Of a DNA stretch of 64,000 nt, positions 1 to 64,000 are shown in pieces. Positions within the stretch are counted from its first letter, which is position 1, and each line of letters opens with the position of its first letter. The notes below the pieces were generated by a model, which was not told where the DNA came from, ran no database searches, and saw only the letters and a program-made list of their open reading frames with translations. This DNA is from Alphaproteobacteria bacterium (GTDB lineage: Bacteria > Pseudomonadota > Alphaproteobacteria > Rs-D84): positions 1 through 64,000 of the forward strand of contig JAGBXO010000004.1 in the NCBI GenBank assembly GCA_017629245.1, in the 5' to 3' direction. The translations under genes and the position numbers were made by a program.

Positions 1-116
1 TCATGCGTTGTGCCCAAATCTTCATCATTTGTTGGTGCGGTTGCCAATACCGGATTTGCTGCCAACATGGCACACAGTGATACTGTAAATATAAACTTTC
101 TGGCTTCCAACGGCAT
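1..116 (-). CDS. secreted surface/adhesin-like protein, N-terminal fragment (runs off window)
   Basis: Only the first 38 codons are inside the window. The translation starts at the ATG at 116-114 behind a GGAG ribosome binding site, and gives a signal peptide followed by a segment ending in APTNDEDLGTTH. It matches the N-terminus of the gene at 44105-44992 almost residue for residue (FSVSLCAMLAANPVLATAPT there), so the two are paralogs. By analogy it would be a secreted protein with tail-fibre-like repeats, but the rest of this copy cannot be seen. Its upstream region is also a near copy of that gene's leader. Function unknown. Confidence 0.8.
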   Translation of the reverse strand, partial: MPLEARKFIFTVSLCAMLAANPVLATAPTNDEDLGTTH

Positions 117-220
117 ACGAATCTCTCCTTTCTATTTCAAATCTTGGTGGTGATGCGGAATTGAATAGAGTGTATTTTAATAACCACACGGGTCATCAAA
201 ATGGGGCGCATCACCACAAT

Positions 221-252
221 AAAAAAACCACCAGAATTAAATTCAAAGTGGT
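221..252 (-). terminator. leader terminator 2 (copy 1)
   Basis: On the minus strand ACCAC...GAATT pairs with AATTC...GTGGT, followed by seven T. Its 5' arm overlaps the segment CCTCCTGACC that can instead pair with an upstream GGTCAGGAGG. Confidence 0.7.
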
Positions 253-353
253 CAGGAGGTTCAAGACAATTACAGGAATTGTGTGCTTATTCAATATATT
301 CACATCCCTCCTGACCAAAAATGATCAGGAGTTTTTTTCAACGGAACCATAAT

Positions 354-376
354 AAAAAAAGCGCATAATATGCGCC
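354..376 (-). terminator. leader terminator 1 (copy 1)
   Basis: On the minus strand the stem GCGCAT/ATGCGC is followed by seven T. The other leader copy has a different stem sequence (AACGCG/CGCGTT) at the same place, so the fold is kept while the bases change. Confidence 0.75.
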
Positions 377-476
377 ACAAGTATGTATTCCGACGCCTGT
401 ACCGAGGTCTTGACACCCCATCGCGACAATACATCACGACACAAACATTTTAACAGATTATTGAAATGAATGTCAA

Positions 477-682
477 TCGCTTTGATAAACAAAAGTTTAT
501 GTTATCGGTTAGTGTTAGTATTAGCAAAAAGAATCCCGCCATTCATTGCCTTATTAACTTCCTTATCATTTACAATTTTTCCCAAAAAAAATTGTCCCCG
601 GCCCCCAAGCAGGAATGCCAAAGTTTATATTTTTGCCACCACTTACCACTAACAACTTACAAAACCACTTACACTAACCACT
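477..682. other. intergenic stretch without recognisable feature
   Basis: This lies between the leader promoter and the terminator of the next gene. Short open frames exist here, but they have no ribosome binding site and no protein-like composition. I see nothing further. Confidence 0.5.
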
Positions 683-711
683 AAAAAAATCCCCCAAACG
701 GGGGATTTTTT
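683..711. terminator. bidirectional terminator after the M23 gene
   Basis: A CCCCC/GGGGG stem with AAACG between the arms, A-rich on one side and T-rich on the other. It overlaps the stop codon of the gene at 710-1969. Confidence 0.8.
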
Positions 712-1969
712 ATAACTGAATATACATATTCGGATTTTTTTCCAACTGTTTCATACCTTCATCCAATGTTTCACGATATTCTATGAATTTCTTTTTATCC
801 GCCGTCCCCAGATTACTAATTGCAGGCAACTTCACCGTCATCGGATTTACATGCACGCCGTCCTTGATAATTTCATAGTGCAAATGCGGCCCCGTTGAAT
901 ACCCGGTTGAACCAACATACCCAATTGTCTGTCCCTGGCGTACGGTTGTGCCAACATTTACCCCCTTGGCAAATTTGGACATGTGCGCATACAGTGTTTC
1001 AAACGAACCATTATGGCGAATCTTTACAAAATTACCATGCCCACGATTATAACTGCGCGCAATCACGCGCCCCGCCCCTGCGGCCGGAATTGGTGTCCCG
1101 GTTGATGCACGGAAATCAACCCCTTTGTGCGCGCGTGTATACCCCAGCACCGGATGTTTACGATTACGCGAAAACTTGCTGGTGATTTTTGCGTTATTAA
1201 TCGGTGTTCTTTTCAATGACTTAATTGCACCATTACCATTTTCATCATAATACCCCGTTGTACCATCAGATTTTCTGAACCGATACATCTTCACATTGCC
1301 GCGCAACGCCTCAAAGGAAACCGCCAAAACACGCCCATTATCAATTTTTTGACCGTTTGAGAAGTTTTCTTCATATAACACCGAAAACTTTTGCCCCGCA
1401 CGAACATCGCGTTCAAAGTCCATTTCAAATGCCAGCAAATCATACACATCAACCAAGATTCCCGCCGGAATACCTGCGCGCTGGCCAGCCAAATAGAAAC
1501 TGTCACCATCTAATATTTCGCCAGATTTATAGACCGCACGAATATCACGTTCAATATCCATCGTCTTACAATCCCACGCACCTGCATCATTGCATGTTAA
1601 TTCAACCTGGCGCCACGGGGATGGAATAACAACAATCTTAGACACCGGCGCATCATCATGTGGGCGCACAAATTCTAATTTATCCCTGTCAGCACGCAGG
1701 GTTGAAATTTCTGCATCCGCCTTTAACACGCGGGCAATTTCATTAACATCGTTATGGGTTAACCCCTGCTCTAACAACAACTTAGATAAAGTATCGCCCG
1801 ATGCAACCATAACCACAGATTTACACTCATTCAAACGCGCAGCACGCATTTGCCCCGGCGTTCGCTTGGTCGCGACCAAGAAAACAGCAACCAAACTCAA
1901 CAGTACAGCCAACACCATAACCAGTCGGGTCAGATTAGCAGTATTTATAATATTTTTTGCTTTTTTCAT
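710..1969 (-). CDS. M23 family metallopeptidase (MepM-like murein endopeptidase)
   Basis: A 419-residue protein with one N-terminal membrane segment (about residues 8-32), a LysM/OapA-like middle region and a C-terminal peptidase M23 domain. The zinc motifs are visible as HKGVDFRA and HLHYEI, with a YAHMSKF segment between them. The family cuts peptide cross-links of peptidoglycan in the periplasm. I chose the ATG at 1969, because an upstream in-frame ATG (2005) would overlap the divergent prmC and its promoter. The -10 element lies only 7 nt before this ATG, so the mRNA may be leaderless. Specific bond not known. Confidence 0.85.
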   Translation of the reverse strand: MKKAKNIINTANLTRLVMVLAVLLSLVAVFLVATKRTPGQMRAARLNECKSVVMVASGDTLSKLLLEQGLTHNDVNEIARVLKADAEISTLRADRDKLEFVRPHDDAPVSKIVVIPSPWRQVELTCNDAGAWDCKTMDIERDIRAVYKSGEILDGDSFYLAGQRAGIPAGILVDVYDLLAFEMDFERDVRAGQKFSVLYEENFSNGQKIDNGRVLAVSFEALRGNVKMYRFRKSDGTTGYYDENGNGAIKSLKRTPINNAKITSKFSRNRKHPVLGYTRAHKGVDFRASTGTPIPAAGAGRVIARSYNRGHGNFVKIRHNGSFETLYAHMSKFAKGVNVGTTVRQGQTIGYVGSTGYSTGPHLHYEIIKDGVHVNPMTVKLPAISNLGTADKKKFIEYRETLDEGMKQLEKNPNMYIQL

Positions 1970-2000
1970 GTCAACGATTATAATGGCAATATGAAAATAA
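1957..2000. promoter_or_regulatory. divergent promoter with shared -10 (prmC / M23 peptidase)
   Basis: The sequence ATTATAAT at 1977-1984 gives TATAAT on both strands. On plus, TTGCTT (1957-1962) with 16-bp spacing lies upstream and the prmC ATG starts 7 nt after the -10. On minus, TTGATT with 17-bp spacing lies upstream and the M23 ATG starts 8 nt after the -10. Both transcripts would begin at or next to the start codon. Confidence 0.6.
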
Positions 2001-2770
2001 ATCAAGCATTCACAGCACTACAAAACGCAGGCGGCATACGGGCGGCCCGTATTATCACAGAAAATACTAAGAAAATTTCTTATCTTTCCCTGTGGCGTAT
2101 GACAAGAAAATTACGGCGCGGCGTACCCGTAGCCAAGATAATCGGACAAAAGTGGTTCTATGGCATGCGTTTCTATACCAATAAATATACACTGGATCCA
2201 CGTCCCGACACAGAAACACTGGTATCCGCGGTTATATCAGACATCTCGACCGACACGCGGATACGAATATTGGACCTGGGAACAGGAACTGGTTGCATAA
2301 TCTGTGCATTGGTAAAAAATATTTTTGGCGCATCTGGCATTGCAATAGATAAATCGTGGCGCGCCTTGGGGGTTGCACGCAGAAACATACGCACACATCA
2401 TCTGCACAGAAAAATAAAAACGATTCGCACATCTTTTGAACACGCGCATAAATTTGGCGAAAAATTTGATATAATTGTATCTAACCCACCTTATATCGCG
2501 ATTAATGACACGCGCGTAGACGACGGCGCATTACACGACCCAAAGATTGCACTATATGCGGCCGACAATGGATTGGCTGCATATAAATCAATTGCAAAAA
2601 ATGCAAAAGAATGGATAACAGATGACGGAAAATTGTACCTGGAAATTGGTATTGACCAAGGTGCAGATATAAAAAATATATTTATTAGTAACGGTTGGGA
2701 TCTGCGACATACGCAATGCGACCTGGCCGGTATTGAACGCGTACTTGTATTCACATTGGCACAAAAATGA
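1991..2770 (+). CDS. prmC: peptide chain release factor N5-glutamine methyltransferase
   Basis: A 259-residue SAM-dependent methyltransferase. The SAM-binding loop DLGTGTGC and the catalytic NPPY motif (VSNPPYIA) are both present, in family order after a short helical N-terminal part. PrmC (HemK) methylates the Gln of the GGQ motif in release factors RF1 and RF2 in the cytoplasm. A longer reading frame begins at 1850, but that would lie inside the divergent gene; the ATG at 1991 starts the conserved part. The stop overlaps the next gene by 4 nt (ATGA), so the two are translationally coupled. RF1 is not next to it in this window. Confidence 0.9.
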   Translation: MKINQAFTALQNAGGIRAARIITENTKKISYLSLWRMTRKLRRGVPVAKIIGQKWFYGMRFYTNKYTLDPRPDTETLVSAVISDISTDTRIRILDLGTGTGCIICALVKNIFGASGIAIDKSWRALGVARRNIRTHHLHRKIKTIRTSFEHAHKFGEKFDIIVSNPPYIAINDTRVDDGALHDPKIALYAADNGLAAYKSIAKNAKEWITDDGKLYLEIGIDQGADIKNIFISNGWDLRHTQCDLAGIERVLVFTLAQK

Positions 2771-3132
2771 AACAATTAACAGACACTGATATTGAACAAA
2801 TGATTAGCACAGATTTTGTGCCCAACGACACACAGACACGCCACGCGGTTCGTTCTGAATTACAATTATCGCGTCGCATACCACATACCCCCAACACGCC
2901 CCCAGCGCACGCAACATTGGATTTACATCAATTAACCGAAGAACAAGCCTGGACAGCCATTATGACCCTGGCCCAGTCAGGTACACGTACTGCAAATATC
3001 ATTACCGGCGCCAGTGGCATATTAAAAATAAAATTTCAGAAATGGGCACACGACAGTATACTAAGCCCCCACATTATATCATTCAAACCAATCAACAATG
3101 GCAGTTTCGCCGTCAAATTCAGGAAACTTTGA
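2767..3132 (+). CDS. Smr domain protein
   Basis: A 121-residue protein whose second half resembles the Smr (MutS2 C-terminal) domain: LDLHQLTEEQAW is the LDLHG-type start, followed by NIITGASG in the position of the IITGKG motif. Smr domains in this arrangement are often nucleic-acid nucleases, but the exact role of stand-alone Smr proteins varies. The normal LDLHG glycine is Gln here, so activity is uncertain. Overlaps prmC by 4 nt and meets the next gene tail to tail with 1 nt between stops. Confidence 0.75.
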   Translation: MKQLTDTDIEQMISTDFVPNDTQTRHAVRSELQLSRRIPHTPNTPPAHATLDLHQLTEEQAWTAIMTLAQSGTRTANIITGASGILKIKFQKWAHDSILSPHIISFKPINNGSFAVKFRKL

Positions 3133-3133
3133 A

Positions 3134-4312
3134 CTAATTATAATAATTTTTACACCACCCCGTACACTGTGGAAAATTCTGACGCAACGCCGCATCATTT
3201 CCCTGATATGGCCTTAACCGGGTACTTGATATACCAGGTTTGATACAATACGATTCCCCTAAATAATTCGTCCCCTTGGTCGAAGCAGCAATCTGTTGCC
3301 CCTTATCAATAACAGGTTTTATTCTGGACCCCAATGGATCAACATTTACACCATCAAAACGCACCGCATAATGCAAGTGCGCTCCACCACTATTTCCTGT
3401 ATTCCCTGCTGTACCAATTTGCTGGCCCTTAGAAACCTTTTGTCCTGCTTTAACATCAATTCTATCCATATGCATATAAACAGTCTCTACAACCTTATCT
3501 GAGCCAGAAAAAGGATGCGCTATCACAACAGTATTACCGCCTGTTTTTGAAAAATAAGCCTGATTTACATTGCCATCTGCAGCCGCATACAACGGTGTAC
3601 CTGTTGTCGCCTTGATATCAACACCACGATGATATCTTGACCCTTTATTCCCCCCTTTGGTGCTGGGGGGGCGTCTTTCTCCAAAATCCGACCCAACCTT
3701 TACAGCACCACGAACGGGCGGCCCCAGAAACGACTGCTTACCGGCAATTGCATTTCCAGTTGCCCCTGCCCCCGCTGTTGCCACAGGTTGCTGGGATACA
3801 GATACAGCCGGTTGCACTTGCGGTTGCTGGGGCACAGATACAGCTGGTTGCACTTGTACACCAGGTTGAACATATACATATTGTTGCGCATCCGGTTTCA
3901 CATCCCCCACAACCTGTTGTTGTACAGGCTGTTGTTGTATTGATTGAGTCTGCACAGATTGCTGTACAACAGAATTTTTTTGGGGCTCATAGCCACGCTT
4001 AGCATTTTCTAATTCTATCAACCTTTCTAATTCTACCGTTGCACGTTCTATCATACGCTCTTCATCTTCAATGCGCATACCATGATATGCACATCCAGAA
4101 ACACAAACTCCGTTCTCGTCATACTCTGTTGCTACTTCATCATATCCCTCAGCCAAAACCGCCATCCGACTTGTAAAAGATAAATCATTGAATGTTTTTG
4201 GAAAATTTTGTACTGAAATCAAACTTTTCGCAGCGCGCACCACCGCACCATCTGGCGCTGCAAAAACACAGGTAGAACAAAAACACAGGATAAATCCCCC
4301 AAGAAACCTCAT
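3134..4312 (-). CDS. secreted M23 family peptidase with Gln/Val-rich linker
   Basis: About 392 residues. The signal peptide (MRFLGGFILCFCSTCVFA) ends before APDG; the frame extends 13 codons upstream, but the ATG at 4312 gives the clean signal sequence. Next come a helical segment and a Q/V/P-rich low-complexity linker (about residues 110-190), then an M23 domain with HRGVDIKA and HLHYAV zinc motifs, and a short Cys-containing tail (CTGWCKNYYN). Probably a periplasmic or surface peptidoglycan hydrolase. The VQPAVSV-type repeats in the linker are nearly identical in DNA as well, so this part may vary in length between strains. Confidence 0.82.
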   Translation of the reverse strand: MRFLGGFILCFCSTCVFAAPDGAVVRAAKSLISVQNFPKTFNDLSFTSRMAVLAEGYDEVATEYDENGVCVSGCAYHGMRIEDEERMIERATVELERLIELENAKRGYEPQKNSVVQQSVQTQSIQQQPVQQQVVGDVKPDAQQYVYVQPGVQVQPAVSVPQQPQVQPAVSVSQQPVATAGAGATGNAIAGKQSFLGPPVRGAVKVGSDFGERRPPSTKGGNKGSRYHRGVDIKATTGTPLYAAADGNVNQAYFSKTGGNTVVIAHPFSGSDKVVETVYMHMDRIDVKAGQKVSKGQQIGTAGNTGNSGGAHLHYAVRFDGVNVDPLGSRIKPVIDKGQQIAASTKGTNYLGESYCIKPGISSTRLRPYQGNDAALRQNFPQCTGWCKNYYN

Positions 4313-4413
4313 CGCTATAATAATAACATAAATAAAATAAAAAAACACCAACTTTCCACACTTGCATTCATTCAGTTTTTTCTGCTAATAATACCCCAAA
4401 GGAAAAATTCATA

Positions 4414-5361
4414 ATGGCACAAATAAAAACAGTTTACGACCATATACGCAGCAATAATATCAAGACAGCATTGTTGGTACTGTTATTCCCATTAATATTT
4501 ATTGGCCTGGTGTTTTTATTTACATGGATAGTATCACCAATTGAATCTGCAATTGAAACAACAATCGCCGTGGCCACACCAACAATTATAGTATGCGGCG
4601 TATGGATGCTGATATCATGGGCATTTGGTGACTCTATGATGCTGGGCGCGGCACACGCATATGAAATATCCCCTGACAACAGCGAACATCGCGAAATATA
4701 TCGCATGGTTGAAAATGTTGCCCTGGCGGCGGGTCTGCCAACACCACGGGTATATATTATAAACGACAATTCACTAAACGCCTTTGCCACAGGTCGCACC
4801 CCACGCGACGCATCAGTTGCGCTGACCCAAGGCATAATAAAAAAACTGGATCGTAACGAACTGTCTGGTGTAATCGCGCACGAAATGGCACACATTGGCA
4901 ACCGCGACATCAGACTGGACATGCTGTTGATAACCGGCGTTGGGGTCACTGTATTTATTGCAGACATAATATGGCGCAACATAGTATATGGCAATTATCA
5001 CCATTCATCTGATGACCATGAAAACAGAAACGGCGCGACTGTGCTATTAATGGTATGGTTGGCTTTTATGGTATTTAACGGAATTATTACCCCTTTACTG
5101 CGCATGGCAATATCCAGAAATCGCGAATACGCAGCCGATGCAACTGGTGCACACATAACACGAAATCCCGGCGCATTAGCATCCGCCCTGAAAAAAATCA
5201 GTTCTGATTCACGTGTTGAGTGCCTGGATAAAATAAAATCAATGTCATCTGCCTGTATCGCCAACCCTGCTGCACCACGCGAATTTATCGGCGATTTGAT
5301 GGCGACACACCCACCAATTGACAAACGCATAGAACGTCTGGAATCAATGAATATTAAATAA
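4414..5361 (+). CDS. htpX: membrane zinc metalloprotease HtpX (M48)
   Basis: 315 residues. Two N-terminal membrane segments are followed by the M48 protease domain with the HEMAH zinc motif (H156, E157, H160), a further hydrophobic pair, and a third-ligand region NREYAAD. HtpX degrades misfolded inner-membrane proteins with its active site facing the cytoplasm. An AAGGAA ribosome binding site precedes the ATG. Thymidine kinase follows after 24 nt, so the two may be co-transcribed although their jobs are unrelated. The length is close to the usual 280-310. Confidence 0.92.
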   Translation: MAQIKTVYDHIRSNNIKTALLVLLFPLIFIGLVFLFTWIVSPIESAIETTIAVATPTIIVCGVWMLISWAFGDSMMLGAAHAYEISPDNSEHREIYRMVENVALAAGLPTPRVYIINDNSLNAFATGRTPRDASVALTQGIIKKLDRNELSGVIAHEMAHIGNRDIRLDMLLITGVGVTVFIADIIWRNIVYGNYHHSSDDHENRNGATVLLMVWLAFMVFNGIITPLLRMAISRNREYAADATGAHITRNPGALASALKKISSDSRVECLDKIKSMSSACIANPAAPREFIGDLMATHPPIDKRIERLESMNIK

Positions 5362-5385
5362 AGAAAGGTAAAGGGAAACAAAAAA

Positions 5386-5964
5386 ATGGCAAATTTGCAT
5401 TTTCACTATGGCGTAATGAGCAGTTCTAAATCCGCCGCCTTGATTATAAACGCCCACAATTTCACCAAGAACGGCACCCAGACCGAGGTTATAAAGCCAT
5501 CATTCGACACGCGTTTTGGCAAACAAAAAATTGTATCGCGCATCGGTCTGGAATGGGATGCAATGACAATGCCAAATTTACAAACCTATACCCCTGCCCC
5601 CGACACACGCGTTATTCTGGTTGACGAGGTTCAATTTTTCAGCCCGTCAGACATAGACAAACTGGTACACATTGCCGACAACCATGGCAGGATTGTGATG
5701 TGCTATGGCCTGATGACAGACAGCAATGAAAAAATATTCCCCGCATCCCAAAGATTGATTGAGGTTGGTGCAAAATTACATCGCATGGAATCAAATTGTC
5801 AGATTAACGGCTGTATGAAGATGGCGACACACCACCTGCGCTTTGATGCAGATGGCAAAGTAATCCACGCTGGCGATCAGTTTGCCCTGGGGGACAGCAA
5901 CTATAAATCAGTATGCCGTCATCACTATAACGAACTATACCATAACAAACAAAAGACCCGATAA
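5386..5964 (+). CDS. tdk: thymidine kinase (type II)
   Basis: 192 residues. The P-loop is GVMSSSKS, where related enzymes have a Gly before the Lys (AMNAGKS in E. coli); Lys and Ser are kept. The Walker B/lasso motif DEVQFF follows, then Cys residues for the zinc site in the C-terminal third (CQINGC and VCRHHY). The enzyme phosphorylates thymidine to dTMP in the salvage pathway in the cytoplasm. GAAAGG and AAGGGAAA sequences upstream serve as ribosome binding sites. The unusual P-loop Ser deserves a check but does not by itself argue against activity. Confidence 0.88.
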   Translation: MANLHFHYGVMSSSKSAALIINAHNFTKNGTQTEVIKPSFDTRFGKQKIVSRIGLEWDAMTMPNLQTYTPAPDTRVILVDEVQFFSPSDIDKLVHIADNHGRIVMCYGLMTDSNEKIFPASQRLIEVGAKLHRMESNCQINGCMKMATHHLRFDADGKVIHAGDQFALGDSNYKSVCRHHYNELYHNKQKTR

Positions 5965-6021
5965 AAAAATAATAATTTTTGCTTGCATTTTAAATAAAAA
6001 GATATAAAATATTAATCCGTT

Positions 6022-6098
6022 GCATCCATAGCTTAACTGGATAAAGCATCTGACTACGGATCAGAAGACTGAGGGTTCGAATCCTTCTGGATGCGCCA
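6022..6098 (+). tRNA. tRNA-Arg(ACG)
   Basis: A 77-nt cloverleaf with acceptor GCATCCA/TGGATGC, an anticodon stem TCTGA/TCAGA around a loop with ACG, a T-arm containing GGTTCGAATCC, and an encoded CCA end. The last 20 nt are repeated at 6258-6277. Confidence 0.95.
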
Positions 6099-6107
6099 CG
6101 AATTCAA

Positions 6108-6131
6108 AACCGACCTTTTTGGTCGGTTTTT
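6108..6131 (+). terminator. terminator after tRNA-Arg
   Basis: AACCGACC / GGTCGGTT stem with a five-T loop and a following T run. Confidence 0.8.
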
Positions 6132-6170
6132 AATTTGTGTTGCACATCCCAGATTTGAACCCGACCAGAG

Positions 6171-6277
6171 GGTTCGACAATGAGTAAACGAAAACAAGCC
6201 TGCGCAGTTTGAGTGCTAACGAATGCCCCGCAGATATTTTTCACAAAAATATCAAGGGAATCCTTCTGGATGCGCCA
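6171..6277 (+). repeat. tRNA-end-associated repeat ending in a copy of the tRNA-Arg 3' end
   Basis: The segment starts with GGTTCGACAATGAGTAAACG and includes GAGTGCTAACGAATGCCCC. It ends in a 20-nt exact copy of the 3' end of the neighbouring tRNA-Arg. The same core, on the opposite strand, lies next to tRNA-Gln at 32661-32752, joined there to the tRNA-Gln 3' end. This looks like the trace of an integrating element that uses tRNA 3' ends as target; no integrase is nearby. The frame that reads through it into the next gene (start 6223) is not coding. Confidence 0.6.
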
Positions 6278-6290
6278 GAATTAATAAAGA

Positions 6291-6313
6291 ATGTCGCATT
6301 GTACGACATTTTT
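6291..6313 (+). terminator. hairpin with short T run
   Basis: ATGTCG / CGACAT stem with a 7-nt loop and five T, upstream of the DUF1919 gene. Weak terminator, possibly the end of the repeat element. Confidence 0.45.
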
Positions 6314-6372
6314 ATATTCACAAACCCAAAAAACAACTTATAATCAAACAAACAACAGCCAAAAGAATAAAT

Positions 6373-6993
6373 ATGTTTTTATCTATTGATCGGCGTCGCA
6401 CACTGTATAAACTAAAAAACAGACTGCGTCTGCGAAACAGAAAATTTTCACTGATTGCATCAAATTGCACCGGTATGTTTATACTAAAAGACTTAAATTT
6501 GCCATATCGTTCACCATTTGTAAATCTGTGGTTGTACCCAAATGATTTTATCAAATTTCTGTCACGCCCCGAACACTATATGGCGCAACCATTGGAATTT
6601 ATTGACAAACCAAACATAAAATATCCTGTTGGACGATTAGATGATATTGAAATTTATTTTCAACATTTTTCATCCGCACAATCTGCGCGCGAAAAATGGG
6701 TTCGTCGCGCTCAACGCATAGATATGAATAATCTGTTTATCATAATGACTGACCGCGACGGTTGCACATACGAAAACCTGTTACAGTTTGACAGCCTGCC
6801 ATACAAGAACAAGGTAATATTTACCCACAAACCATACCCCGAAATAAAGTCCGCGGTATACATCCCTGGCTTTAAACACATGGGGTGCGTTGGCATGTTA
6901 TACGAATACCCAACCCCAAAATCAAGTAAACGATTTTATGACGCCTTTGACTATGTAAAATGGTTTAATCGGGCCAAAAACAACAAAAATTAA
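6373..6993 (+). CDS. DUF1919 family protein
   Basis: 206 residues. The N-terminal half shows the family pattern: a FSLIASNCTG segment, then LPYRSPFVNLW and NDFIKF, as in DUF1919 proteins, which are often found in polysaccharide gene clusters. I chose the ATG at 6373 because the upstream part of the frame runs through the tRNA-end repeat. A TTATAAT element lies about 35 nt upstream. No signal peptide or membrane segment is visible. A glycan-related role is suggested by the family only; nothing nearby confirms it. A small gene follows after 9 nt. Confidence 0.75.
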   Translation: MFLSIDRRRTLYKLKNRLRLRNRKFSLIASNCTGMFILKDLNLPYRSPFVNLWLYPNDFIKFLSRPEHYMAQPLEFIDKPNIKYPVGRLDDIEIYFQHFSSAQSAREKWVRRAQRIDMNNLFIIMTDRDGCTYENLLQFDSLPYKNKVIFTHKPYPEIKSAVYIPGFKHMGCVGMLYEYPTPKSSKRFYDAFDYVKWFNRAKNNKN

Positions 6994-7002
6994 CCATAAG
7001 AG

Positions 7003-7311
7003 ATGAAAATGCAAAACACATTTCAAAATTATGTATCAGAATATCAAATGCGCATAAACGAAATCTGCGCACTGATAAAAATCGCAACCGCCAATCCACG
7101 CAATTGCAATTCAACAATTGGTGCAATAAATAAAAAACTGGAACAAATTGACCGAATAACAACCAAAATATTAGATATGATTGAACCCGGTGCCAGATAT
7201 AACGAACAAAATCCAGACTATATGCGTTATTTATCCGCCCATAAACAGTTTTTAAATGCCTTGGATTTATTTGAAACGATTTTATCCGATCCGCGCCCAA
7301 ACCAGCGATAA
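7003..7311 (+). CDS. hypothetical small helical protein
   Basis: 102 residues, not recognised. It is mostly helical and charged, with no signal peptide or membrane segment, and its C-terminus is DPRPNQR. It starts 9 nt after the DUF1919 gene behind AAGAG, so it is probably in the same transcript. A second in-frame ATG two codons later (7009) is an alternative start. Codon use is like that of its neighbours. Confidence 0.6.
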   Translation: MKMQNTFQNYVSEYQMRINEICALIKIATANPRNCNSTIGAINKKLEQIDRITTKILDMIEPGARYNEQNPDYMRYLSAHKQFLNALDLFETILSDPRPNQR

Positions 7312-7403
7312 GAATAAAATTCCCTGCAACACTTACACCGTCATCCACGCGACGTCCGATATCCATTGCCCGATCAACATCCTTGTTATTTACAATTTTT
7401 TTC

Positions 7404-7429
7404 TAAAAAAATTGCCCCATTTGGGGCAA
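7404..7429 (-). terminator. terminator of the outer-membrane operon
   Basis: On the minus strand TTGCCCC / GGGGCAA is followed by seven T, directly downstream of the gene ending at 7455. Confidence 0.8.
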
Positions 7430-7454
7430 CCAAGAAAGGAACTGATAAAAACCA

Positions 7455-8306
7455 TTACCTCAATCCAAATGAAGTAATATAGTTAAACGAAATTCCCATG
7501 ATAAAGCTGCTGCCATAGACATCAACACCACGGGCGCGGGCACGACGATATTGCACATATGGCCCCATCGTCAAATCACCCCACAAATTTGTATCCATAC
7601 GCACAACCGCACTTAAATCGCGTTCCAGGTCTGTTGGTACATATTCAGAATAGCTTAAATATTCACGATAGTAACCATTTGTGGACAATTTCACCCCTTC
7701 ACGAACCTGATATTCCAAACGCCATCCCAATTCGGCGGCCAATTTACTGGTTTTATATTCCGCGTATGTAAAATCGTATTCATACACACCTGTTAAATAC
7801 AAACTTTTGATAATCGCGTTATCAAACAGTGACAAACCCACATTTGTACGAACAATATTCTGACGTGGGGTGGTATCGGCCGTCTTGAATTCCGTATCAT
7901 ATGCCGCACGCACCGTCGGCCCAAACTTAATACCCGCAAATTCAAAGCAATCGTATGATAAATTACTGCTTAACAAAATATCATCGGCGTTTTCACTGAC
8001 TGTCTGGGGCCCCTGATACGGCTTTAATTTTGTTTCACCATATTCCATAAACAGACCATTATCCCACTGCAATCTGTCCTTGTTATATTCCAATGCCGTA
8101 TCAAAGACCCCCTTGATAAAATCCTGGCTGTCTGCTTTCAGTGCAGACACCGGCGAATCCTGATAATCTGCGGAATTACGAACCTGGGTCTTTGACCATT
8201 CCAAACCGATTCTACGTACATTCAGCACCAAATCCGTCTTGGCTTCATCCGCCACGGCCAGCCCCGGCAACAAACCAACCAACAAAAACAACGAAATCTT
8301 TTTCAT
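7455..8306 (-). CDS. outer-membrane beta-barrel protein, hypothetical
   Basis: 283 residues with a signal peptide (MKKISLFLLVGLLPGLAVA) and then alternating hydrophobic/polar strands rich in Tyr, ending in a strand-like SFNYITSFGLR. This is typical of a small outer-membrane barrel, but I do not recognise the family. The ATG at 8306 has a GGGGTG ribosome binding site; an ATG four codons upstream is possible. It is the last gene of a three-gene operon (10483 to 7455) with a 19-nt gap to the gene before it. Confidence 0.65.
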   Translation of the reverse strand: MKKISLFLLVGLLPGLAVADEAKTDLVLNVRRIGLEWSKTQVRNSADYQDSPVSALKADSQDFIKGVFDTALEYNKDRLQWDNGLFMEYGETKLKPYQGPQTVSENADDILLSSNLSYDCFEFAGIKFGPTVRAAYDTEFKTADTTPRQNIVRTNVGLSLFDNAIIKSLYLTGVYEYDFTYAEYKTSKLAAELGWRLEYQVREGVKLSTNGYYREYLSYSEYVPTDLERDLSAVVRMDTNLWGDLTMGPYVQYRRARARGVDVYGSSFIMGISFNYITSFGLR

Positions 8307-8325
8307 TTCACACCCCATCTAAAAG

Positions 8326-8940
8326 CTATTTCCAAATACGCAAAATACCATCCTGATTTGCGAATCGCCACCCACTTTCACGTACAGCAATGGTAAACGC
8401 ACCACGCGCAGATGTTGGCAATTCCAATGTCGCAGTATTACCCGTCATGTATTTTGTACCGAGATCAAATTTTTCCGCCCGTGCGATTCGATTCAAATCA
8501 GCCCAGTTATTCACCGCATCTGACATATTAACCGAAACGATAAAGACATCGCGCTGACTGCCGTCTGGCAACCAATTTTGCACCGAATTTTCTGTCAGCC
8601 AATTACGCACCGCCGCAGCGTCTAATTCCATTGTTATGTTTGCAGAATATGTCGTATCCGACAACTGTTCCCCATCAATTGACGAAGCTGAAATCAAATT
8701 TGCCAATTCACTGTTCTTGGTATTCTGCATCAGTTGGCGCAACGCATCTACATCTGCGTATTGCCGCAAAACATCACCCAGAATCTGGCGACGCGCCTCG
8801 TCAAAGGCCATATTTTTCGCCGTCGCCGCCGTGTCACTGGTAACATTTACCGAAGCCCGCCCCTGCAACTGTGCCGCATGGGCAGACACGGCAAACACCA
8901 TCCCAACAAATAATCCCAGAACTGTCTTTAATCTAAACAT
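8326..8940 (-). CDS. periplasmic protein, LPP20/FlgT-N-like
   Basis: About 204 residues. A signal peptide (FVGMVFAVSAHA) is followed by a region of the type seen in LPP20 and FlgT N-terminal domains: a G.A.V.V strand, then DEARRQILGDVLRQYA as an Ala-rich helix. The similarity is weak. The ATG at 8940 lies 1 nt after the stop of the upstream gene, showing coupled translation. The context between two envelope proteins suggests a partner role at the outer membrane. Function unknown. Confidence 0.6.
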   Translation of the reverse strand: MFRLKTVLGLFVGMVFAVSAHAAQLQGRASVNVTSDTAATAKNMAFDEARRQILGDVLRQYADVDALRQLMQNTKNSELANLISASSIDGEQLSDTTYSANITMELDAAAVRNWLTENSVQNWLPDGSQRDVFIVSVNMSDAVNNWADLNRIARAEKFDLGTKYMTGNTATLELPTSARGAFTIAVRESGWRFANQDGILRIWK

Positions 8941-8941
8941 A

Positions 8942-10483
8942 TCAGAACTTTGCATTTATCCCAACACGAATACCCATTGATTTATAGAACGATTCTATTT
9001 CACCGCCCGATTTACATACCCAACCTGGACACTCTTCTTCCAAGGCAGCAATATTCTGGGCAATCGCATTTTCTTGCAACATTAACGCTTCATCACCCGC
9101 ATATTTATTGTTCAAAATACTGTTATAAATACCCATATAATATTCTTCACTTAAATATGTTTCTGCATCCGCATCAGATACGGTATAGTAATCATATGTC
9201 AACCCAATCGACAAGGCAACACTATCCGTAATTGCTGTTGACCAATTCGCCCCCAATCCAAAATGTAATGCACCACCAACACCTGCGGTATCTTCAACAG
9301 ATTTAGGATGCGCCCAATCAAAACGATACGGCTGATCCCCAGTTGCAGTATATGACGGCAAACCTAATTCAACAAATGCATTAACTGCATTATTCTGATT
9401 AATATCATACAGCATATCCAATGCCAAATACGGGCCCGACCATTCCACCTCATACTTATGGCTAATTCCTGGCTGACCATAGTAATATGTACCACCAGTG
9501 TTTACAAACTCATAACCACTGGGCACCTGAATTTCATCATTCAAATCAATATTACCATCACCATTTGTATCGCCACGCGTTGCCAAGAATTGATTTCCGG
9601 CACTGTCAGAAAATATCAACACCGGATCACATTGCACTTCATCACTGCCCGGAACCGTTACACAACCACCCGTTCCATCATATATATCGACCGACAATCC
9701 ATGATTATTATGTGTTTCCAATTCATACTTTAAATAACGCCACCCAACAGATGGTGTAACCTTCATATTTCCCCACTTAAAGAAATCCTTTAACCCAAAG
9801 CCGGCATTAAATTCCATCATACTGCCACTTTTCGATGTACCAACAGACAAAGCGTTTCCAATCTGATTACCCAGAACATTATACTTCGTACAATTACCCT
9901 GAGCATCTTTTTCAACACATTCGCTCCATTCGGTCACGAGATAACCACCATTTGTAATATCATCGTCATTCATGGTCGATTCGCCAGCCTGCATACCATA
10001 TTTTAACCCTGCCACAACCTGCATTGCAGTATTCCCCGCATTAAACACATACCCTGCATTAACATCAAACACATTCCAATCAACATTATCATAATGCAAA
10101 ATTGATGCAGATTCTTTCATTTCAAACTGCCACATAGACGTCTGGCGCGAGATCCCCGCCCCCAGGCTAAACCCGTTCTTACTGGAACCTGTTGCCGCAG
10201 CCTTTGGTTCCGGTTGCGCATTATTTTGCACGCCACGCACATTGCGATTTGTCTGACCATACCCATAATTCCTATAGCCTGAATACTGACCACGATTATA
10301 TGAATTACCAGATTGTGAATACGAACTTGTTCTGGCACGTTGTGAATACGACTGTTGCGAATAACGCGCTGTCTGTGGGGATTGATACACACTGCCATTA
10401 TAGTATGTACCAGCCGCATTTGCCAACACCGGCACAAAAGCAAACAACGAACAATTCAACAAAACTTTTGATATAATTTTCAT
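8942..10483 (-). CDS. outer-membrane beta-barrel protein with Ser/Tyr/Gln-rich N-terminus
   Basis: 513 residues. The signal peptide ends near LANAAG. Next comes a low-complexity stretch of SYSQ and NYGYGQ type (about residues 30-85), then a long barrel-like region of amphipathic strands. Within it, DTNGDGNIDLNDE looks like an EF-hand/dockerin-type calcium loop, and one loop carries Cys pairs (CVEKDAQGNC). The last residue is Phe (RVGINAKF), as in outer-membrane barrels. It is the first gene of the operon with the genes at 8326 and 7455, and has its own promoter at 10517-10545. Exact family not recognised. Confidence 0.7.
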   Translation of the reverse strand: MKIISKVLLNCSLFAFVPVLANAAGTYYNGSVYQSPQTARYSQQSYSQRARTSSYSQSGNSYNRGQYSGYRNYGYGQTNRNVRGVQNNAQPEPKAAATGSSKNGFSLGAGISRQTSMWQFEMKESASILHYDNVDWNVFDVNAGYVFNAGNTAMQVVAGLKYGMQAGESTMNDDDITNGGYLVTEWSECVEKDAQGNCTKYNVLGNQIGNALSVGTSKSGSMMEFNAGFGLKDFFKWGNMKVTPSVGWRYLKYELETHNNHGLSVDIYDGTGGCVTVPGSDEVQCDPVLIFSDSAGNQFLATRGDTNGDGNIDLNDEIQVPSGYEFVNTGGTYYYGQPGISHKYEVEWSGPYLALDMLYDINQNNAVNAFVELGLPSYTATGDQPYRFDWAHPKSVEDTAGVGGALHFGLGANWSTAITDSVALSIGLTYDYYTVSDADAETYLSEEYYMGIYNSILNNKYAGDEALMLQENAIAQNIAALEEECPGWVCKSGGEIESFYKSMGIRVGINAKF

Positions 10484-10516
10484 GGGTAATACCTTTCCTA
10501 TTTTTCCTTACTGGTG

Positions 10517-10545
10517 ATTTTATCACAAAAAAGGTTGAAAAACAA
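10517..10545 (-). promoter_or_regulatory. promoter of the outer-membrane operon
   Basis: On the minus strand TTGTTT (10545-10540), 17 bp, TAAAAT (10522-10517). Confidence 0.55.
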
Positions 10546-10580
10546 ATGCCAACTTGATAAAAATATACACACATTCATAT

Positions 10581-10665
10581 GCGACCATGGCGGAACTGGT
10601 AGACGCGCAGCACTAAGGATGCTGTGGGGCAACCTGTGGGGGTTCGATTCCCCCTGGTCGCACCA
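10581..10665 (+). tRNA. tRNA-Leu(TAA)
   Basis: An 85-nt class II tRNA with acceptor GCGACCA/TGGTCGC, an anticodon loop CTAAGGA between CAGCA and TGCTG, a long variable arm, GGTTCGATTCC in the T-arm, and encoded CCA. Confidence 0.95.
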
Positions 10666-10735
10666 AAAAAATTTCAAGCAAATGCACCGCGCATAAAAAA
10701 CACACAAAAACTTCCTGATTAATAATTATTTCCAC

Positions 10736-10763
10736 TTGCCCGTATTTTCAAATCTGATAAAAT
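10736..10763 (+). promoter_or_regulatory. promoter of the large secreted protein operon
   Basis: TTGCCC (10736-10741), 16 bp, TAAAAT (10758-10763), about 20 nt upstream of the start codon at 10785. Confidence 0.5.
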
Positions 10764-10784
10764 AATACTTAATTAGATTAAGGG

Positions 10785-13727
10785 ATGAAGGGATTAAGGT
10801 TATTTTTTGCCGCATGTCTTGCACCACTTGTTTTCCAGGCGGTGGCGGCTGATAACACCCAAACAATATCACGCACTGCGAATCGTCGCCCCCCCCAGGC
10901 AAGCTCTGCAAACGCTGTACGCACCCGGACCAGTGCCCCATCACGTGGCGCCGCATCCGTAACAACACGCACATCATCCGCACAAACAGTTCGTCAGCGC
11001 GCAACAAACATATCTAACCGTGCCCTGCACACACGCACCGCCGCCACCCCGACCCAGGTCGTATCCACCCGCACATCTACAACAATTTCGCCACGTACAA
11101 TCAAGACCACATCGCGCAGCACAACCGCACGCAATGCCACACACGCAATAAACCGTGGACGCAGTGGAACCGAACAACCCACATCCCCAACACGCGAAGA
11201 AATCCTGGCGCGCGACACAAAAAAATGTCGCGAAGTATTCTATGGCTGTATGGATGAATTTTGCGCGAACAAAGACACCCAATTAAAACGTTGCGCCTGT
11301 TCCACACGCATTAATGAATTCAAAGGCCTGGAACAAAATCTGACCATGGTCGAAGATAAACTGCTAGATTTCAGCCAACACCTATTAACCGTCAGCATGG
11401 ACAAAGAAGATGCCGCAGTTTTAAACCAGGCAACGGCCGGCGAACTGGCCTTTGCCCAAGCAGATACATCAAAGTCCAAACAAATGTTGGATGAAATTGC
11501 AAAAAAGTTAAACACCAGTTTTAACGACAGTAATTTTGACCAAAGTCTAAATGCCATATCATTATCATTGAACACAGACGCTGCATTTGACACAATTGAC
11601 CCAACAGCTGGCGCATCTACAATGACCAAATCTGGCACAGCACTGTATTCTGCGGCTCTGCCGGTATGTCGTGAAATGGCACTAGAGGTTTGTTCGCCCG
11701 ACGAACTGTCCATCGCCGAAGGCGGATACCAAATGCTGATTGAACAAGATTGCAACACCGTAAAAAAGTCATATCAGGCCCAATCCGACACTGCCCGTGC
11801 CAAGGTTTTTGAAAGCGGCGCCCTGTTGGACATGTCCCGCCTGGATGTACATCAGAAAAGAAATTCTGACGATATTTTAACATGCAAAACAAAAATGTTG
11901 AACATGTTAACAGATTCCACTGTTTGTGGCACCGACATGGAGAAATGCCTGGATACATCTGGTCAATACATCGACCCAACCACCGGCGATGCAATTTTAT
12001 CACCACAACTGGCAAATCTGGCAAATTTGATACGGCGGCCCCAAAACGACACCCAAACCTGGGCAACATCAAACACACGTTATGTTTCATTTTTAAATGG
12101 GAAAAAGAAGTTCTTGGAACCTGCCATGGAAAAATGCCAGGATATTGCCGATTATGTCTGGTCCCAATTTATCGAAGATGCACTGTCACAGATTAAAATT
12201 GCCCAAGATAAAAAATTGGAACAGGTTCGCCAATCATGCACCACGCTGACGGCACAATGTTTGGATAAAACATTGGATTCTATCACAGAATTTGATGCGC
12301 GTGCCCTGTCTATATTTGGTATCAGTGCGGATAAAACCGCCAACGCCATGTGCGCAGATGTCAAAATGGCTTGCTCTGCCTTGTTTCAACAATCAACCGG
12401 GCTCGATTCTGACGATGGTTCTTCCACCAACAATTGGGAATCAGGCATGACAGAAATAACCACAACAAAATCATATGAAACAATCCTGTCCACCTGTCGC
12501 GAGGTTGGACGCAACTGCATCATCCAGGCCTGCACATCAATTACCGGCAATTTTGGCCTGTGTGAAGATATCGACAAATCCATTAACCGTAAATCAATTA
12601 TTAATCGTACCGCCTGCTGGCGCGAAGTATATGATTGCGTTGCCAATGCCGGCGAAGAAACAATTGCCCAAATCATGACCCAACAAGGCCGAAACGCAAC
12701 AAGTAAAGACGGTCATTTATATGCCCAACTGTATCCTAAATATAATGGCATACATGATATTTGTACAACAGATGGCAAATGTGGCGATACCCCAACCCCC
12801 GAATGCCAGATATGTCGCATTGCAGAACAAATATGGGGCAATTGCGAACAAGCTCCCTCACTAATATTAGCCACAGGCGAAACAAACCGCATATACACAA
12901 TGGCACAAAACAGCAACAATGAAACCCTGCTGTCATGGTTTGCATACAATACAGGTACCGCAACCGCCAACGATAGCTGTCGTGACACATCTTGTGGCAT
13001 TGGCTTTATTTCAAGAAGCGGCACTTGTGTACCAGCAGATGCGTACACAACAGACGGATTCTATTGCCCAACAGATACAAATGGGATTTGGATGTTCAAC
13101 ATCACATCTGGTGGTGCCAAAAACTGTTGCAACACATCAGATATGACCAACAACGATTACGCACCAAATGCAAAAAATTTAATAAACCAACGCAATTCTG
13201 AAATCAAAAATTGCTGTATCAATAGCCAAATGCGACCTTCGGCCGAGTTTAAGATTACAGAAAACGGTACTCATTATACATTTATGGATACTGTCAACAT
13301 CCCGGATGTATTGTGTGGCATATCATCATCGGCACAACCCATACTGGAAATAGAATATAGTGGCCAAAATTTCACACTGGTTTGCGATTCCAACGCTCAA
13401 CTGCCAACCGGCCATACTTATCCCAAATTCCCCCAAGGTTCCACAATAAACTGTAACGGGCGATATCTGCTTATAACAAATTCAGGAATTGTCTTGGATG
13501 CCCTCAACACATTCAACAAAAATAAAGAAGCCAGCATAATATCATATTACTATCCATCCAAACATACTGATGGTTATTGCGAATACGAATGTACAGGAAC
13601 AGAATGTAAATGGACCGCAAAAAAAGCAACCGAAGACAAAAAAATAAATTGTGACCTATCACCAATTGGTTGGACGGTCGGCCCACGCCCCCAGTACACC
13701 ACCATCACCACAATATCCGAGGAATAA
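10785..13727 (+). CDS. large secreted Cys-rich protein, hypothetical
   Basis: 980 residues with a signal peptide (FFAACLAPLVFQAVA). A Thr/Arg/Ser-rich, highly basic low-complexity region follows (about residues 25-125), then a long Cys-rich body with pairs such as CREVFYGCMDEFC and CVNxxG-like spacing. It is not a family I recognise. The regular Cys pairs suggest many disulfides outside the cytoplasm, and the basic start could bind cell wall or nucleic acid, but that is speculation. It is followed after 1 nt by another Cys-rich secreted protein, so the two are made together and may act at the cell surface. Confidence 0.7.
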   Translation: MKGLRLFFAACLAPLVFQAVAADNTQTISRTANRRPPQASSANAVRTRTSAPSRGAASVTTRTSSAQTVRQRATNISNRALHTRTAATPTQVVSTRTSTTISPRTIKTTSRSTTARNATHAINRGRSGTEQPTSPTREEILARDTKKCREVFYGCMDEFCANKDTQLKRCACSTRINEFKGLEQNLTMVEDKLLDFSQHLLTVSMDKEDAAVLNQATAGELAFAQADTSKSKQMLDEIAKKLNTSFNDSNFDQSLNAISLSLNTDAAFDTIDPTAGASTMTKSGTALYSAALPVCREMALEVCSPDELSIAEGGYQMLIEQDCNTVKKSYQAQSDTARAKVFESGALLDMSRLDVHQKRNSDDILTCKTKMLNMLTDSTVCGTDMEKCLDTSGQYIDPTTGDAILSPQLANLANLIRRPQNDTQTWATSNTRYVSFLNGKKKFLEPAMEKCQDIADYVWSQFIEDALSQIKIAQDKKLEQVRQSCTTLTAQCLDKTLDSITEFDARALSIFGISADKTANAMCADVKMACSALFQQSTGLDSDDGSSTNNWESGMTEITTTKSYETILSTCREVGRNCIIQACTSITGNFGLCEDIDKSINRKSIINRTACWREVYDCVANAGEETIAQIMTQQGRNATSKDGHLYAQLYPKYNGIHDICTTDGKCGDTPTPECQICRIAEQIWGNCEQAPSLILATGETNRIYTMAQNSNNETLLSWFAYNTGTATANDSCRDTSCGIGFISRSGTCVPADAYTTDGFYCPTDTNGIWMFNITSGGAKNCCNTSDMTNNDYAPNAKNLINQRNSEIKNCCINSQMRPSAEFKITENGTHYTFMDTVNIPDVLCGISSSAQPILEIEYSGQNFTLVCDSNAQLPTGHTYPKFPQGSTINCNGRYLLITNSGIVLDALNTFNKNKEASIISYYYPSKHTDGYCEYECTGTECKWTAKKATEDKKINCDLSPIGWTVGPRPQYTTITTISEE

Positions 13728-13728
13728 C

Positions 13729-15834
13729 ATGCGCAAAGTATTATCACTGCTATATACAGTATTCTTTATAATTTGTATCTATCCGCATCCTGCTAATTCC
13801 GTTGATGTCACGCAACCTATATATAACTGTCCTCTTTGCAGTGACGGCAGACAATCATGTAACCTCACAAGCACCCCCCTGTCATGCGCACTAGCCGTAG
13901 AAAATGGCGAATATGAATCATGCTGTACAGAAAGCAATGGCACATGCACCCATGAATGCGTGCTTAAATGCAACCAGGGATACTATAAGCATCTTGACAT
14001 TTCTTGCGAAATATGCCCTGCAGGCAGCTATTGCCCATCTGGCGCAACACAGGCCACCATTTGCCCCGCAGGAAAATACAGTAACAAAGGCGCATCGGCA
14101 TGCAGCAACTGTCCTGCACCATATACTGATGGATCGGCTGGCTCAGGTGCGACAATTAATAAATGCTATGCTTCTCTAAAAGCGGGGGAATACATCAGCG
14201 AAGACAACACAAAAGCACAATGTCCTGCCGGCAATTATTGTTCGGGTGGTATAACTTACTATAACAACAATGGCGCAACACAATGTCCCAAGAATCATTA
14301 TTGTTTTGAAGGATCCGAAGAGCCAAAACAGTGCCCCGACTACAAACCTTTTTCTCTGGCCGGTTCAAGCCATGTAACAGAATGCTTCCAGTGTGCGGAT
14401 GGTTTATATTATGACGAGACAACAGAAGAATGCACCACCTGTCCCGTGGGGTATTACTGCACAGGCGGGGAAAAAACAGCGTGTCCCGCCGGACAATATA
14501 ACGACAAAACCGGACAAATCAGCTGCACACTATGCCCGGGTGGCACATTTAATGACAAAACTGGACAAACCGGTTGCGAACAATGTCCACAAATAAAAGC
14601 CAACCCTCAAGAACTGTGTGTAGAACCTGAAAATTACCCTGCTGAATGGCATGTAGAAGATCAGTCCAACGTCAACGGTTCAAATCCAACCCTTATTCTA
14701 ATCAGCGAAAATAATGTACGAAATCTAGACTGGTCCTCTCTAAGTGGCCAGACAGCAAAAACAGGTTGCGCCGTTCAATATGTAATTAACGGTCCACGTG
14801 GTATGTTCCTGCACGATAAAGTATTTTATTCTAACAACACCCAAAGATACGATAATTTTACCGATGCAGACCTATATTATATGTACCCTAATGCGGGATA
14901 TTATTTGAAAACAAAATACAGCGACACCTACTGCGATGACCCCGAGCACAAGATGATTTATCGCGAAGCATTACCATGTCCCGCTGGACGCTACTGTCTT
15001 GGTCACAACAAAGCAAGAGAATGCAGCGATCCCTCAGGCTACCAAGATACACTGGGATTATCTGGCGTTATTAGCGCAGGCTATTTCTCGCTGGGAGGCG
15101 CAAAATCTGCAACACCTTCACATACAACACCAGATAATGGCGGAACCGGCTGTATCCAAAGTACAGATTGCCCAAATAATAAATGCTATTGTGGGCATGT
15201 CGCCCCGGGACACTATTCCACCGGCGGCGGAACCTTGTACAGTCCATCCGGCCCTGGGAATGGTTGCCTGGCCAATTATAAATGTGGCGCAATCGCAGCC
15301 GGTTATTATTCCACCGGTGGTGCCACATCAGAAATACCTACGAACTGTGTTGCTGACGGCGAATGTGGTGTACTTACCGGCGGACATTATGCCACCTGTG
15401 GCGCAAAAAAACGCAATCCATCAATACCACAAGGTCAAGGAAATCCTGATTGCACAACCGGTTGCGAGTGCGGATATACAGATGAAGGTTATTATTCATC
15501 TGGTGGCGGAACAAAATATCACCCCAACGCCACCGGGGATGGTTGCCTGGACGGTTATGAATGCGGTCCATGCAACAGGGAAAACAATCAATTCTGCCCC
15601 CGTGGCAGCAGTGGCATAACCAACTGTGACCCAGGAAAGTATTGTTCTATCAAAGAAAACAAAGTCGATAAACAAGATTGTCCAACTGGCACAACATCAG
15701 ATGCCGGATCAGGCGAAATAACCGATTGCTTTATCTGGGGGGGCACCCAGGGCACAAAATTCTGCATCTTAAACGAAGATGACAGCTGTTTTAATTTACC
15801 CGACGACACAAAAATACATTTACGCAATCAATAA
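13729..15834 (+). CDS. secreted Cys-rich repeat protein (GCC2/GCC3, ephrin-receptor-like repeats)
   Basis: 701 residues. A signal peptide (LLYTVFFIICIYPHPANS) is followed by many short modules of the type CPAGSYCPSG, CPAGKYSNKGASACSNC and CPGGTFNDKTGQTGC. This is the pattern of the GCC2_GCC3/ephrin-receptor-like Cys-rich repeat known mainly from eukaryotic surface proteins. A central non-repeat section (about residues 310-420) is followed by a second series with GYYSTGGA-type repeats. The upstream part of the open frame overlaps the previous gene, and the ATG at 13729 follows GAGG. Likely exposed at the surface and held by disulfides. Ligand unknown. Confidence 0.75.
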   Translation: MRKVLSLLYTVFFIICIYPHPANSVDVTQPIYNCPLCSDGRQSCNLTSTPLSCALAVENGEYESCCTESNGTCTHECVLKCNQGYYKHLDISCEICPAGSYCPSGATQATICPAGKYSNKGASACSNCPAPYTDGSAGSGATINKCYASLKAGEYISEDNTKAQCPAGNYCSGGITYYNNNGATQCPKNHYCFEGSEEPKQCPDYKPFSLAGSSHVTECFQCADGLYYDETTEECTTCPVGYYCTGGEKTACPAGQYNDKTGQISCTLCPGGTFNDKTGQTGCEQCPQIKANPQELCVEPENYPAEWHVEDQSNVNGSNPTLILISENNVRNLDWSSLSGQTAKTGCAVQYVINGPRGMFLHDKVFYSNNTQRYDNFTDADLYYMYPNAGYYLKTKYSDTYCDDPEHKMIYREALPCPAGRYCLGHNKARECSDPSGYQDTLGLSGVISAGYFSLGGAKSATPSHTTPDNGGTGCIQSTDCPNNKCYCGHVAPGHYSTGGGTLYSPSGPGNGCLANYKCGAIAAGYYSTGGATSEIPTNCVADGECGVLTGGHYATCGAKKRNPSIPQGQGNPDCTTGCECGYTDEGYYSSGGGTKYHPNATGDGCLDGYECGPCNRENNQFCPRGSSGITNCDPGKYCSIKENKVDKQDCPTGTTSDAGSGEITDCFIWGGTQGTKFCILNEDDSCFNLPDDTKIHLRNQ

Positions 15835-15858
15835 AGAACGCCCAAATGGGCGTTCTTT
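15834..15858. terminator. bidirectional terminator
   Basis: AGAACGCCC / GGGCGTTCT hairpin with A and T runs, between convergent genes; it touches both stop codons. Confidence 0.8.
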
Positions 15859-16381
15859 AATCAAACAAACAAATACGGATTATAGATTTTTTTATTAAAT
15901 CCATCTGTACCGCACCAAATTTTCCCAAAACCCAATCCGCCGGGTCCATCGGTAAATCAAAATCACGCGGATGCCCAATTCCTATTCTAATCCTGCGATA
16001 TTCACGCCCAACATGCGCATCAATTGACCTGATTCCGTTGTGACCAGCACTGCCCCCACCAATTTTTTCGCGGCAATCCCCAACCGGAATATCCATGTCA
16101 TCATGGATTACAACTATATTCTCCAACGGTATCTTGTAAAACGCCATCAGCCCAGCAACCGCAACACCACTGTTATTCATAAATGTCTGGGGTTTCGCAA
16201 AAATAATGCGTTTGCCATCGATTTCTGCGCGTGCGGTTAATGCGTTCTTTTCACTTTTCCACGACACTTTTTCACCCGCCAGCGCATCCACCGCCATAAA
16301 TCCAACATTATGTCGTGTGTTCACATATTGTGCCCCAGGATTCCCCAGTCCAACCACCAGAAACGGTTTATTTTCTTGCAT
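15857..16381 (-). CDS. pth: peptidyl-tRNA hydrolase
   Basis: 174 residues. The family start VVGLGNPG is followed by NTRHNVGF with catalytic His24, then KPQTFMNNSG and HDDMDIP with the catalytic-site Asp, and GGGSAGHNG. The enzyme frees tRNA from peptidyl-tRNAs that drop off the ribosome. It is slightly shorter than the usual 185-195, with a short C-terminus (ICLFD). It is divergent from a small outer-membrane protein gene, with 45 nt between the starts. Confidence 0.93.
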   Translation of the reverse strand: MQENKPFLVVGLGNPGAQYVNTRHNVGFMAVDALAGEKVSWKSEKNALTARAEIDGKRIIFAKPQTFMNNSGVAVAGLMAFYKIPLENIVVIHDDMDIPVGDCREKIGGGSAGHNGIRSIDAHVGREYRRIRIGIGHPRDFDLPMDPADWVLGKFGAVQMDLIKKSIIRICLFD

Positions 16382-16426
16382 ATCAAATACCCTTTTTTTA
16401 TTATAATATCATACAAAGGAGAAAAC

Positions 16427-16978
16427 ATGAACCCAAAATCATTTGGTATTTTAACCGCCACCACCATTATGTTAACCGCTGGCACAGCAAATGCAAATCT
16501 TTTGTTTGATCTTTACGCCGGTGGTACATACGGTTTTGGGGGATATACACTGTTTGCCGATGATAACGACATATCCCAATCTGCCCAATCTTATGGGGCC
16601 ATACTGGGGATAGATATCCCACTGTTCAGAATTGAATTAGAATACAATTATCTAAACTCTGATAAAAATGAAACAAACCTGGCAATGGTAAACGCATATT
16701 TTAAAATTCCAACCCCCGTCCTGAAACCATACATTGGCGCAGGTATTGGAACGACATTTTCTGGCAAATATACACCAACAAATCTGCCACATATCGATAC
16801 AGATGACACAACGGCATATCAGGGGCTGCTGGGTATAACACTGGATTTACCAGCACTGCCATTTAACATTGATATCGAAGGTCGTGTTTTATACGCCCCA
16901 AACACATTTGAAATTGCTGCGCATGACACTGACCTGTTGCAATATGATGGCCGTGTAAAGCTGCGTTATGTATTTTAA
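16427..16978 (+). CDS. small outer-membrane beta-barrel protein
   Basis: 183 residues. The signal peptide ends near TANANLL; then comes an eight-strand type barrel with GGTYGFGGY, a central PYIGAGIGTTFSG strand and a final RVKLRYVF ending in Phe. It resembles the OmpA-like/P44-Msp2-like barrel group. The ATG at 16427 has an AAAGGAG ribosome binding site, and TATAAT lies at 16400-16405. polA follows after 19 nt and may be read from the same promoter. Function unknown, perhaps adhesion or membrane stability. Confidence 0.72.
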   Translation: MNPKSFGILTATTIMLTAGTANANLLFDLYAGGTYGFGGYTLFADDNDISQSAQSYGAILGIDIPLFRIELEYNYLNSDKNETNLAMVNAYFKIPTPVLKPYIGAGIGTTFSGKYTPTNLPHIDTDDTTAYQGLLGITLDLPALPFNIDIEGRVLYAPNTFEIAAHDTDLLQYDGRVKLRYVF

Positions 16979-16997
16979 TAAAATTGGATAAATTCAT

Positions 16998-19766
16998 ATG
17001 CTGACACTAATTGATGGAAATTCGTTATTATTTCGTGCCTATTATGGCGTACACAGTCGCCTGACACGCAGCGATGGCACACCAACTGGTGCAGTATATG
17101 GATTTTTTAACATGATTTTGCCGATTTTGGCATCGGCAAATCCGGACGATAAATTTGTATGCATATTTGATGCATCTCGCATCACCTTTCGCCAAGATAT
17201 ATATCCGCAATACAAAATGAACCGCAGTGAAACGCCCGCCGACCTGATTACCCAAGGACAAATGATTCAATCAGGCCTGATGGCAATCGGTATGCCGGTT
17301 CTGTGTGTCCCCGGGGTCGAAGCAGACGATGTAATTGCCACCCTGGCCACCAAAAACTGCACAAATACAAACGCAACCAGAATTATCACCAGTGACAAAG
17401 ACCTGATGCAGTTGGTCTCAGACTGTGTTTATCTGTACGACGGGATGAAATCGCGCGAAATCCGCGAAGCCCAGGTATTGGAAAAATTTGGTGTTCGCCC
17501 TGACCAGGTTATTGACGTTCAATCACTGATGGGCGATTCATCTGATAATGTACCGGGCGTTCCCGGCATTGGCCCTAAAAAGGCTGCCGAATTAATAAAT
17601 CAATTTGGCACACTGGATAATCTGTACGCCAACCTGGCCGATGTCAAAAACGAACGAATTCGTGGTCTGTTGCGCGACAACCGCGAAATGGCATATATAT
17701 CAAAACAGTTGGTCACATTAAAAACAGATGTTGATTTATCAGACCTGAATCTTGCCCCATTTGTATTTAACACACCATCTGCACTGGAATTTATTCGCAC
17801 AAATGTGGAAAGCAATTCACTGGCCACGAAAATTGAAAAACTGTTCCCTGCCGAACAATTTTCTGCCCCTGCCCCCGAATTTACATTCCCCGGCAATGCC
17901 TGTGAGGTGCCCGATATACCCCCCACACCAACGCCGCAACCACGGCGCGAAATTAAATGCACACTAATCACAACAATTGACGAATTGCAAAATTACCTGA
18001 CCAAAATAGACCGGTTTTTGGCAATTGACACAGAAACAACCGGCCTGAATCAAATATCAGATAAAATCGTGGGTATATCATTGGCAGTCAACGATATTGA
18101 TGGCGCATATATACCGATTCGCCACCGCATAAAATCAAACGATCTATTTGGCAGCGACACAACCGCACCAAATCAATTGACACTGGAAACAGTGTATACA
18201 TATCTGTGGCCAATTTTAACAAATCCAAACATCCTAAAAATCGGTCACAACCTAAAATACGATCTGCATATTATGGCAAACGAAGGATGGGACACCACAA
18301 AAATATCGCCCATTGACGATACAATGTTACTGTCATATATACTGCACGGCGCACTGCATGGACATGGACTGGACGAATTGGCATTAAAATACCTGGGACA
18401 CGAAAATATTAAATTTTCATCACTGTTCCCACCAAAAACACGCGATGCAGACATGCACTTTGACCAACTGGAAATAAAAAACGCCGCACCATATGCTATC
18501 GAAGACGCGTGTATCTGTTATGCACTGTATAATATGATGCGACCAGAACTGGATTCAGACGATAAACTGCGCCACCTGTATGAAACATGCGATTTACCAC
18601 TGATGCCAATATTGATGCAGATTGAACGCAATGGGGTACTGGCCGACCGAAACAAATTAAACCAACTGTCCACCATATTCCATGAACAAATGCAAAAACT
18701 GTCCGATGAAATATGGCAACTTTCCGGGCACGAATTTAATATCGCCAGTCCTAAGCAACTGGGGGTAATATTATTTGATGAAATGCAACTGCCCGCGAAT
18801 AAAAAGCGTTCCACAGATGCAGATTCCCTGAACGAATTGATTGACACACACCCAATTGTTGAAAAGATACTAAATTGGCGCTCAATCGCAAAACTTGCCG
18901 GCACCTACGCGGACGCATTGCCGCGCCAAATTGCCTCCGACGGCCGTATTCACACCACATATTTACAGACCAGCACCAATACCGGTCGCCTGTCCAGTCG
19001 TGATCCAAACCTGCAAAACATTCCAATTAAAACGACACTGGGTGAAGAAATCAGAAAGTGCTTTATCGCACCACCAGAACACACATTAATATCAGTTGAT
19101 TATTCGCAAATTCAATTGCGTCTGTTGGCAGATATCGCAAACATAAAAACATTTCGCGAAACATTTATCAGTGGCGCTGACATCCACGAACAAACCGCGC
19201 GTAAAATATTTAACATCCCCACTGACCAGCCTGTTCCACGCGAAATGCGACGCGCAGCCAAGACCGTAAACTTTTCAATAATTTATGGTATATCATCGTT
19301 TGGTCTGGCATCCCAACTAGGGGTATCACGCGCCCAGGCAAAACAAATCATTGATTCATACATGGCAGGCCTGCCTGAAATTGGAAAATATATTGAAAAT
19401 ACCAAGAAATTTGCAACCGAACACGCATGCGTTTACACCCCATGGGGGCGACGGATTGAATTACCAGAAATAAAAAATCCACGCTTACGTGCCTATGCAA
19501 TACGCGCTGCAATCAATGCCCCAATCCAAGGATTTGAAGCTGACCTGATGCGTCGTGCAATGGTTGAAATTGCGAATAATATCATCAAACCAAACCCAGA
19601 CAAAATCCGTATGATTATGCAGGTTCATGATGAAATGGTATTTGAATGCCGCACAGAATATGCCACCGAATTTGCACAAAAAATAAAGTCCGCCATGGAA
19701 AATATCGCACAACTGTCTGTTCCATTGGTCGCCGAATATGTAATTGCCCCCATTTGGGGAAAATAA
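16998..19766 (+). CDS. polA: DNA polymerase I
   Basis: 922 residues with all three domains. The 5'-3' exonuclease (about 1-290) shows LIDGNSLLFRAYYG and GVEADDVI. The 3'-5' proofreading exonuclease (about 320-500) keeps its four metal ligands in DTETTG (D344, E346), NLKYD and the YxxxD-type motif AIEDA. The polymerase domain carries TGRLSSRDPNLQNIP, VDYSQIQLR and VHDEMVFE. It fills gaps and removes RNA primers during replication and repair. It starts 19 nt after the small outer-membrane protein gene. Confidence 0.96.
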   Translation: MLTLIDGNSLLFRAYYGVHSRLTRSDGTPTGAVYGFFNMILPILASANPDDKFVCIFDASRITFRQDIYPQYKMNRSETPADLITQGQMIQSGLMAIGMPVLCVPGVEADDVIATLATKNCTNTNATRIITSDKDLMQLVSDCVYLYDGMKSREIREAQVLEKFGVRPDQVIDVQSLMGDSSDNVPGVPGIGPKKAAELINQFGTLDNLYANLADVKNERIRGLLRDNREMAYISKQLVTLKTDVDLSDLNLAPFVFNTPSALEFIRTNVESNSLATKIEKLFPAEQFSAPAPEFTFPGNACEVPDIPPTPTPQPRREIKCTLITTIDELQNYLTKIDRFLAIDTETTGLNQISDKIVGISLAVNDIDGAYIPIRHRIKSNDLFGSDTTAPNQLTLETVYTYLWPILTNPNILKIGHNLKYDLHIMANEGWDTTKISPIDDTMLLSYILHGALHGHGLDELALKYLGHENIKFSSLFPPKTRDADMHFDQLEIKNAAPYAIEDACICYALYNMMRPELDSDDKLRHLYETCDLPLMPILMQIERNGVLADRNKLNQLSTIFHEQMQKLSDEIWQLSGHEFNIASPKQLGVILFDEMQLPANKKRSTDADSLNELIDTHPIVEKILNWRSIAKLAGTYADALPRQIASDGRIHTTYLQTSTNTGRLSSRDPNLQNIPIKTTLGEEIRKCFIAPPEHTLISVDYSQIQLRLLADIANIKTFRETFISGADIHEQTARKIFNIPTDQPVPREMRRAAKTVNFSIIYGISSFGLASQLGVSRAQAKQIIDSYMAGLPEIGKYIENTKKFATEHACVYTPWGRRIELPEIKNPRLRAYAIRAAINAPIQGFEADLMRRAMVEIANNIIKPNPDKIRMIMQVHDEMVFECRTEYATEFAQKIKSAMENIAQLSVPLVAEYVIAPIWGK

Positions 19767-19791
19767 AAAATGCCCGAACGGGCATTTTTTT
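19765..19791. terminator. bidirectional terminator
   Basis: ATGCCCG / CGGGCAT hairpin with A and T runs between polA and the convergent EnvC-like gene. Confidence 0.8.
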
Positions 19792-20863
19792 AGTTTTCTT
19801 TAAATAACCGCGCAGGATCCACTGCCTTGTTCCCGCGTCGCACCTCCAGATACATTTCTGGTTTATCTGGATTCATACGCCCAATTGGTTCACCCGCTAA
19901 AACCTCTTGTTCCAACATAACATCAATATTCCCTAAATTTGTCATAACAGTATTATATCCATTTTTATGCGACATAATCACCACCTTGCCAAAGCCACGG
20001 AAACTGTCTGCGAATTTTACAACCCCATCTGCCGGCGCCATAACCAACGCATCACCACGCGTACGCACACGCCATCCATCAGATTTCAATCCCAACGCAG
20101 TCTTTTCTGCGAATCGAACAACCACACGCCCACGCACCGGCAGATTTAATTTACGGCGCGAAAAATGCGAATCGGCAGACATCTCGGAACTGCCGACACC
20201 TGCAGACAATTCTGAAATACTTTTTGCACGCGCAGATAAATCACGCAATTTTTTCTGCAAAGCCAAATGCTGCCCCTTTAATTTTTCATTCTGCGCGCTA
20301 CGCTTTTGCAGCAACTTATCCAATTCATTTCTTTGCCGCGTATATTTTTGCGCTGATCTGTCTAATTTTTCTTTTTCAATTGCACGAGCACTTCGAATTT
20401 CTTCCAGTTTTTTTATCTGTTGCTGGGCACGTTCAATTTCTTCATCCAGATTATCCGCCACCCCCGACAAAACAGCAGACGTTAATACATAATCTCGCAT
20501 ACTTTCTGAATCAAAACTGGGGTGCGATGCAACAAACAAAATACTGGCGGCCGCATCTGCAACACGTCCGCGATTCGCATCCATTTCCTGGGAAATTTTA
20601 TCGCGTTGCGCATCCAATTCTGCAATTTTCTTTGCCATTTCGGCCCGTTGTTCTTCCAGAACGCTAACCTTGTCCGCGGTCTGAACCAGATCTTTCTTGG
20701 TACGCGACACCTCACGCTCAGATGTTTTAACCCGTTGTTCTAACTTTTTATTTTCCTGTTCCGTCTGCTTAATCTGAGCATTAATTTTTGACAGTTCACT
20801 GGCCCCCATCACTGGCCCAGCACAAACAAATAACAAAGAACAAATTGCGATAATCTTCTTCAT
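19790..20863 (-). CDS. EnvC-like murein hydrolase activator (degenerate M23)
   Basis: 357 residues. A signal peptide is followed by a long coiled coil (about residues 25-230) and a C-terminal M23/LytM fold. The fold is recognisable from APADGVVKFADSFRGFG and YLEVRRGNKAVDP, but the usual zinc ligands are gone: the H..D motif reads RTRGDALVM and the HxH motif reads MYLEV. This matches EnvC, which has no peptidase activity of its own and activates amidases at the division septum. The start codon overlaps the tyrS stop by 1 nt (TAATG). Confidence 0.85.
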   Translation of the reverse strand: MKKIIAICSLLFVCAGPVMGASELSKINAQIKQTEQENKKLEQRVKTSEREVSRTKKDLVQTADKVSVLEEQRAEMAKKIAELDAQRDKISQEMDANRGRVADAAASILFVASHPSFDSESMRDYVLTSAVLSGVADNLDEEIERAQQQIKKLEEIRSARAIEKEKLDRSAQKYTRQRNELDKLLQKRSAQNEKLKGQHLALQKKLRDLSARAKSISELSAGVGSSEMSADSHFSRRKLNLPVRGRVVVRFAEKTALGLKSDGWRVRTRGDALVMAPADGVVKFADSFRGFGKVVIMSHKNGYNTVMTNLGNIDVMLEQEVLAGEPIGRMNPDKPEMYLEVRRGNKAVDPARLFKEN

Positions 20864-22077
20864 TATTTTTTAATCACTTTCAAAAATGTCTTTTTACCTT
20901 TTTGCACCATAAATTCATCCGCCACCACAACAACCGCACGCGGGTCGGCAATTTTATTACCATCAATCTGAATTCCACCCTGTTCTACCATACGGCGCGC
21001 CTCTGACTTTGATGGGAACAGCCCCGTTGCAACCAAGAAATCCAAGACCGGCATATCACCCAACATCTCAATATCAACAGATGGCATATTATCCAGGTTT
21101 GCCCCACCTGCGAACAAAGCCGCCGCCGTTTCCTGGGCCGCAACCGCAGCATCATGCCCATGCGCAATTTCTGTTGCAGCAAACGCCAATATCTTCTTGG
21201 CCTGGTTTAATTCCGCCCCCTGCAATGCAGACAGTCGTGCAATTTCATCCAGCGGAATTTCTGTAAAGATTTTCAAGAATTTTTCCACTAAATCATCTGA
21301 AATATTGCGAAAATACTGATAATATTCATATGGCGTGGTCTTATCTTCATTAACCCAAACCGCATTACCCGCAGATTTACCAATCTTGTTACCATTTGCA
21401 TCTGTAATCAACGAAGTAGATAAAACAAAGGCTTCCTTGCCCAGCTTTTTTCGAATCAGTTCAATCCCCATAATGGCATTTCCCCACTGATCCGCCCCAC
21501 AAGTCTGCAAAATACAATCATGTTCACGATACAATGTCAAGAAATCCACCGCCTGGAATGTCATATAATTAAATTCCAAAAATGTCATACCATTATCCAG
21601 ACGCCGTTTCACAGAATCCATTGACAACATGCGTGGCACTGTAAAATCTGTTCCAAAATCGCGCAAGAAATCCAAATGGCTGTAATTTTTCATCCAATCA
21701 TAATTATCAACCATAATCGCATCTGACGCGCCATCACCAAACTTAAAGAATTTAGAAAAAGATTTTTTCAACCCCGCCACATTCCGTGCCAGAATCTCTT
21801 CAGTCATCATTGGTCGGCCCGAATCGCGCCCCGACGGGTCACCAATACGCCCCGTTGCGCCACCAACCAAAGTAATAGGTTTATGCCCATATTTTTGCAA
21901 CCAACGCATCATCATAACCGGCACCAAATGCCCCACATGCAACGAATCAGCTGTTGGATCAGACCCCAGATACGCCGTAATTTTTCCCGCATTCAGCGCA
22001 TCATTCAAACCATCCAGATTTGAAGTCTGATTAATAAAACCACGTGCCTGTAATTCCTGTAATAATTCGTTCTGCAT
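20863..22077 (-). CDS. tyrS: tyrosyl-tRNA synthetase
   Basis: 404 residues. The class I HIGH motif reads HVGH (DSLHVGHLVP) and the KMSKS motif reads KIGKS. The Tyr pocket segment QTCGADQWGN is present, and an S4 RNA-binding domain is at the C-terminus (GIQIDGNKI). The enzyme charges tRNA-Tyr. An AAAGGAT ribosome binding site precedes the ATG. It is followed directly by the EnvC-like gene, which is translationally coupled through a TAATG overlap. Confidence 0.95.
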   Translation of the reverse strand: MQNELLQELQARGFINQTSNLDGLNDALNAGKITAYLGSDPTADSLHVGHLVPVMMMRWLQKYGHKPITLVGGATGRIGDPSGRDSGRPMMTEEILARNVAGLKKSFSKFFKFGDGASDAIMVDNYDWMKNYSHLDFLRDFGTDFTVPRMLSMDSVKRRLDNGMTFLEFNYMTFQAVDFLTLYREHDCILQTCGADQWGNAIMGIELIRKKLGKEAFVLSTSLITDANGNKIGKSAGNAVWVNEDKTTPYEYYQYFRNISDDLVEKFLKIFTEIPLDEIARLSALQGAELNQAKKILAFAATEIAHGHDAAVAAQETAAALFAGGANLDNMPSVDIEMLGDMPVLDFLVATGLFPSKSEARRMVEQGGIQIDGNKIADPRAVVVVADEFMVQKGKKTFLKVIKK

Positions 22078-22092
22078 AATATTTATCCTTTA

Positions 22093-22124
22093 TCGCAAAA
22101 ATAATAGCACGCAAACGCGTGCTA
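22093..22124 (-). terminator. terminator after the radical SAM gene
   Basis: On the minus strand a perfect 8-bp stem TAGCACGC / GCGTGCTA is followed by TTATTTTT. It separates the radical SAM gene from tyrS. Confidence 0.75.
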
Positions 22125-22143
22125 TGCAAGGAAACGGAAAAAA

Positions 22144-23208
22144 TTATTTTGTTTTTACGCGTTTATAATCTGTAATTAATTTTTGCCCAATTTCTTGATT
22201 TATCTGTGCAAATGGCTTGCGTTTTCCCGCCGCATCCAAATACGGTACCCGCCCAACCGATTCCAGATAGCACGAATCCAAACCAACCGTTTTATCGGGA
22301 TGGAAACAATAGACCAAGCGTCCTGCCGTATCTCCTTCAACAGACGGCAAAACAAACTCTGATATCTTTTTAAACTGTGGCACATTATCCACATCAACAA
22401 AGTCGCCAAAGAAAGATTCCACCGGCATACCATTCACATTATATTTCAAACATCCGGTCTCTGGATATGACTCAAGCTTCTTAATCTTTAGTTCTGGATG
22501 CCGCAAAACCCTATCCTCAAAGAATTTTTTTGAATCATTAACTGTAAAACTTTTTAAATTTAAATTTTTTCTTAAATAACCATCACGCGATATCAAATTC
22601 ACAATATTCGCGAACCAATCTGCTGATTCAGCAGGATGCAACTTATCATCAACAGACACCGCCAAATCCAATAATGATGCAGATGGCATAAATTTAAATA
22701 ATAATTTAACAACCCTGTCACGCCCCAACATTTTTAACACAGGTTTTGGAATACGCGATAAAAAACGTTTCATATCTTCTTCGGTGGCCAACAATCCACG
22801 TCCTGGATCCAACCTGTCTAACATACGAATTACAGAGGTTCGCAATTCTGGTTGCATAACCCATGCACCATTTGTTTTCAATTGTAAATGCCACCCACGA
22901 TCCAAAACATTATGTGAATTTCTTTCCAAGGCAATAACAGAATCACTAAAAATCTCACCCCCTGTAAAAACGACCGTATTATAAAACCCAGGCACATTTG
23001 CGAATTCATCTAAGTAAAAATTTATATCAGAAGCCGGTATAATATTCCGATTTAACATTGGTTTTGATTTCATATAGCAACCATTGCACCCCAGATTACA
23101 TGTATCCGTCAAATAAAACTGCAAATCAACATCATAATCCTTGGTATTATTTAAAACATTCGAAACACGGGCTGAAAAATCACCTGTATCATTAAAAATT
23201 TCAGACAT
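22144..23208 (-). CDS. radical SAM protein of unknown substrate
   Basis: 354 residues. The iron-sulfur cluster motif CNLGCNGC has Cys37, Cys41 and Cys44 in CxxxCxxC spacing, followed by the TGGE SAM-contact motif (VVFTGGEIFSD). There is no clear SPASM domain, but further Cys residues occur near the C-terminus (VYCFHPDKTVGLDSC). Radical SAM enzymes modify proteins, peptides or small molecules by hydrogen abstraction. The gene just upstream on the same strand codes for a small six-Cys protein, a possible substrate or partner. A terminator-like hairpin between them means they are probably transcribed separately in part. Substrate unknown. Confidence 0.85.
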   Translation of the reverse strand: MSEIFNDTGDFSARVSNVLNNTKDYDVDLQFYLTDTCNLGCNGCYMKSKPMLNRNIIPASDINFYLDEFANVPGFYNTVVFTGGEIFSDSVIALERNSHNVLDRGWHLQLKTNGAWVMQPELRTSVIRMLDRLDPGRGLLATEEDMKRFLSRIPKPVLKMLGRDRVVKLLFKFMPSASLLDLAVSVDDKLHPAESADWFANIVNLISRDGYLRKNLNLKSFTVNDSKKFFEDRVLRHPELKIKKLESYPETGCLKYNVNGMPVESFFGDFVDVDNVPQFKKISEFVLPSVEGDTAGRLVYCFHPDKTVGLDSCYLESVGRVPYLDAAGKRKPFAQINQEIGQKLITDYKRVKTK

Positions 23209-23250
23209 AGTTCAATATCCTTTAAAAAACAAGTCCTCAGCATAGTACAG

Positions 23251-23278
23251 AAAAATCCCCCTGTACAGGGGAATTTTT
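23251..23278. terminator. terminator between the Cys-rich protein and the radical SAM gene
   Basis: TCCCC / GGGGA hairpin with a CTGTACA loop and T runs on both sides. Confidence 0.75.
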
Positions 23279-23300
23279 AAATACAATTGCACAAAAAAAT

Positions 23301-23555
23301 TTATCGTGTTTTAACCAATTCTGACAACATACAACCATTTCCGCGCTGGAATGGATTGAAATTTGGATCAATAACGATTTCTTCTTTTTCAACAACAGGT
23401 GTTTCTTCTGCAACCTCTTCTACCTTTGAGTTAACAAAAGCATCCAATGTACCAGTTCCATGTAAATTATAAGTATTTACAATACAATTTCCAGAAAAAG
23501 TACATTTTCTGTCCTGATGCAGACTACAATATGTACACATATCACAAACTGACAT
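23301..23555 (-). CDS. small Cys-rich protein beside radical SAM gene (candidate substrate)
   Basis: 84 residues with no signal peptide. The N-terminus has Cys4, Cys7, Cys10, Cys18 and Cys24 (MSVCDMCTYC and RKCTFSGNC), followed by an acidic Glu/Val-rich middle and a C-terminal GNGCMLSEL with Cys75. The Cys spacing could bind a metal or iron-sulfur cluster, or be a target for modification by the radical SAM enzyme 92 nt downstream. It has its own strong promoter (23589-23616). Not recognised as a known RiPP precursor or ferredoxin. The pairing is inferred from position only. Confidence 0.65.
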   Translation of the reverse strand: MSVCDMCTYCSLHQDRKCTFSGNCIVNTYNLHGTGTLDAFVNSKVEEVAEETPVVEKEEIVIDPNFNPFQRGNGCMLSELVKTR

Positions 23556-23588
23556 AATTTTATCCTTTTATTAGTTTTAGCCAGACAT

Positions 23589-23616
23589 AATATAATACAT
23601 ATTTTTACTTTGTCAA
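23589..23616 (-). promoter_or_regulatory. strong promoter of the Cys-rich small protein
   Basis: On the minus strand TTGACA (23616-23611), 16 bp, TATATT (23594-23589). Confidence 0.7.
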
Positions 23617-23640
23617 CAAAATTCTTTTCTTATACAATAC

Positions 23641-23662
23641 AAAAAAAGCCCCTTTCGGGGCT
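23641..23662 (-). terminator. terminator of the OB-fold protein gene
   Basis: On the minus strand AGCCCC / GGGGCT with a short loop and seven T. Confidence 0.8.
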
Positions 23663-23667
23663 TAACA

Positions 23668-24069
23668 TTAGATTTTCTGCACATAATCTACATCAATCTG
23701 AGTTTTAAAGATTCCCCTGTCAACTTCGCCATACAATTTAACTGTATCTGACGGCGAAATTGTTTGACCACGCCAATCATCATCATCAATCTCTACAGTT
23801 ATAGACCCCGTAGAATCTTCAAACAAATATTTTTCATCCCCCATACGCTGTAAAATATGCCCCTGAACAATAACAGGTACATCATCGCGCATTTCATTTA
23901 CCTGCTTAACCGTGACGATTGTTTCTTTATCACTAACAAAACCACCCTTGGTGTTATTTTGCACAACCACTTCTTCTGTGACAACAGCGACAGTTGGTTC
24001 TGTAAATTCAGCAAACGCCGGCGCGACCGCCAAAGCAACAGCCAAGACCATAAACGATATTTTTTTCAT
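23668..24069 (-). CDS. periplasmic OB-fold protein (YgiW/BOF family)
   Basis: 133 residues. The signal peptide ends near APAFAEFT. The rest fits the bacterial OB-fold (BOF) family with VIVQGHILQRMGDEKYLFEDSTG, then ITVEIDDDDWRG and VKLYGEVD. This family includes YgiW and YdeI, small periplasmic stress-tolerance proteins. The ATG at 24069 has a good AAGGAGATAT ribosome binding site; an upstream ATG (24090) would spoil it. Exact ligand unknown. Confidence 0.82.
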   Translation of the reverse strand: MKKISFMVLAVALAVAPAFAEFTEPTVAVVTEEVVVQNNTKGGFVSDKETIVTVKQVNEMRDDVPVIVQGHILQRMGDEKYLFEDSTGSITVEIDDDDWRGQTISPSDTVKLYGEVDRGIFKTQIDVDYVQKI

Positions 24070-24147
24070 ACATATCTCCTTTTGTTTCATTTAACTAGTT
24101 TCATTATAGCACAAAGTATATATATAGTATCCAGGAAAAAATTACCA

Positions 24148-24173
24148 AAAACAAACCGCCCATTTGGGCGGTA
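24148..24173 (-). terminator. clpX terminator
   Basis: On the minus strand ACCGCCC / GGGCGGT is followed by TTTGTTTTT. Confidence 0.7.
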
Positions 24174-24175
24174 TT

Positions 24176-25438
24176 TTATGCAACTTTTTTTGCATCTGCC
24201 AATATTTCAACAGCTGGTTTTTTACCTGACACAACATCTGCATCAACCAAGATTTCTGCCAAATCATCCTTATCGGGCGCATCAAACATCGGCTGCATTA
24301 ATACCCGTTCCAGAATACTGCGCAAACCACGAGCACCCGTTTTGCGTGCCACAGCCATTTTTGCAACCTCGCGCAGACCATCTTCGGTAATATTTAACTT
24401 TACATTATCCATTTCCAACATAGCTGCAAACTGCTTTACAACCGCATTTTTTGGTTCAGTCAAAATCTTGACCAACGCATCTTCATCTAATTCTTGCAAG
24501 GTTGTAATAACCGGCAAACGCCCGATCAGTTCTGGAATAATTCCAAACTTTACCAAATCTTCTGGCTCAACATCTTTCAAGAAATTCTTATTCTTGCGTT
24601 CTTCGGCCGATTCCACATGCGCACCAAAACCAATCCCACGCCGTTCGCATGTACGATTACCAATAATCTTGTTCAGACCATCAAACGCACCACCACAGAT
24701 AAATAAAATCTTGCTAGTATCCAACTGTACTGTTGCTTCGCCTGGATGCTTACGTCCCGCACCACCAGCTGGCACATTTGCAACTGTACCTTCTATTAAT
24801 TTTAACAAAGCCTGCTGAACCCCTTCGCCCGACACATCACGGGTCAAAGAAGGATTTTCAGACTTACGCGAAATCTTGTCAATCTCGTCTATGTATATTA
24901 TACCACGAGTCGCACGTTCAACATCAAAGTTTGCATTTTGCAGCAAACGCGTCAAAACACTTTCAACATCATCGCCAACATAACCTGCTTCGGTCAAGGT
25001 TGTCGCATCTGCGATTGCAAAAGGCACATCCAATATACGTGCCAAGGTCTGGGCAAACAATGTTTTACCTGTACCCGTTGACCCAATCAACAAAACATTA
25101 GACTTTTGAATTTCAACATTAGATGTAACCGCAACATTATGACGTTTGTAATGGTTATAAACAGCTACCGCCAGGGTACGCTTTGCCGTATCCTGACCAA
25201 TAATATATTCATTCAAAAAATTATAAATCTGTGATGGCGTTGGCAATTTCTTGGCATCTTGACTAACCTCGCGCCGGTTATCATCCGCCATAATATCATT
25301 ACACAGATTAATACATTCATCACAAATGCAGACATTACGACCGCTGACCAGTTTCTTTACTTCATACACAGCCTTGCCACAAAAACTGCAAAACTGTTGA
25401 TTGCTACCATCTGTTTTTGGCGTTTTATCGTCACTCAT
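24176..25438 (-). CDS. clpX: ClpX, ATP-dependent unfoldase of the ClpXP protease
   Basis: 420 residues. The N-terminal zinc-binding domain ([10 protein letters not shown] and CICDEC) is followed by the AAA+ domain with Walker A GSTGTGKT, Walker [10 protein letters not shown] and a pore-loop region (AGYVGDD). ClpX unfolds tagged proteins and feeds them to ClpP. I chose the ATG at 25438, where the family sequence starts; the frame is open 31 codons further but overlaps the clpP end. It lies 23 nt after clpP in one operon. Confidence 0.95.
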
Positions 25439-25461
25439 CTTACATCCCCAAGATTGGAAAA

Positions 25462-26049
25462 TTAATTGCTTTTTCGTTCCAAGATTCCATCTATTAAACC
25501 AAAATCTTTGGCCTCGGATGGACACATCCAATTATCCCGTTCCATTGCATCAAACAGTTCTTTTTCTTTCTTACCTGTAAATTCAGACATCTGTTTAATC
25601 AATGTTTTTTTATTTTTCTGATATTGATTCATCTGAATTTCCATATCTGTAATTTGCCCCTGTGCACCTGCCAACGGCTGATGAATCATAATTTGCGTAT
25701 TTGGCAAAACGAATCGTTTTCCCTTTTCACCAGCAGCCAATAAAACAGACCCCATTGATGCGACCAATCCCATACCAATTGTTGACACGGGCGCCTTGAT
25801 ATACTGCATAGTATCCATAATTGCCCAACCTGCCGACACATCCCCGCCTGGACTATTAATATACATTGAAATATCCGCATTTGGATTTTCAGATTCCAAG
25901 AACAACAATTGCGCCACAATACTGTTTGCCATTGTTGGTTCAATCTGTCCATTAACCATAATAATTCTATCGCGCAACAAACGTGAATAAATATCAAACG
26001 AACGTTCACCGCGTGGCGACTCTTCTATAACCATTGGAATTAAAGCCAT
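25462..26049 (-). CDS. clpP: ATP-dependent Clp protease proteolytic subunit
   Basis: 195 residues with the catalytic triad in place: Ser98 in GLVASMGS, His123 in IMIHQPL and an Asp in the C-terminal third. The N-terminal [16 protein letters not shown]-type segment (here [15 protein letters not shown]) is the family start. It forms the double-ring serine protease that works with ClpX, encoded immediately downstream. An AAGGGG ribosome binding site and a TATAAT sequence upstream suggest the operon promoter. A second, divergent ClpP-like gene is at 59333. Confidence 0.95.
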
Positions 26050-26145
26050 CGTAAAAACCCCTTATTTTACCCGTAATTATACCATACTAAAACCCGATTC
26101 GCGAATTTATCATATATATAGATAAAAACAATAAAAATACAAGAT

Positions 26146-26173
26146 TTGACAAATAAAAAATTCTCGTTAATAT
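26146..26173 (+). promoter_or_regulatory. promoter, near-leaderless
   Basis: TTGACA (26146-26151), 16 bp, TAATAT (26168-26173). The start codon at 26183 is only 9 nt after the -10, so the leader would be a few nucleotides at most. Confidence 0.6.
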
Positions 26174-26182
26174 AACCTGGCT

Positions 26183-26449
26183 ATGAATAATCAACACACA
26201 CCTGGATTTTATATAATAGAAGAATACCGTTGCAAGAGATTGTACGATATTGTTCGCAACCATACATCAAACAATACCAACAATTCAGATTTTTGTTGCA
26301 ACATAACATTTGACAGAATGAACACTGTGCAAAACATCAACTACCCGGAACAGAGCAAGATTGACCGCGCAGAAACAATCGCCTATCAAATCCAAAAAAC
26401 GAAAAGACAAACAAAACTGCTTGAAAGATTAAGAACATTAATAAAATAA
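26183..26449 (+). CDS. hypothetical protein, 88 residues
   Basis: Not recognised. The N-terminal half is rich in Asn and Tyr with CCN and CKR Cys residues, and the C-terminal half is a basic helix (KTKRQTKLLERLRTLIK) that could bind nucleic acid. A well-placed TTGACA/TAATAT promoter and a terminator after it support a real gene. It is transcribed alone, divergent from clpP and convergent with the DsbA-like gene. Confidence 0.6.
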   Translation: MNNQHTPGFYIIEEYRCKRLYDIVRNHTSNNTNNSDFCCNITFDRMNTVQNINYPEQSKIDRAETIAYQIQKTKRQTKLLERLRTLIK

Positions 26450-26460
26450 ACTTTTAAACA

Positions 26461-26492
26461 AAAAAAAGAACGCCCAACCGGGCGTTCTTTTA
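26461..26492. terminator. bidirectional terminator
   Basis: AGAACGCCC / GGGCGTTCT hairpin with A and T runs. Confidence 0.8.
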
Positions 26493-26510
26493 TTACTGAT
26501 AACTGAATAA

Positions 26511-27335
26511 TTATTTATCCAACGCTGCCTTAATCTGTTCAGCTGGGATTGCACCTGGGAATGCTTCTTCGCCGATAATCAAGAAAGGTGTACCTGTGAT
26601 TTCAAAACGATTCGCCAATTCACGAACATTAACCAATTCACGGGCAACTGTTGCGCTTTTCATATCTTCTTTCAGTTTTGCTGTATCCAAACCTGCCTCT
26701 GCCGCAAATTTCATCAGGTTCTTTTCAATTGCTGCTGCCAATTTATCCTGATCTTCGATTTTGCCTTCTGGGCGATATTCACGTGTGAACACGATATCTG
26801 CAAACTTTGCCGCCTTGGCTGGATCCTGCATTTTTGCAGCAATCATCGCGCGTGCTGGGCCATCAGACATCACACCATGGATAGAAAAGTTTTTCAACAC
26901 AACGCGAACATCATCACGTTCTGCCAATACGCTGGACAATTCGCCATGAACACGACGGCAATAACCACAAGAAGCCGCTGTCCATACATAGATTGTCTTC
27001 TTTGCTTCTGGATTACCCAAGACTGGTGCATCTGCCATCATTTCTTCAGCATGATCACGCACATATTCACGAACTGCCTTATTTTTTTGTTCGTTCATCT
27101 GTGCCTGCATTGCTTCAACCATTTCCTGAATGATTGCAGGATTTACACTTGTCAAATAATATGGCATATACAGACGGCAAACACTGCCTGCGACCATAAT
27201 AATTGCAATAACTTTGATTGCTTTTTTTACCAATTTCGCACCCATCGCCGGTTTTTTTGCATCATGCTTCAGCATCATGCCACCGAACATGTACAATGCG
27301 ATACCCAGTACCAGTACCAAAATTGTCCAAGTCAT
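26511..27335 (-). CDS. membrane-anchored DsbA-like thiol oxidoreductase
   Basis: 274 residues. Two N-terminal hydrophobic segments (about 3-21 and 38-57) are followed by a helical linker and a thioredoxin fold with CGYC (Cys123, Cys126 in AASCGYCRR) and a cis-Pro TGTPF near residue 250. This matches DsbA/Com1-type oxidoreductases that form or rearrange disulfides in the periplasm. That fits the many Cys-rich secreted proteins in this window, which would need such an enzyme. Alone, between terminators. Confidence 0.85.
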   Translation of the reverse strand: MTWTILVLVLGIALYMFGGMMLKHDAKKPAMGAKLVKKAIKVIAIIMVAGSVCRLYMPYYLTSVNPAIIQEMVEAMQAQMNEQKNKAVREYVRDHAEEMMADAPVLGNPEAKKTIYVWTAASCGYCRRVHGELSSVLAERDDVRVVLKNFSIHGVMSDGPARAMIAAKMQDPAKAAKFADIVFTREYRPEGKIEDQDKLAAAIEKNLMKFAAEAGLDTAKLKEDMKSATVARELVNVRELANRFEITGTPFLIIGEEAFPGAIPAEQIKAALDK

Positions 27336-27413
27336 GATTTTCTCCTTCTTATGTTGAACGAATTTTACAATAGCAAATTTAAAAAAAATGGCAAGGAATA
27401 AATATGCAAAATC

Positions 27414-28064
27414 TCAATCAATCTTTAACATTTTTCGCATTGGCGGCATTTGCCCGCCCTGTGCCACACAAACACTTTCCAAGAAACGCCCCGTCACCCC
27501 CAGATTTATTGGCAATTTATAAAGTTTATCTGCATATGGTGCACCACACGCTATGCAAACCGCCCGTCCTGTCCGTGGGGATATATACGCCAAATCATTT
27601 ACCGCACCACACCCTGCACAAGATGACAAATCCAACGCGTACCCCAATTCCCGTAATAAAATGATTTCCCATTTCAGATACGCATTAACATCACCAACGG
27701 ATAAATTATTCAACAATCCCAATGTTTCAGAATAAAGAATCGGATAAGCTTCGCGTTCAGGCAACAGATTTTGCAAAATTTCAAACGCAGTATTCATACA
27801 TAACAGCGCCCGTGGATTCATTATTATCTGTGCCGTCAGGTTTTTTTCTGCTTCCCAGTGGAACACCCCCAGTTGAGAATCCAAACGCGCCCCCCAAGAA
27901 AGATTTCCATATTGACCAATCATTGGGCGATTTTTCCTGGCAACTGCCGCCCCGCGCATCATCCCAACCAACACACCACAATCAGGCGTAAATATGCGCG
28001 CAACACAATCCCGTTCATTAAACGGATGCAGCGCAATTAAAACACCAGATGTTTCTATTTTCAT
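27414..28064 (-). CDS. recO: DNA repair protein RecO
   Basis: 216 residues. An N-terminal OB fold (SGVLIALHPFNERDCVARIF) is followed by a helical part and a zinc finger made of CAGC and CIACG. RecO works with RecR and RecF to load RecA on gapped DNA. The ATG at 28064 begins the conserved part. Its -10 (TATAAT at 28079-28074) is 9 nt from the ATG with TTGATT 16 bp further up, so the mRNA is nearly leaderless. Slightly shorter than the usual 230-250. Confidence 0.88.
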   Translation of the reverse strand: MKIETSGVLIALHPFNERDCVARIFTPDCGVLVGMMRGAAVARKNRPMIGQYGNLSWGARLDSQLGVFHWEAEKNLTAQIIMNPRALLCMNTAFEILQNLLPEREAYPILYSETLGLLNNLSVGDVNAYLKWEIILLRELGYALDLSSCAGCGAVNDLAYISPRTGRAVCIACGAPYADKLYKLPINLGVTGRFLESVCVAQGGQMPPMRKMLKID

Positions 28065-28073
28065 ATCAAACCA

Positions 28074-28101
28074 ATTATAAAATTCCACACGCACAAATCA
28101 A
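28074..28101 (-). promoter_or_regulatory. recO promoter
   Basis: On the minus strand TTGATT, 16 bp, TATAAT, with the start codon 9 nt downstream of the -10. Confidence 0.55.
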
Positions 28102-28123
28102 CAACACATTTTACCCTAAACGA

Positions 28124-28151
28124 TTGACAAACCATTCATTTGTACTATATT
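28124..28151 (+). promoter_or_regulatory. subtilase gene promoter
   Basis: TTGACA (28124-28129), 16 bp, TATATT (28146-28151). The leader to 28196 contains a GTGTGTGGGC...CGCACACA inverted pair. Confidence 0.65.
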
Positions 28152-28195
28152 AATAGTGTGTGGGCATATTGTGTGTCACGCACACAGGGGAAACC

Positions 28196-30058
28196 ATGAA
28201 GGCATACAACAGATTTTTATCGCTTTTATCTTGCGCACTGATTAGTGCAATGCCTGCCATGGCAAACAATTGCGACAACGAAATGTATCGTCGCTATAAC
28301 CCTGACAAGTGCACAACACAAACAGACAACAAATTATCTTTTGCATCTGCCGCAACAATTACCGGTGGCATTGCCGCATTGGTCGGCGGCACGGTTGCAG
28401 TATTGGGCCTAGCATCATCCGATGGCGACACATCTTCACAGCCCGCCCCAACAAACCAAACAATGCCAACCGTACAAACGCATTATAATATGGTCGGCGC
28501 AGATGTTGACCTGTCCGCACTAGAAACCCAATTCAACAACACTGAATACATTCGCAACGGGAACCAGTACAATGATATACGCGTTGCATATTCCCTGGCG
28601 CGTGGCTATACCGGCGCAGGTTCAAACATTGCAGTATTTGATTTTGGCAAAAACACATGGCACGGTGGCAATGTTGCATACCTGTCATCTGGGCTGATTG
28701 CGCCAAACGCATCTGTGACATCATACCAGGTTGCGGATCGCGACAAGAACTTTTATTCATTCAGCCAAATCGGCGAAACAATAAGCACCGCCACCCACCA
28801 AGATGCAAACATATATAATTTCAGTTGGGAAATCACAAACATATCTGCCGCGCAAATCAAAAATCGCCAGCATATGATAAACATCACCAGCCACAGCTTT
28901 GTAAACTCTTTAATCAGTGCCAGTCAACAAAACGATGCAATTTTTGTCTGGGCGGCCGGCAATGGATATAATTCCGAATCAAATGCCCTGTCTGCCCTGC
29001 CCCTGCATGTAAATGAATTGGCGGGACACTTTGTAAATGTTGTTGCCTGGGACAGCACGACCCAGTCCCTGGCAGATTTCAGCAACGAATGTGGCATCAC
29101 CCAGAACTATTGCATAACGGCACCTGGGGTCGCACTGGACACACCAAAAACAGATACATTACTGGACGGCACCAGTTTTGCCGCCCCAATCGTATCCGCC
29201 GCCATTGCCGTAATTCGCGAAGCATTCCCATACATGCGTTCACCCGAAATCACACAACTGTTATTCACAACCGCACGCGACCTGGGCGACACAGGTATTG
29301 ACCGGGTATATGGACACGGCATGTTGGACCTGGAACGGGCCACACGCCCTGTGGGCACAGCACTGGTACCATTAACCAACGGCGCCCCTGTCGCCCTGCG
29401 CACCGCACACGTTGTCGGCCCGGTCGGACATAAAATTAAATCTGCAAACATTAAATTTTCATTTGTTGACAGTTTTGGCCGTGCCTTTGACACAAAATTA
29501 AATGACAACATTCGTGTAAAGAATCGTGGTATTGCGCATGAATACCTGTCTGATAACAACGCAATGGGCGTACAAATCGGAAATATTGAATTTGGCTTTA
29601 AACAATCAAGCCTGTTTCACGGCACCGGATTCTTGGCCAACAACACAGACAGCCTGACCGGTTTTATCGGATTCAAGAACGATATTAATATCGGTAAATT
29701 GAACCTGTTCCACGATGCAAAAATTGGATTCACACATCCAACCGCATCTGCCGAATCAATGATAAGCGGCTTTTCCAACATAACAACCGCATCTGCTAAA
29801 ATCGGTGCAAGATACCAAGATTTCAGCCTGTCCATCGGCACACCCGAAACAATAATTTCCGGCAACATGTACCTGGACACACCAAATGGCCGTCGCAACA
29901 ACGGCGAATACATCTTTACACAACAAACAATCCACTTGGGCGATACACCGGCATTTGAAATCAACGCATCATATAAATTTTTAACCACCGGTTTTGTTGA
30001 CAACCCATATGGCACCGATGAATTTTACGCCATTGCCCACGGCAAAATAATTTTTTAA
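28196..30058 (+). CDS. secreted subtilisin-like (S8) serine protease
   Basis: 620 residues. A signal peptide (LLSCALISAMPAMA) is followed by a Gly/Ala-rich hydrophobic stretch (GGIAALVGGTVAVLGLASS). The S8 domain shows Asp in IAVFDFG, His in WHGGNVAYL, the oxyanion Asn in WAAGNG and Ser in DGTSFAAP. Asp and His are only about six residues apart, much closer than in classical subtilases, so a surface loop is missing and activity should be tested. A C-terminal strand-rich region ends in IIF, suggesting a small barrel or outer-membrane association as in autotransporters. The ATG at 28196 follows AGGGGAAA. Confidence 0.8.
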   Translation: MKAYNRFLSLLSCALISAMPAMANNCDNEMYRRYNPDKCTTQTDNKLSFASAATITGGIAALVGGTVAVLGLASSDGDTSSQPAPTNQTMPTVQTHYNMVGADVDLSALETQFNNTEYIRNGNQYNDIRVAYSLARGYTGAGSNIAVFDFGKNTWHGGNVAYLSSGLIAPNASVTSYQVADRDKNFYSFSQIGETISTATHQDANIYNFSWEITNISAAQIKNRQHMINITSHSFVNSLISASQQNDAIFVWAAGNGYNSESNALSALPLHVNELAGHFVNVVAWDSTTQSLADFSNECGITQNYCITAPGVALDTPKTDTLLDGTSFAAPIVSAAIAVIREAFPYMRSPEITQLLFTTARDLGDTGIDRVYGHGMLDLERATRPVGTALVPLTNGAPVALRTAHVVGPVGHKIKSANIKFSFVDSFGRAFDTKLNDNIRVKNRGIAHEYLSDNNAMGVQIGNIEFGFKQSSLFHGTGFLANNTDSLTGFIGFKNDINIGKLNLFHDAKIGFTHPTASAESMISGFSNITTASAKIGARYQDFSLSIGTPETIISGNMYLDTPNGRRNNGEYIFTQQTIHLGDTPAFEINASYKFLTTGFVDNPYGTDEFYAIAHGKIIF

Positions 30059-30146
30059 TTGAAATTCAATAAAAACACCTTGCTTTTTTAATACTTTATT
30101 GGTCAAATCCAAACATAGATAAATAAAACAAAAAAAGGAAAGTGAC

Positions 30147-30602
30147 ATGGCAGGAAGTATTAACAAGGTCATCTTGGTCGGTAACATTGGCCAAGAACCC
30201 CAGGTCCGCACAATGGGCAGCGGTCAAAAAGTGGTCAGTTTTTCACTGGCAACATCTGACAGATGGCGTGATCGCAGCACCGGCGAACAGAAAGAACAAA
30301 CCGAATGGCATCGCGTTGTAATCTTTAACCCCAATCTGGTAGAGGTTGCAGAACGCATGCTGCAAAAAGGCACAAAATTATATCTCGAAGGTTCATTACG
30401 TACACGCAAATGGCAAAACCAAAGTGGCGCAGATGTTTTCACAACCGAAGTTGTCCTGAATCCATTTGGTGGCCAAATGGTAATCCTGTCAGGTGCCAAG
30501 ACAATGGATGGCGCAGGTTCTGAATACACAGCCGCCGCCCCAACATCTGCCCCACGCGAAGAAATATCTGTGGCAGACATCGGCGACGACATTCCGTTTT
30601 AA
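30147..30602 (+). CDS. ssb: single-stranded DNA-binding protein
   Basis: 151 residues. The OB fold begins [17 protein letters not shown] and contains ATSDRWRD and TEWHRVVIF. The C-terminal acidic tip DIGDDIPF is the docking site for repair and replication partners. SSB protects single-stranded DNA. AAGGAAAG precedes the ATG and a strong terminator follows. Confidence 0.96.
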
Positions 30603-30615
30603 TAAAAAACTTAAT

Positions 30616-30646
30616 AAAAAAATCCCGCAATTGCGGGATTTTTTTG
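30616..30646 (+). terminator. ssb terminator
   Basis: ATCCCGCAA / TTGCGGGAT perfect hairpin with seven T. Confidence 0.85.
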
Positions 30647-30687
30647 TCACCCTGGGCACAAATCATTCCATCATATATCATCTTTTT

Positions 30688-30862
30688 GTCATTCCCACGC
30701 AGACAGGAACAACAAACCGCACCCCCATTGACCATACCCCCACCTTGCCCCCCTTTTTGTCATTCCCGCGCAGGCGGGAACAGGGACTTTATCACCGTGC
30801 GCAACGCGCGCCAAATAAAGCATTCTAATTTTTTTGCATCTATTCCTGCCTATACAGGAATA
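30688..30862. repeat. REP-like palindrome cluster
   Basis: Three palindromic units: GTCATTCCCACGCAGACAGG (30688), GTCATTCCCGCGCAGGCGGG (30759) and ATTCCTGCCTATACAGGAAT (30842). The last two flank GGGACTTT...CCGTGCGCAA...AAATAAA, the same composite arrangement as 45037-45141. It resembles REP/BIME-type or small non-autonomous mobile repeats. Confidence 0.7.
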
Positions 30863-30941
30863 ACAACAATTTTTAATTCCCAATTAAAAACTATAACACA
30901 GCAGATTCCCAACCCACATACAAAAACTAAAATTATTAAAA

Positions 30942-30974
30942 TAAAAAAAACGGGGCAATGCCCCGTTCTTTTTT
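30942..30974. terminator. bidirectional terminator
   Basis: ACGGGGCA / TGCCCCGT hairpin, A-rich before and T-rich after. Confidence 0.8.
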
Positions 30975-30996
30975 ACAATATTGCAAACGAACAATA

Positions 30997-31806
30997 TTAC
31001 AACGACCATCCTGAAAACGCATATCCATCCCTGGTACATGTCGCATCTTCTGGAATAGTAAATGTCTGACCATAGAGGCCCGAGTAAATACCACTTGTCA
31101 TACCCTCGACCCCTTTATAATAACCACTGGCACCACAATCAAATTTAACATCGTACAAGCGCGCCTTACAACCAGCGGACGAATAGACATCACCTGTCAT
31201 ACCAGTCGCACCCGTAATTCCAGTTGTAGTATCACGACCACCTTCAACAGAGTATCCGTCCTTACAATACCACACACAATATCCTGAAGTAGAAGTACCC
31301 GTCGCACCCGAAACAAATTCCGCTCTGCTAATCGTCGAAGTATGACTACTACTAATCAAACAGTTCGCTCTGGTATCCTCCACACAACCTGTACCCGGCG
31401 TCAGATATGCATCCTTAACCCCTGTCGAACCTTCAATAATACCGGTTGTATATGTTGTATTAGCCCATACATACCCCGCCTTACACGTATAATTACATGA
31501 CGGTGCCTTGCCACTTGCCCCAGTTGTACCTGAAGTATATACAAACGATTCAAAATTACCATCACTACCATCCGTCAACTGCATAGAACAACCCGATGGC
31601 GTTTCTATATAATCTGCACCCAAGGTCAACCCAGTAGCAACGTCAAATTTGAATGTGTCACCTGGCTGAGCATATTGAAAACCAGAAGATGCCAAACCCT
31701 GATCTTTCGCGTTCGCTTCCCCGGTTTGTGCAATACTAAATAACCCCACCGCAGACAGCGATGCAATTACACGTGAACATAGATGTTTCAATTTGTATGA
31801 TAACAT
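30997..31806 (-). CDS. secreted Cys-containing protein with InlB-type repeat end
   Basis: 269 residues. The signal peptide (about 1-33) ends near GEANA. The body is rich in Gly, Thr and Ser with Cys pairs such as CNYTCKAGYVW and CVWYCKDGY, which resemble short EGF-like or GCC2-type loops. The C-terminus (CTRDGYAFSGWSL) matches the InlB B-repeat/Flg_new pattern (GYTFxGW), which is cut off after one partial unit. AAGGAAGGGAA precedes the ATG. Probably surface-exposed. Function unknown. Confidence 0.65.
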   Translation of the reverse strand: MLSYKLKHLCSRVIASLSAVGLFSIAQTGEANAKDQGLASSGFQYAQPGDTFKFDVATGLTLGADYIETPSGCSMQLTDGSDGNFESFVYTSGTTGASGKAPSCNYTCKAGYVWANTTYTTGIIEGSTGVKDAYLTPGTGCVEDTRANCLISSSHTSTISRAEFVSGATGTSTSGYCVWYCKDGYSVEGGRDTTTGITGATGMTGDVYSSAGCKARLYDVKFDCGASGYYKGVEGMTSGIYSGLYGQTFTIPEDATCTRDGYAFSGWSL

Positions 31807-32010
31807 TTCCCTTCCTTTTTATCTGTTTACACCGCAAATGGTATCAAAACATTTTTATAAAAGCAAGTATTTTTTCAATCCATAAAACGCCCACATGGGG
31901 CGTTTGAATCTTGGTTGTGCTATCTGTGCAATTTGCGAGCCGATTTAATTGAAATCGAACAAGAATTAAAGCAATAGATTTTAAAAACAAATTTATGATA
32001 TAATCAAAAC

Positions 32011-32583
32011 ATGCAAACAAACATAGATTTTTTTTACAATTTATCCAAACAGGATTTTGTTTCTGAATACAATCATTCTAATTATATTGATAAAATTGGT
32101 GGTAAAAATTTCTTTCATATGGATTGCAGTGGTTTCGTTCATTGGTGCTTGGCACAAATGGGTTATAAACGAGCTCTGGTTGAATTAAGAAGTTTCTTAA
32201 GACAAAACGATTTTATAAAAATAAATCGATTTTTTTGTAAAGATTTTGCATTTATTCATGAACATAAAAATAAATTAAACTATTGGCAATTCATAGACAG
32301 CCCTATTTCTGGTTCTATTATGGTTGTTGTATTTCCTGATGGTAATGGCCATTGTATGTTTGTTGATGATATTATTAGCAATAATAAAAACAAATTATGT
32401 TTACATATCATAGATTCAACCCGGCACCCACATAAAAATGACACCAGAACAGATAATGAAACTGGTATAGGTTTCGGCGAAATAGAAATAACAACTAAAA
32501 ACGGCAATTGGTTCTACGATTCTGGCAACCAACATTTACCGATAAGAAAAGCAGAAATATATTTTGTATTACCCAAAAGATAA
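32011..32583 (+). CDS. NlpC/P60-like cysteine peptidase, probably acquired
   Basis: 190 residues, no signal peptide. DCSGFVHWCLAQMG carries the catalytic Cys of the NlpC/P60 (C40) fold, and GHCMFVDDI supplies a likely His. The third residue is unclear. Family members cut peptide bonds in cell-wall peptides or act as amidases and acyltransferases. Codon use is more AT-rich than the flanking genes (many T- and A-ending codons), and the gene sits between repeats of the tRNA-Gln 3' end, so transfer is likely. Without a signal peptide it may act in the cytoplasm or be exported in another way. Confidence 0.65.
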   Translation: MQTNIDFFYNLSKQDFVSEYNHSNYIDKIGGKNFFHMDCSGFVHWCLAQMGYKRALVELRSFLRQNDFIKINRFFCKDFAFIHEHKNKLNYWQFIDSPISGSIMVVVFPDGNGHCMFVDDIISNNKNKLCLHIIDSTRHPHKNDTRTDNETGIGFGEIEITTKNGNWFYDSGNQHLPIRKAEIYFVLPKR

Positions 32584-32602
32584 AAAGTTCGAAAATTCAA
32601 CA

Positions 32603-32666
32603 ATCGCACCTCAGACCAAAATTAAAACGCCCACACGGGGCGTTTGAATCTTGGTTGGGGCAGCTG
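32603..32666 (-). repeat. direct repeat of the tRNA-Gln 3' end and terminator (distal copy)
   Basis: 64 bp, identical to 32782-32845, containing the GCCCACAC/CGGGGCG hairpin and the last part of tRNA-Gln. Confidence 0.85.
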
Positions 32667-32752
32667 ATTCCCTCGGCATAAAAATGCCTGTGGGGCATTC
32701 GTTAGCACTCGAACTGCACTTCGTTTGTTCTCGTTTACTCATTGTCGAACCA
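32661..32752 (-). repeat. tRNA-end-associated core repeat (second copy)
   Basis: Read on the minus strand it begins GGTTCGACAATGAGTAAACG and contains CGAGTGCTAACGAATGCCCC. It ends GAGGGAATCAGCTG, joined to a copy of the tRNA-Gln end. The first copy is at 6171-6277. Confidence 0.65.
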
Positions 32753-32781
32753 GCGCAACAAATTGTTGCATGATACAAACC

Positions 32782-32845
32782 ATCGCACCTCAGACCAAAA
32801 TTAAAACGCCCACACGGGGCGTTTGAATCTTGGTTGGGGCAGCTG
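32782..32845 (-). repeat. direct repeat of the tRNA-Gln 3' end and terminator (proximal copy)
   Basis: Includes the end of the intact tRNA-Gln gene and its terminator hairpin; identical to the copy at 32603. Confidence 0.85.
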
Positions 32846-32904
32846 GATTCGAACCAACACTGACGGAGTCAGAGTCCGGAGTTCTACCATTAAACTATGC
32901 CCCA
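32831..32904 (-). tRNA. tRNA-Gln(CTG)
   Basis: 74 nt with acceptor TGGGGCA/TGCCCCA, a CTCTGAC anticodon loop with CTG, a T-arm GGTTCGAATCC, and encoded CCA. One anticodon-stem pair (position 27-43) is mismatched. Confidence 0.93.
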
Positions 32905-33024
32905 ATGCGACGCGTATTATATACCCTTGATTTATAAATTGCAAATAAAATCTTATGTGAAAACACCCCTAGTGCTTTTTGTCCCTAAAACAGAAATAAT
33001 TAACACAACCCAAGGGAGAGAAAA

Positions 33025-34104
33025 ATGCACAAAATAAAATTCTTTGCAACATTGACTGCGTGCCTGGGGCTGATTCAGTCGGCCAACGCATGCACCGGCA
33101 TAACATTAAAATCCACCGATGGCGCAACCGTCGTTGCACGCACTATGGATTGGTCACGTACCGAAAACAACAGCATGTATGTAATCGTGCCACGCGGATA
33201 CAATCATCAATCTTTATTACCTGACGGCACAATGAATGGTCTGGAATTTGTATCATTGTATGGATACGCCGGCCTGGCCGCCGCCGAACCCGAATTTATA
33301 ATAGACGGCACCAACGAAGCCGGCCTGTCAGCCGCCCTGTTCTATTTCCCAGAATACGGCAAATACCAACCATATAACGAAGACAACAAAGATATTTCCC
33401 TGGCTGATTTCCAGGTTGTATCATGGATACTGTCACGCTTTTCCACCATTGACCAGGTAAAGCAGGCAATCAACAACGTCCGCATTATTAATGTAGATTC
33501 CAGTGCCGGCACCGTTCACTGGCGCATAACTGAACCAAATGGTCGCCAGGTTGTACTGGAAATCGTCAATGGCGTTCCAAACTTCTATGAAAATGAAATT
33601 GGCGTTCTGACCAATGCACCGGGATTCCCATGGCAAATGACCAACCTGAATAATTATGTAAACCTGCATCCCGGTGGCGCAGGCCCAACCAAATTTGGCC
33701 CAATAAACCTGCGTTCATTTGGCTCAGGCTCAGGATTCTTGGGCTTGCCAGGTGACTTTACACCTGTATCGCGATTCGTTCGTGCGGCATTCCTGAAAAC
33801 ATATTCTCTGGAACAAGACACCGGCCCCGCCACCGTTGACCAGGCATTTCATATCCTGAACAACTTTGATGTACCATTGGGTGTTCAATTCGCTGTTGGT
33901 GGCGCACCAAACAACATGCCATCTGCAACCCAGTGGACGGTTGCGACCGACCTGAAAAACATGACGATATACTATCACACAATGTACAACAGAACGATTC
34001 GCAGTCTGGATATGAAATCAATTGATTTTGCGACGGTCCCATTCCAGTATCATTCACTGGACACAGCCAAGCGCCAGACAATTATGCCCGTCACAATCGA
34101 CTAA
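33025..34104 (+). CDS. choloylglycine hydrolase family protein (bile salt hydrolase / penicillin V acylase)
   Basis: 359 residues. The signal peptide ends SANA just before Cys23, which becomes the N-terminal nucleophile of this Ntn-hydrolase (CTGITLKS). VARTMDWS carries the conserved Arg and Asp, and NEAGLSAALFYF and a later Asn/Arg region fit the family. The enzymes cut amide bonds of conjugated bile salts or penicillin V. The signal peptide puts it in the periplasm or outside, as in Gram-negative members. Bile salt or acylase preference cannot be told from sequence by eye. Single gene with its own terminator. Confidence 0.87.
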   Translation: MHKIKFFATLTACLGLIQSANACTGITLKSTDGATVVARTMDWSRTENNSMYVIVPRGYNHQSLLPDGTMNGLEFVSLYGYAGLAAAEPEFIIDGTNEAGLSAALFYFPEYGKYQPYNEDNKDISLADFQVVSWILSRFSTIDQVKQAINNVRIINVDSSAGTVHWRITEPNGRQVVLEIVNGVPNFYENEIGVLTNAPGFPWQMTNLNNYVNLHPGGAGPTKFGPINLRSFGSGSGFLGLPGDFTPVSRFVRAAFLKTYSLEQDTGPATVDQAFHILNNFDVPLGVQFAVGGAPNNMPSATQWTVATDLKNMTIYYHTMYNRTIRSLDMKSIDFATVPFQYHSLDTAKRQTIMPVTID

Positions 34105-34123
34105 CCCCTGCCTTTCCACACCC

Positions 34124-34152
34124 AAAAAAATCCCCCACCAGGGGGATTTTTT
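34124..34152. terminator. bidirectional terminator
   Basis: ATCCCCC / GGGGGAT hairpin with A and T runs between convergent genes. Confidence 0.85.
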
Positions 34153-35320
34153 ATTCATCTTCTAATATTGCAACACCGGGCAATATGCGTCCTTCGATAA
34201 ATTCCAGGAATGCCCCACCCCCGGTTGAAACATATGTAATATCTTCTTTGACACCACATGCCTCCAACGCGGCAACTGTATCCCCGCCCCCAATAATACT
34301 TTCCAAATTTCCAGCACGTGTTTGTTCGGCGATTGCATTTGCGATTGCAAACGAACCATATGACCACGTCGGCTGCCATTCTGCCATGCCAACCGTACCA
34401 TTCCAAATTACTGTCTTGGCCTTGCGTATTTCCGCGACATCACGTTCTGTGGTTTTAAGCCCTGCATCAATAATTACATCATCTTCTTCTATTTCGGTAA
34501 AATCCTTGTTCATACGCGCGGCATCACGGGCAAATTCTTTGGCCACACCTTTATCCAATGGCAACAAGACACGACAATTATTCTTTTCTGCAAAATCCAA
34601 GATTTCCAACGCAGTTTCTTTCTGGTCCGCTTCATACAGCGAATTTCCAACACGCCCGCCCATCGCATAGTTAAATGTTGTACCCAACGCCCCACCAATA
34701 ATCAAGGTATCGGACAATTTTGCCAATGCTTTCAGAACACCAATTTTTGTTGAAACCTTGCTGCCTGCAACAATTGATAACAATGGGCGCGCCGGATTTT
34801 CCATAACTGCTGACAGATGTTCAATTTCGGACGCTAACAGTTTACCTGCATACGACGGCAAAATTTCCGCCACACCAACCGTACTGGCATGTGCACGATG
34901 TGATACCGCAAACGCATCATTTACAAACACATCAAATCCACGCGCTAAATCCGCTGCAAATGCCGGATCGTTTTTTTCTTCACCCGCATAAAACCGCACA
35001 TTTTCCAACAATACAACATCACCATCACGCATATCCCCCAGAAAATCTTTATCCAAACAATCTGGAATTAACTTAATTCCCATATAGTCCGCAATTGGCT
35101 GCAGGGAATATTCCATATTGCGTTCCCCCTTTGGGCGACCACGATGTGCAACAATTGCGATACGCGCCCCCGCACTGCGCAACGCATTTATTGTCGGCAT
35201 ACTTTGTTCAATACGAAACGGGTCGGTAATTTTATTATCCACAATCTGAACATTAAAGTCATCGCGCAACAGTACATACTTACCCTGCACATCCAGATTT
35301 TCAATCGTTCTTAATTTCAT
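34151..35320 (-). CDS. pgk: phosphoglycerate kinase
   Basis: 389 residues with the family motifs RDDFNVQI, HRGRPKGE, LLENVRFYAGEE, the catalytic hinge region and the C-terminal GGGDTVAA. It converts 1,3-bisphosphoglycerate and ADP to 3-phosphoglycerate and ATP in glycolysis. The start overlaps the end of rnhB by 20 nt, so the ribosome binding site (AGGAT) is inside rnhB and the two are co-transcribed. Confidence 0.95.
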   Translation of the reverse strand: MKLRTIENLDVQGKYVLLRDDFNVQIVDNKITDPFRIEQSMPTINALRSAGARIAIVAHRGRPKGERNMEYSLQPIADYMGIKLIPDCLDKDFLGDMRDGDVVLLENVRFYAGEEKNDPAFAADLARGFDVFVNDAFAVSHRAHASTVGVAEILPSYAGKLLASEIEHLSAVMENPARPLLSIVAGSKVSTKIGVLKALAKLSDTLIIGGALGTTFNYAMGGRVGNSLYEADQKETALEILDFAEKNNCRVLLPLDKGVAKEFARDAARMNKDFTEIEEDDVIIDAGLKTTERDVAEIRKAKTVIWNGTVGMAEWQPTWSYGSFAIANAIAEQTRAGNLESIIGGGDTVAALEACGVKEDITYVSTGGGAFLEFIEGRILPGVAILEDE

Positions 35321-35927
35321 TTTTTATCCTTTCCTTAACAGGTCCAAAACTTTTACGATAATGCGAATTAATACCATATTTTTCAATCGCCTGCAAATGG
35401 GATTTTGTCGGATATCCCGCATTTTTATCCCACCCATATTCTGGGAACTGTTGCGCCAAATCACTCATAATTTTATCACGCGTTTCCTTGGCCAATATGG
35501 ATGCTGCTGCAATCGACAGCGATCGCGCATCCCCCTTGACCACTGTCAAACCATGCAATTTTTGCGGCAACCTGTTCCCGTCCACCAGACAAAACACAGG
35601 ATTACATTCCAATTTTTCAACGGCACGCTCCATTGCGCACATCGATGCCCATAAAATATTCATTTCATCAATCTCGGCCGGGCTGCACTGTGCCACCGCC
35701 CAGGTTGTATTTGCAATTATCCATTCATACGCCACCGCCCGTTGACGCGCAGTCATCTGTTTTGAATCACGAATAACAACCGGTATTTCAATATCAAAAC
35801 GCGGAAACACCACTGCAGCGGCAACAACCGGCCCACACAAGGGCCCACGCCCCGCTTCGTCCACACCTGCAACCAAATTAGTGCCAGACGCAATCTCTAA
35901 ACTAAAATCAGGAATATCTTTAACCAT
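35301..35927 (-). CDS. rnhB: ribonuclease HII
   Basis: 208 residues. The active-site segment GVDEAGRGPLCGPVVAAAV carries the Asp-Glu pair, a further Asp is in LVDGNRLP, and SIAAASILAKETRD is the family signature. It removes ribonucleotides from DNA-RNA hybrids. The frame is open 19 codons further up, but MVKDIPDF at 35927 starts the family-like part. Its last codons overlap pgk. Confidence 0.93.
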   Translation of the reverse strand: MVKDIPDFSLEIASGTNLVAGVDEAGRGPLCGPVVAAAVVFPRFDIEIPVVIRDSKQMTARQRAVAYEWIIANTTWAVAQCSPAEIDEMNILWASMCAMERAVEKLECNPVFCLVDGNRLPQKLHGLTVVKGDARSLSIAAASILAKETRDKIMSDLAQQFPEYGWDKNAGYPTKSHLQAIEKYGINSHYRKSFGPVKERIKNEIKND

Positions 35928-36009
35928 GAATCCAGCATAAAAGAAATCTCTAACAAACAAAAGTCTTTTTTTGTTGACAAACATATCTTACCGGTCAACA
36001 ATTGCGAAC

Positions 36010-36285
36010 ATGAGCACAATAAACATGAATAACAACCAACAACAGAACAAAACACCAAACAATGGCGGATATCATGCATTTATAATGCTGTACCTGACCA
36101 TTAATGGCATTGCCACCGGCAGTGTTATTCGCAATGCTAACCATATGATAAATAATGGCTATGACCGCGAAACAGTGATTGCAATGTTGTTGTGGTTATT
36201 GTTGGTTGTTTATTCCGCCCAACGCGTATACGAAGTAAACCGAGACAGAAAAAATAGAAATAACAACAACGATAAAACCAGATAA
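36010..36285 (+). CDS. small two-helix membrane protein, hypothetical
   Basis: 91 residues: an Asn/Gln-rich N-terminus, two hydrophobic segments (AFIMLYLTINGIATG and IAMLLWLLLVVYSAQ), and a basic/Asn-rich tail. Not recognised. A TTGACA lies upstream with a weak -10 (AACAAT) ending 7 nt before the ATG at 36010, so a leaderless start is possible; the ATG at 36025 is the alternative. It is divergent from rnhB and ends in its own terminator. Confidence 0.55.
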   Translation: MSTINMNNNQQQNKTPNNGGYHAFIMLYLTINGIATGSVIRNANHMINNGYDRETVIAMLLWLLLVVYSAQRVYEVNRDRKNRNNNNDKTR

Positions 36286-36312
36286 AAAAATCCCCGGCAC
36301 GCCGGGGATTTT
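36284..36312. terminator. bidirectional terminator
   Basis: ATCCCCGGC / GCCGGGGAT hairpin with A and T runs. Confidence 0.85.
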
Positions 36313-36355
36313 GTCCAATATATGTTAGTTTTATTTTTTGTTTCGTTCTGTTTAT

Positions 36356-37480
36356 TTAGAACTGAACATTCAAGCGTACACCCAATTCGGCCTTAACATC
36401 TGTGCCGTTTTGTGATTCTGCGTGTGCATCATCAAATGTGTATTCGCCATAAACTGCGACCTGCATTGTGTCGGTCATCTGATATGCCGCCGTCAGGTTT
36501 AATACATATTCATCAAACCCGTCTTCCATATCTTCAACCTTGTCCAACAAGCCGTTTATTACACTTTGTTGCAAACCCGTTGCCAACATCGGCACCATTT
36601 CTGGCGCATTGTTTAATTGTGTCCCAATTTGCACATCTGTCAAAGTTGGATTTTGCATTTTAAGCGCAATCGCTGCTGCCGTTCCCTGTGCATCTGCTGC
36701 AACACTGCCGACCTTAGACGCCAGACCTTCTACACCATTGTCTGAATGGTGTTTAAATGTCAAACCGCCACCAAATGACCAACGGTCATTCAACTGATAG
36801 AACATCTTTAACCCGGCATTAATTTCCGTTGTTGATTTCAAATCAACTGAAATTTCATCTGGCAACCCCAGTTTAGTGACTGGCAACACACCGCCAACCT
36901 TATATTGTGTCACATCAATGCTGTTATTGTCGTTGCCGAATGTGCGCAATGCTTCAACAAATCCAGCCATGCTGAAATTTGACCATGCCTTGCCAACCTG
37001 GGTCCCAACATGGAATCCCCAACGGCCATTTGAATAGTTATCATAATCAAATCCGGTTTCTTTGTATGCACCGGACATTTCGCTTATACCGCCCAACTGT
37101 GCATCGGCATACAAATCCCACATCCAACCATCTGTCGTATCAATTGCACGGTACTTTAAACCTGCGCGTCCCAGGTGCATACCCTTGCGGTCAATATCAC
37201 CGTCGTGGGTATATCCAACCTTAACATAGGCTTCCAGGTTGTCCAAGATACCATATCCCAATTCTTCGTGTATACGCCAGATTGGAAATTCTGTTGCGCC
37301 ATCGTGATTTTTTCTGATCATGGCGTTTGTGTCATCTGCGACCTTATACATAACACCCGCAGATGTTTTGGAATACACACTGCCCTGTTTTGGCATATAC
37401 AGTGGATTTTCCAGATTGGCCGCAATCGCAGACGCAGATAATACCGACAATGCAACTGCTGCACTCAAAGTTTTTTTCAT
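36356..37480 (-). CDS. outer-membrane porin-like beta-barrel protein
   Basis: 374 residues. The signal peptide (SAAVALSVLSASAIA) ends before ANLENP. Many amphipathic strands follow, with a C-terminal strand LGVRLNVQF ending in Phe, as needed for outer-membrane assembly. The family is not recognised but it looks like a 14-16 strand channel. Two ATG codons are adjacent (37483 and 37480); the second has better spacing to AAGGAG. The gene has a long, possibly structured leader (37484-37590). Confidence 0.72.
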   Translation of the reverse strand: MKKTLSAAVALSVLSASAIAANLENPLYMPKQGSVYSKTSAGVMYKVADDTNAMIRKNHDGATEFPIWRIHEELGYGILDNLEAYVKVGYTHDGDIDRKGMHLGRAGLKYRAIDTTDGWMWDLYADAQLGGISEMSGAYKETGFDYDNYSNGRWGFHVGTQVGKAWSNFSMAGFVEALRTFGNDNNSIDVTQYKVGGVLPVTKLGLPDEISVDLKSTTEINAGLKMFYQLNDRWSFGGGLTFKHHSDNGVEGLASKVGSVAADAQGTAAAIALKMQNPTLTDVQIGTQLNNAPEMVPMLATGLQQSVINGLLDKVEDMEDGFDEYVLNLTAAYQMTDTMQVAVYGEYTFDDAHAESQNGTDVKAELGVRLNVQF

Positions 37481-37483
37481 CAT

Positions 37484-37625
37484 TTAACTCCTTGTTTTCG
37501 ATGAAATGCCGTGCCCCCCATTATTGGCAAGAGCCGGGTTCATATCCACACCGCCCATTCTTGGCAACAGTATGTTTTTGCGATATGAACAAGATAATTG
37601 TGACTGAATTTAGGACATATGTCAA
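37484..37625 (-). promoter_or_regulatory. promoter and structured 5' UTR of the porin-like gene
   Basis: On the minus strand TTGACA (37625-37620), 17 bp, CACAAT (37602-37597) predicts a start near 37590. The transcript would then begin with GTTCATATC, which pairs perfectly with GATATGAAC (37546-37538). Two 20-nt segments that differ at 3 positions (37551-37570 and 37514-37533, core TTGCCAA.AATGGG) follow, one inside and one after the stem. This may be a regulatory RNA. No known class recognised. Confidence 0.5.
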
Positions 37626-37638
37626 AAAATCTTTTTTC

Positions 37639-37667
37639 TTGACAGACGCCCCTTGAAAATGTATCGC
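37639..37667 (+). promoter_or_regulatory. promoter of the repeat protein gene
   Basis: TTGACA (37639-37644), 17 bp, TATCGC (weak -10). It is back to back with the porin promoter; the two -35 boxes form an inverted pair. Confidence 0.4.
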
Positions 37668-37738
37668 GCGTTACCTATATATATTTGCTGTGGGGGATGC
37701 CACAGAACTTCAAAGCAGATTAACCAAGGGAGTTCACT

Positions 37739-38908
37739 ATGACAAACCAACAAAATATTGCAACCGCACAACAACAGTTTGTGATTCAAATCGATTCCAA
37801 GACATTACAACGCATCAAACCATTTGACCGCGCTGAATTGGTTAAATGCATGCTGAAACTGTTTTCTGGTTTTTCATGGGTAAATTGGACAAGTGGTCAT
37901 TCACTGGGACGCGCATGGCAAACAGCATTATCCCAATGTGGCGCATTTTGCGATACCAAGAACGACAAAAACCCCGCTGCAAAATACCTAAAAGCCGCCG
38001 CCAAAGGCCACAAGAAATACTGGTCTGGGGTTATAATGACACACAAAAATCGCGAAAATACAATTAATCCATCCGACCCACGTGTTTTGGCACTGCGCGA
38101 ACATGGCAAACGCATGATTCGTACAGCAATTGACCAAATAAATTTAATCTTGGCGCGCTATAACGAATACTCACTGGATATCAGCATGTCGCAACAGGCG
38201 CAACAAGAAGCCGCAACCCAAACACAGGCCACACAAAACCACGCACAATCCACACCACAGCCGGCACCAGAATCGGCCCTGCAACCTGCGCGCACTGCCC
38301 CGATGGCGGCACCGGCTGTACAACCAACACAAAACCAAATAGCGACCGCAAGCGAACAAAAAGAAGCGCCCCAAGCGCAAAAATTGGCAGCCGAAATTCC
38401 GGCACGCGAAGTTATGGCAAAACCTGCGGTAAAAACAGTTGAATTGCCCCAGGCACAAAAATTGGCAATCGAAATTCCGGCGCGCAAAGCAGTGGCAAAA
38501 CCTGCAGTAAAAACAGTTGAATTGCCCCAGGCAAAAAAATTGGCAACCGAAATTCCGGCGCGCAAAGTTGTGGCAAAGCCTGCGGTAAAAACAGTTGAAT
38601 TGCCCCAGGCAAAAAAAACGACAACTGCAATCCCTGCACGCGAAACGGTGGCAAAGCCTGCAGTAAAAACCGTTGAATTACCCCAGGCCACAAAGGCAGT
38701 TGCAAAAAAACCATATATGGCACCAACTGCGACCATTAAACAGAACACACAACGCCGTACATATGAAAAACCAACCGTGTCCGTACGCGATAATCCATTT
38801 GCAAAGCAATCTACCATCCAGGCAACAAAATTCGCCCAGGCACAAACACAATTAAAACGACAAATAAACATCTTTGCGATACGCAATATGAACCAACGCG
38901 CCGCATAA
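37739..38908 (+). CDS. hypothetical protein with 26-residue tandem repeats
   Basis: 389 residues, no signal peptide. The first 145 residues form a globular, helical domain (LVKCMLKLFSGFSWVNW) that I do not recognise. An Ala/Gln-rich linker follows, then four tandem 26-residue repeats of the form PAVKTVELPQA.KLA.EIPA (about residues 215-318) plus a partial fifth, and a basic tail. The Pro/Lys-rich repeats look like an extended spacer or binding array. AAGGGAG precedes the ATG. Function unknown. Confidence 0.65.
   Translation: MTNQQNIATAQQQFVIQIDSKTLQRIKPFDRAELVKCMLKLFSGFSWVNWTSGHSLGRAWQTALSQCGAFCDTKNDKNPAAKYLKAAAKGHKKYWSGVIMTHKNRENTINPSDPRVLALREHGKRMIRTAIDQINLILARYNEYSLDISMSQQAQQEAATQTQATQNHAQSTPQPAPESALQPARTAPMAAPAVQPTQNQIATASEQKEAPQAQKLAAEIPAREVMAKPAVKTVELPQAQKLAIEIPARKAVAKPAVKTVELPQAKKLATEIPARKVVAKPAVKTVELPQAKKTTTAIPARETVAKPAVKTVELPQATKAVAKKPYMAPTATIKQNTQRRTYEKPTVSVRDNPFAKQSTIQATKFAQAQTQLKRQINIFAIRNMNQRAA
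38368..38679 (+). repeat. four 78-bp in-frame tandem repeats
   Basis: Units start at 38368, 38446, 38524 and 38602, each 78 bp, and a partial unit starts at 38680. The repeat unit is a multiple of three, so copy number changes keep the frame. Confidence 0.9.
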
Positions 38909-38911
38909 ACC

Positions 38912-38936
38912 ATCCCCAAACCTGGGGATTTTTTTA
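38912..38936 (+). terminator. terminator of the repeat protein gene
   Basis: ATCCCCA / TGGGGAT hairpin with seven T. Confidence 0.8.
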
Positions 38937-39005
38937 TCCCAGAAAACCTGTTGACACAGATTTCAAAAATTTACTAACCTTATACCATAAGGCAGGGAAT
39001 ATATT

Positions 39006-39773
39006 ATGAAAGGATATTTTCACAACGCACTTAATCGTATGGCATTGTTTACCGCACTGTTGGTTGTGGGTGTTTTGTATTTCTGGGCCGAATTCATTGA
39101 AATTTCAATCGCGAACATTTGGCTGAATGGCGTAATAATTGGCACATCTTTGTTTGGGATTGGGCTGTGTTTTGTTCAGATTTTCCAATTACTGCCCGAA
39201 TACAGATGGTTGCACGCCTATGTGACTGGTCGTCGTGGCATGGAATTACCACCATATTTATTGCGTCCGGTGGCAACAATGCTGGCCACGCGCCCACGGC
39301 GTATATCGGCCACAACCCTGAATGGTTTTATGGATATGATATTAATGCGATTCGAAGATGCACGCGAATCGGTTCGCTATATAACAAACACGCTGATATT
39401 TTTGGGATTGCTGGGAACTTTCTGGGGATTAATTCTAACCGTTGGTGGTTTTGCAGAATTAATTGGGAACTTAAATTTTGCGGATGAAACTGTCTTGAAC
39501 TCTATGCAGGCTGGGCTATCACGCCCACTGGCGGGCATGGCAACCGCATTTACCAGTTCATTACTGGGACTGGGGGGCAGTTTAACAATTGGATTTTTAA
39601 GTCTGCAGGTTCAATCTGCACAAAATGCAATCTATCATGAACTAGAAGACTATTTATCCGCACACACGCATGTTTCATCTGCAGACGAAGTGGCGCGTAT
39701 ATTACCACAAATAAACCTAACAACACGTGAATTAAGCAAAACCGTCCAAAAATTATCGGACTCAATAGAATAG
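39006..39773 (+). CDS. MotA/TolQ/ExbB-type proton channel protein
   Basis: 255 residues with about four membrane segments (roughly 12-32, 38-62, 127-150, 170-195). The conserved motif FLGLLGTFWGLILTVGGF is typical of the MotA/TolQ/ExbB family. These proteins form ion channels that power a partner. The next gene, 32 nt on, codes for a MotB-like peptidoglycan-binding protein, so the pair should form a channel complex across the inner membrane. No flagellar, Tol or Ton genes lie near, so what it drives is unknown. Confidence 0.8.
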   Translation: MKGYFHNALNRMALFTALLVVGVLYFWAEFIEISIANIWLNGVIIGTSLFGIGLCFVQIFQLLPEYRWLHAYVTGRRGMELPPYLLRPVATMLATRPRRISATTLNGFMDMILMRFEDARESVRYITNTLIFLGLLGTFWGLILTVGGFAELIGNLNFADETVLNSMQAGLSRPLAGMATAFTSSLLGLGGSLTIGFLSLQVQSAQNAIYHELEDYLSAHTHVSSADEVARILPQINLTTRELSKTVQKLSDSIE

Positions 39774-39805
39774 CAAGCAATAAAACAGAGAGAGAGCATA
39801 ACACC

Positions 39806-40939
39806 ATGATGAACATTCGTTATCGCACATCAACCAGCGCATGGCCCGGATTCGTAGATTTATTTTCGAATCTGGTGATTATATTAATATTTCTGATGAT
39901 TGTATTTGTGTTCTTATGGACAACGACCAGTGTCTTTAACCGCGCAACTGGGGCAAAAACCGTTGCGGAATTAAAAACAGTCAACGCCGAACAGGCCGAA
40001 AAGATTCAACAAATGACAATGGACGAGCAAGAAGCCAAACGTCTGTTAATCTTGGCCCGCAACGAATTGATTAATTTGGAACAAAATAAAATTGATTTAG
40101 AGCAAAGCAATGCAGAACTGGTCAATGAATTGAACGAAATGGATTTAAGTGTCGAAGAATTAATTACAGCATACGAATCCCAGGTTGCCCAATTACAATC
40201 ACGCGGAATTGAATTGCAGACAAAGGTGGACGACCTGACCCAGCAATTAAATCAAACAACCCTGGACAAAGAAAAAACAGCCGAACTGGAACAGGAACGC
40301 AAAAAATTGCAAGAAGCAATGGATGTTCAGCGCGCAAACCTGGCAGATCAGTTGGCAAAATTGCAATCTGCACTGGATGCCGCAGAAGAAAAATCCCGCG
40401 CCCAAGAAATTCAGTATGTCGAAATGTCAACACGCCTAAACAAGGCCCTGGCGGACAAGGTTGCAGAATTAAATGATATGTCAAAATACCAATCTGCATT
40501 TTATCGCGCGGTAAAGTTGGCAATTGGCGACCGCACAACAATTCAGTCTGATGGCGACCGTTTTATCGTCAACAGCGATATTTTGTTCCCCAGCGGTTCA
40601 TATAAATTATCTGCGGATGGAAAAAAACAATTACACCTGATTGCTAATGTCATCAAAGACATGGAAAATAAAATTCCAACTGATATTGATTGGATTATCC
40701 GCGTTGACGGCCACACAGATAAAAAACAAGTTATTTCCGGCACACATGGTTATAAAAATAATACAGAATTGTCCCTGTTACGTGCAACGGCGGTGGCCGA
40801 CGAATTGGCAAACGCAGGCGTATCAAAGCGTCGCCTGGTCCCCAGCGGTTTTGGTGATTTACATCCAGTCGAACTGGGCAACACGCGGGACGCATTACAG
40901 AAAAACCGTCGCATAGAATTACAATTAACAAACAAATAA
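39806..40939 (+). CDS. MotB-like protein: one TM, long coiled coil, OmpA domain
   Basis: 377 residues. A conserved Asp (D18 in WPGFVDLF) lies just before a single membrane segment (LVIILIFLMIVFVFLW), as in MotB-type channel partners. A long coiled coil follows (about residues 50-225), then an OmpA/MotB peptidoglycan-binding domain with VDGHTDKK and RATAVADEL. It matches the peptidoglycan-binding partner found beside MotA-like genes in many alphaproteobacteria. The coiled coil would span much of the periplasm. Confidence 0.82.
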   Translation: MMNIRYRTSTSAWPGFVDLFSNLVIILIFLMIVFVFLWTTTSVFNRATGAKTVAELKTVNAEQAEKIQQMTMDEQEAKRLLILARNELINLEQNKIDLEQSNAELVNELNEMDLSVEELITAYESQVAQLQSRGIELQTKVDDLTQQLNQTTLDKEKTAELEQERKKLQEAMDVQRANLADQLAKLQSALDAAEEKSRAQEIQYVEMSTRLNKALADKVAELNDMSKYQSAFYRAVKLAIGDRTTIQSDGDRFIVNSDILFPSGSYKLSADGKKQLHLIANVIKDMENKIPTDIDWIIRVDGHTDKKQVISGTHGYKNNTELSLLRATAVADELANAGVSKRRLVPSGFGDLHPVELGNTRDALQKNRRIELQLTNK

Positions 40940-40967
40940 AAAAAATCCCCAAACGGGGATTTTTTTA
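40938..40967. terminator. bidirectional terminator
   Basis: ATCCCC / GGGGAT hairpin with A and T runs between convergent genes. Confidence 0.85.
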
Positions 40968-41480
40968 TTTCGCAACAATTACCATTGCCGTACGCAATAT
41001 TGCATCACCATACATATAGCCTGGCTGCATTTCATCAACAACTGTATTTGTCGGCACATCTGACACATCTATAACCTGGATTGCATTGTGATACATTGGA
41101 TTCAATATTTCACCCACAGATTTTATACGCACAATACCAATCTGTTCAAACGCAGATTCCAATGCGCGTGCCATTGATTGAATACCCTCATCATCTGGAT
41201 TATGTTTTAATGCCGCTTCAACCGCATCCATCACAGGTAATATTTTTTCTGCCATACCCATTGCACGATTGCGTGCGCGTGATTCCGCATCCAACGCACT
41301 GCGTCGACGGGTATTTTCCAACTCGGCCGCCATGCGTAAATATTTGTCATTCATTTCCGCCAATTGCGCAGTCAATCGTTCAACATCTGGATTTAGTACC
41401 TTGTCCGTACCTGCCTCTGTCGCATCAACCGCATCATCAATTGATACAGGCTCAACCTTTACTTCTTTATTATCACTCAT
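40965..41480 (-). CDS. grpE: GrpE, nucleotide exchange factor of DnaK
   Basis: 171 residues. An acidic N-terminus is followed by a long helix (LAEMNDKYLRMAAELEN) and the C-terminal beta domain with NPMYHNAIQ and PGYMYGDAILRTAMVIV. GrpE releases ADP from DnaK during protein folding. The ATG at 41480 (MSDNKEV) is chosen; a second one at 41492 is possible, and neither has a strong ribosome binding site. It follows tpiA by 30 nt in the same direction. DnaK is not in this window. Confidence 0.92.
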   Translation of the reverse strand: MSDNKEVKVEPVSIDDAVDATEAGTDKVLNPDVERLTAQLAEMNDKYLRMAAELENTRRRSALDAESRARNRAMGMAEKILPVMDAVEAALKHNPDDEGIQSMARALESAFEQIGIVRIKSVGEILNPMYHNAIQVIDVSDVPTNTVVDEMQPGYMYGDAILRTAMVIVAK

Positions 41481-41510
41481 AACATTTTCCATTTTATATA
41501 TACTATACAC

Positions 41511-42215
41511 TTATTTAACACTGGTTATTATAGGTATGAAGTCATCGCTTTTCAAGGACGCTCCACCAACCAACACACCATCAACATTTGCAATCGACAT
41601 AATTTCCGCAGCGTTATTGCCTTTGACAGATGCTCCATACAGAACAGGCGTGCCATTCAGTCCCATCTCGGCCAAAGTATTTGCAATCAAGGTATGCGCT
41701 TCGGCGATTTCTGTCGCAGTTGGGGTCAGCCCAGCCCCAATTGCCCAACGTGGTTCATAGGCGATAATTATTGGCGTACTGACATCCATCGGCACGCATT
41801 CACGAACCCCTGCCTCTATCACAGCCATTGTTTTCCCAGCCTGCTTTTCATCCATTGTTTCACCAACACAAATAATCGGAATCAGTCCGTTTGCCAATGC
41901 TAACGCGGCTTTCTGGCGCACAACCGAATTTGTATCACCATGATATTGACGGCATTCACTGTGACCAACAATAACATATTTGGCCCCTGTGTCCGCAACC
42001 ATTTGCGCTGACACTTCGCCAGTATACGCGCCATGTGTTTGCGCACTAAGATCCTGGGCACCAATGGCAACCTTATCAGATTTCACCCCCAACATTGTAT
42101 ATGGAACACACAATATTACAGTATTTTCTGTTTCAACAGATGATAAATCATGTACCATTTGTTCTAAATTGGCACGCGTGCCATTCATTTTCCAATTACC
42201 TGCAATAATTTTCAT
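41511..42215 (-). CDS. tpiA: triosephosphate isomerase
   Basis: 234 residues, a compact version (usual 250). Active-site residues are visible: Lys in GNWKMNG, His in VGHSECR and Glu in AYEPRWAIG, with a GASVKG phosphate-binding segment near the end. It interconverts dihydroxyacetone phosphate and glyceraldehyde 3-phosphate. AGGGAAA precedes the ATG. It lies upstream of grpE and is divergent from the PpiD-like gene. Confidence 0.94.
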   Translation of the reverse strand: MKIIAGNWKMNGTRANLEQMVHDLSSVETENTVILCVPYTMLGVKSDKVAIGAQDLSAQTHGAYTGEVSAQMVADTGAKYVIVGHSECRQYHGDTNSVVRQKAALALANGLIPIICVGETMDEKQAGKTMAVIEAGVRECVPMDVSTPIIIAYEPRWAIGAGLTPTATEIAEAHTLIANTLAEMGLNGTPVLYGASVKGNNAAEIMSIANVDGVLVGGASLKSDDFIPIITSVK

Positions 42216-42283
42216 TGTAATTTCCCTTTTTTTTATTGCGTTTTGTCATTTCGTTTTGCTATGGTAGCGCAAAAGGGGAACAA

Positions 42284-43696
42284 ATGCTAGAATATTTAAG
42301 AAACGCATCAGAAAAACCAATTGCAAAGGTTTTAATTTGGTTATTGTCTTTTTCCTTTGTCGGATGGGGCGTAGCAGAATGGATTTTTGGCAGTACCAAC
42401 ACAGATACATCATTGGTAAATGTTGGAAAAAATTCTGTATCAATTCAACAATTTAACGCACAGAAGTCCAGCGATCTGGCCGCAATGACACGCGAACAAC
42501 AACGCGCGATCTATACAGATGCAACCGCACAAAATGCTTTTAACCAAGATGTTTTGAAAAAAATCACAATAAACCAATTGGTTGAAAATCGTGCCGAAGA
42601 TTTGGGCTATGTCGTCACAGATAAACGAATCGCACAAACCATTCGTGAAACACCTGAATTTCAGGTTAATGGCGAATTTTCTACATTGGCCTTTGACAGA
42701 TTATTAAGCAACTCTGGCATGGACGAGGCCGAATTTGCCAACGCACTGCGTGCCCAAACCCTGCGTTCAATGGTATTGTCACCTGTTGCACAACAGATAA
42801 AGGTACCTGCCTTTGTGACCCTGGCGACATACAATGCCCGATATGGTAAACGGGAAATTGAATACGCAACCGTAAAATATTCAGATTTTAATGTTGCCAC
42901 CCCAACAGATGAGCAATTAGAATTGTACTATCAACAAAATCCACAAACCGTACCGGAAACACGCGCTGTGTCATATGTATTTGTTGAAACCGATATGGCC
43001 CAGCCCGACAAATACGATGCCGGATACGCAACCGCAATAAAAATTGAAGATGATATTATCGCAGGCGAAACAATGCAAGACGCCGCAAAAAAACACGGTG
43101 CAAAATATGTTGCAATTAATGCATTCGCACAAACTGAAAAGCCAGCCGACAAACAATTAACAGATATCATGATTGCAAAAATCTTTGATATGGACGAAGG
43201 TCTGGAAAGTGAAATGATTGAAACCAAGGACGGATTCTTGTTCCTGCGTGTTGATAAAATCAATCCATCACACACCGCAGAATTTGCGACCGTCAAAAAT
43301 TCACTGATTTCAGATTGGAAAAAATCCGAACAGAAAAAACAGGCCTATGTTCGTGCAAATGAATTGCTGGTGGATTTGAATCAAGACGGCACATTACAAG
43401 GGAAAAAGACCGCAACCGTGTCACGCACATCTGGCGCACCGGTCGAAGTACTGACTGCGGCATTCCGCAATGATACCGAAAAGAATACAATCGTCCCTGG
43501 TGCAGACGCATTTTATGTATTAAGTGTCACGCGTTCTATTGCACCTGCCCTGGATACCAAGAAAATGGCAGATTTGCAAAACGAAATGCAATCAACCATG
43601 GATAAAAGTATCGCGGACGATTACGATTCATATCTGAAACGCGAATACCCAATAGAGATAAATGAAAAAATATACAATCGTGTATTTGGCAATTAA
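42284..43696 (+). CDS. PpiD-like membrane-anchored periplasmic chaperone (SurA_N type)
   Basis: 470 residues. An N-terminal membrane anchor (VLIWLLSFSFVGWGVAEWIF) is followed by a SurA_N_3 region with NQLVENRAEDLGY and FDRLLSNSGMDEAEF, then a degenerate rotamase-like middle part. It matches PpiD/SurA-type folding helpers that assist outer-membrane proteins leaving the translocon. I chose the ATG at 42284, preceded by AAAAGGGGAA. Proline isomerase activity is uncertain because the PPIC core is poorly conserved. Confidence 0.82.
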   Translation: MLEYLRNASEKPIAKVLIWLLSFSFVGWGVAEWIFGSTNTDTSLVNVGKNSVSIQQFNAQKSSDLAAMTREQQRAIYTDATAQNAFNQDVLKKITINQLVENRAEDLGYVVTDKRIAQTIRETPEFQVNGEFSTLAFDRLLSNSGMDEAEFANALRAQTLRSMVLSPVAQQIKVPAFVTLATYNARYGKREIEYATVKYSDFNVATPTDEQLELYYQQNPQTVPETRAVSYVFVETDMAQPDKYDAGYATAIKIEDDIIAGETMQDAAKKHGAKYVAINAFAQTEKPADKQLTDIMIAKIFDMDEGLESEMIETKDGFLFLRVDKINPSHTAEFATVKNSLISDWKKSEQKKQAYVRANELLVDLNQDGTLQGKKTATVSRTSGAPVEVLTAAFRNDTEKNTIVPGADAFYVLSVTRSIAPALDTKKMADLQNEMQSTMDKSIADDYDSYLKREYPIEINEKIYNRVFGN

Positions 43697-43699
43697 ATC

Positions 43700-43726
43700 A
43701 ATCCCCCAATTTGGGGGATTTTTTTA
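43700..43726 (+). terminator. terminator of the PpiD-like gene
   Basis: ATCCCCCAA / TTGGGGGAT hairpin with seven T. Confidence 0.85.
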
Positions 43727-43846
43727 CTAAATAATTCTTTGCAATTGACATTCATTTCAAAATTCTGTTAAAATACCTGTGTCATGATGAATTTGTCATG
43801 ATGGGGTGTGGAAACCCGTACACGAAGCGTCTGGAATAAAAATTTC

Positions 43847-43869
43847 AACGCGTTATTACGCGTTTTTTT
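43847..43869 (+). terminator. leader terminator 1 (copy 2)
   Basis: AACGCG / CGCGTT perfect stem with a TTATTA loop and T run. Confidence 0.8.
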
Positions 43870-43968
43870 ATATCTGGAATGAAAATACTCCTGATCTTTA
43901 TGGTCAGGAGGGCATGCGAATATAATGAATAAGCGGCACAATTCTTCGTGATTGTTTCCAACCTCCTG

Positions 43969-44000
43969 ACCACTTTGAATTTAATTCTGGTGGTTTTTTT
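43969..44000 (+). terminator. leader terminator 2 (copy 2)
   Basis: ACCAC + GAATT arms pair with AATTC + GTGGT across a one-base turn and small internal loop, then seven T. The 5' arm shares bases with the alternative pairing CCTCCTGACC. Confidence 0.7.
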
Positions 44001-44104
44001 GTTGTGGTGATGCGACCCATTTTGCTGACCCGTGTGGTTGTTAAAATACATTCTATTCAATTCCGCATCACCACCAAGATTGAAATGAAAAGGGAGAGAT
44101 TCGT

Positions 44105-44992
44105 ATGCCATACGATGTAAAGCGTTTTATATTTTCCGTTTCACTGTGTGCCATGTTGGCGGCAAATCCGGTATTGGCAACCGCACCAACAAATGATGAA
44201 GAATTGGGCACAACGCATGATGTATATGTTGAATCAACATTAAATCAGGCAACGAATGGTATTGCGGGTGTCAGTTATGTAAATCGTATGGTAAATGCGG
44301 CGGGCAATGCCGCCGATGCGGCCGAAGCACACGCCGCCGCCGCGGGCGCACATGCGTTAAGTGCCGCCCAATCCGCAGATGAAGCACACAAAGTTCTGGC
44401 AGATAAAGTTAATATTGACCAGGGTGCATCTAATAAGGCCATGGTGACGGATGATAAAGGGACGGTTTACCCGGGGTATATTACAAATGATATGATTGAC
44501 GACAATGCAGTGACGCTGGATAAGATAAAAAGGGGTGAAGATGCTAGTGTTTTGCTTGTGCGGTCGACGGGGATTTCCGCCCATATGGCGTGGGGTAAGA
44601 TTGATAATGAACATATTTCTGATGGTGCGGTGACAAGTGATAAGATTGCCAAAGGTGCGATAACAGCGGATAAGCTTTACCTTTTTCATGAAGTTAAAGC
44701 TGGGATGCCACTAGTAATTGAATGGAAAAATAACACTACGGGGATGACTGCTGGGCCTGGAACAATATTGCCTTCTGGTATTGTTTCAGCGGACGAAAAT
44801 GGGATGGCTTTGGTTTCTCAAAAACATGTCGACTCCAGTGGGCGAGCTTCGTATGTGACCGAATGGGGACAGGTTTCTTCTGTGGGTATTGCCAACGGCG
44901 CAGTGACGATTGATAAAACCGCAGGTGTTGTTGGTATGGTGCCGGTTGGTGGCGAAGGCGCCAATACATATGGTTCGCTTTGGATAGAGTAA
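44105..44992 (+). CDS. secreted protein with tail-fibre-like repeats (surface/adhesin candidate)
   Basis: 295 residues. A signal peptide (FSVSLCAMLAANPVLA) is followed by an Ala-rich helical segment (AADAAEAHAAAAGAHALSA) and short repeats of the type DNAVTLDKIKRG, DGAVTSDKIAKGAITADKL and NGAVTIDK. This repeat style is common in phage tail fibres and trimeric surface fibres. The N-terminus and the whole leader are nearly the same as in the partial gene at 1-116, but both carry different surroundings. The C-terminal GMVPVGGEG...GSLWIE part may be the tip. Probably surface-exposed, role unknown. Confidence 0.68.
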   Translation: MPYDVKRFIFSVSLCAMLAANPVLATAPTNDEELGTTHDVYVESTLNQATNGIAGVSYVNRMVNAAGNAADAAEAHAAAAGAHALSAAQSADEAHKVLADKVNIDQGASNKAMVTDDKGTVYPGYITNDMIDDNAVTLDKIKRGEDASVLLVRSTGISAHMAWGKIDNEHISDGAVTSDKIAKGAITADKLYLFHEVKAGMPLVIEWKNNTTGMTAGPGTILPSGIVSADENGMALVSQKHVDSSGRASYVTEWGQVSSVGIANGAVTIDKTAGVVGMVPVGGEGANTYGSLWIE

Positions 44993-45036
44993 TTAGACAA
45001 ATAAAAGTTTATCGCACTAAATAATTCATCATATTT

Positions 45037-45141
45037 GTCATTCCTGCGCAGGCAGGAATGGGACTTTGAAACCGTGCGCAAAGCGCACTAAATAAATATT
45101 TCAATTTTTTTTGTCCCTGTTCCCGCCTGCGCGGGAATGAC
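45037..45141. repeat. composite REP-like inverted repeat
   Basis: GTCATTCCTGCGCAGGCAGG (45037) and the inverse CCCGCCTGCGCGGGAATGAC (45122-45141) flank GGGACTTTGAAACCGTGCGC and AAATAAA. The element matches 30759-30862. Confidence 0.7.
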
Positions 45142-45253
45142 AATGGTGCTTAATTTTTTATCTAAAATACTTAACTAAACTTTTATTTATCGCTGTAATC
45201 ATAAAAAAATCGCGCGGAAAACCCACGCGATAAAAACTTTACGCAAAATGCAC

Positions 45254-45406
45254 TTATTTTTCGTCAGAATCATCAAAACGAATATTGCGTTTCAGAAAAA
45301 TCTCGGCCAGATTGATTGCCTCGGCCCCTTTTCTAAAACCGTGCGCCTGCATCCCCTGTCCCAGGGATTCTGCGCCTTCTCTAAAATTTTTTACCATATC
45401 AGTCAT
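45254..45406 (-). CDS. small conserved-looking protein, 50 residues
   Basis: Short, mostly helical and charged (MVKNFREGAESLGQGMQAHG then AINLAEIFLKR) with an acidic end. The frame is open 33 codons further up, but the ATG at 45406 has AAGGGC as ribosome binding site and lies behind a strong TTGACA/TATATT promoter. No signal peptide. Not recognised. Confidence 0.55.
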   Translation of the reverse strand: MTDMVKNFREGAESLGQGMQAHGFRKGAEAINLAEIFLKRNIRFDDSDEK

Positions 45407-45445
45407 TTTAATGCCCTTTATCAAAACATCTCTCTGACGGCAGTC

Positions 45446-45474
45446 AATATATACCACAAAAAACTTTTTGTCAA
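45446..45474 (-). promoter_or_regulatory. promoter of the 50-residue protein
   Basis: On the minus strand TTGACA (45474-45469), 17 bp, TATATT (45451-45446). Confidence 0.7.
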
Positions 45475-45492
45475 GTATCTTGTATAAATATT

Positions 45493-47106
45493 TTACTGTT
45501 CGCAACCATATTCACCACATGAATCAACCGCAACCTCTTCCACCTGGATTTCCATCGGCACAGGTTTTGGATCTTCTGTATAGTGAATTTCTTTGACAAC
45601 GCGAACACGGCGGTTTTCCGCATTCGGTGTATTATCAGGTGTTGGCACCGCTAAATCTTCTTCGCCCGCAGATACCGCAACAATCTGACTGGCCGGGATA
45701 CCATATTTAATCAACATTTTCTGGACCGCTTCGGCACGACGACCACCCAAAGCATAATTATAGTTACTGGTACCCATTGTATCTGTATGACCAACAACCG
45801 AAACCTTAATATTCTTGTTTTCTTGTGTTGCGGTTGCCAACTTTTTAATCAATTCCTGATATTCCGGCTTAATATTTGCCTTGTTAAAGTCAAAGCGCAC
45901 CTCAAACACTTCTTCCATGACATGCTGCGTTGGTTCCAGTGGTATTTGCTGAACCTTAATCATGGTCTTTTCACCCTGGGCAGCCTGAATCATATCCAGA
46001 CGCGCATTAATCGCCTTTAATTCTTCACGCATTGCCATCATCATATTGACAAATTCTTCACGTGACACCAATTCATCACCAATCATTGGGATTTCAGCTG
46101 GCGCACACGTTGGACATTCCTGTTGTTGTTTTTCTGTAATAACAACTGCAACCGCTGGATCTGCAGGCTGTACTTCGGCACTTTCCATTGTTGCGTTCAG
46201 ACTGTTATTACTGTTACGAACACTGTTATCTGCCTTGCTTTTTGTAATAGACTTATCACCACCATAGATATTTTGATTAAATACAATTGGTTGCACAGGT
46301 TCAACCGGGACAGGCTTTATCAAATGTTCTGGAACATTTACATTATTAACGATAATAACGCCTTCACGGTTTTTCACACCTTTGTTCATAGACTTCAATG
46401 AACGCGTTTCTGGATAATATTCCCCAACACTGCGCTTACTGGACTCAACTACCGAACCATTCATATCCGTTGTAAATTGTTCAATAACAGTTTCCGAATC
46501 AACAATCGTTTCTGTCATATCCGTTGCCGATTTTTGCACAACCTTACCCTTGTCACAATTGCGCAAGACATCCATTGTTTTATTAAATCTGTCACGACAT
46601 TGTTGTGCGGTTGCAACCTGCCCACTGGCACTGGCAGATAGCCAGCAATCAAATTTCGCCTGCGCTTCGGCTGCCAATTCTGGATTTGCGTAAGACGCAT
46701 CATTTTTCAACTGATCCATCAATTCATTATATGCAGTATACAACTCAAAAGATTCCTGTTCATTTTCGATTGGCCAATTTTCCAATGTTTCTGGGAACGG
46801 CACTTCGCCACTAAAAGCAGCAACCGCCTTGTTTGCGAACAGTTCACCCATATCAGCATACCCACTGGTACGCGCATTATATATCGCATACGAACGATAA
46901 TTCATAGCCAACTGATTCAAGAAAGAATCCTGGTGTGGTGCAGAATAAACATCCAATGATTCCACATAATCAACCGTCGGTGTCACAACCGGCCCATCAT
47001 ATTGCGCCATATTGGTATTCTGATGCGTACAAGCCGCCACAACAACACCCGCCACCATTAGCATACGTGAAATAACCCATGTTGCCACACAAGATTTACT
47101 TTTCAT
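45493..47106 (-). CDS. OmpA-family lipoprotein
   Basis: 537 residues. The lipobox VVVAAC at the end of a hydrophobic leader makes Cys26 the likely lipid site. A long middle region with a DUF-like helical part follows, and the C-terminal OmpA domain shows VRFDFNKANIKPEYQ, GHTDTMG and NAENRRVRV. It should anchor the outer membrane to peptidoglycan. The middle region (about 60-330) is not recognised. It is followed closely by the small 50-residue gene, whose promoter lies just beyond its stop. Confidence 0.82.
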   Translation of the reverse strand: MKSKSCVATWVISRMLMVAGVVVAACTHQNTNMAQYDGPVVTPTVDYVESLDVYSAPHQDSFLNQLAMNYRSYAIYNARTSGYADMGELFANKAVAAFSGEVPFPETLENWPIENEQESFELYTAYNELMDQLKNDASYANPELAAEAQAKFDCWLSASASGQVATAQQCRDRFNKTMDVLRNCDKGKVVQKSATDMTETIVDSETVIEQFTTDMNGSVVESSKRSVGEYYPETRSLKSMNKGVKNREGVIIVNNVNVPEHLIKPVPVEPVQPIVFNQNIYGGDKSITKSKADNSVRNSNNSLNATMESAEVQPADPAVAVVITEKQQQECPTCAPAEIPMIGDELVSREEFVNMMMAMREELKAINARLDMIQAAQGEKTMIKVQQIPLEPTQHVMEEVFEVRFDFNKANIKPEYQELIKKLATATQENKNIKVSVVGHTDTMGTSNYNYALGGRRAEAVQKMLIKYGIPASQIVAVSAGEEDLAVPTPDNTPNAENRRVRVVKEIHYTEDPKPVPMEIQVEEVAVDSCGEYGCEQ

Positions 47107-47252
47107 TTGAAATTCCCTTCTTTCTTTTAATCTTTATTATTATACGATTTTTCACAAAATTAGTAAAGCAGAAAAACAACCAAACAAACTGATTGCAATC
47201 ACAAAGACTTTTTTTATATAGTACAACCAAGGATGCCAGAGAGAGCAAAAAC

Positions 47253-49166
47253 ATGAAAAAATTTTTAACAATATTTTTTGGTCTATTATTAACTACATCC
47301 ATGTATGCGGCACAAATTGCCAATGTAGAATACATCCATAACGCGATACAAAACAAACATTTTATAACCGTTCCATACAATGAACAATTAACGGACAAAA
47401 CTGTTGCGGCCAATATGGAATATTTATTAACGGCTGTTGACCGCGCCAATCAAATTCTGCACGGCGAACCAATTACATCATACAGCGAAACCTTTTACGC
47501 CACAACCGCAGCGGTTGATACAATTGCCGTAAACAACGCAGTCAGCACCTTAATAAAACCTGGCCCGTACAGTTTTCAAATAACCACCGCAGAAATAACA
47601 AAATTTTCATTCAGTATCGCTGCCGCCGGCGACTTTATCATTAATTGGGGCGACGGTAATGTAGAAACCATTTCAAAACCCGACACCGTCAGCACTACAT
47701 ACTCCCACCCCTATAACACCGCTGCATCATACAACATAAAAATCGGTGGCCAGGCAACTGCATACAACACCAACGAAACAACCGCCACCATCAGTTTTTC
47801 CCCCAGCAGTTACACAGACTATAACATAATCACCGGGATTTCAGGCAGTTTAGGTAAAATATTCCCAACATTATCCGACGGCACACAGCCACGCTTTTAT
47901 CAAACATTTTATAACTGCAAAAGTATCCCATCAATCCCGGGCAACCTGTTCAGCGGAATATCAGGCGCCCCCGTCAGTTATATGTTTTACAACACATTTG
48001 GCAACTGCAACAAAATAACCAGCCAAATCCCAGAAAACCTGTTCAGCGAAATATCAGGTGCCCCGCAACCATACATGTTCCATGGCACCTTTAATGGTTG
48101 CAGCGGTATCACCGGCACCATCCCAGAAAACCTGTTTGCCGGAATTAACGGCACACCACAGCCATACATGTTTGCAAACACATTTAATGGGTGCACCGCA
48201 CTTACCGGCACAATCCCAGACAAACTGTTCGGCACCCTGGATGGCGAACCCGCAGAATACATGTTCTATCGCACATTTAACGGTCTGCGTAATTTAACAG
48301 GCGCGATACCCGCCAACCTGTTCGCCGGATTATATGGTGACCCTGCCCCACACATGTTTGATTCCACCTTCTATAATTGCCAAGGGTTAACAGAAATCCC
48401 CGGCAATCTGTTCGCGAACATAACAGGCGAACCGGCAGAAGCCATGTTTATGTACACTTTTTATCAAAATTATGGCATCACAAAAATTCCAGACGGTCTT
48501 TTTGCCAGCATAACCGGTGCCCCTGCCACAAATATGTTTGCATACACATTCAATAAAAACACTGGCATAACCGAAATTCCTGGCGACCTGTTTGCCGGCA
48601 TCAACGGGCCAGCAGCCGAAAAAATGTTTTACTACACATTCAGCAACTGCTCAGCATTAAACACAATCCCAGGAAATCTGTTTGCTGGGATTTATGGCCC
48701 ACCCGCGCCATGGATGTTCGAACGTACATTCGCCAGCACCGGCATAACATCAATACCCAGTGAACTGTTTGCAACAATCAGTGGCGAACCAGCACGCGCA
48801 ATGTTCACGGCCACCTTTGCCACATGCAAACAGCTAACAGCTGTACCTGAAAACCTGTTTGGAAGCATATACGGTCCCCCCGCCCAACAAATGTTCTATG
48901 GCACATTCCAAAACTGTACTGCGCTAACCAGCGTTGGCGAAAAATTATTTGGAAAAATATCAGGCACACTTAATTCGTATTCCTTTGCGGACACATTTAA
49001 TGGTTGCAAGGCATTAACCGGATATTCGCCCAAGGCATTAACAGACGACGGCTACAAGTTCTTGTATGAAATTTGGCCCGACGCTACAACCGCCCAGGCG
49101 AACAACACATTCGCGGGTGACACGCTGCTGACCGACTATGCAACCATGCCAACCGTATGGAAATAA
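47253..49166 (+). CDS. secreted PKD-domain protein with about 13 tandem repeats
   Basis: 637 residues. A signal peptide (FLTIFFGLLLTTSMYA) is followed by a helical N-terminal part and a PKD-like domain (INWGDGNVETI and YSHPYNTAASYNIKIGG). About thirteen 31-33 residue repeats of the form IP.NLFAGI.G.PA..MF..TF follow, and a short cap. The repeats resemble BspA/DUF285-type surface repeats. Such proteins usually bind host or bacterial surfaces. The ATG at 47253 follows GAGAG. The upstream TTGCAA/TATAGT pair may be its promoter. Ligand unknown. Confidence 0.75.
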   Translation: MKKFLTIFFGLLLTTSMYAAQIANVEYIHNAIQNKHFITVPYNEQLTDKTVAANMEYLLTAVDRANQILHGEPITSYSETFYATTAAVDTIAVNNAVSTLIKPGPYSFQITTAEITKFSFSIAAAGDFIINWGDGNVETISKPDTVSTTYSHPYNTAASYNIKIGGQATAYNTNETTATISFSPSSYTDYNIITGISGSLGKIFPTLSDGTQPRFYQTFYNCKSIPSIPGNLFSGISGAPVSYMFYNTFGNCNKITSQIPENLFSEISGAPQPYMFHGTFNGCSGITGTIPENLFAGINGTPQPYMFANTFNGCTALTGTIPDKLFGTLDGEPAEYMFYRTFNGLRNLTGAIPANLFAGLYGDPAPHMFDSTFYNCQGLTEIPGNLFANITGEPAEAMFMYTFYQNYGITKIPDGLFASITGAPATNMFAYTFNKNTGITEIPGDLFAGINGPAAEKMFYYTFSNCSALNTIPGNLFAGIYGPPAPWMFERTFASTGITSIPSELFATISGEPARAMFTATFATCKQLTAVPENLFGSIYGPPAQQMFYGTFQNCTALTSVGEKLFGKISGTLNSYSFADTFNGCKALTGYSPKALTDDGYKFLYEIWPDATTAQANNTFAGDTLLTDYATMPTVWK

Positions 49167-49172
49167 GACCCC

Positions 49173-49203
49173 AAAAAAAAACGCCCAAACGGGCGTTTTT
49201 TTT
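49173..49203. terminator. bidirectional terminator
   Basis: ACGCCC / GGGCGT hairpin with A and T runs between convergent genes. Confidence 0.85.
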
Positions 49204-51259
49204 AACCGACTGTCAAATCCTTGCCTTTGACATCTATGTAAACAGTATTACCTTCTCCAATTGCACCAGTTAAAATCAGGTCTGCAATTTTATCTTCAAC
49301 CGCCGACACAATTAAACGTTTCAATGGGCGCGCACCAAATACTGCATCATATCCATTATCACCCAACCATTTAATTGCCTTGTCCGTGATATTCATATCA
49401 ATCCGGCGTTCATTCAAGCGCTTTTGCAAACCGCCCAATTGAATCTTAACGATTCCGGCCATAACATCCTTGCCCAAAGGATTAAAGAATACAATTTCAT
49501 CAATACGGTTCACAAATTCTGGTCTGAAATTCTTTTTCACCGCATCCATATCTGGCAAATTACTGGTCATGATAATAATTGTGTTTGTAAAGTTCACAAC
49601 ATGCCCCTGACCGTCTGTTAATCGACCATCGTCCAGAATCTGCAAGAACACATTAAACACATCCGGATTTGCCTTTTCAATTTCATCAAACAACAAAACT
49701 TGATATGGTCTGCGACGAACACTTTCCGTCAGCACCCCACCCTGTTCATATCCAACATACCCCGGAGGACTGCCAATCAATCGCGACACAGAATGCGGTT
49801 CCATATATTCACTCATATCAATTCGTGTCATGGCCGCATCATCATTAAACAGATATTCTGCCAAAGCTTTAGCAACTTCGGTTTTACCAACCCCCGTTGG
49901 CCCCAGGAACATAAAACTGCCCATTGGTCTGCGCGGGTCAGATAAACCTGCACGACTGCGACGTATCGCACGCGCAATTACCCCCAGTGCATGATCCTGA
50001 CCGACAACACGTTTGCGCAGTTCATCTTCTATATTCATCAGTTTTGATTGCTCTTCTGCATTCAACCTGTCGGCAGGAACACCTGTCCATTTACTAACAA
50101 CTGCGGCAATATGTTCCGGCAATACTGTTTTATATTCACGCGCATCTGCATTCATCTTGGCAATTTTCTCTTCCAATTCTGGAATCTTGCCATATTGCAA
50201 GGCGGACGCCTTTTCATAGTCGCCATTTCGCATTGCAGTTGCAACCTCTGCCTTGGCCGCATCTAATGCCGCCATCGCATCAGACAGCCCACGCATTTTC
50301 TGTTGTTCCGCCTGCCAATCTGCGGTCAGTGTTTTTGATTCCGCCTCGACTCCAGCTATAATATTTTCTAAATCTTTCAAACGTTTTTTCGACTCTTCGT
50401 CTTTTTCTTTTTTCAACGCCTGCTGTTCAATTTTCAGTTGCATCAAATGCCTGTCTACTTCATCCAACCTATCTGGCTTAGACGCAATCTCAATCCTGAC
50501 ACGGGCGGCCGCCTCGTCAATCAGGTCAATAGCCTTATCCGGCAGGAATCTGTCTGTGATATACCGATTCGATAACTTTACCGCCGACACCAGCGCAGCA
50601 TCTGCGATTCGCACACCATGATGTCCTTCGTATTTTTCTTTCAACCCACGCAATATTGAAATCGTATCATCAACAGTCGGCTCGTCCACATACACTGGTT
50701 GGAAACGACGCGCCAATGCTGGGTCTTTTTCAATATATTGACGATATTCATCTAATGTTGTTGCCCCCAAACAGTGCAATTCACCACGCGCCAACATAGG
50801 CTTTAATAAATTCGCCGCATCCATACTGCCTTCACCTTTGCCTGCCCCAACCAAGGTATGCAATTCATCAATAAATAATATTATTTTCCCATCCGCTTCC
50901 TTAACAGCTTTCAATATCGCCTTTAATCGCCCTTCAAACTGGCCACGAAACGAAGCCCCTGCCATCAATGCCCCCATATCCAGGCTTAACAACTGTTTTT
51001 TCAATAAATTTTCTGGCACATCACCTGAAATAATACGATTCGCTAACCCTTCGACAATTGCAGTTTTTCCCACCCCCGGATTACCAATCAAAACCGGATT
51101 ATTTTTTGTACGACGACTTAACACCTGAATTGCACGGCGAATTTCTTCATCACGCCCAATCACAGGGTCTAATTTTCCATCCGCCGCCAGTTTTGTAAAA
51201 TCAGTTGTATATTTTTCAATTGCCTGGGCCGGTGTTTCTTGTAAATCATCTGGATTCAT
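49202..51259 (-). CDS. clpB: ClpB-type disaggregase lacking the N-terminal domain
   Basis: 685 residues against the usual ~860. It begins right before the first AAA+ module (Walker A GNPGVGKT, Walker B ILFIDELH). It keeps the middle coiled-coil domain (about residues 270-390) that marks ClpB rather than ClpA, and the second module (Walker A GPTGVGKT, Walker B LLFDEIEK). The N-domain is absent and no remnant is seen upstream. A gap after IIMTSNL is shorter than in E. coli. ClpB rescues aggregated proteins with DnaK. AAGGAG precedes the ATG and a heat-shock-type promoter lies upstream. Confidence 0.9.
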
Positions 51260-51286
51260 CTAACAACTCCTTGTGTTATTGTTATC

Positions 51287-51318
51287 CCATATATAGTGCC
51301 ACAAATCCCCCTTTCAAG
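51287..51318 (-). promoter_or_regulatory. predicted RpoH (sigma-32) promoter of clpB
   Basis: On the minus strand CTTG (51318-51315), 18 bp, CTATATATGG (51296-51287). It fits the alphaproteobacterial RpoH pattern CTTG-N17/18-CYTATNTNNG. Confidence 0.6.
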
Positions 51319-51392
51319 ACACAGGAACGAATCCCCCGCCCCACTTGCACAAACATACTTTTTGGTTTATCATCAAAAAAAAGGACACAAAT

Positions 51393-52817
51393 ATGTCAGA
51401 TTTTATCGCATCAGACATTCAGCAAATTCAATCGCATGGTCTTAAACCAACAGAAATCGAAAAACAGATCGCCACATTTAAATCAGGTTTTCCATACACA
51501 GACATTATATCACCCGCAACCATTGGAAATGGTGTATTACCAATGCTGGATGAAACATATGCTAAATATTATCTGGCAAATTGCGACAAATACAAAATTG
51601 TAAAGTTTGTCCCTGCATCTGGCGCGGCAACACGCATGTTCAAAGATTTATTTGAATACCTATCAACCGACACAATGAACACGACAACACAAACGGTTCT
51701 GGACAACCTGACCGATTTCGCATTTTATGACGATTTAATGCAACATTTACCAGAAAACGCAACAAATCGCGACATAATTGAATGCCTGGTCACGGACCGC
51801 GGGCTTAATTACGGCAACGCCCCCAAGGGATTAATACAATTCCATAAATATACCACATTCAATCGCACTGCAGCGGCCGAACACCTGATCGAAGGCGCAC
51901 AATACGCCCGCACAAACAATACCGTCAACCTGCATTTCACAGTGTCCCCTGAACATGTATCCGGATTCCAAGATTTATTTAACAAAATTATCCCAGAATA
52001 CGAATCGCAATTTGGCATAAAATACAACATTTCTATATCAACACAAAAACCAGAAACAGACACAATTGCTGTCAACCTGGACAACACACCATTCAGAAAC
52101 GACGACAACACATTGCTATTCCGGCCGGCGGGTCATGGCGCATTAATTGAAAACCTAAACGATACAAATGCAGACATAATATTTATAAAAAACATCGACA
52201 ATGTATGCCCCGAACACGCACGCGGCGAAACAATTACCCATAAACAAGCGTTGGCCGGCCTGGCAATAAAAACGCAAAAACAGATTTTTGAATACATCCG
52301 TGCACTGGACAACAATACCGCAAACACAGAAGAAATTCGCGAATACATAAACAAAAATCTGGGGATACAAATTTCAGAAAATGACAACCTGCGTGAAATA
52401 TTAAATCGCCCATTACGCGTATGCGGCATTATAAAAAACACCGGCGAACCTGGTGGCGGCCCATTCTGGACACGCGACACAGATGGCCGTATCAGTTTGC
52501 AAATTGTCGAACCCGGACAAATTTCACCAGCCCAGAAACATATTTTACACGACGGTGAATTTTTCAGTCCAACTGACATTGTCTGCATGCCATACGATAA
52601 AGACGGCAACAAATTCGACCTGCGCAAATTCATTGACGAAACGACCGGTTTTATATCCGAAAAGTCTAAAAATGGCCGTCCTCTGCGCGCGATGGAACGT
52701 CCCGGTCTTTGGAATGGCGCAATGGCAAAATGGAACACAATCTTTGTTGAGACTCCATCATCAACATTTACCCCAGTAAAGGTTATAACTGACCTGATAA
52801 AGCCATCACATAAATAA
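51393..52817 (+). CDS. DUF4301 family protein
   Basis: 474 residues, no signal peptide. The motif KFVPASGAATRMFKDLF is typical of DUF4301, a family found mostly in Bacteroidetes, of unknown function. The C-terminal GRPLRAMERPGLWNGAMAKW is also family-like. A nucleotidyltransferase-like fold has been suggested by the PASGAATRM loop, but this is inference. The frame starts at 51345; the ATG at 51393 with AAGGAC is the better start. Possible ancient transfer from Bacteroidetes, not shown by base composition. Confidence 0.75.
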   Translation: MSDFIASDIQQIQSHGLKPTEIEKQIATFKSGFPYTDIISPATIGNGVLPMLDETYAKYYLANCDKYKIVKFVPASGAATRMFKDLFEYLSTDTMNTTTQTVLDNLTDFAFYDDLMQHLPENATNRDIIECLVTDRGLNYGNAPKGLIQFHKYTTFNRTAAAEHLIEGAQYARTNNTVNLHFTVSPEHVSGFQDLFNKIIPEYESQFGIKYNISISTQKPETDTIAVNLDNTPFRNDDNTLLFRPAGHGALIENLNDTNADIIFIKNIDNVCPEHARGETITHKQALAGLAIKTQKQIFEYIRALDNNTANTEEIREYINKNLGIQISENDNLREILNRPLRVCGIIKNTGEPGGGPFWTRDTDGRISLQIVEPGQISPAQKHILHDGEFFSPTDIVCMPYDKDGNKFDLRKFIDETTGFISEKSKNGRPLRAMERPGLWNGAMAKWNTIFVETPSSTFTPVKVITDLIKPSHK

Positions 52818-52903
52818 AACAAACAAAAAAATGAAAAGATTGCTTGACTTTTCCTTATTTTTGTTATAAATTTAGCGTCGCTATTAATTAAAGGTTAAGT
52901 ATT

Positions 52904-53272
52904 ATGCCACGTGTATGTAAAGTTACAGGTAAGAAAACAGAAGTTGGGATGAATGTTTCCCACTCTCATCGTCGTACAAAACGCACATTCTTGCCGAATC
53001 TGCAAACATTAAAGTTCCACAGTGATATTTTGGGACGCGATTTTTCATTACGTATTTCAACTGCTGGCTTGCGCACATTGACCAAGCATGGCGGTCTGGA
53101 CGCATATGTAACATCAAAGCCGGTATCACGTTTGACCGAAGAAATGGCTGCGATTAAGAAAGCCATTGAAAAAAAGGTCGGCAAACCTGCGGCCCCTGCA
53201 AAGAAGCCTGTACATAAGGCAAATCGCAGTGCTCGCCTGGTAAAAAAAGTTGAAGCAAAACAGGCTGCATAA
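52904..53272 (+). CDS. rpmB: 50S ribosomal protein L28 with long C-terminal tail
   Basis: 122 residues. The conserved part (about 1-80) has CKVTGKKTEVGMNVSHSHRR and RTKRTFLPN, as in L28. The C-terminal ~35 residues are a Lys/Ala/Pro-rich tail (GKPAAPAKKPVHKANR), longer than the usual 78-97 residue protein. The base-rich tail probably contacts rRNA. A TTGACT/TATAAA promoter (short 15-bp spacer) lies ahead. Confidence 0.93.
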   Translation: MPRVCKVTGKKTEVGMNVSHSHRRTKRTFLPNLQTLKFHSDILGRDFSLRISTAGLRTLTKHGGLDAYVTSKPVSRLTEEMAAIKKAIEKKVGKPAAPAKKPVHKANRSARLVKKVEAKQAA

Positions 53273-53289
53273 TAACGGCTTGTGCTTTT

Positions 53290-53374
53290 GGCCCCGTGGC
53301 GGAATTGGTAGACGCGCTTGACTCAAAATCAAGTTCAGCAATGAGTGTCGGTTCGAGTCCGACCAGGGCCACCA
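53290..53374 (+). tRNA. tRNA-Leu(CAA)
   Basis: An 85-nt class II tRNA. The anticodon loop CTCAAAA lies between CTTGA and TCAAG, a long variable arm is present, the T-arm is GGTTCGAGTCC, and CCA is encoded. The acceptor stem has one mismatch if the first base is 53290. Confidence 0.92.
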
Positions 53375-53386
53375 GATAAAACAGTG

Positions 53387-53412
53387 AAAATATCCCCATT
53401 GGGGGTATTTTA
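53387..53412 (+). terminator. tRNA-Leu terminator
   Basis: ATATCCCC / GGGGTAT hairpin with a short T run. Confidence 0.65.
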
Positions 53413-53434
53413 CATTTATGGCAAGGTGATAAAA

Positions 53435-53914
53435 ATGAGAAACACTAAATTCGATCAGGCATATAATATTTCAATGGCATTTATTACTGACAAAAATACA
53501 GACACAGACAACATCAGCCAGAACTTTTTCAGACTGCGCCAGGTTATTTTCGGCAAAACCTATACACTAACCATCAGCGCGCCAAAAGACAGCGAAGATT
53601 ATATCATCAAAAATTCTGTTCCTTCAACGTCAACACGATTTACCCATGCAAAAAAACATGGTCCACTGGGCGAAATATGCCTTTATCGCGAAAAGGATTT
53701 ATTATTACATTATCGTTCTAAATATCCAGTTGCGCCCGTTTCAACAACCCAAGACAATATATTCCAAAAAGAGATACGCAAATTCTGTAATCGCAATTTC
53801 TTTAAATTAACAGAAATGGCCCAAATGCGCAATCAGGGCAAAGTTGTCCTACGCGACAATACAAAACAAATTTACGAATTAATTCATGAAATATCGCAAC
53901 AAAAAACCAAATAA
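53435..53914 (+). CDS. hypothetical protein, 159 residues
   Basis: Not recognised. Soluble, no signal peptide or membrane segment; basic, with alternating strands and helices (FFRLRQVIFGKTYTLTISA) and a helical end. The longer open frame runs back through tRNA-Leu; the ATG at 53435 after AAGGTGAT is the real start. A bidirectional terminator follows. Confidence 0.6.
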   Translation: MRNTKFDQAYNISMAFITDKNTDTDNISQNFFRLRQVIFGKTYTLTISAPKDSEDYIIKNSVPSTSTRFTHAKKHGPLGEICLYREKDLLLHYRSKYPVAPVSTTQDNIFQKEIRKFCNRNFFKLTEMAQMRNQGKVVLRDNTKQIYELIHEISQQKTK

Positions 53915-53943
53915 AAAAAACCGCCAAACCGGCGGTTTTTTTT
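53913..53943. terminator. bidirectional terminator
   Basis: ACCGCC / GGCGGT hairpin with A and T runs. Confidence 0.85.
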
Positions 53944-54505
53944 ATGAATCATCTTCATCTACTTCGTCTTCATCTTCAACATCAACGGCGTTCAAATCAA
54001 TTTCCTTTGGAATCCCCAAGATATCTTCTATTTTATCCGACGCTGCATCTAAATCAATTTTATGCAATACTGCGAATTCCTGGGCCATACGTTCCAACGC
54101 ACGCAAATACAACTGGCGCGCAGAAAAAGTCATAGTATCAGCAGCACTGCGCCGTTGCAGGTCGCGTACAACCTCAGCCAATTTCATAGGATCGCCCGAA
54201 TTAATATTTTCCTCGTACTGCGCCGCACGCCGCGCCCAAATCATACGTTTTGCACCCGCCTTGCCCTTGGCAGACGCGATTGCTTCGTCCATTTTCTTGG
54301 ATGTCGTCAATGGACGCAACCCTGAAATTTCCGCACGTTCAACAGGCACACGTAATGTCATGTGATTGCGTTCAAAATCAATCACCAACATTTTGACCTT
54401 TTGTCCTGCGACAGTTTGTTCTTCTATACGTAACAGTTTACCCACCCCCTGGGTTGGATAAACAACATATTGTCCTGTTTTAAAATCTAACTTTTTACTT
54501 GGCAT
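53942..54505 (-). CDS. CarD/CdnL-family transcriptional regulator
   Basis: 187 residues. The N-terminal RNA-polymerase-interacting domain shows YVVYPTQGVGKL and VIDFERNHMTLRVPV. A helical DNA-contact domain follows (LAEVVRDLQRRSA), and a very acidic tail (EDEDEVDEDDS). CarD proteins bind the beta subunit and stabilise open promoter complexes, particularly at rRNA promoters. Single gene. Ends at a bidirectional terminator. Confidence 0.9.
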   Translation of the reverse strand: MPSKKLDFKTGQYVVYPTQGVGKLLRIEEQTVAGQKVKMLVIDFERNHMTLRVPVERAEISGLRPLTTSKKMDEAIASAKGKAGAKRMIWARRAAQYEENINSGDPMKLAEVVRDLQRRSAADTMTFSARQLYLRALERMAQEFAVLHKIDLDAASDKIEDILGIPKEIDLNAVDVEDEDEVDEDDS

Positions 54506-54587
54506 TATGGATACCCTTTTACGGTTGCCATTCTCTCGTCACGATTATTATATCACAAAAAAAGCCGAAAAACAAATAATTGACATA

Positions 54588-54619
54588 AAAAAATCCCGGA
54601 AACACCCGGAATTTTTTTT
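54588..54619 (-). terminator. weak terminator
   Basis: CCGG/CCGG stem with one mismatch, then seven T on the minus strand. Confidence 0.55.
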
Positions 54620-55160
54620 ATTTTGATATTCTGCGCAATGTTCCCGTACGTCGCACACCTGATGCACGACTGGCCTCGGTCGTGCCAGCTGATGTTGCAC
54701 AAACCCATTTACCATTTTCCAAAACCGCTGTTTCACCCGATTCGCATTCCGGCTTTTCCAGACGCCACGCAAAACAACTGCCTTTTTGATATGATTGATA
54801 TGTTGCATTATCGCCACCACGGGTATATGCGCCATAATCCGGATACCATTCACCGCGCGCCTCACCTGCGCACCACTTACGTGCACCCCAACATTCCAAG
54901 CAATTGCCCGCTGCATCACACAGTTCATTTGCACTATCTGTAGCCTGATACCCGGCATTTGGCTTATTTCCGCTGCCCATCATTTTACCATTTTCCAGAT
55001 CACGACACCACAACTTCTGACATTCTGCCGCCGGCACACCGTCAATTTTCTTGTTATTTTCTGCCAAGACATACCCCGGCCCACACGATGTAAATGCTGC
55101 ATCCGCAACCAACGGACATAAAACAGCCAACACCACAAAAATTAAATTTCTTCTTCTCAT
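54618..55160 (-). CDS. secreted Cys-rich protein, hypothetical
   Basis: 180 residues. A signal peptide (FVVLAVLCPLVADA) is followed by a body with ten or more Cys in spaced pairs (CGPGYVLAENN, CQKLWC, CLECWGARKWC) and a basic tail (RRTGTLRRISK). It shares the CGPGYV-type start with other Cys-rich secreted proteins in this genome, but I do not know the family. The disulfides would need the DsbA-like enzyme. Single gene. Confidence 0.65.
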   Translation of the reverse strand: MRRRNLIFVVLAVLCPLVADAAFTSCGPGYVLAENNKKIDGVPAAECQKLWCRDLENGKMMGSGNKPNAGYQATDSANELCDAAGNCLECWGARKWCAGEARGEWYPDYGAYTRGGDNATYQSYQKGSCFAWRLEKPECESGETAVLENGKWVCATSAGTTEASRASGVRRTGTLRRISK

Positions 55161-55199
55161 GACATATATTTTACATTATTTATCAATCTTTAACAAGAC

Positions 55200-55227
55200 A
55201 AAAAAGTGCACCACATGGCGCACTTTC
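55200..55227 (-). terminator. bamE terminator
   Basis: On the minus strand AAGTGC / GCACTT hairpin with six T. Confidence 0.7.
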
Positions 55228-55232
55228 ATTCA

Positions 55233-55667
55233 TCACTGCCCCAATCCCGCAGGACTAAAGCGTCCTATATTATTGAACAATTCTTCCAGCGCATTCAATT
55301 CAATTGCCGCCGGAATTTCTGTTTCGCCATCTGCCAATGTTACATCCGGTAATTCCGCATCACGCAAAACCTGGGTTTTCAAGACACGATTCCCCCGCAC
55401 CCATGCCAACAATACCGTTTCATCAGTAAATGTTGGCGCCAATGGCCCACGATAGTTTTCATCTGCCCCAAAATAAATCCAAACCTGGTCACCATGAACG
55501 GTTTTCACCAACGGCGCGCCAATTTTTTCAACCAGCGCATCCGTCGTCTTGATATCCGCCACCTGCGATTCCAGATCAGCCGGAAACACATACCCCCTAT
55601 GCTTGGTCTGAAAGGTGCACGCACCAACACAGACCAATATCAAAGACATCAATATTACTTTTTTCAT
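55233..55667 (-). CDS. bamE: outer-membrane assembly lipoprotein BamE (SmpA/OmlA)
   Basis: 144 residues. The lipobox VGAC gives a lipid-anchored Cys17. The SmpA/OmlA domain contains TTDALVEKIGAPLVKTV and QVWIYFG. BamE is part of the complex that inserts barrel proteins into the outer membrane. It begins 2 nt after the PFOR stop in the same direction, so it is co-transcribed with a metabolic gene, an odd pairing. It is longer than E. coli BamE (113). Confidence 0.83.
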   Translation of the reverse strand: MKKVILMSLILVCVGACTFQTKHRGYVFPADLESQVADIKTTDALVEKIGAPLVKTVHGDQVWIYFGADENYRGPLAPTFTDETVLLAWVRGNRVLKTQVLRDAELPDVTLADGETEIPAAIELNALEELFNNIGRFSPAGLGQ

Positions 55668-55669
55668 CT

Positions 55670-58600
55670 TTATCCCTCGCCATTTTCTTTGGCAACTGGT
55701 TTATTAAGCATTGCAAACTGCGCAATATGCTTTTTCAGTTCACTTTTATACGCATTATTTGCCTTGGCCAAATCAACCAATTTATTAAACTGTGGATTCG
55801 CTGCACGCGCTGCCCCGAATCGGCTTTCTGTTTTCAAGAAATCTTCCAACGGCAACGGATTATCTAAGGTTGAATCCATTGTCAATGGATTTTGGCCATT
55901 TTCAATCAAACGCGGATCGAATCGGAACAGTGGCCATGCCCCCGTCTGTACCATCTGCATCTGGTGTTCTGCACCATTTTGCAATGCAAATCCATGCGCA
56001 ATACATGGCGCATACGCCAATATGATTGATGGACCGTTGAACGATTCTGCCTCGCGGAATGCACGAATCGCCTGAACCTGGTTCGCCCCCAGCGCAATCT
56101 GCGCAACATATGCACCCGACATCATCGCAATCATACCCAAATCTTTCTTGGCATGATCTTTACCACCGATTGCGAACTTCATACTGGCACCAAACGGCGT
56201 AGATTTTGACTGTTGCCCACCTGTGTTTGAATATCCTTCGGTATCCAAAACCAAGATATTCACATTTTCACCGCTGTGCAATATATGGTCAACACCACCA
56301 TATCCAATATCATACGCCCAACCATCACCACCGACAATCCAAACTGATTTATCAACAATTTCACCAATCTGACTTTCCGCTAATCTTGCACGTGGCCCGT
56401 CAATTTTTGCCAACTGCTGACGCAGGCTTTGTTCTATTTCGCGTTGTTTATCAGAATTCTTTTCATCAAACAAATCTTCAACATTTTCAATCCCCAATTC
56501 AAACAACAGCCCCTTTAACGAATGTCGTTTTTGATTCAATGCCAGGCGCATCCCCAAACCGTATTCCGCATTATCTTCGAACAAAGAATTAGACCACGCC
56601 GGACCACGACCCGTTTTATCCTTGGTCCATGGTGTTGTTGGCAAATTCGCACCATAAATCGACGAACATCCCGTTGCATTTGCAACAATCATTCTGTCCC
56701 CAAACAGATGCGACAGCAGTTTCACATATGGTGTTTCACCACACCCTGCACATGCACCTGGGAACTCAAAGTAATGTGGCAACAATTCCACATGCTTTGG
56801 AATATTTAGATTTAATTTTTCGCGTTCAATATCTGGCACCTGTTCTGCTGCATTAAATGCCGCCTGATTATCCGCCATAACATCGCGCGCAGGCACCATA
56901 GATATCGCACCAACCGGACAGTTTTTCACACAAATATTGCACCCCGTACAATCCGCCGGCGAAATATTAATTGTGAAATACATATTCGCCCCCAGTTCAG
57001 GTGTCTTCATTGGAACGACACGCACACCTTTGGCGCGCAACTCTTCTGCCTGAGCCTCAGTCAATGCCTTGATACGAATAACCGCATGTGGGCACAACAT
57101 AGAACACTTGCCACATTGGATACATTTATCTATGTCAACGGTTGCGACACGGTCTGATATTGCGCGTTTTTCATATTTTGATGTACCGACTGGGTATTGC
57201 CCTGCCCCAAATTGCCCATCAACACGAAAACGTGATACAGGTATTGCATCCCCACGTTGCGCCGCCATTTCCCCCAAGGTACCCGCAATTTCCGCCGGCG
57301 TATCCAGTGTCATCGCCGGGATAAAATCAGGCGCAAAATTTGAAATGGAAGATGGCACATTATATTTATGCAGATATTCTACTGCCTTATCTACCGCAGC
57401 CCAGTTCGCTTGAACAACCTCCATTCCCTTCTTTTTATAAGTTTTCTCAATCGCCGCCTTGGCACTGATTGCAGCCTGGGCCGGATCAATTACATTTGTC
57501 AGATTAAAGAAGTTCAACATAATAAATGTATTAATACGATTTCCCAACCCCAATTCTGCTGCTGCACGATTCGCATCCAAGAAATAAACATTCGCACGAA
57601 TTCTGATTAAATGTTCCTGGGTATCACGCGGCAGATTGGCAAACGCCACATCTGGTGCCAGTGATGTATTAATCATAACCGTCCCCCCCGCACGCAAGCC
57701 ACGGAACACATCAAACCGCTGTGCAATCATAAAGTTCGAAACACTGATAAAGTCTGCAACTTCTACCAAATATTGACTTTTAATCGGCGCATCTGAAAAA
57801 CGAATATGGGACGCGGTCAGCCCACCCGATTTCTTGGAATCATATACCGCATATGATTGCGGATATAAATCAGAATTTTCCCCAACAATTTTCACAATAT
57901 TCTTAACCGCACCAACAGTACCATCACTGCCAATACCGTATAAAATAGCTGTTTTGAAATTTGGATCTTCAACCGAGAACGCCGGATCTGTCTTCAATGA
58001 CAGCCCCATCAAATCATCATCAATTCCAACTGTAAAGTTATGGTGTAATGTATCACGCATCAGGTTTTCATATATCGCCTTGACATCCCTTGGTTTAAAT
58101 TCTTTTGAACCCAAACCATACCGTCCACCAAAGACCGCAATGCCATCTGGAACAATTGATTTAACATCCTGATACAATGGTTCACCGATACTACCCGGTT
58201 CCTTGGTTCTGTCCAGAACTGCGATTCGTTTCACTGTCTTGGGCATTGCCGCCAAAAATGCTTCGGTTGGGAACGGACGATACAAATGCACCTTTAATAC
58301 TCCCAATCCTGCCGGCAAATGCGCCAAAGTTTCTTCAATTGTATCAACCGCACTGCCCATGGCAACTATAACATTTTCTGCGTTTTCATCTCCAACATAA
58401 TCAACCAGATTGTACCTGCGCCCAGTCAATTCGGCAAATTCATCCATACACTGCTGAACAATTTCTGGGGTTTTTGCATACAATGGATTTGCCGCTTCGC
58501 GTCCTTGGAAATAAACATCTGGATTTTGCGCAGTGCCACGAATTACAGGATTATCAGGTGTCATACCACGCGCCCGATTCGCCAAAACCAAATCATTCGG

Positions 58601-59182
58601 AATCAATTTTTCCAAAATATCGTCCGGGATGCGAATTAATCGTGATTCTTCGTGACTGGTACGAAATCCATCAAAAAAGTGCAAGAATGGTACACGCGAA
58701 CGCAACGTTGCCGCATGCGCTATTGCCGCCATATCATGCGCCTGTTGCACATTGTGCGATGACAGCATTGCAAACCCAACCGAACGCACCGACATAACAT
58801 CACTGTGATCGCCAAAGATTGACAACGCATGCGTTGCCAATGCGCGCGCCGCCACATGCATAACAAATGGGGTTTGTTCACCTGCAATCTTGTACATATT
58901 TGGAATCATCAACAGCAATCCCTGTGACGCAGTAAAGGTTGTTGCCAAACTGCCCATCTGCAATGCACCATGCATTGCGCCCGCCGCGCCCGCTTCGGAC
59001 TGCATTTCAATAATCTGTGGGATTGCACCCCAAATATTTTTCTTATGCTGAAAAGACCATTCATCCGCCAATTCACCCATAGTACTGCTGGGTGTAATTG
59101 GATAAATCGCCGCAAAATCAACACATCTGTACGCCACATCCGCCGCCGCCCAGTTTCCATCAACAATTAATTTATTTGACAT
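55670..59182 (-). CDS. nifJ: pyruvate:ferredoxin (flavodoxin) oxidoreductase
   Basis: 1170 residues, the full single-chain form. Order: pyruvate/2-oxo domain (YPITPSSTMGELADEW), gamma and linker parts, two 4Fe-4S motifs CIQCGKCSMLCP and CTGCNICVKNCP (about 680-760), and the TPP domain with CAGCGETPYVK and GDGWAYDIGYGG. It converts pyruvate and CoA to acetyl-CoA and CO2 with ferredoxin or flavodoxin as electron acceptor, and is oxygen sensitive. I chose the ATG at 59182 (MSNKLIVDGN) after AAGGAAAAGG; the frame runs 34 codons further. Confidence 0.95.
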   Translation of the reverse strand: MSNKLIVDGNWAAADVAYRCVDFAAIYPITPSSTMGELADEWSFQHKKNIWGAIPQIIEMQSEAGAAGAMHGALQMGSLATTFTASQGLLLMIPNMYKIAGEQTPFVMHVAARALATHALSIFGDHSDVMSVRSVGFAMLSSHNVQQAHDMAAIAHAATLRSRVPFLHFFDGFRTSHEESRLIRIPDDILEKLIPNDLVLANRARGMTPDNPVIRGTAQNPDVYFQGREAANPLYAKTPEIVQQCMDEFAELTGRRYNLVDYVGDENAENVIVAMGSAVDTIEETLAHLPAGLGVLKVHLYRPFPTEAFLAAMPKTVKRIAVLDRTKEPGSIGEPLYQDVKSIVPDGIAVFGGRYGLGSKEFKPRDVKAIYENLMRDTLHHNFTVGIDDDLMGLSLKTDPAFSVEDPNFKTAILYGIGSDGTVGAVKNIVKIVGENSDLYPQSYAVYDSKKSGGLTASHIRFSDAPIKSQYLVEVADFISVSNFMIAQRFDVFRGLRAGGTVMINTSLAPDVAFANLPRDTQEHLIRIRANVYFLDANRAAAELGLGNRINTFIMLNFFNLTNVIDPAQAAISAKAAIEKTYKKKGMEVVQANWAAVDKAVEYLHKYNVPSSISNFAPDFIPAMTLDTPAEIAGTLGEMAAQRGDAIPVSRFRVDGQFGAGQYPVGTSKYEKRAISDRVATVDIDKCIQCGKCSMLCPHAVIRIKALTEAQAEELRAKGVRVVPMKTPELGANMYFTINISPADCTGCNICVKNCPVGAISMVPARDVMADNQAAFNAAEQVPDIEREKLNLNIPKHVELLPHYFEFPGACAGCGETPYVKLLSHLFGDRMIVANATGCSSIYGANLPTTPWTKDKTGRGPAWSNSLFEDNAEYGLGMRLALNQKRHSLKGLLFELGIENVEDLFDEKNSDKQREIEQSLRQQLAKIDGPRARLAESQIGEIVDKSVWIVGGDGWAYDIGYGGVDHILHSGENVNILVLDTEGYSNTGGQQSKSTPFGASMKFAIGGKDHAKKDLGMIAMMSGAYVAQIALGANQVQAIRAFREAESFNGPSIILAYAPCIAHGFALQNGAEHQMQMVQTGAWPLFRFDPRLIENGQNPLTMDSTLDNPLPLEDFLKTESRFGAARAANPQFNKLVDLAKANNAYKSELKKHIAQFAMLNKPVAKENGEG

Positions 59183-59223
59183 AATTACCTTTTCCTTTTT
59201 CAAAAAATAAAAACATTGCCCAA

Positions 59224-59252
59224 ATAATACCCCCATTTTCCCCCCAAGGCAA
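59224..59252 (-). promoter_or_regulatory. nifJ promoter
   Basis: On the minus strand TTGCCT (59252-59247), 17 bp, TATTAT (59229-59224). Confidence 0.55.
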
Positions 59253-59332
59253 GATTTATAAATATTTTTTATATTGACAAACAAACAGTTTAGTATACCA
59301 TCAATCTAAATAATAAATCAAAAGGCAAACAA

Positions 59333-60007
59333 ATGGCATCTGGCGACATAATCAACAATTCCCGCAGTAACAGTTATATCTGTGGCACCCAAGTATATAT
59401 CCTTAGCGACTTCTGTTCCAAGGAAATGAATGAACTGACTGGAAATCTGGGCAATTTAATATTCAGCCTGCCAGAACATCCTATATACAGAATGTCAGGC
59501 AAACTAACATCGCCATACGACACAAGGAATATCAAAAACCCAATTATTGATATCTTTATTGATTCGGCCGGCGGTTCATCAAGCGAACTGCAAAACCTAT
59601 CAACACTGTTAAACATTGCAAAATCCCGTGGTGCAATCATCCGCACCACCGTATTGTCACGCGCATTCAGTTGTGGCAGTCTGCTGGCAATCCAGGGCAC
59701 ACCAGGTTTTCGCATAATGGCACATGATGCACGTAACCTAATACATTTTGGCAGCGCCAGTTTTTCCATATCAAATCCTGACGATTTGGACATTCGCACC
59801 CAACAGGTCGCTGCGCATAAAAAAATCGTACTAGATAAATATAAAATTTATGCCAAGATTCCACAAAAGAAACTGGATAAAATGATGCGTTGCGAATCGG
59901 GATATCTGACCGCCAACGAATGTATAGAATACGGGTTATGCGATTGGATTATCAGTGAACGCGGCAAATTAATCAGCATGGCCGATATAAAGCAAAAAAC
60001 AAAATAA
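59333..60007 (+). CDS. ClpP-like serine protease paralog
   Basis: 224 residues. The ClpP/SppA fold is visible: an N-terminal strand, FIDSAGGSSSELQ, AFSCGSLLAIQ with a putative catalytic Ser113, LIHFGSA with His138 and ECIEYGLCDWII with Asp204. All three catalytic positions are present, although Met next to Ser is replaced by Cys and the surrounding sequence differs strongly from the housekeeping ClpP at 25462. TTGACA lies ahead with a weak -10. Target unknown; it may pair with another unfoldase or work alone. Confidence 0.68.
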   Translation: MASGDIINNSRSNSYICGTQVYILSDFCSKEMNELTGNLGNLIFSLPEHPIYRMSGKLTSPYDTRNIKNPIIDIFIDSAGGSSSELQNLSTLLNIAKSRGAIIRTTVLSRAFSCGSLLAIQGTPGFRIMAHDARNLIHFGSASFSISNPDDLDIRTQQVAAHKKIVLDKYKIYAKIPQKKLDKMMRCESGYLTANECIEYGLCDWIISERGKLISMADIKQKTK

Positions 60008-60010
60008 CAA

Positions 60011-60043
60011 AAACGGGAATCAAAACACGATTCCCGTTTTTTT
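60011..60043 (+). terminator. terminator of the ClpP-like gene
   Basis: AACGGGAATC / GATTCCCGTT hairpin with seven T. Confidence 0.85.
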
Positions 60044-60063
60044 AGATAAAAATCGAACATCAC

Positions 60064-60351
60064 AGTGTACGAATTCTACATAAGCCCCCTTGCACTGGGA
60101 ACAAAATAAAAGATAACGGCGTAGATAAAGTGAATGGGGGAATCGTAGTGTACAAACGCTACATGAGATTCCCCCACCTTGCGACGAAAAAAATTAAATA
60201 GAATGATTTAGATACGGACAATACTGACAACGAAGTGTACAAACGCTACATGAGCCCGCCCCTTGCACTGGGAACAAAATAAAAGATAATGGCGTAGATA
60301 AAGTGAATGGGGGAATCGTAGTGTACAAACGCTACATGAGATTCCCCCATT
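60064..60351. repeat. duplicated ~115-bp unit with large hairpins
   Basis: Two units (60064-60176 and 60234-60351) share TTGCACTGGGAACAAAATAA, GGCGTAGATAAAGTGAATGG and the motif GTGTACAAACGCTACATGAG. Each unit ends in GGGGGAATC...GATTCCCCC around GTAG/CTAC, a strong hairpin. The 20-nt motif occurs four times in total, one copy altered (GTGTACGAATTCTACATAAG). It could encode a small RNA or be a protein-binding array. No T run follows the hairpins. Confidence 0.6.
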
Positions 60352-60374
60352 TGCTTTAGATATGCCATTAGATT

Positions 60375-60944
60375 TTATTTTGCACGTTCTACGTATTCCA
60401 AAGTTTCCGTATTCACAACAATCTTTTCACCTTGTTCAATAAATACAGGAACCTGAACACGAACACCGTTATCCAAGATAGCAGGTTTTCCACCACTGCC
60501 CGAGACTGTTTGTCCCTTTAACGCAGGTTCTGTTTCTTCAACGGTTGCGATTACTGTCTTTGGCAAGGAAATTGACACAGGCTGACCTTCTACAAAGTTT
60601 GCCTTAACAATCATTTCCGGCGCCAAGAATTTCATTGCATCGCCCATCGTTTCAACCGGCATTGTAAACTGTTCATAATCCGACAGATTCATAAAAAATG
60701 CATCCGTACCATCGGCATACAAATACTGGCAATCAAAGTCTTCCACCATCAGTTTTTCAACCTTGTCTTCTGCACGCCAGCGGTCACCACCCTTGTTCCC
60801 CGAATCAATGTCACGCAGGTCTGCCTGAACAAACGCACCACCTTTACCTGGTTTAACTTTGGTTATTGATGTAACAGAATAACGTTTACCATTATGTGAA
60901 ATCACCCAACCAACACGCATATCATTTGCAATATAAGAAGCCAT
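60375..60944 (-). CDS. efp: translation elongation factor P
   Basis: 189 residues, three OB-like domains. KPGKGGAFVQADLR carries Lys34, the modified residue position. The C-terminal part (GVRVQVPVFIEQGEKIVVNTETLEYVERA) is typical. EF-P relieves ribosome stalling at proline stretches, which fits Pro-rich repeat proteins here. No epm genes are nearby. The hairpin repeats lie just downstream. Confidence 0.95.
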   Translation of the reverse strand: MASYIANDMRVGWVISHNGKRYSVTSITKVKPGKGGAFVQADLRDIDSGNKGGDRWRAEDKVEKLMVEDFDCQYLYADGTDAFFMNLSDYEQFTMPVETMGDAMKFLAPEMIVKANFVEGQPVSISLPKTVIATVEETEPALKGQTVSGSGGKPAILDNGVRVQVPVFIEQGEKIVVNTETLEYVERAK

Positions 60945-60989
60945 TTTCTTTTCCTTTTTTGTTTTATTTAAATGTAAAATTTACATAAA

Positions 60990-61532
60990 TTATTGCATCT
61001 CACGCTTATGCGTCCAATAACGATCAATGCTATCCATAATCAACTTATCAGCAGCCTCTCTATCTGCCCAGCCCAAGATTTTAGACCATGCATTCGGCTG
61101 CAAATCCTTGTAATGCTGAAAGAAATATTCAATCTTTGAACGCAAAATCGACGGCAACTGTTCCACAAATTCTGTGTTTGTATAATATGGGTCAATTTTA
61201 TCCAACGGCACACAGATAATCTTTTCATCACCACCGGCCTGATCTTCCATCAACAGCACACCAATCGGGCGCACTTCAATCAACACACCTGGACGCAGTG
61301 GCGCATTACACACAACCACACAATCTAATGGGTCGCCGTCATCGCCCAATGTGCCCGGAAAATAACCATAGTTTGCCGGATACGCCATTGGCGCATGCAA
61401 AATTCGATCCACCTTTAACAGACCTGTTTCTTTATTAATTTCATATTTAACATAGCCATTTTCAGGCACTTCGATAATCGCATTCATGCGCTTTGGCGGT
61501 AATTTACCCGGTGAAATTTCTTCTAATGTCAT
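60990..61532 (-). CDS. ppa: inorganic pyrophosphatase
   Basis: 180 residues. The family signature DDGDPLDCVV binds the metals, preceded by YPANYGYFPGT. It hydrolyses pyrophosphate to phosphate. The ATG at 61532 (MTLEEI) after AGAGGA is chosen over an upstream ATG at 61586. Followed after 45 nt by efp. Confidence 0.94.
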   Translation of the reverse strand: MTLEEISPGKLPPKRMNAIIEVPENGYVKYEINKETGLLKVDRILHAPMAYPANYGYFPGTLGDDGDPLDCVVVCNAPLRPGVLIEVRPIGVLLMEDQAGGDEKIICVPLDKIDPYYTNTEFVEQLPSILRSKIEYFFQHYKDLQPNAWSKILGWADREAADKLIMDSIDRYWTHKREMQ

Positions 61533-61610
61533 AATAATCCTCTTAATTTGTTGACAAAATAATATCATAATATTTTCTAATTGCAATTATTTAAGCCCGT
61601 AATTTTCCAT

Positions 61611-61639
61611 AAAAAAACGCCCAAACGGGCGTTTTTTTT
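61611..61639. terminator. terminator after ctpA
   Basis: ACGCCC / GGGCGT hairpin with eight T on the plus strand and seven T on the minus strand. Confidence 0.85.
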
Positions 61640-63060
61640 CAATTTTCCGTGGTTTCTTCAACAGTTTCTGTTTCTGCATCCAACGCATCTGCGACAACAT
61701 AGCCACGCGATTGCATTTTACCCATTGCAATAACCATGCCCAATGCACGTTGCAATTGATAGTCACGTGCATCTTTTTCTTCATCTGACAATTCTGCAAA
61801 TGGTGTATCTTCATCTGCGTCAGAATCATCTTTATCCGATTTCTTTTTATCTTTTTTCTTGGACTTGTCATTTTTCAAAGAATTTTTAAAGGATGCTTCG
61901 GAATACATACTCTCTTTCTTTTCTATTACTTCTATCTTGGATTGTAAAACCTCCACATCTGGGGTAATACCTTCGTTCTGAATTGAACGCCCCGACGGTG
62001 TATAATACCGCGCAATTGTTATATGAATTGCTGTCCCGTCACCCAACGGCTTTTGCTGTTGCACACTGCCCTTACCAAAGGACTGCGACCCCATAATAAT
62101 TGCACGCCCATTATCTTGTAACGCACCTGCAACAATTTCCGATGCCGATGCCGACCCATGATTAATCAGCACAACAACCGGTTTACCATTGGCTAAATCA
62201 CCAGCCTTGGCATGAACACGTTCAATATCTGTTTTCTCCTTTCCACGCGTTGACACAATTTCGCCTGCATCCAAAAATGCATCTGACACATCAATTGCCG
62301 CGGTCAAATAGCCCCCTGGATTATTACGCACATCCAAAACATAGCCAAGAACATCCTTCTTTTCTAATTTTTCCAACGCCTTTTTCAAGTCGCGCGCAGT
62401 CGTTGCTCCAAAATCAGAAATACGAATATACCCAACGCGTGGCGTTTCCTTATCTTCTGGATCCGCATCTGCCAACATTTTTTCAGATGATTTAACCGAT
62501 TCCACTTTGATAATTGCACGTTTCAGTGTCATTTCCTTTGGTTCGCCATCATCAGATATAACAGTTAATTTCACCTTAGTTCCTGGACGACCTTTCATTT
62601 TTTTTACTGCCTGATTCAAGGTTAAATCAAATACCTGCTCACCATCAATGTGCGTTATGTAATCCCCCGCCTTTATCCCTGCCTTATCCGCAGGCGTATC
62701 ATCAATTGGTGAAATTACACGCACCGCACCACGATCACTGGTAATCTGAATCCCCAGCCCCCCAAATTCACCATGTGATTTTTCACTAAATTCTTTGAAA
62801 TCGTCGGCCGACAAATACGAAGAATGCGGATCCAACGCCCCCAACATACCATTCATCGCTGCTTCCAACATCTTTTTTTCATCTGCTTCTTCTACAAAAT
62901 TTTCACGCGCCACCTCAAAAACCAAGGCCAATTTTTTCAATTCTTCATAAATCTGCGAATCCGTCAAATGAACAACCGGTTCTTCCTTTTTTTTCTTTTT
63001 GGCGGCATCAGCCATCATTGGCGTAAACATTATTGATAATACTAATAAATATTTTAACAT
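61639..63060 (-). CDS. ctpA: carboxyl-terminal processing protease (S41A)
   Basis: 473 residues. A signal peptide is followed by a PDZ domain (GGLGIQITSDRGAVRV) and the S41 core with the catalytic Ser in NHGSASASEIVA and Lys in SQSFGKGSVQQ. It cuts C-terminal ends of periplasmic proteins, often murein hydrolases. The end is a charged Lys/Asp-rich segment (KDKKKSDKDDSDADEDT) and an acidic tail. The terminator overlaps the stop. Confidence 0.9.
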   Translation of the reverse strand: MLKYLLVLSIMFTPMMADAAKKKKKEEPVVHLTDSQIYEELKKLALVFEVARENFVEEADEKKMLEAAMNGMLGALDPHSSYLSADDFKEFSEKSHGEFGGLGIQITSDRGAVRVISPIDDTPADKAGIKAGDYITHIDGEQVFDLTLNQAVKKMKGRPGTKVKLTVISDDGEPKEMTLKRAIIKVESVKSSEKMLADADPEDKETPRVGYIRISDFGATTARDLKKALEKLEKKDVLGYVLDVRNNPGGYLTAAIDVSDAFLDAGEIVSTRGKEKTDIERVHAKAGDLANGKPVVVLINHGSASASEIVAGALQDNGRAIIMGSQSFGKGSVQQQKPLGDGTAIHITIARYYTPSGRSIQNEGITPDVEVLQSKIEVIEKKESMYSEASFKNSLKNDKSKKKDKKKSDKDDSDADEDTPFAELSDEEKDARDYQLQRALGMVIAMGKMQSRGYVVADALDAETETVEETTEN

Positions 63061-63155
63061 ACACTACCCCTTAACTATTGCAAAACACAGCATAAAACAA
63101 ATCAGACCAAAATTTCAATACCAAAATTAAACAATATAAAAAAACACACAAAAAC

Positions 63156-63189
63156 TTGACAAATACAATTAACTGTACTATATTGTACA
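63156..63189 (+). promoter_or_regulatory. Fic gene promoter with palindromic operator candidate
   Basis: TTGACA (63156-63161), 17 bp, TATATT (63179-63184). The palindrome TGTAC-TATATT-GTACA (63174-63189) overlaps the -10, as for a repressor site. Confidence 0.6.
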
Positions 63190-63221
63190 CAAAACAACAA
63201 TATGTCAAAGGGGGACAACCT

Positions 63222-63947
63222 ATGACCAAGACACCAAAATTAAAAAACAGAATCGAATATAATCGCGAAATTATAACATACATGCTTTCTGGCACAGAAA
63301 GCACAAAACGCCTAAACAACGTTAACTGGTTACGACACGAAATTTCGTACACAGAACCGCGCACATTATTCTATATACCAAACAAAGAACAGCAACCATA
63401 CTTGGATTTTAACTGTATGCGCAACCTAGGATTAGCATACGATTACATCCTGCAAAATCCGAACGAAGAAATCGACGAAAAAGCACTATTAAACATTCAC
63501 AGTATACTATGCACAAACACACATATAGACGGTGCACATTATCGCACAACTGAAAAATTCCTTGAAATCAAGGTAAACGGAATGCGTATGAGCACCCCAA
63601 AAGTATACGAAGTACCACAAAGACTAAATGAAATTTTCTATACCTATAAAAACAGCAAAGATGACGTATTGCACCGCGCCTTTAAAATTCATTATGAATT
63701 AATCGCTTTGCAACCATTTGATGACTTTAACAAACGTACCGCCCGTTTGATTATGAACTGGATTCTGGTCCAAGGCGGCTATCGTCCAATCGTATTCAAC
63801 CGACGTGGCGACAAACAGAAATACAAAGACGCCATTGCAAACTATGCCAATGGCAACAAGCGCGCGTATTATTCATATATGCAATCATGTATGGTACGAA
63901 CCCAAGAAGACATCATCAAACTGCTAACCAAATCAAGAACTATATAA
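63222..63947 (+). CDS. Fic-domain protein with Gln in place of the motif His
   Basis: 241 residues. The Fic fold shows in FKIHYELIALQPFDDFNKRTARLI: the HPFxxGNGR motif reads QPFDDFNKRTAR, so the catalytic His is Gln. A flap/inhibitory segment is not clear. Variants of this QPF..NKR kind occur in other Fic proteins and may use another reaction or be regulatory. The ATG at 63222 follows AAAGGGGG. No antitoxin gene is beside it on the 5' side; an overlapping short frame begins 7 nt after its stop. Confidence 0.75.
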   Translation: MTKTPKLKNRIEYNREIITYMLSGTESTKRLNNVNWLRHEISYTEPRTLFYIPNKEQQPYLDFNCMRNLGLAYDYILQNPNEEIDEKALLNIHSILCTNTHIDGAHYRTTEKFLEIKVNGMRMSTPKVYEVPQRLNEIFYTYKNSKDDVLHRAFKIHYELIALQPFDDFNKRTARLIMNWILVQGGYRPIVFNRRGDKQKYKDAIANYANGNKRAYYSYMQSCMVRTQEDIIKLLTKSRTI

Positions 63948-63954
63948 AACACAA

Positions 63955-64000
63955 ATGGCAGATAAAATAAACAATCTTATCCACGGTCGCGAAACATATA
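63955..64000 (+). CDS. possible start of a further gene (truncated)
   Basis: ATG 7 nt after the Fic stop opens a frame MADKINNLIHGRETY to the window end. Too short to identify; it could be co-transcribed with the Fic gene. Confidence 0.35.
   Translation, partial: MADKINNLIHGRETY

Follow-up and report, generated by a model that had tools for sequence, protein, structure and literature searches.

What kind of RNA separates the promoter from the start codon of a surface-protein gene in the 64,000-nucleotide stretch of alphaproteobacterial DNA analyzed here (the window)? A preliminary description of this stretch read the leader as an attenuator with mutually exclusive hairpins, a reading that the comparison of homologous sequences supports. 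We consider it probable (roughly 0.7) that the leader is a cis-acting, riboswitch-like transcription attenuator and one copy of a new family. The RNA is knotted, about 220 nt long, and lies between promoter and gene (Table 1). The promoter is where it had been placed, and 54 of 66 copies have the −10 box 12 nt before P1, which should put the RNA 5′ end at or beside P1. Just before the promoter, at window positions 43700–43727, lies the ordinary terminator of an upstream PpiD/SurA-like gene. The leader folds with z = −6.3, none of 200 shuffles being as good, and a terminator scan found 6 terminators where 0.3 were expected, picking up T1 too. The product of the regulated gene has a weak PHROG match to tail fibres and no Pfam match. 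The second copy claimed for the window (117–476, minus strand) indeed keeps all elements, with a T1 stem of different sequence; its gene runs past the contig start.

Table 1. Features of the leader and its surroundings, in window coordinates
Feature	Position	Strand	Basis
Promoter TTGACA-18-TAAAAT	43745–43774	+	sequence; family −10 box spacing
P1, 5′ hairpin, 7–8 bp	43781–43802	+	pairing across copies
P2 hairpin GGGG-UGU-GGAAA-CCC	43803–43817	+	compensated stem
PK1 5′ word GGAAA, P2 loop	43810–43814	+	pairs with UUUCC 43955–43959
PK2 5′ word ACGAAG	43822–43827	+	pairs with P7 loop CUUCGU 43944–43949
P4 arm, variable in length and sequence	43828–43887	+	moderate support
T1, optional terminator-like hairpin (stem 43847–43864) and U-run within P4 arm	43847–43869	+	42/66 copies
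P5 hairpin, competitor of P8; 5′ arm 43888–43896, 3′ arm 43902–43910	43888–43910	+	covariation
P8 5′ strand GGTCAGGAGG, includes P5 3′ arm	43902–43911	+	covariation
P6, conserved A-rich internal loop GAAUA..GAAUA (probable)	43912–43937	+	covariation
P7 hairpin, loop is PK2 3′ word	43939–43954	+	covariation
J7/8, PK1 3′ word UUUCC	43955–43959	+	complementarity to P2 loop
P8 3′ strand CCTCCTGACC; final 3 nt are first 3 of T2	43962–43971	+	covariation
T2 intrinsic terminator, stem 43969–43994, then U-run	43969–44001	+	covariation, U-run
11-bp stem 44004–44014/44064–44074, between T2 and Shine–Dalgarno	44004–44074	+	surface-gene accessory
Regulated gene, ATG 44105	44105–44992	+	295-aa signal-peptide surface protein
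Second copy, core P5 to T2	224–331	−	92.4 bits

The individual parts of the RNA recur across its copies with changing sequences. P1 has all 7 of its 7 bp in 65 of 66 copies, against a mean of 9 after shuffling, through 42 combinations of arm sequence. The P2 stem is complete in 97 of 98 copies, its third pair being GC, GT or AT, and is compensated elsewhere (GAGG..CCUC, GGAG..CUCC). In 135 of 143 copies, five nucleotides of the P2 loop form a word exactly complementary to the 5 nt that separate P7 from P8 (PK1); there are 37 different words, and about 6% matches would be expected were the words re-dealt. A second long-range pairing, PK2, joins the segment after P2 to the P7 loop, with a mean run of 5.15 as compared to 2.69 in shuffled sequences (maximum 2.83 in 200) and 77 different loops in 106 copies. 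By eye, both pairings also hold in distant families. With the P4 arm, the distance from GGGG to P5 spans 40–110 nt across the family. P6 is 97.4% paired, with both sides changed in four of five pairs. Because some copies (L040, L044, L056, L069, L226, L228) carry an extra P6 hairpin beyond the GAAUA/GAAUA element, the latter is probably an internal rather than a terminal loop. P7 has arms CAAU/AUUG or CUAU/AUAG in other copies, and 65 of 66 copies have a run of four or more U after T2. Among the conserved features of the sensor, P1, P2, P6, P7, PK1 and PK2 all covary and the A-rich P6 loop is kept.

The alignment of homologs and scoring of covariation that had been proposed as a check were run, and the covariation exceeds chance: in 58 copies, P5/P6/P7/T2 shows 95.6% standard pairs with 12 pairs changed on both sides, the alternative P8/P6/P7 shows 98.0% with 9, and none of 500 shuffles matched any covariation measure. 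The conserved machine consists of P1, P2, P5/P8, P6, P7, T2 and two long-range pairings that the preliminary description had missed, and is thus a larger element than the one described there. The two terminators of that description are both present at this locus, although a T1-like hairpin occurs in only 42 of 66 copies; its 11-bp stem is likewise present, although only in this genome's surface-gene copies and not as a general feature. T1 and this stem on the ribosome-binding side are therefore accessories outside the conserved element. T1 was also considered as an essential part and rejected, being absent in 24 of 66 copies. As to topology, the words of PK1 and PK2 are nested with each other, and the pseudoknot-free minimum-energy fold draws them as one long helix; on this computation, the two could join into such a helix instead of two pseudoknots. 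The double-pseudoknot topology seems preferable, since the P2 and P7 stems carry compensatory changes of their own, with the long helix as a possible additional state.

P5 and P8 share one strand, and only one of them can form. The alternative pairing proposed for this locus is real, CCTCCTGACC being the full complement of GGTCAGGAGG; the competing hairpin occupies the place claimed for it, and the overlap with the 5′ arm of T2 is confirmed. Beyond this locus, both helices are kept through the changes TCCTGACC, TCCAACC, TCCAGCC and TCCTGCC, each across at least four sequence types, with P8 overlapping the base of T2 in all of them. In an alignment built on a model without P8, this helix has at least 7 of its 8 bp in 105 of 116 copies as compared to 48 in shuffled sets (maximum 62), and its pair 6 is A-T in 49, T-A in 48 and C-G in 5; P5 stems of 6 bp or more without interruption are seen in 100 of 116. 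P8 takes up the first 2–4 nt of T2, and the loss of 3 nt is computed to weaken T2 from −7.8 to −0.8 kcal/mol at this locus and, averaged over copies, from −9.2 to −2.6 kcal/mol. The total energies of the P5+T2 and P8 states differ by 0.9 ± 2.8 kcal/mol (65 copies), before any tertiary or ligand energy, and such computed near-equality is the balance that a switch would need. As in a terminator-type attenuator, the leader lies between promoter and open reading frame (ORF) on the same strand, and its antiterminator and terminator are mutually exclusive with covariation. Since the overlap amounts to only 2–4 nt, P8 might coexist with a weakened T2.

How would such an RNA act? Transcription would begin at P1, and the two long-range pairings would dock the 5′ part (P1, P2, the word after P2, and P4) on J7/8 and the P7 loop in the 3′ part, producing a compact sensor around the three-way junction P8/P6/P7 with its A-rich P6 internal loop. 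When the signal is absent, P5 would be kept as a local hairpin, leaving the strand that begins CCUCC free, T2 would form, and RNA polymerase would stop before the gene. When the sensor is stabilized, for which a small molecule or ion is the likeliest agent, P5 would give up its 3′ arm to P8, the closing helix of the sensor fold; P8 would then pull the first 2–4 nt from T2 and allow the gene to be transcribed. This scheme draws directly on the conserved pairings, both alternative helices included, the P8/T2 overlap, the placement of promoter and gene, and the near-equal computed energies; from these we infer the switching itself, its direction, which is probably ON, and its signal, for which a small ligand has slightly better than even odds, a protein or RNA being the other choice. 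The leader is thus riboswitch-like by its logic, and membership among riboswitches proper would hinge on a ligand that is here putative.

The genes behind the leaders fit an attenuator in their placement. An ORF starts close downstream in 150 of 169 copies examined, with a Shine–Dalgarno-like motif in 141 of the 150, and the ATG mostly lies 26–36 nt past T2. A crude and loose signal-peptide test was passed by 56 of 61, 50 of 73 and 11 of 16 targets in three sets, as compared to 22 of 53 ORFs of the window, in a plain count comparison. Pfam assigns targets to small HTH regulators, outer-membrane beta-barrels, opacity and surface-antigen proteins, Stealth proteins and glycosyltransferases, many others having no Pfam match; PHROGs adds repressors and antirepressors, and pilin-like proteins could be read from the sequences in distant families. 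For the most part, then, the targets are small HTH regulators and proteins that are secreted or lie on the surface. Because they are so diverse, they offer no metabolic hint of the ligand.

The family is large and lineage-specific. By blastn, the leader is present in 26 of 59 related genomes, all of one genus. A covariance model of the core from P5 to T2 (R1, built from 58 copies) matches 179 of 201 genomes of the window's order, in 18 of 23 genera; with its tight scoring cap lifted, it finds 9 copies in this genome and 2, 31, 55 and 76 in four relatives, the last of which measures 1.1 Mb. These searches modeled the core, so leaders with the 5′ half alone would escape them. One shortened leader (L008, G000:C4:108000–112200) lacks P5 to P7 but retains P1, a hairpin resembling P2, T2 and the stem downstream; behind it lies the gene for a 698-aa protein related to the surface protein of the window. 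Contig breaks fall within this surface-gene family (window 1–116; the end of G000:C6, L007), and copy numbers in fragmented genomes are therefore lower bounds. A broader model, R2, has matches in 26 of 385 genomes drawn from the class, of which 22 belong to other orders than the window and spread over twelve further families, and many have several copies; the family is thus present in several other small-genome alphaproteobacterial families. Among 398 genomes drawn from the phylum, the one match outside the class was weak (E = 1.6e-4) and about what chance would give, and the RNA family is for this reason alphaproteobacterial. By ClpB, the closest named records are alphaproteobacterial MAGs of horse-faecal and rumen origin. 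Its confinement, narrower than that of most ligand riboswitches, counts against a riboswitch.

Several copies lie in unusual settings. Two to four complete copies follow one another in tandem at L192:169–909, L185:518–876, L195:502–866, L213:2470–2834 and L202:629–968, every copy having a promoter of its own and often no gene before the next; the lack of intervening genes at L192, L185, L195 and L213 counts against an attenuator. Plasmid and phage records gave no blastn match; four IMG/VR viral contigs carry copies. One of these looks phage-like, and the gene behind its RNA (L328:5462–5553) resembles Rha regulators by eye; on the others (L329–L331) the copies stand at prophage-like sites.

Might something other than a metabolite bind this leader? 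A protein or trans-acting RNA could instead shift P5/P8, serving as a global envelope-gene regulator in a lineage poor in other global signals. One RNA before up to 76 diverse genes per genome is how the regulon of a global factor would look, the family is restricted to one bacterial class, and tested genomes of the window's family lack both RelA/SpoT (PF04607, not found in eight genomes) and GGDEF proteins (not found in G000, G060, G171, G183 and G205, with 2 to 76 RNA copies each). We nevertheless regard such a regulator as unlikely, considering that the double long-range fold and compact conserved loops exceed the needs of most protein-binding leaders. The same absences make c-di-GMP and ppGpp unlikely signals in the window's family, and other nucleotides, metabolites, ions or protein are the remaining candidates. 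A thermometer or other physical sensor, in which temperature or ions shift the P5/P8 balance with no specific ligand, would profit from two states so nearly isoenergetic, but melting requires neither an elaborate conserved P6 loop nor double long-range pairings, and we deem it quite improbable.

Other readings question whether the leader attenuates locally at all. A processive antitermination element resembling the EAR or put RNAs would make RNA polymerase ignore T2 and later terminators, in keeping with a position directly 3′ of the promoter, long-range pairings and surface genes downstream; little credence can be given to it, as in all sequence types some nucleotides belong to both P8 and T2, and P5 is a competitor of P8 for one strand, which is what local attenuation looks like. 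It is also very unlikely that these are free-standing small RNAs ending at T2 with mere read-through into the downstream genes: they do own a promoter and a terminator, and there are the gene-less tandem copies, but Shine–Dalgarno motif and ATG follow shortly after T2, at a fixed distance in most copies, with little space for a second promoter. Translation-coupled attenuation by a leader peptide, with the nearly invariant AGGAGG of P5/P8 as ribosome-binding site, is extremely doubtful and was rejected, no conserved short ORF being found in 66 copies; a start codon 3–10 nt past AGGAGG occurs in only 18 of 66, mostly as GTG and with varied ORF lengths, and no more than 17 of 66 have a Shine–Dalgarno-led ORF of 8 codons or longer.

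The pairing words evolve in a peculiar manner. Among within-genome pairs of leaders at least 85% identical outside PK1, the PK1 words differ in 11 of 14, a small sample of non-independent pairs restricted to copies with exactly matching PK1 words, and in two pairs that are 97–98.5% identical PK1 differs by 2–3 of 5 letters with both strands changed. L090 and L094, like L039 and L041, are near-identical paralogous leaders whose PK1 words are different yet complementary. It is odd that compensated change should be so fast beside sequence that hardly changes. Gene conversion might homogenize everything except the words, which would be spared because a half-converted word breaks the fold. Alternatively, there may be selection against pairing between copies; by eye, genomes showed no tendency against using a PK1 word more than once (among G032 copies, GAGAA, CAGAA and GGAAA each occur twice).

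Does the RNA belong to a described class? The preliminary description recognized none, and Rfam 15 (4227 models) concurs: at the gathering threshold only tRNAs are matched in the window and 20 homologous loci, and at a permissive threshold the best sub-threshold matches fall far below gathering. A keyword search of PMC8040213, on structured RNAs from gut microbiomes, gave no match, and the passages and table rows consulted in PMC2864571, short of an entry-by-entry comparison with its motif list, hold no matching motif. No description was found in the literature searched, which excluded subscription literature and preprints. In its layout of promoter, sensor, shared-strand antiterminator against intrinsic terminator, and gene, the RNA resembles terminating riboswitches with pseudoknotted aptamers such as SAM-I and c-di-GMP; it differs from them by its fold, the absence of an Rfam match, a ligand that is only putative, its up to 76 copies in a 1.1-Mb genome, and the five carrier genomes without GGDEF. 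According to PMC11218506, the c-di-GMP-I riboswitch Bc1 has two terminators in its expression platform, and two terminator-like hairpins are likewise found in the window's leader, whereas its T1 is optional (42/66) and belongs to the P4 arm, which precedes the switching region, and the Rfam search finds no relation between the aptamers. The EAR/epsC and put antitermination RNAs are also structured RNAs near the 5′ end of surface- or phage-gene transcripts; in the new RNA, by contrast, the terminator strand itself joins the switch, and Rfam includes epsC, which gave no match. JUMPstart/ops and other short surface-polysaccharide leaders share multi-copy control of envelope genes, but are short elements, whereas the new RNA is folded, about 220 nt long and has its own terminator.

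More tentatively, and at somewhat less than even odds, the family could be a new riboswitch class that responds to a signal not yet linked to RNA. In gut Alphaproteobacteria with reduced genomes and no c-di-GMP or ppGpp enzymes, it would be the chief global control over secreted and surface proteins as well as over many small HTH regulators; its two self-complementary words vary between near-identical paralogs as if to stop copies from pairing with each other. The order Rs-D84/Candidatus Enterousia is uncultured, and its genomes are reduced to about 1 Mb (PMC12306168). An RNA of this size that has two covarying long-range pairings, is carried by most genomes of a gut order and is absent from Rfam would be a new regulatory RNA class, and would provide a handle on surface control in bacteria of about 1 Mb that have no c-di-GMP or ppGpp enzymes and whose order is still uncultured. 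The rapid, compensated change of pairing words between paralogs is in itself unusual in evolution and lends itself to a direct test.
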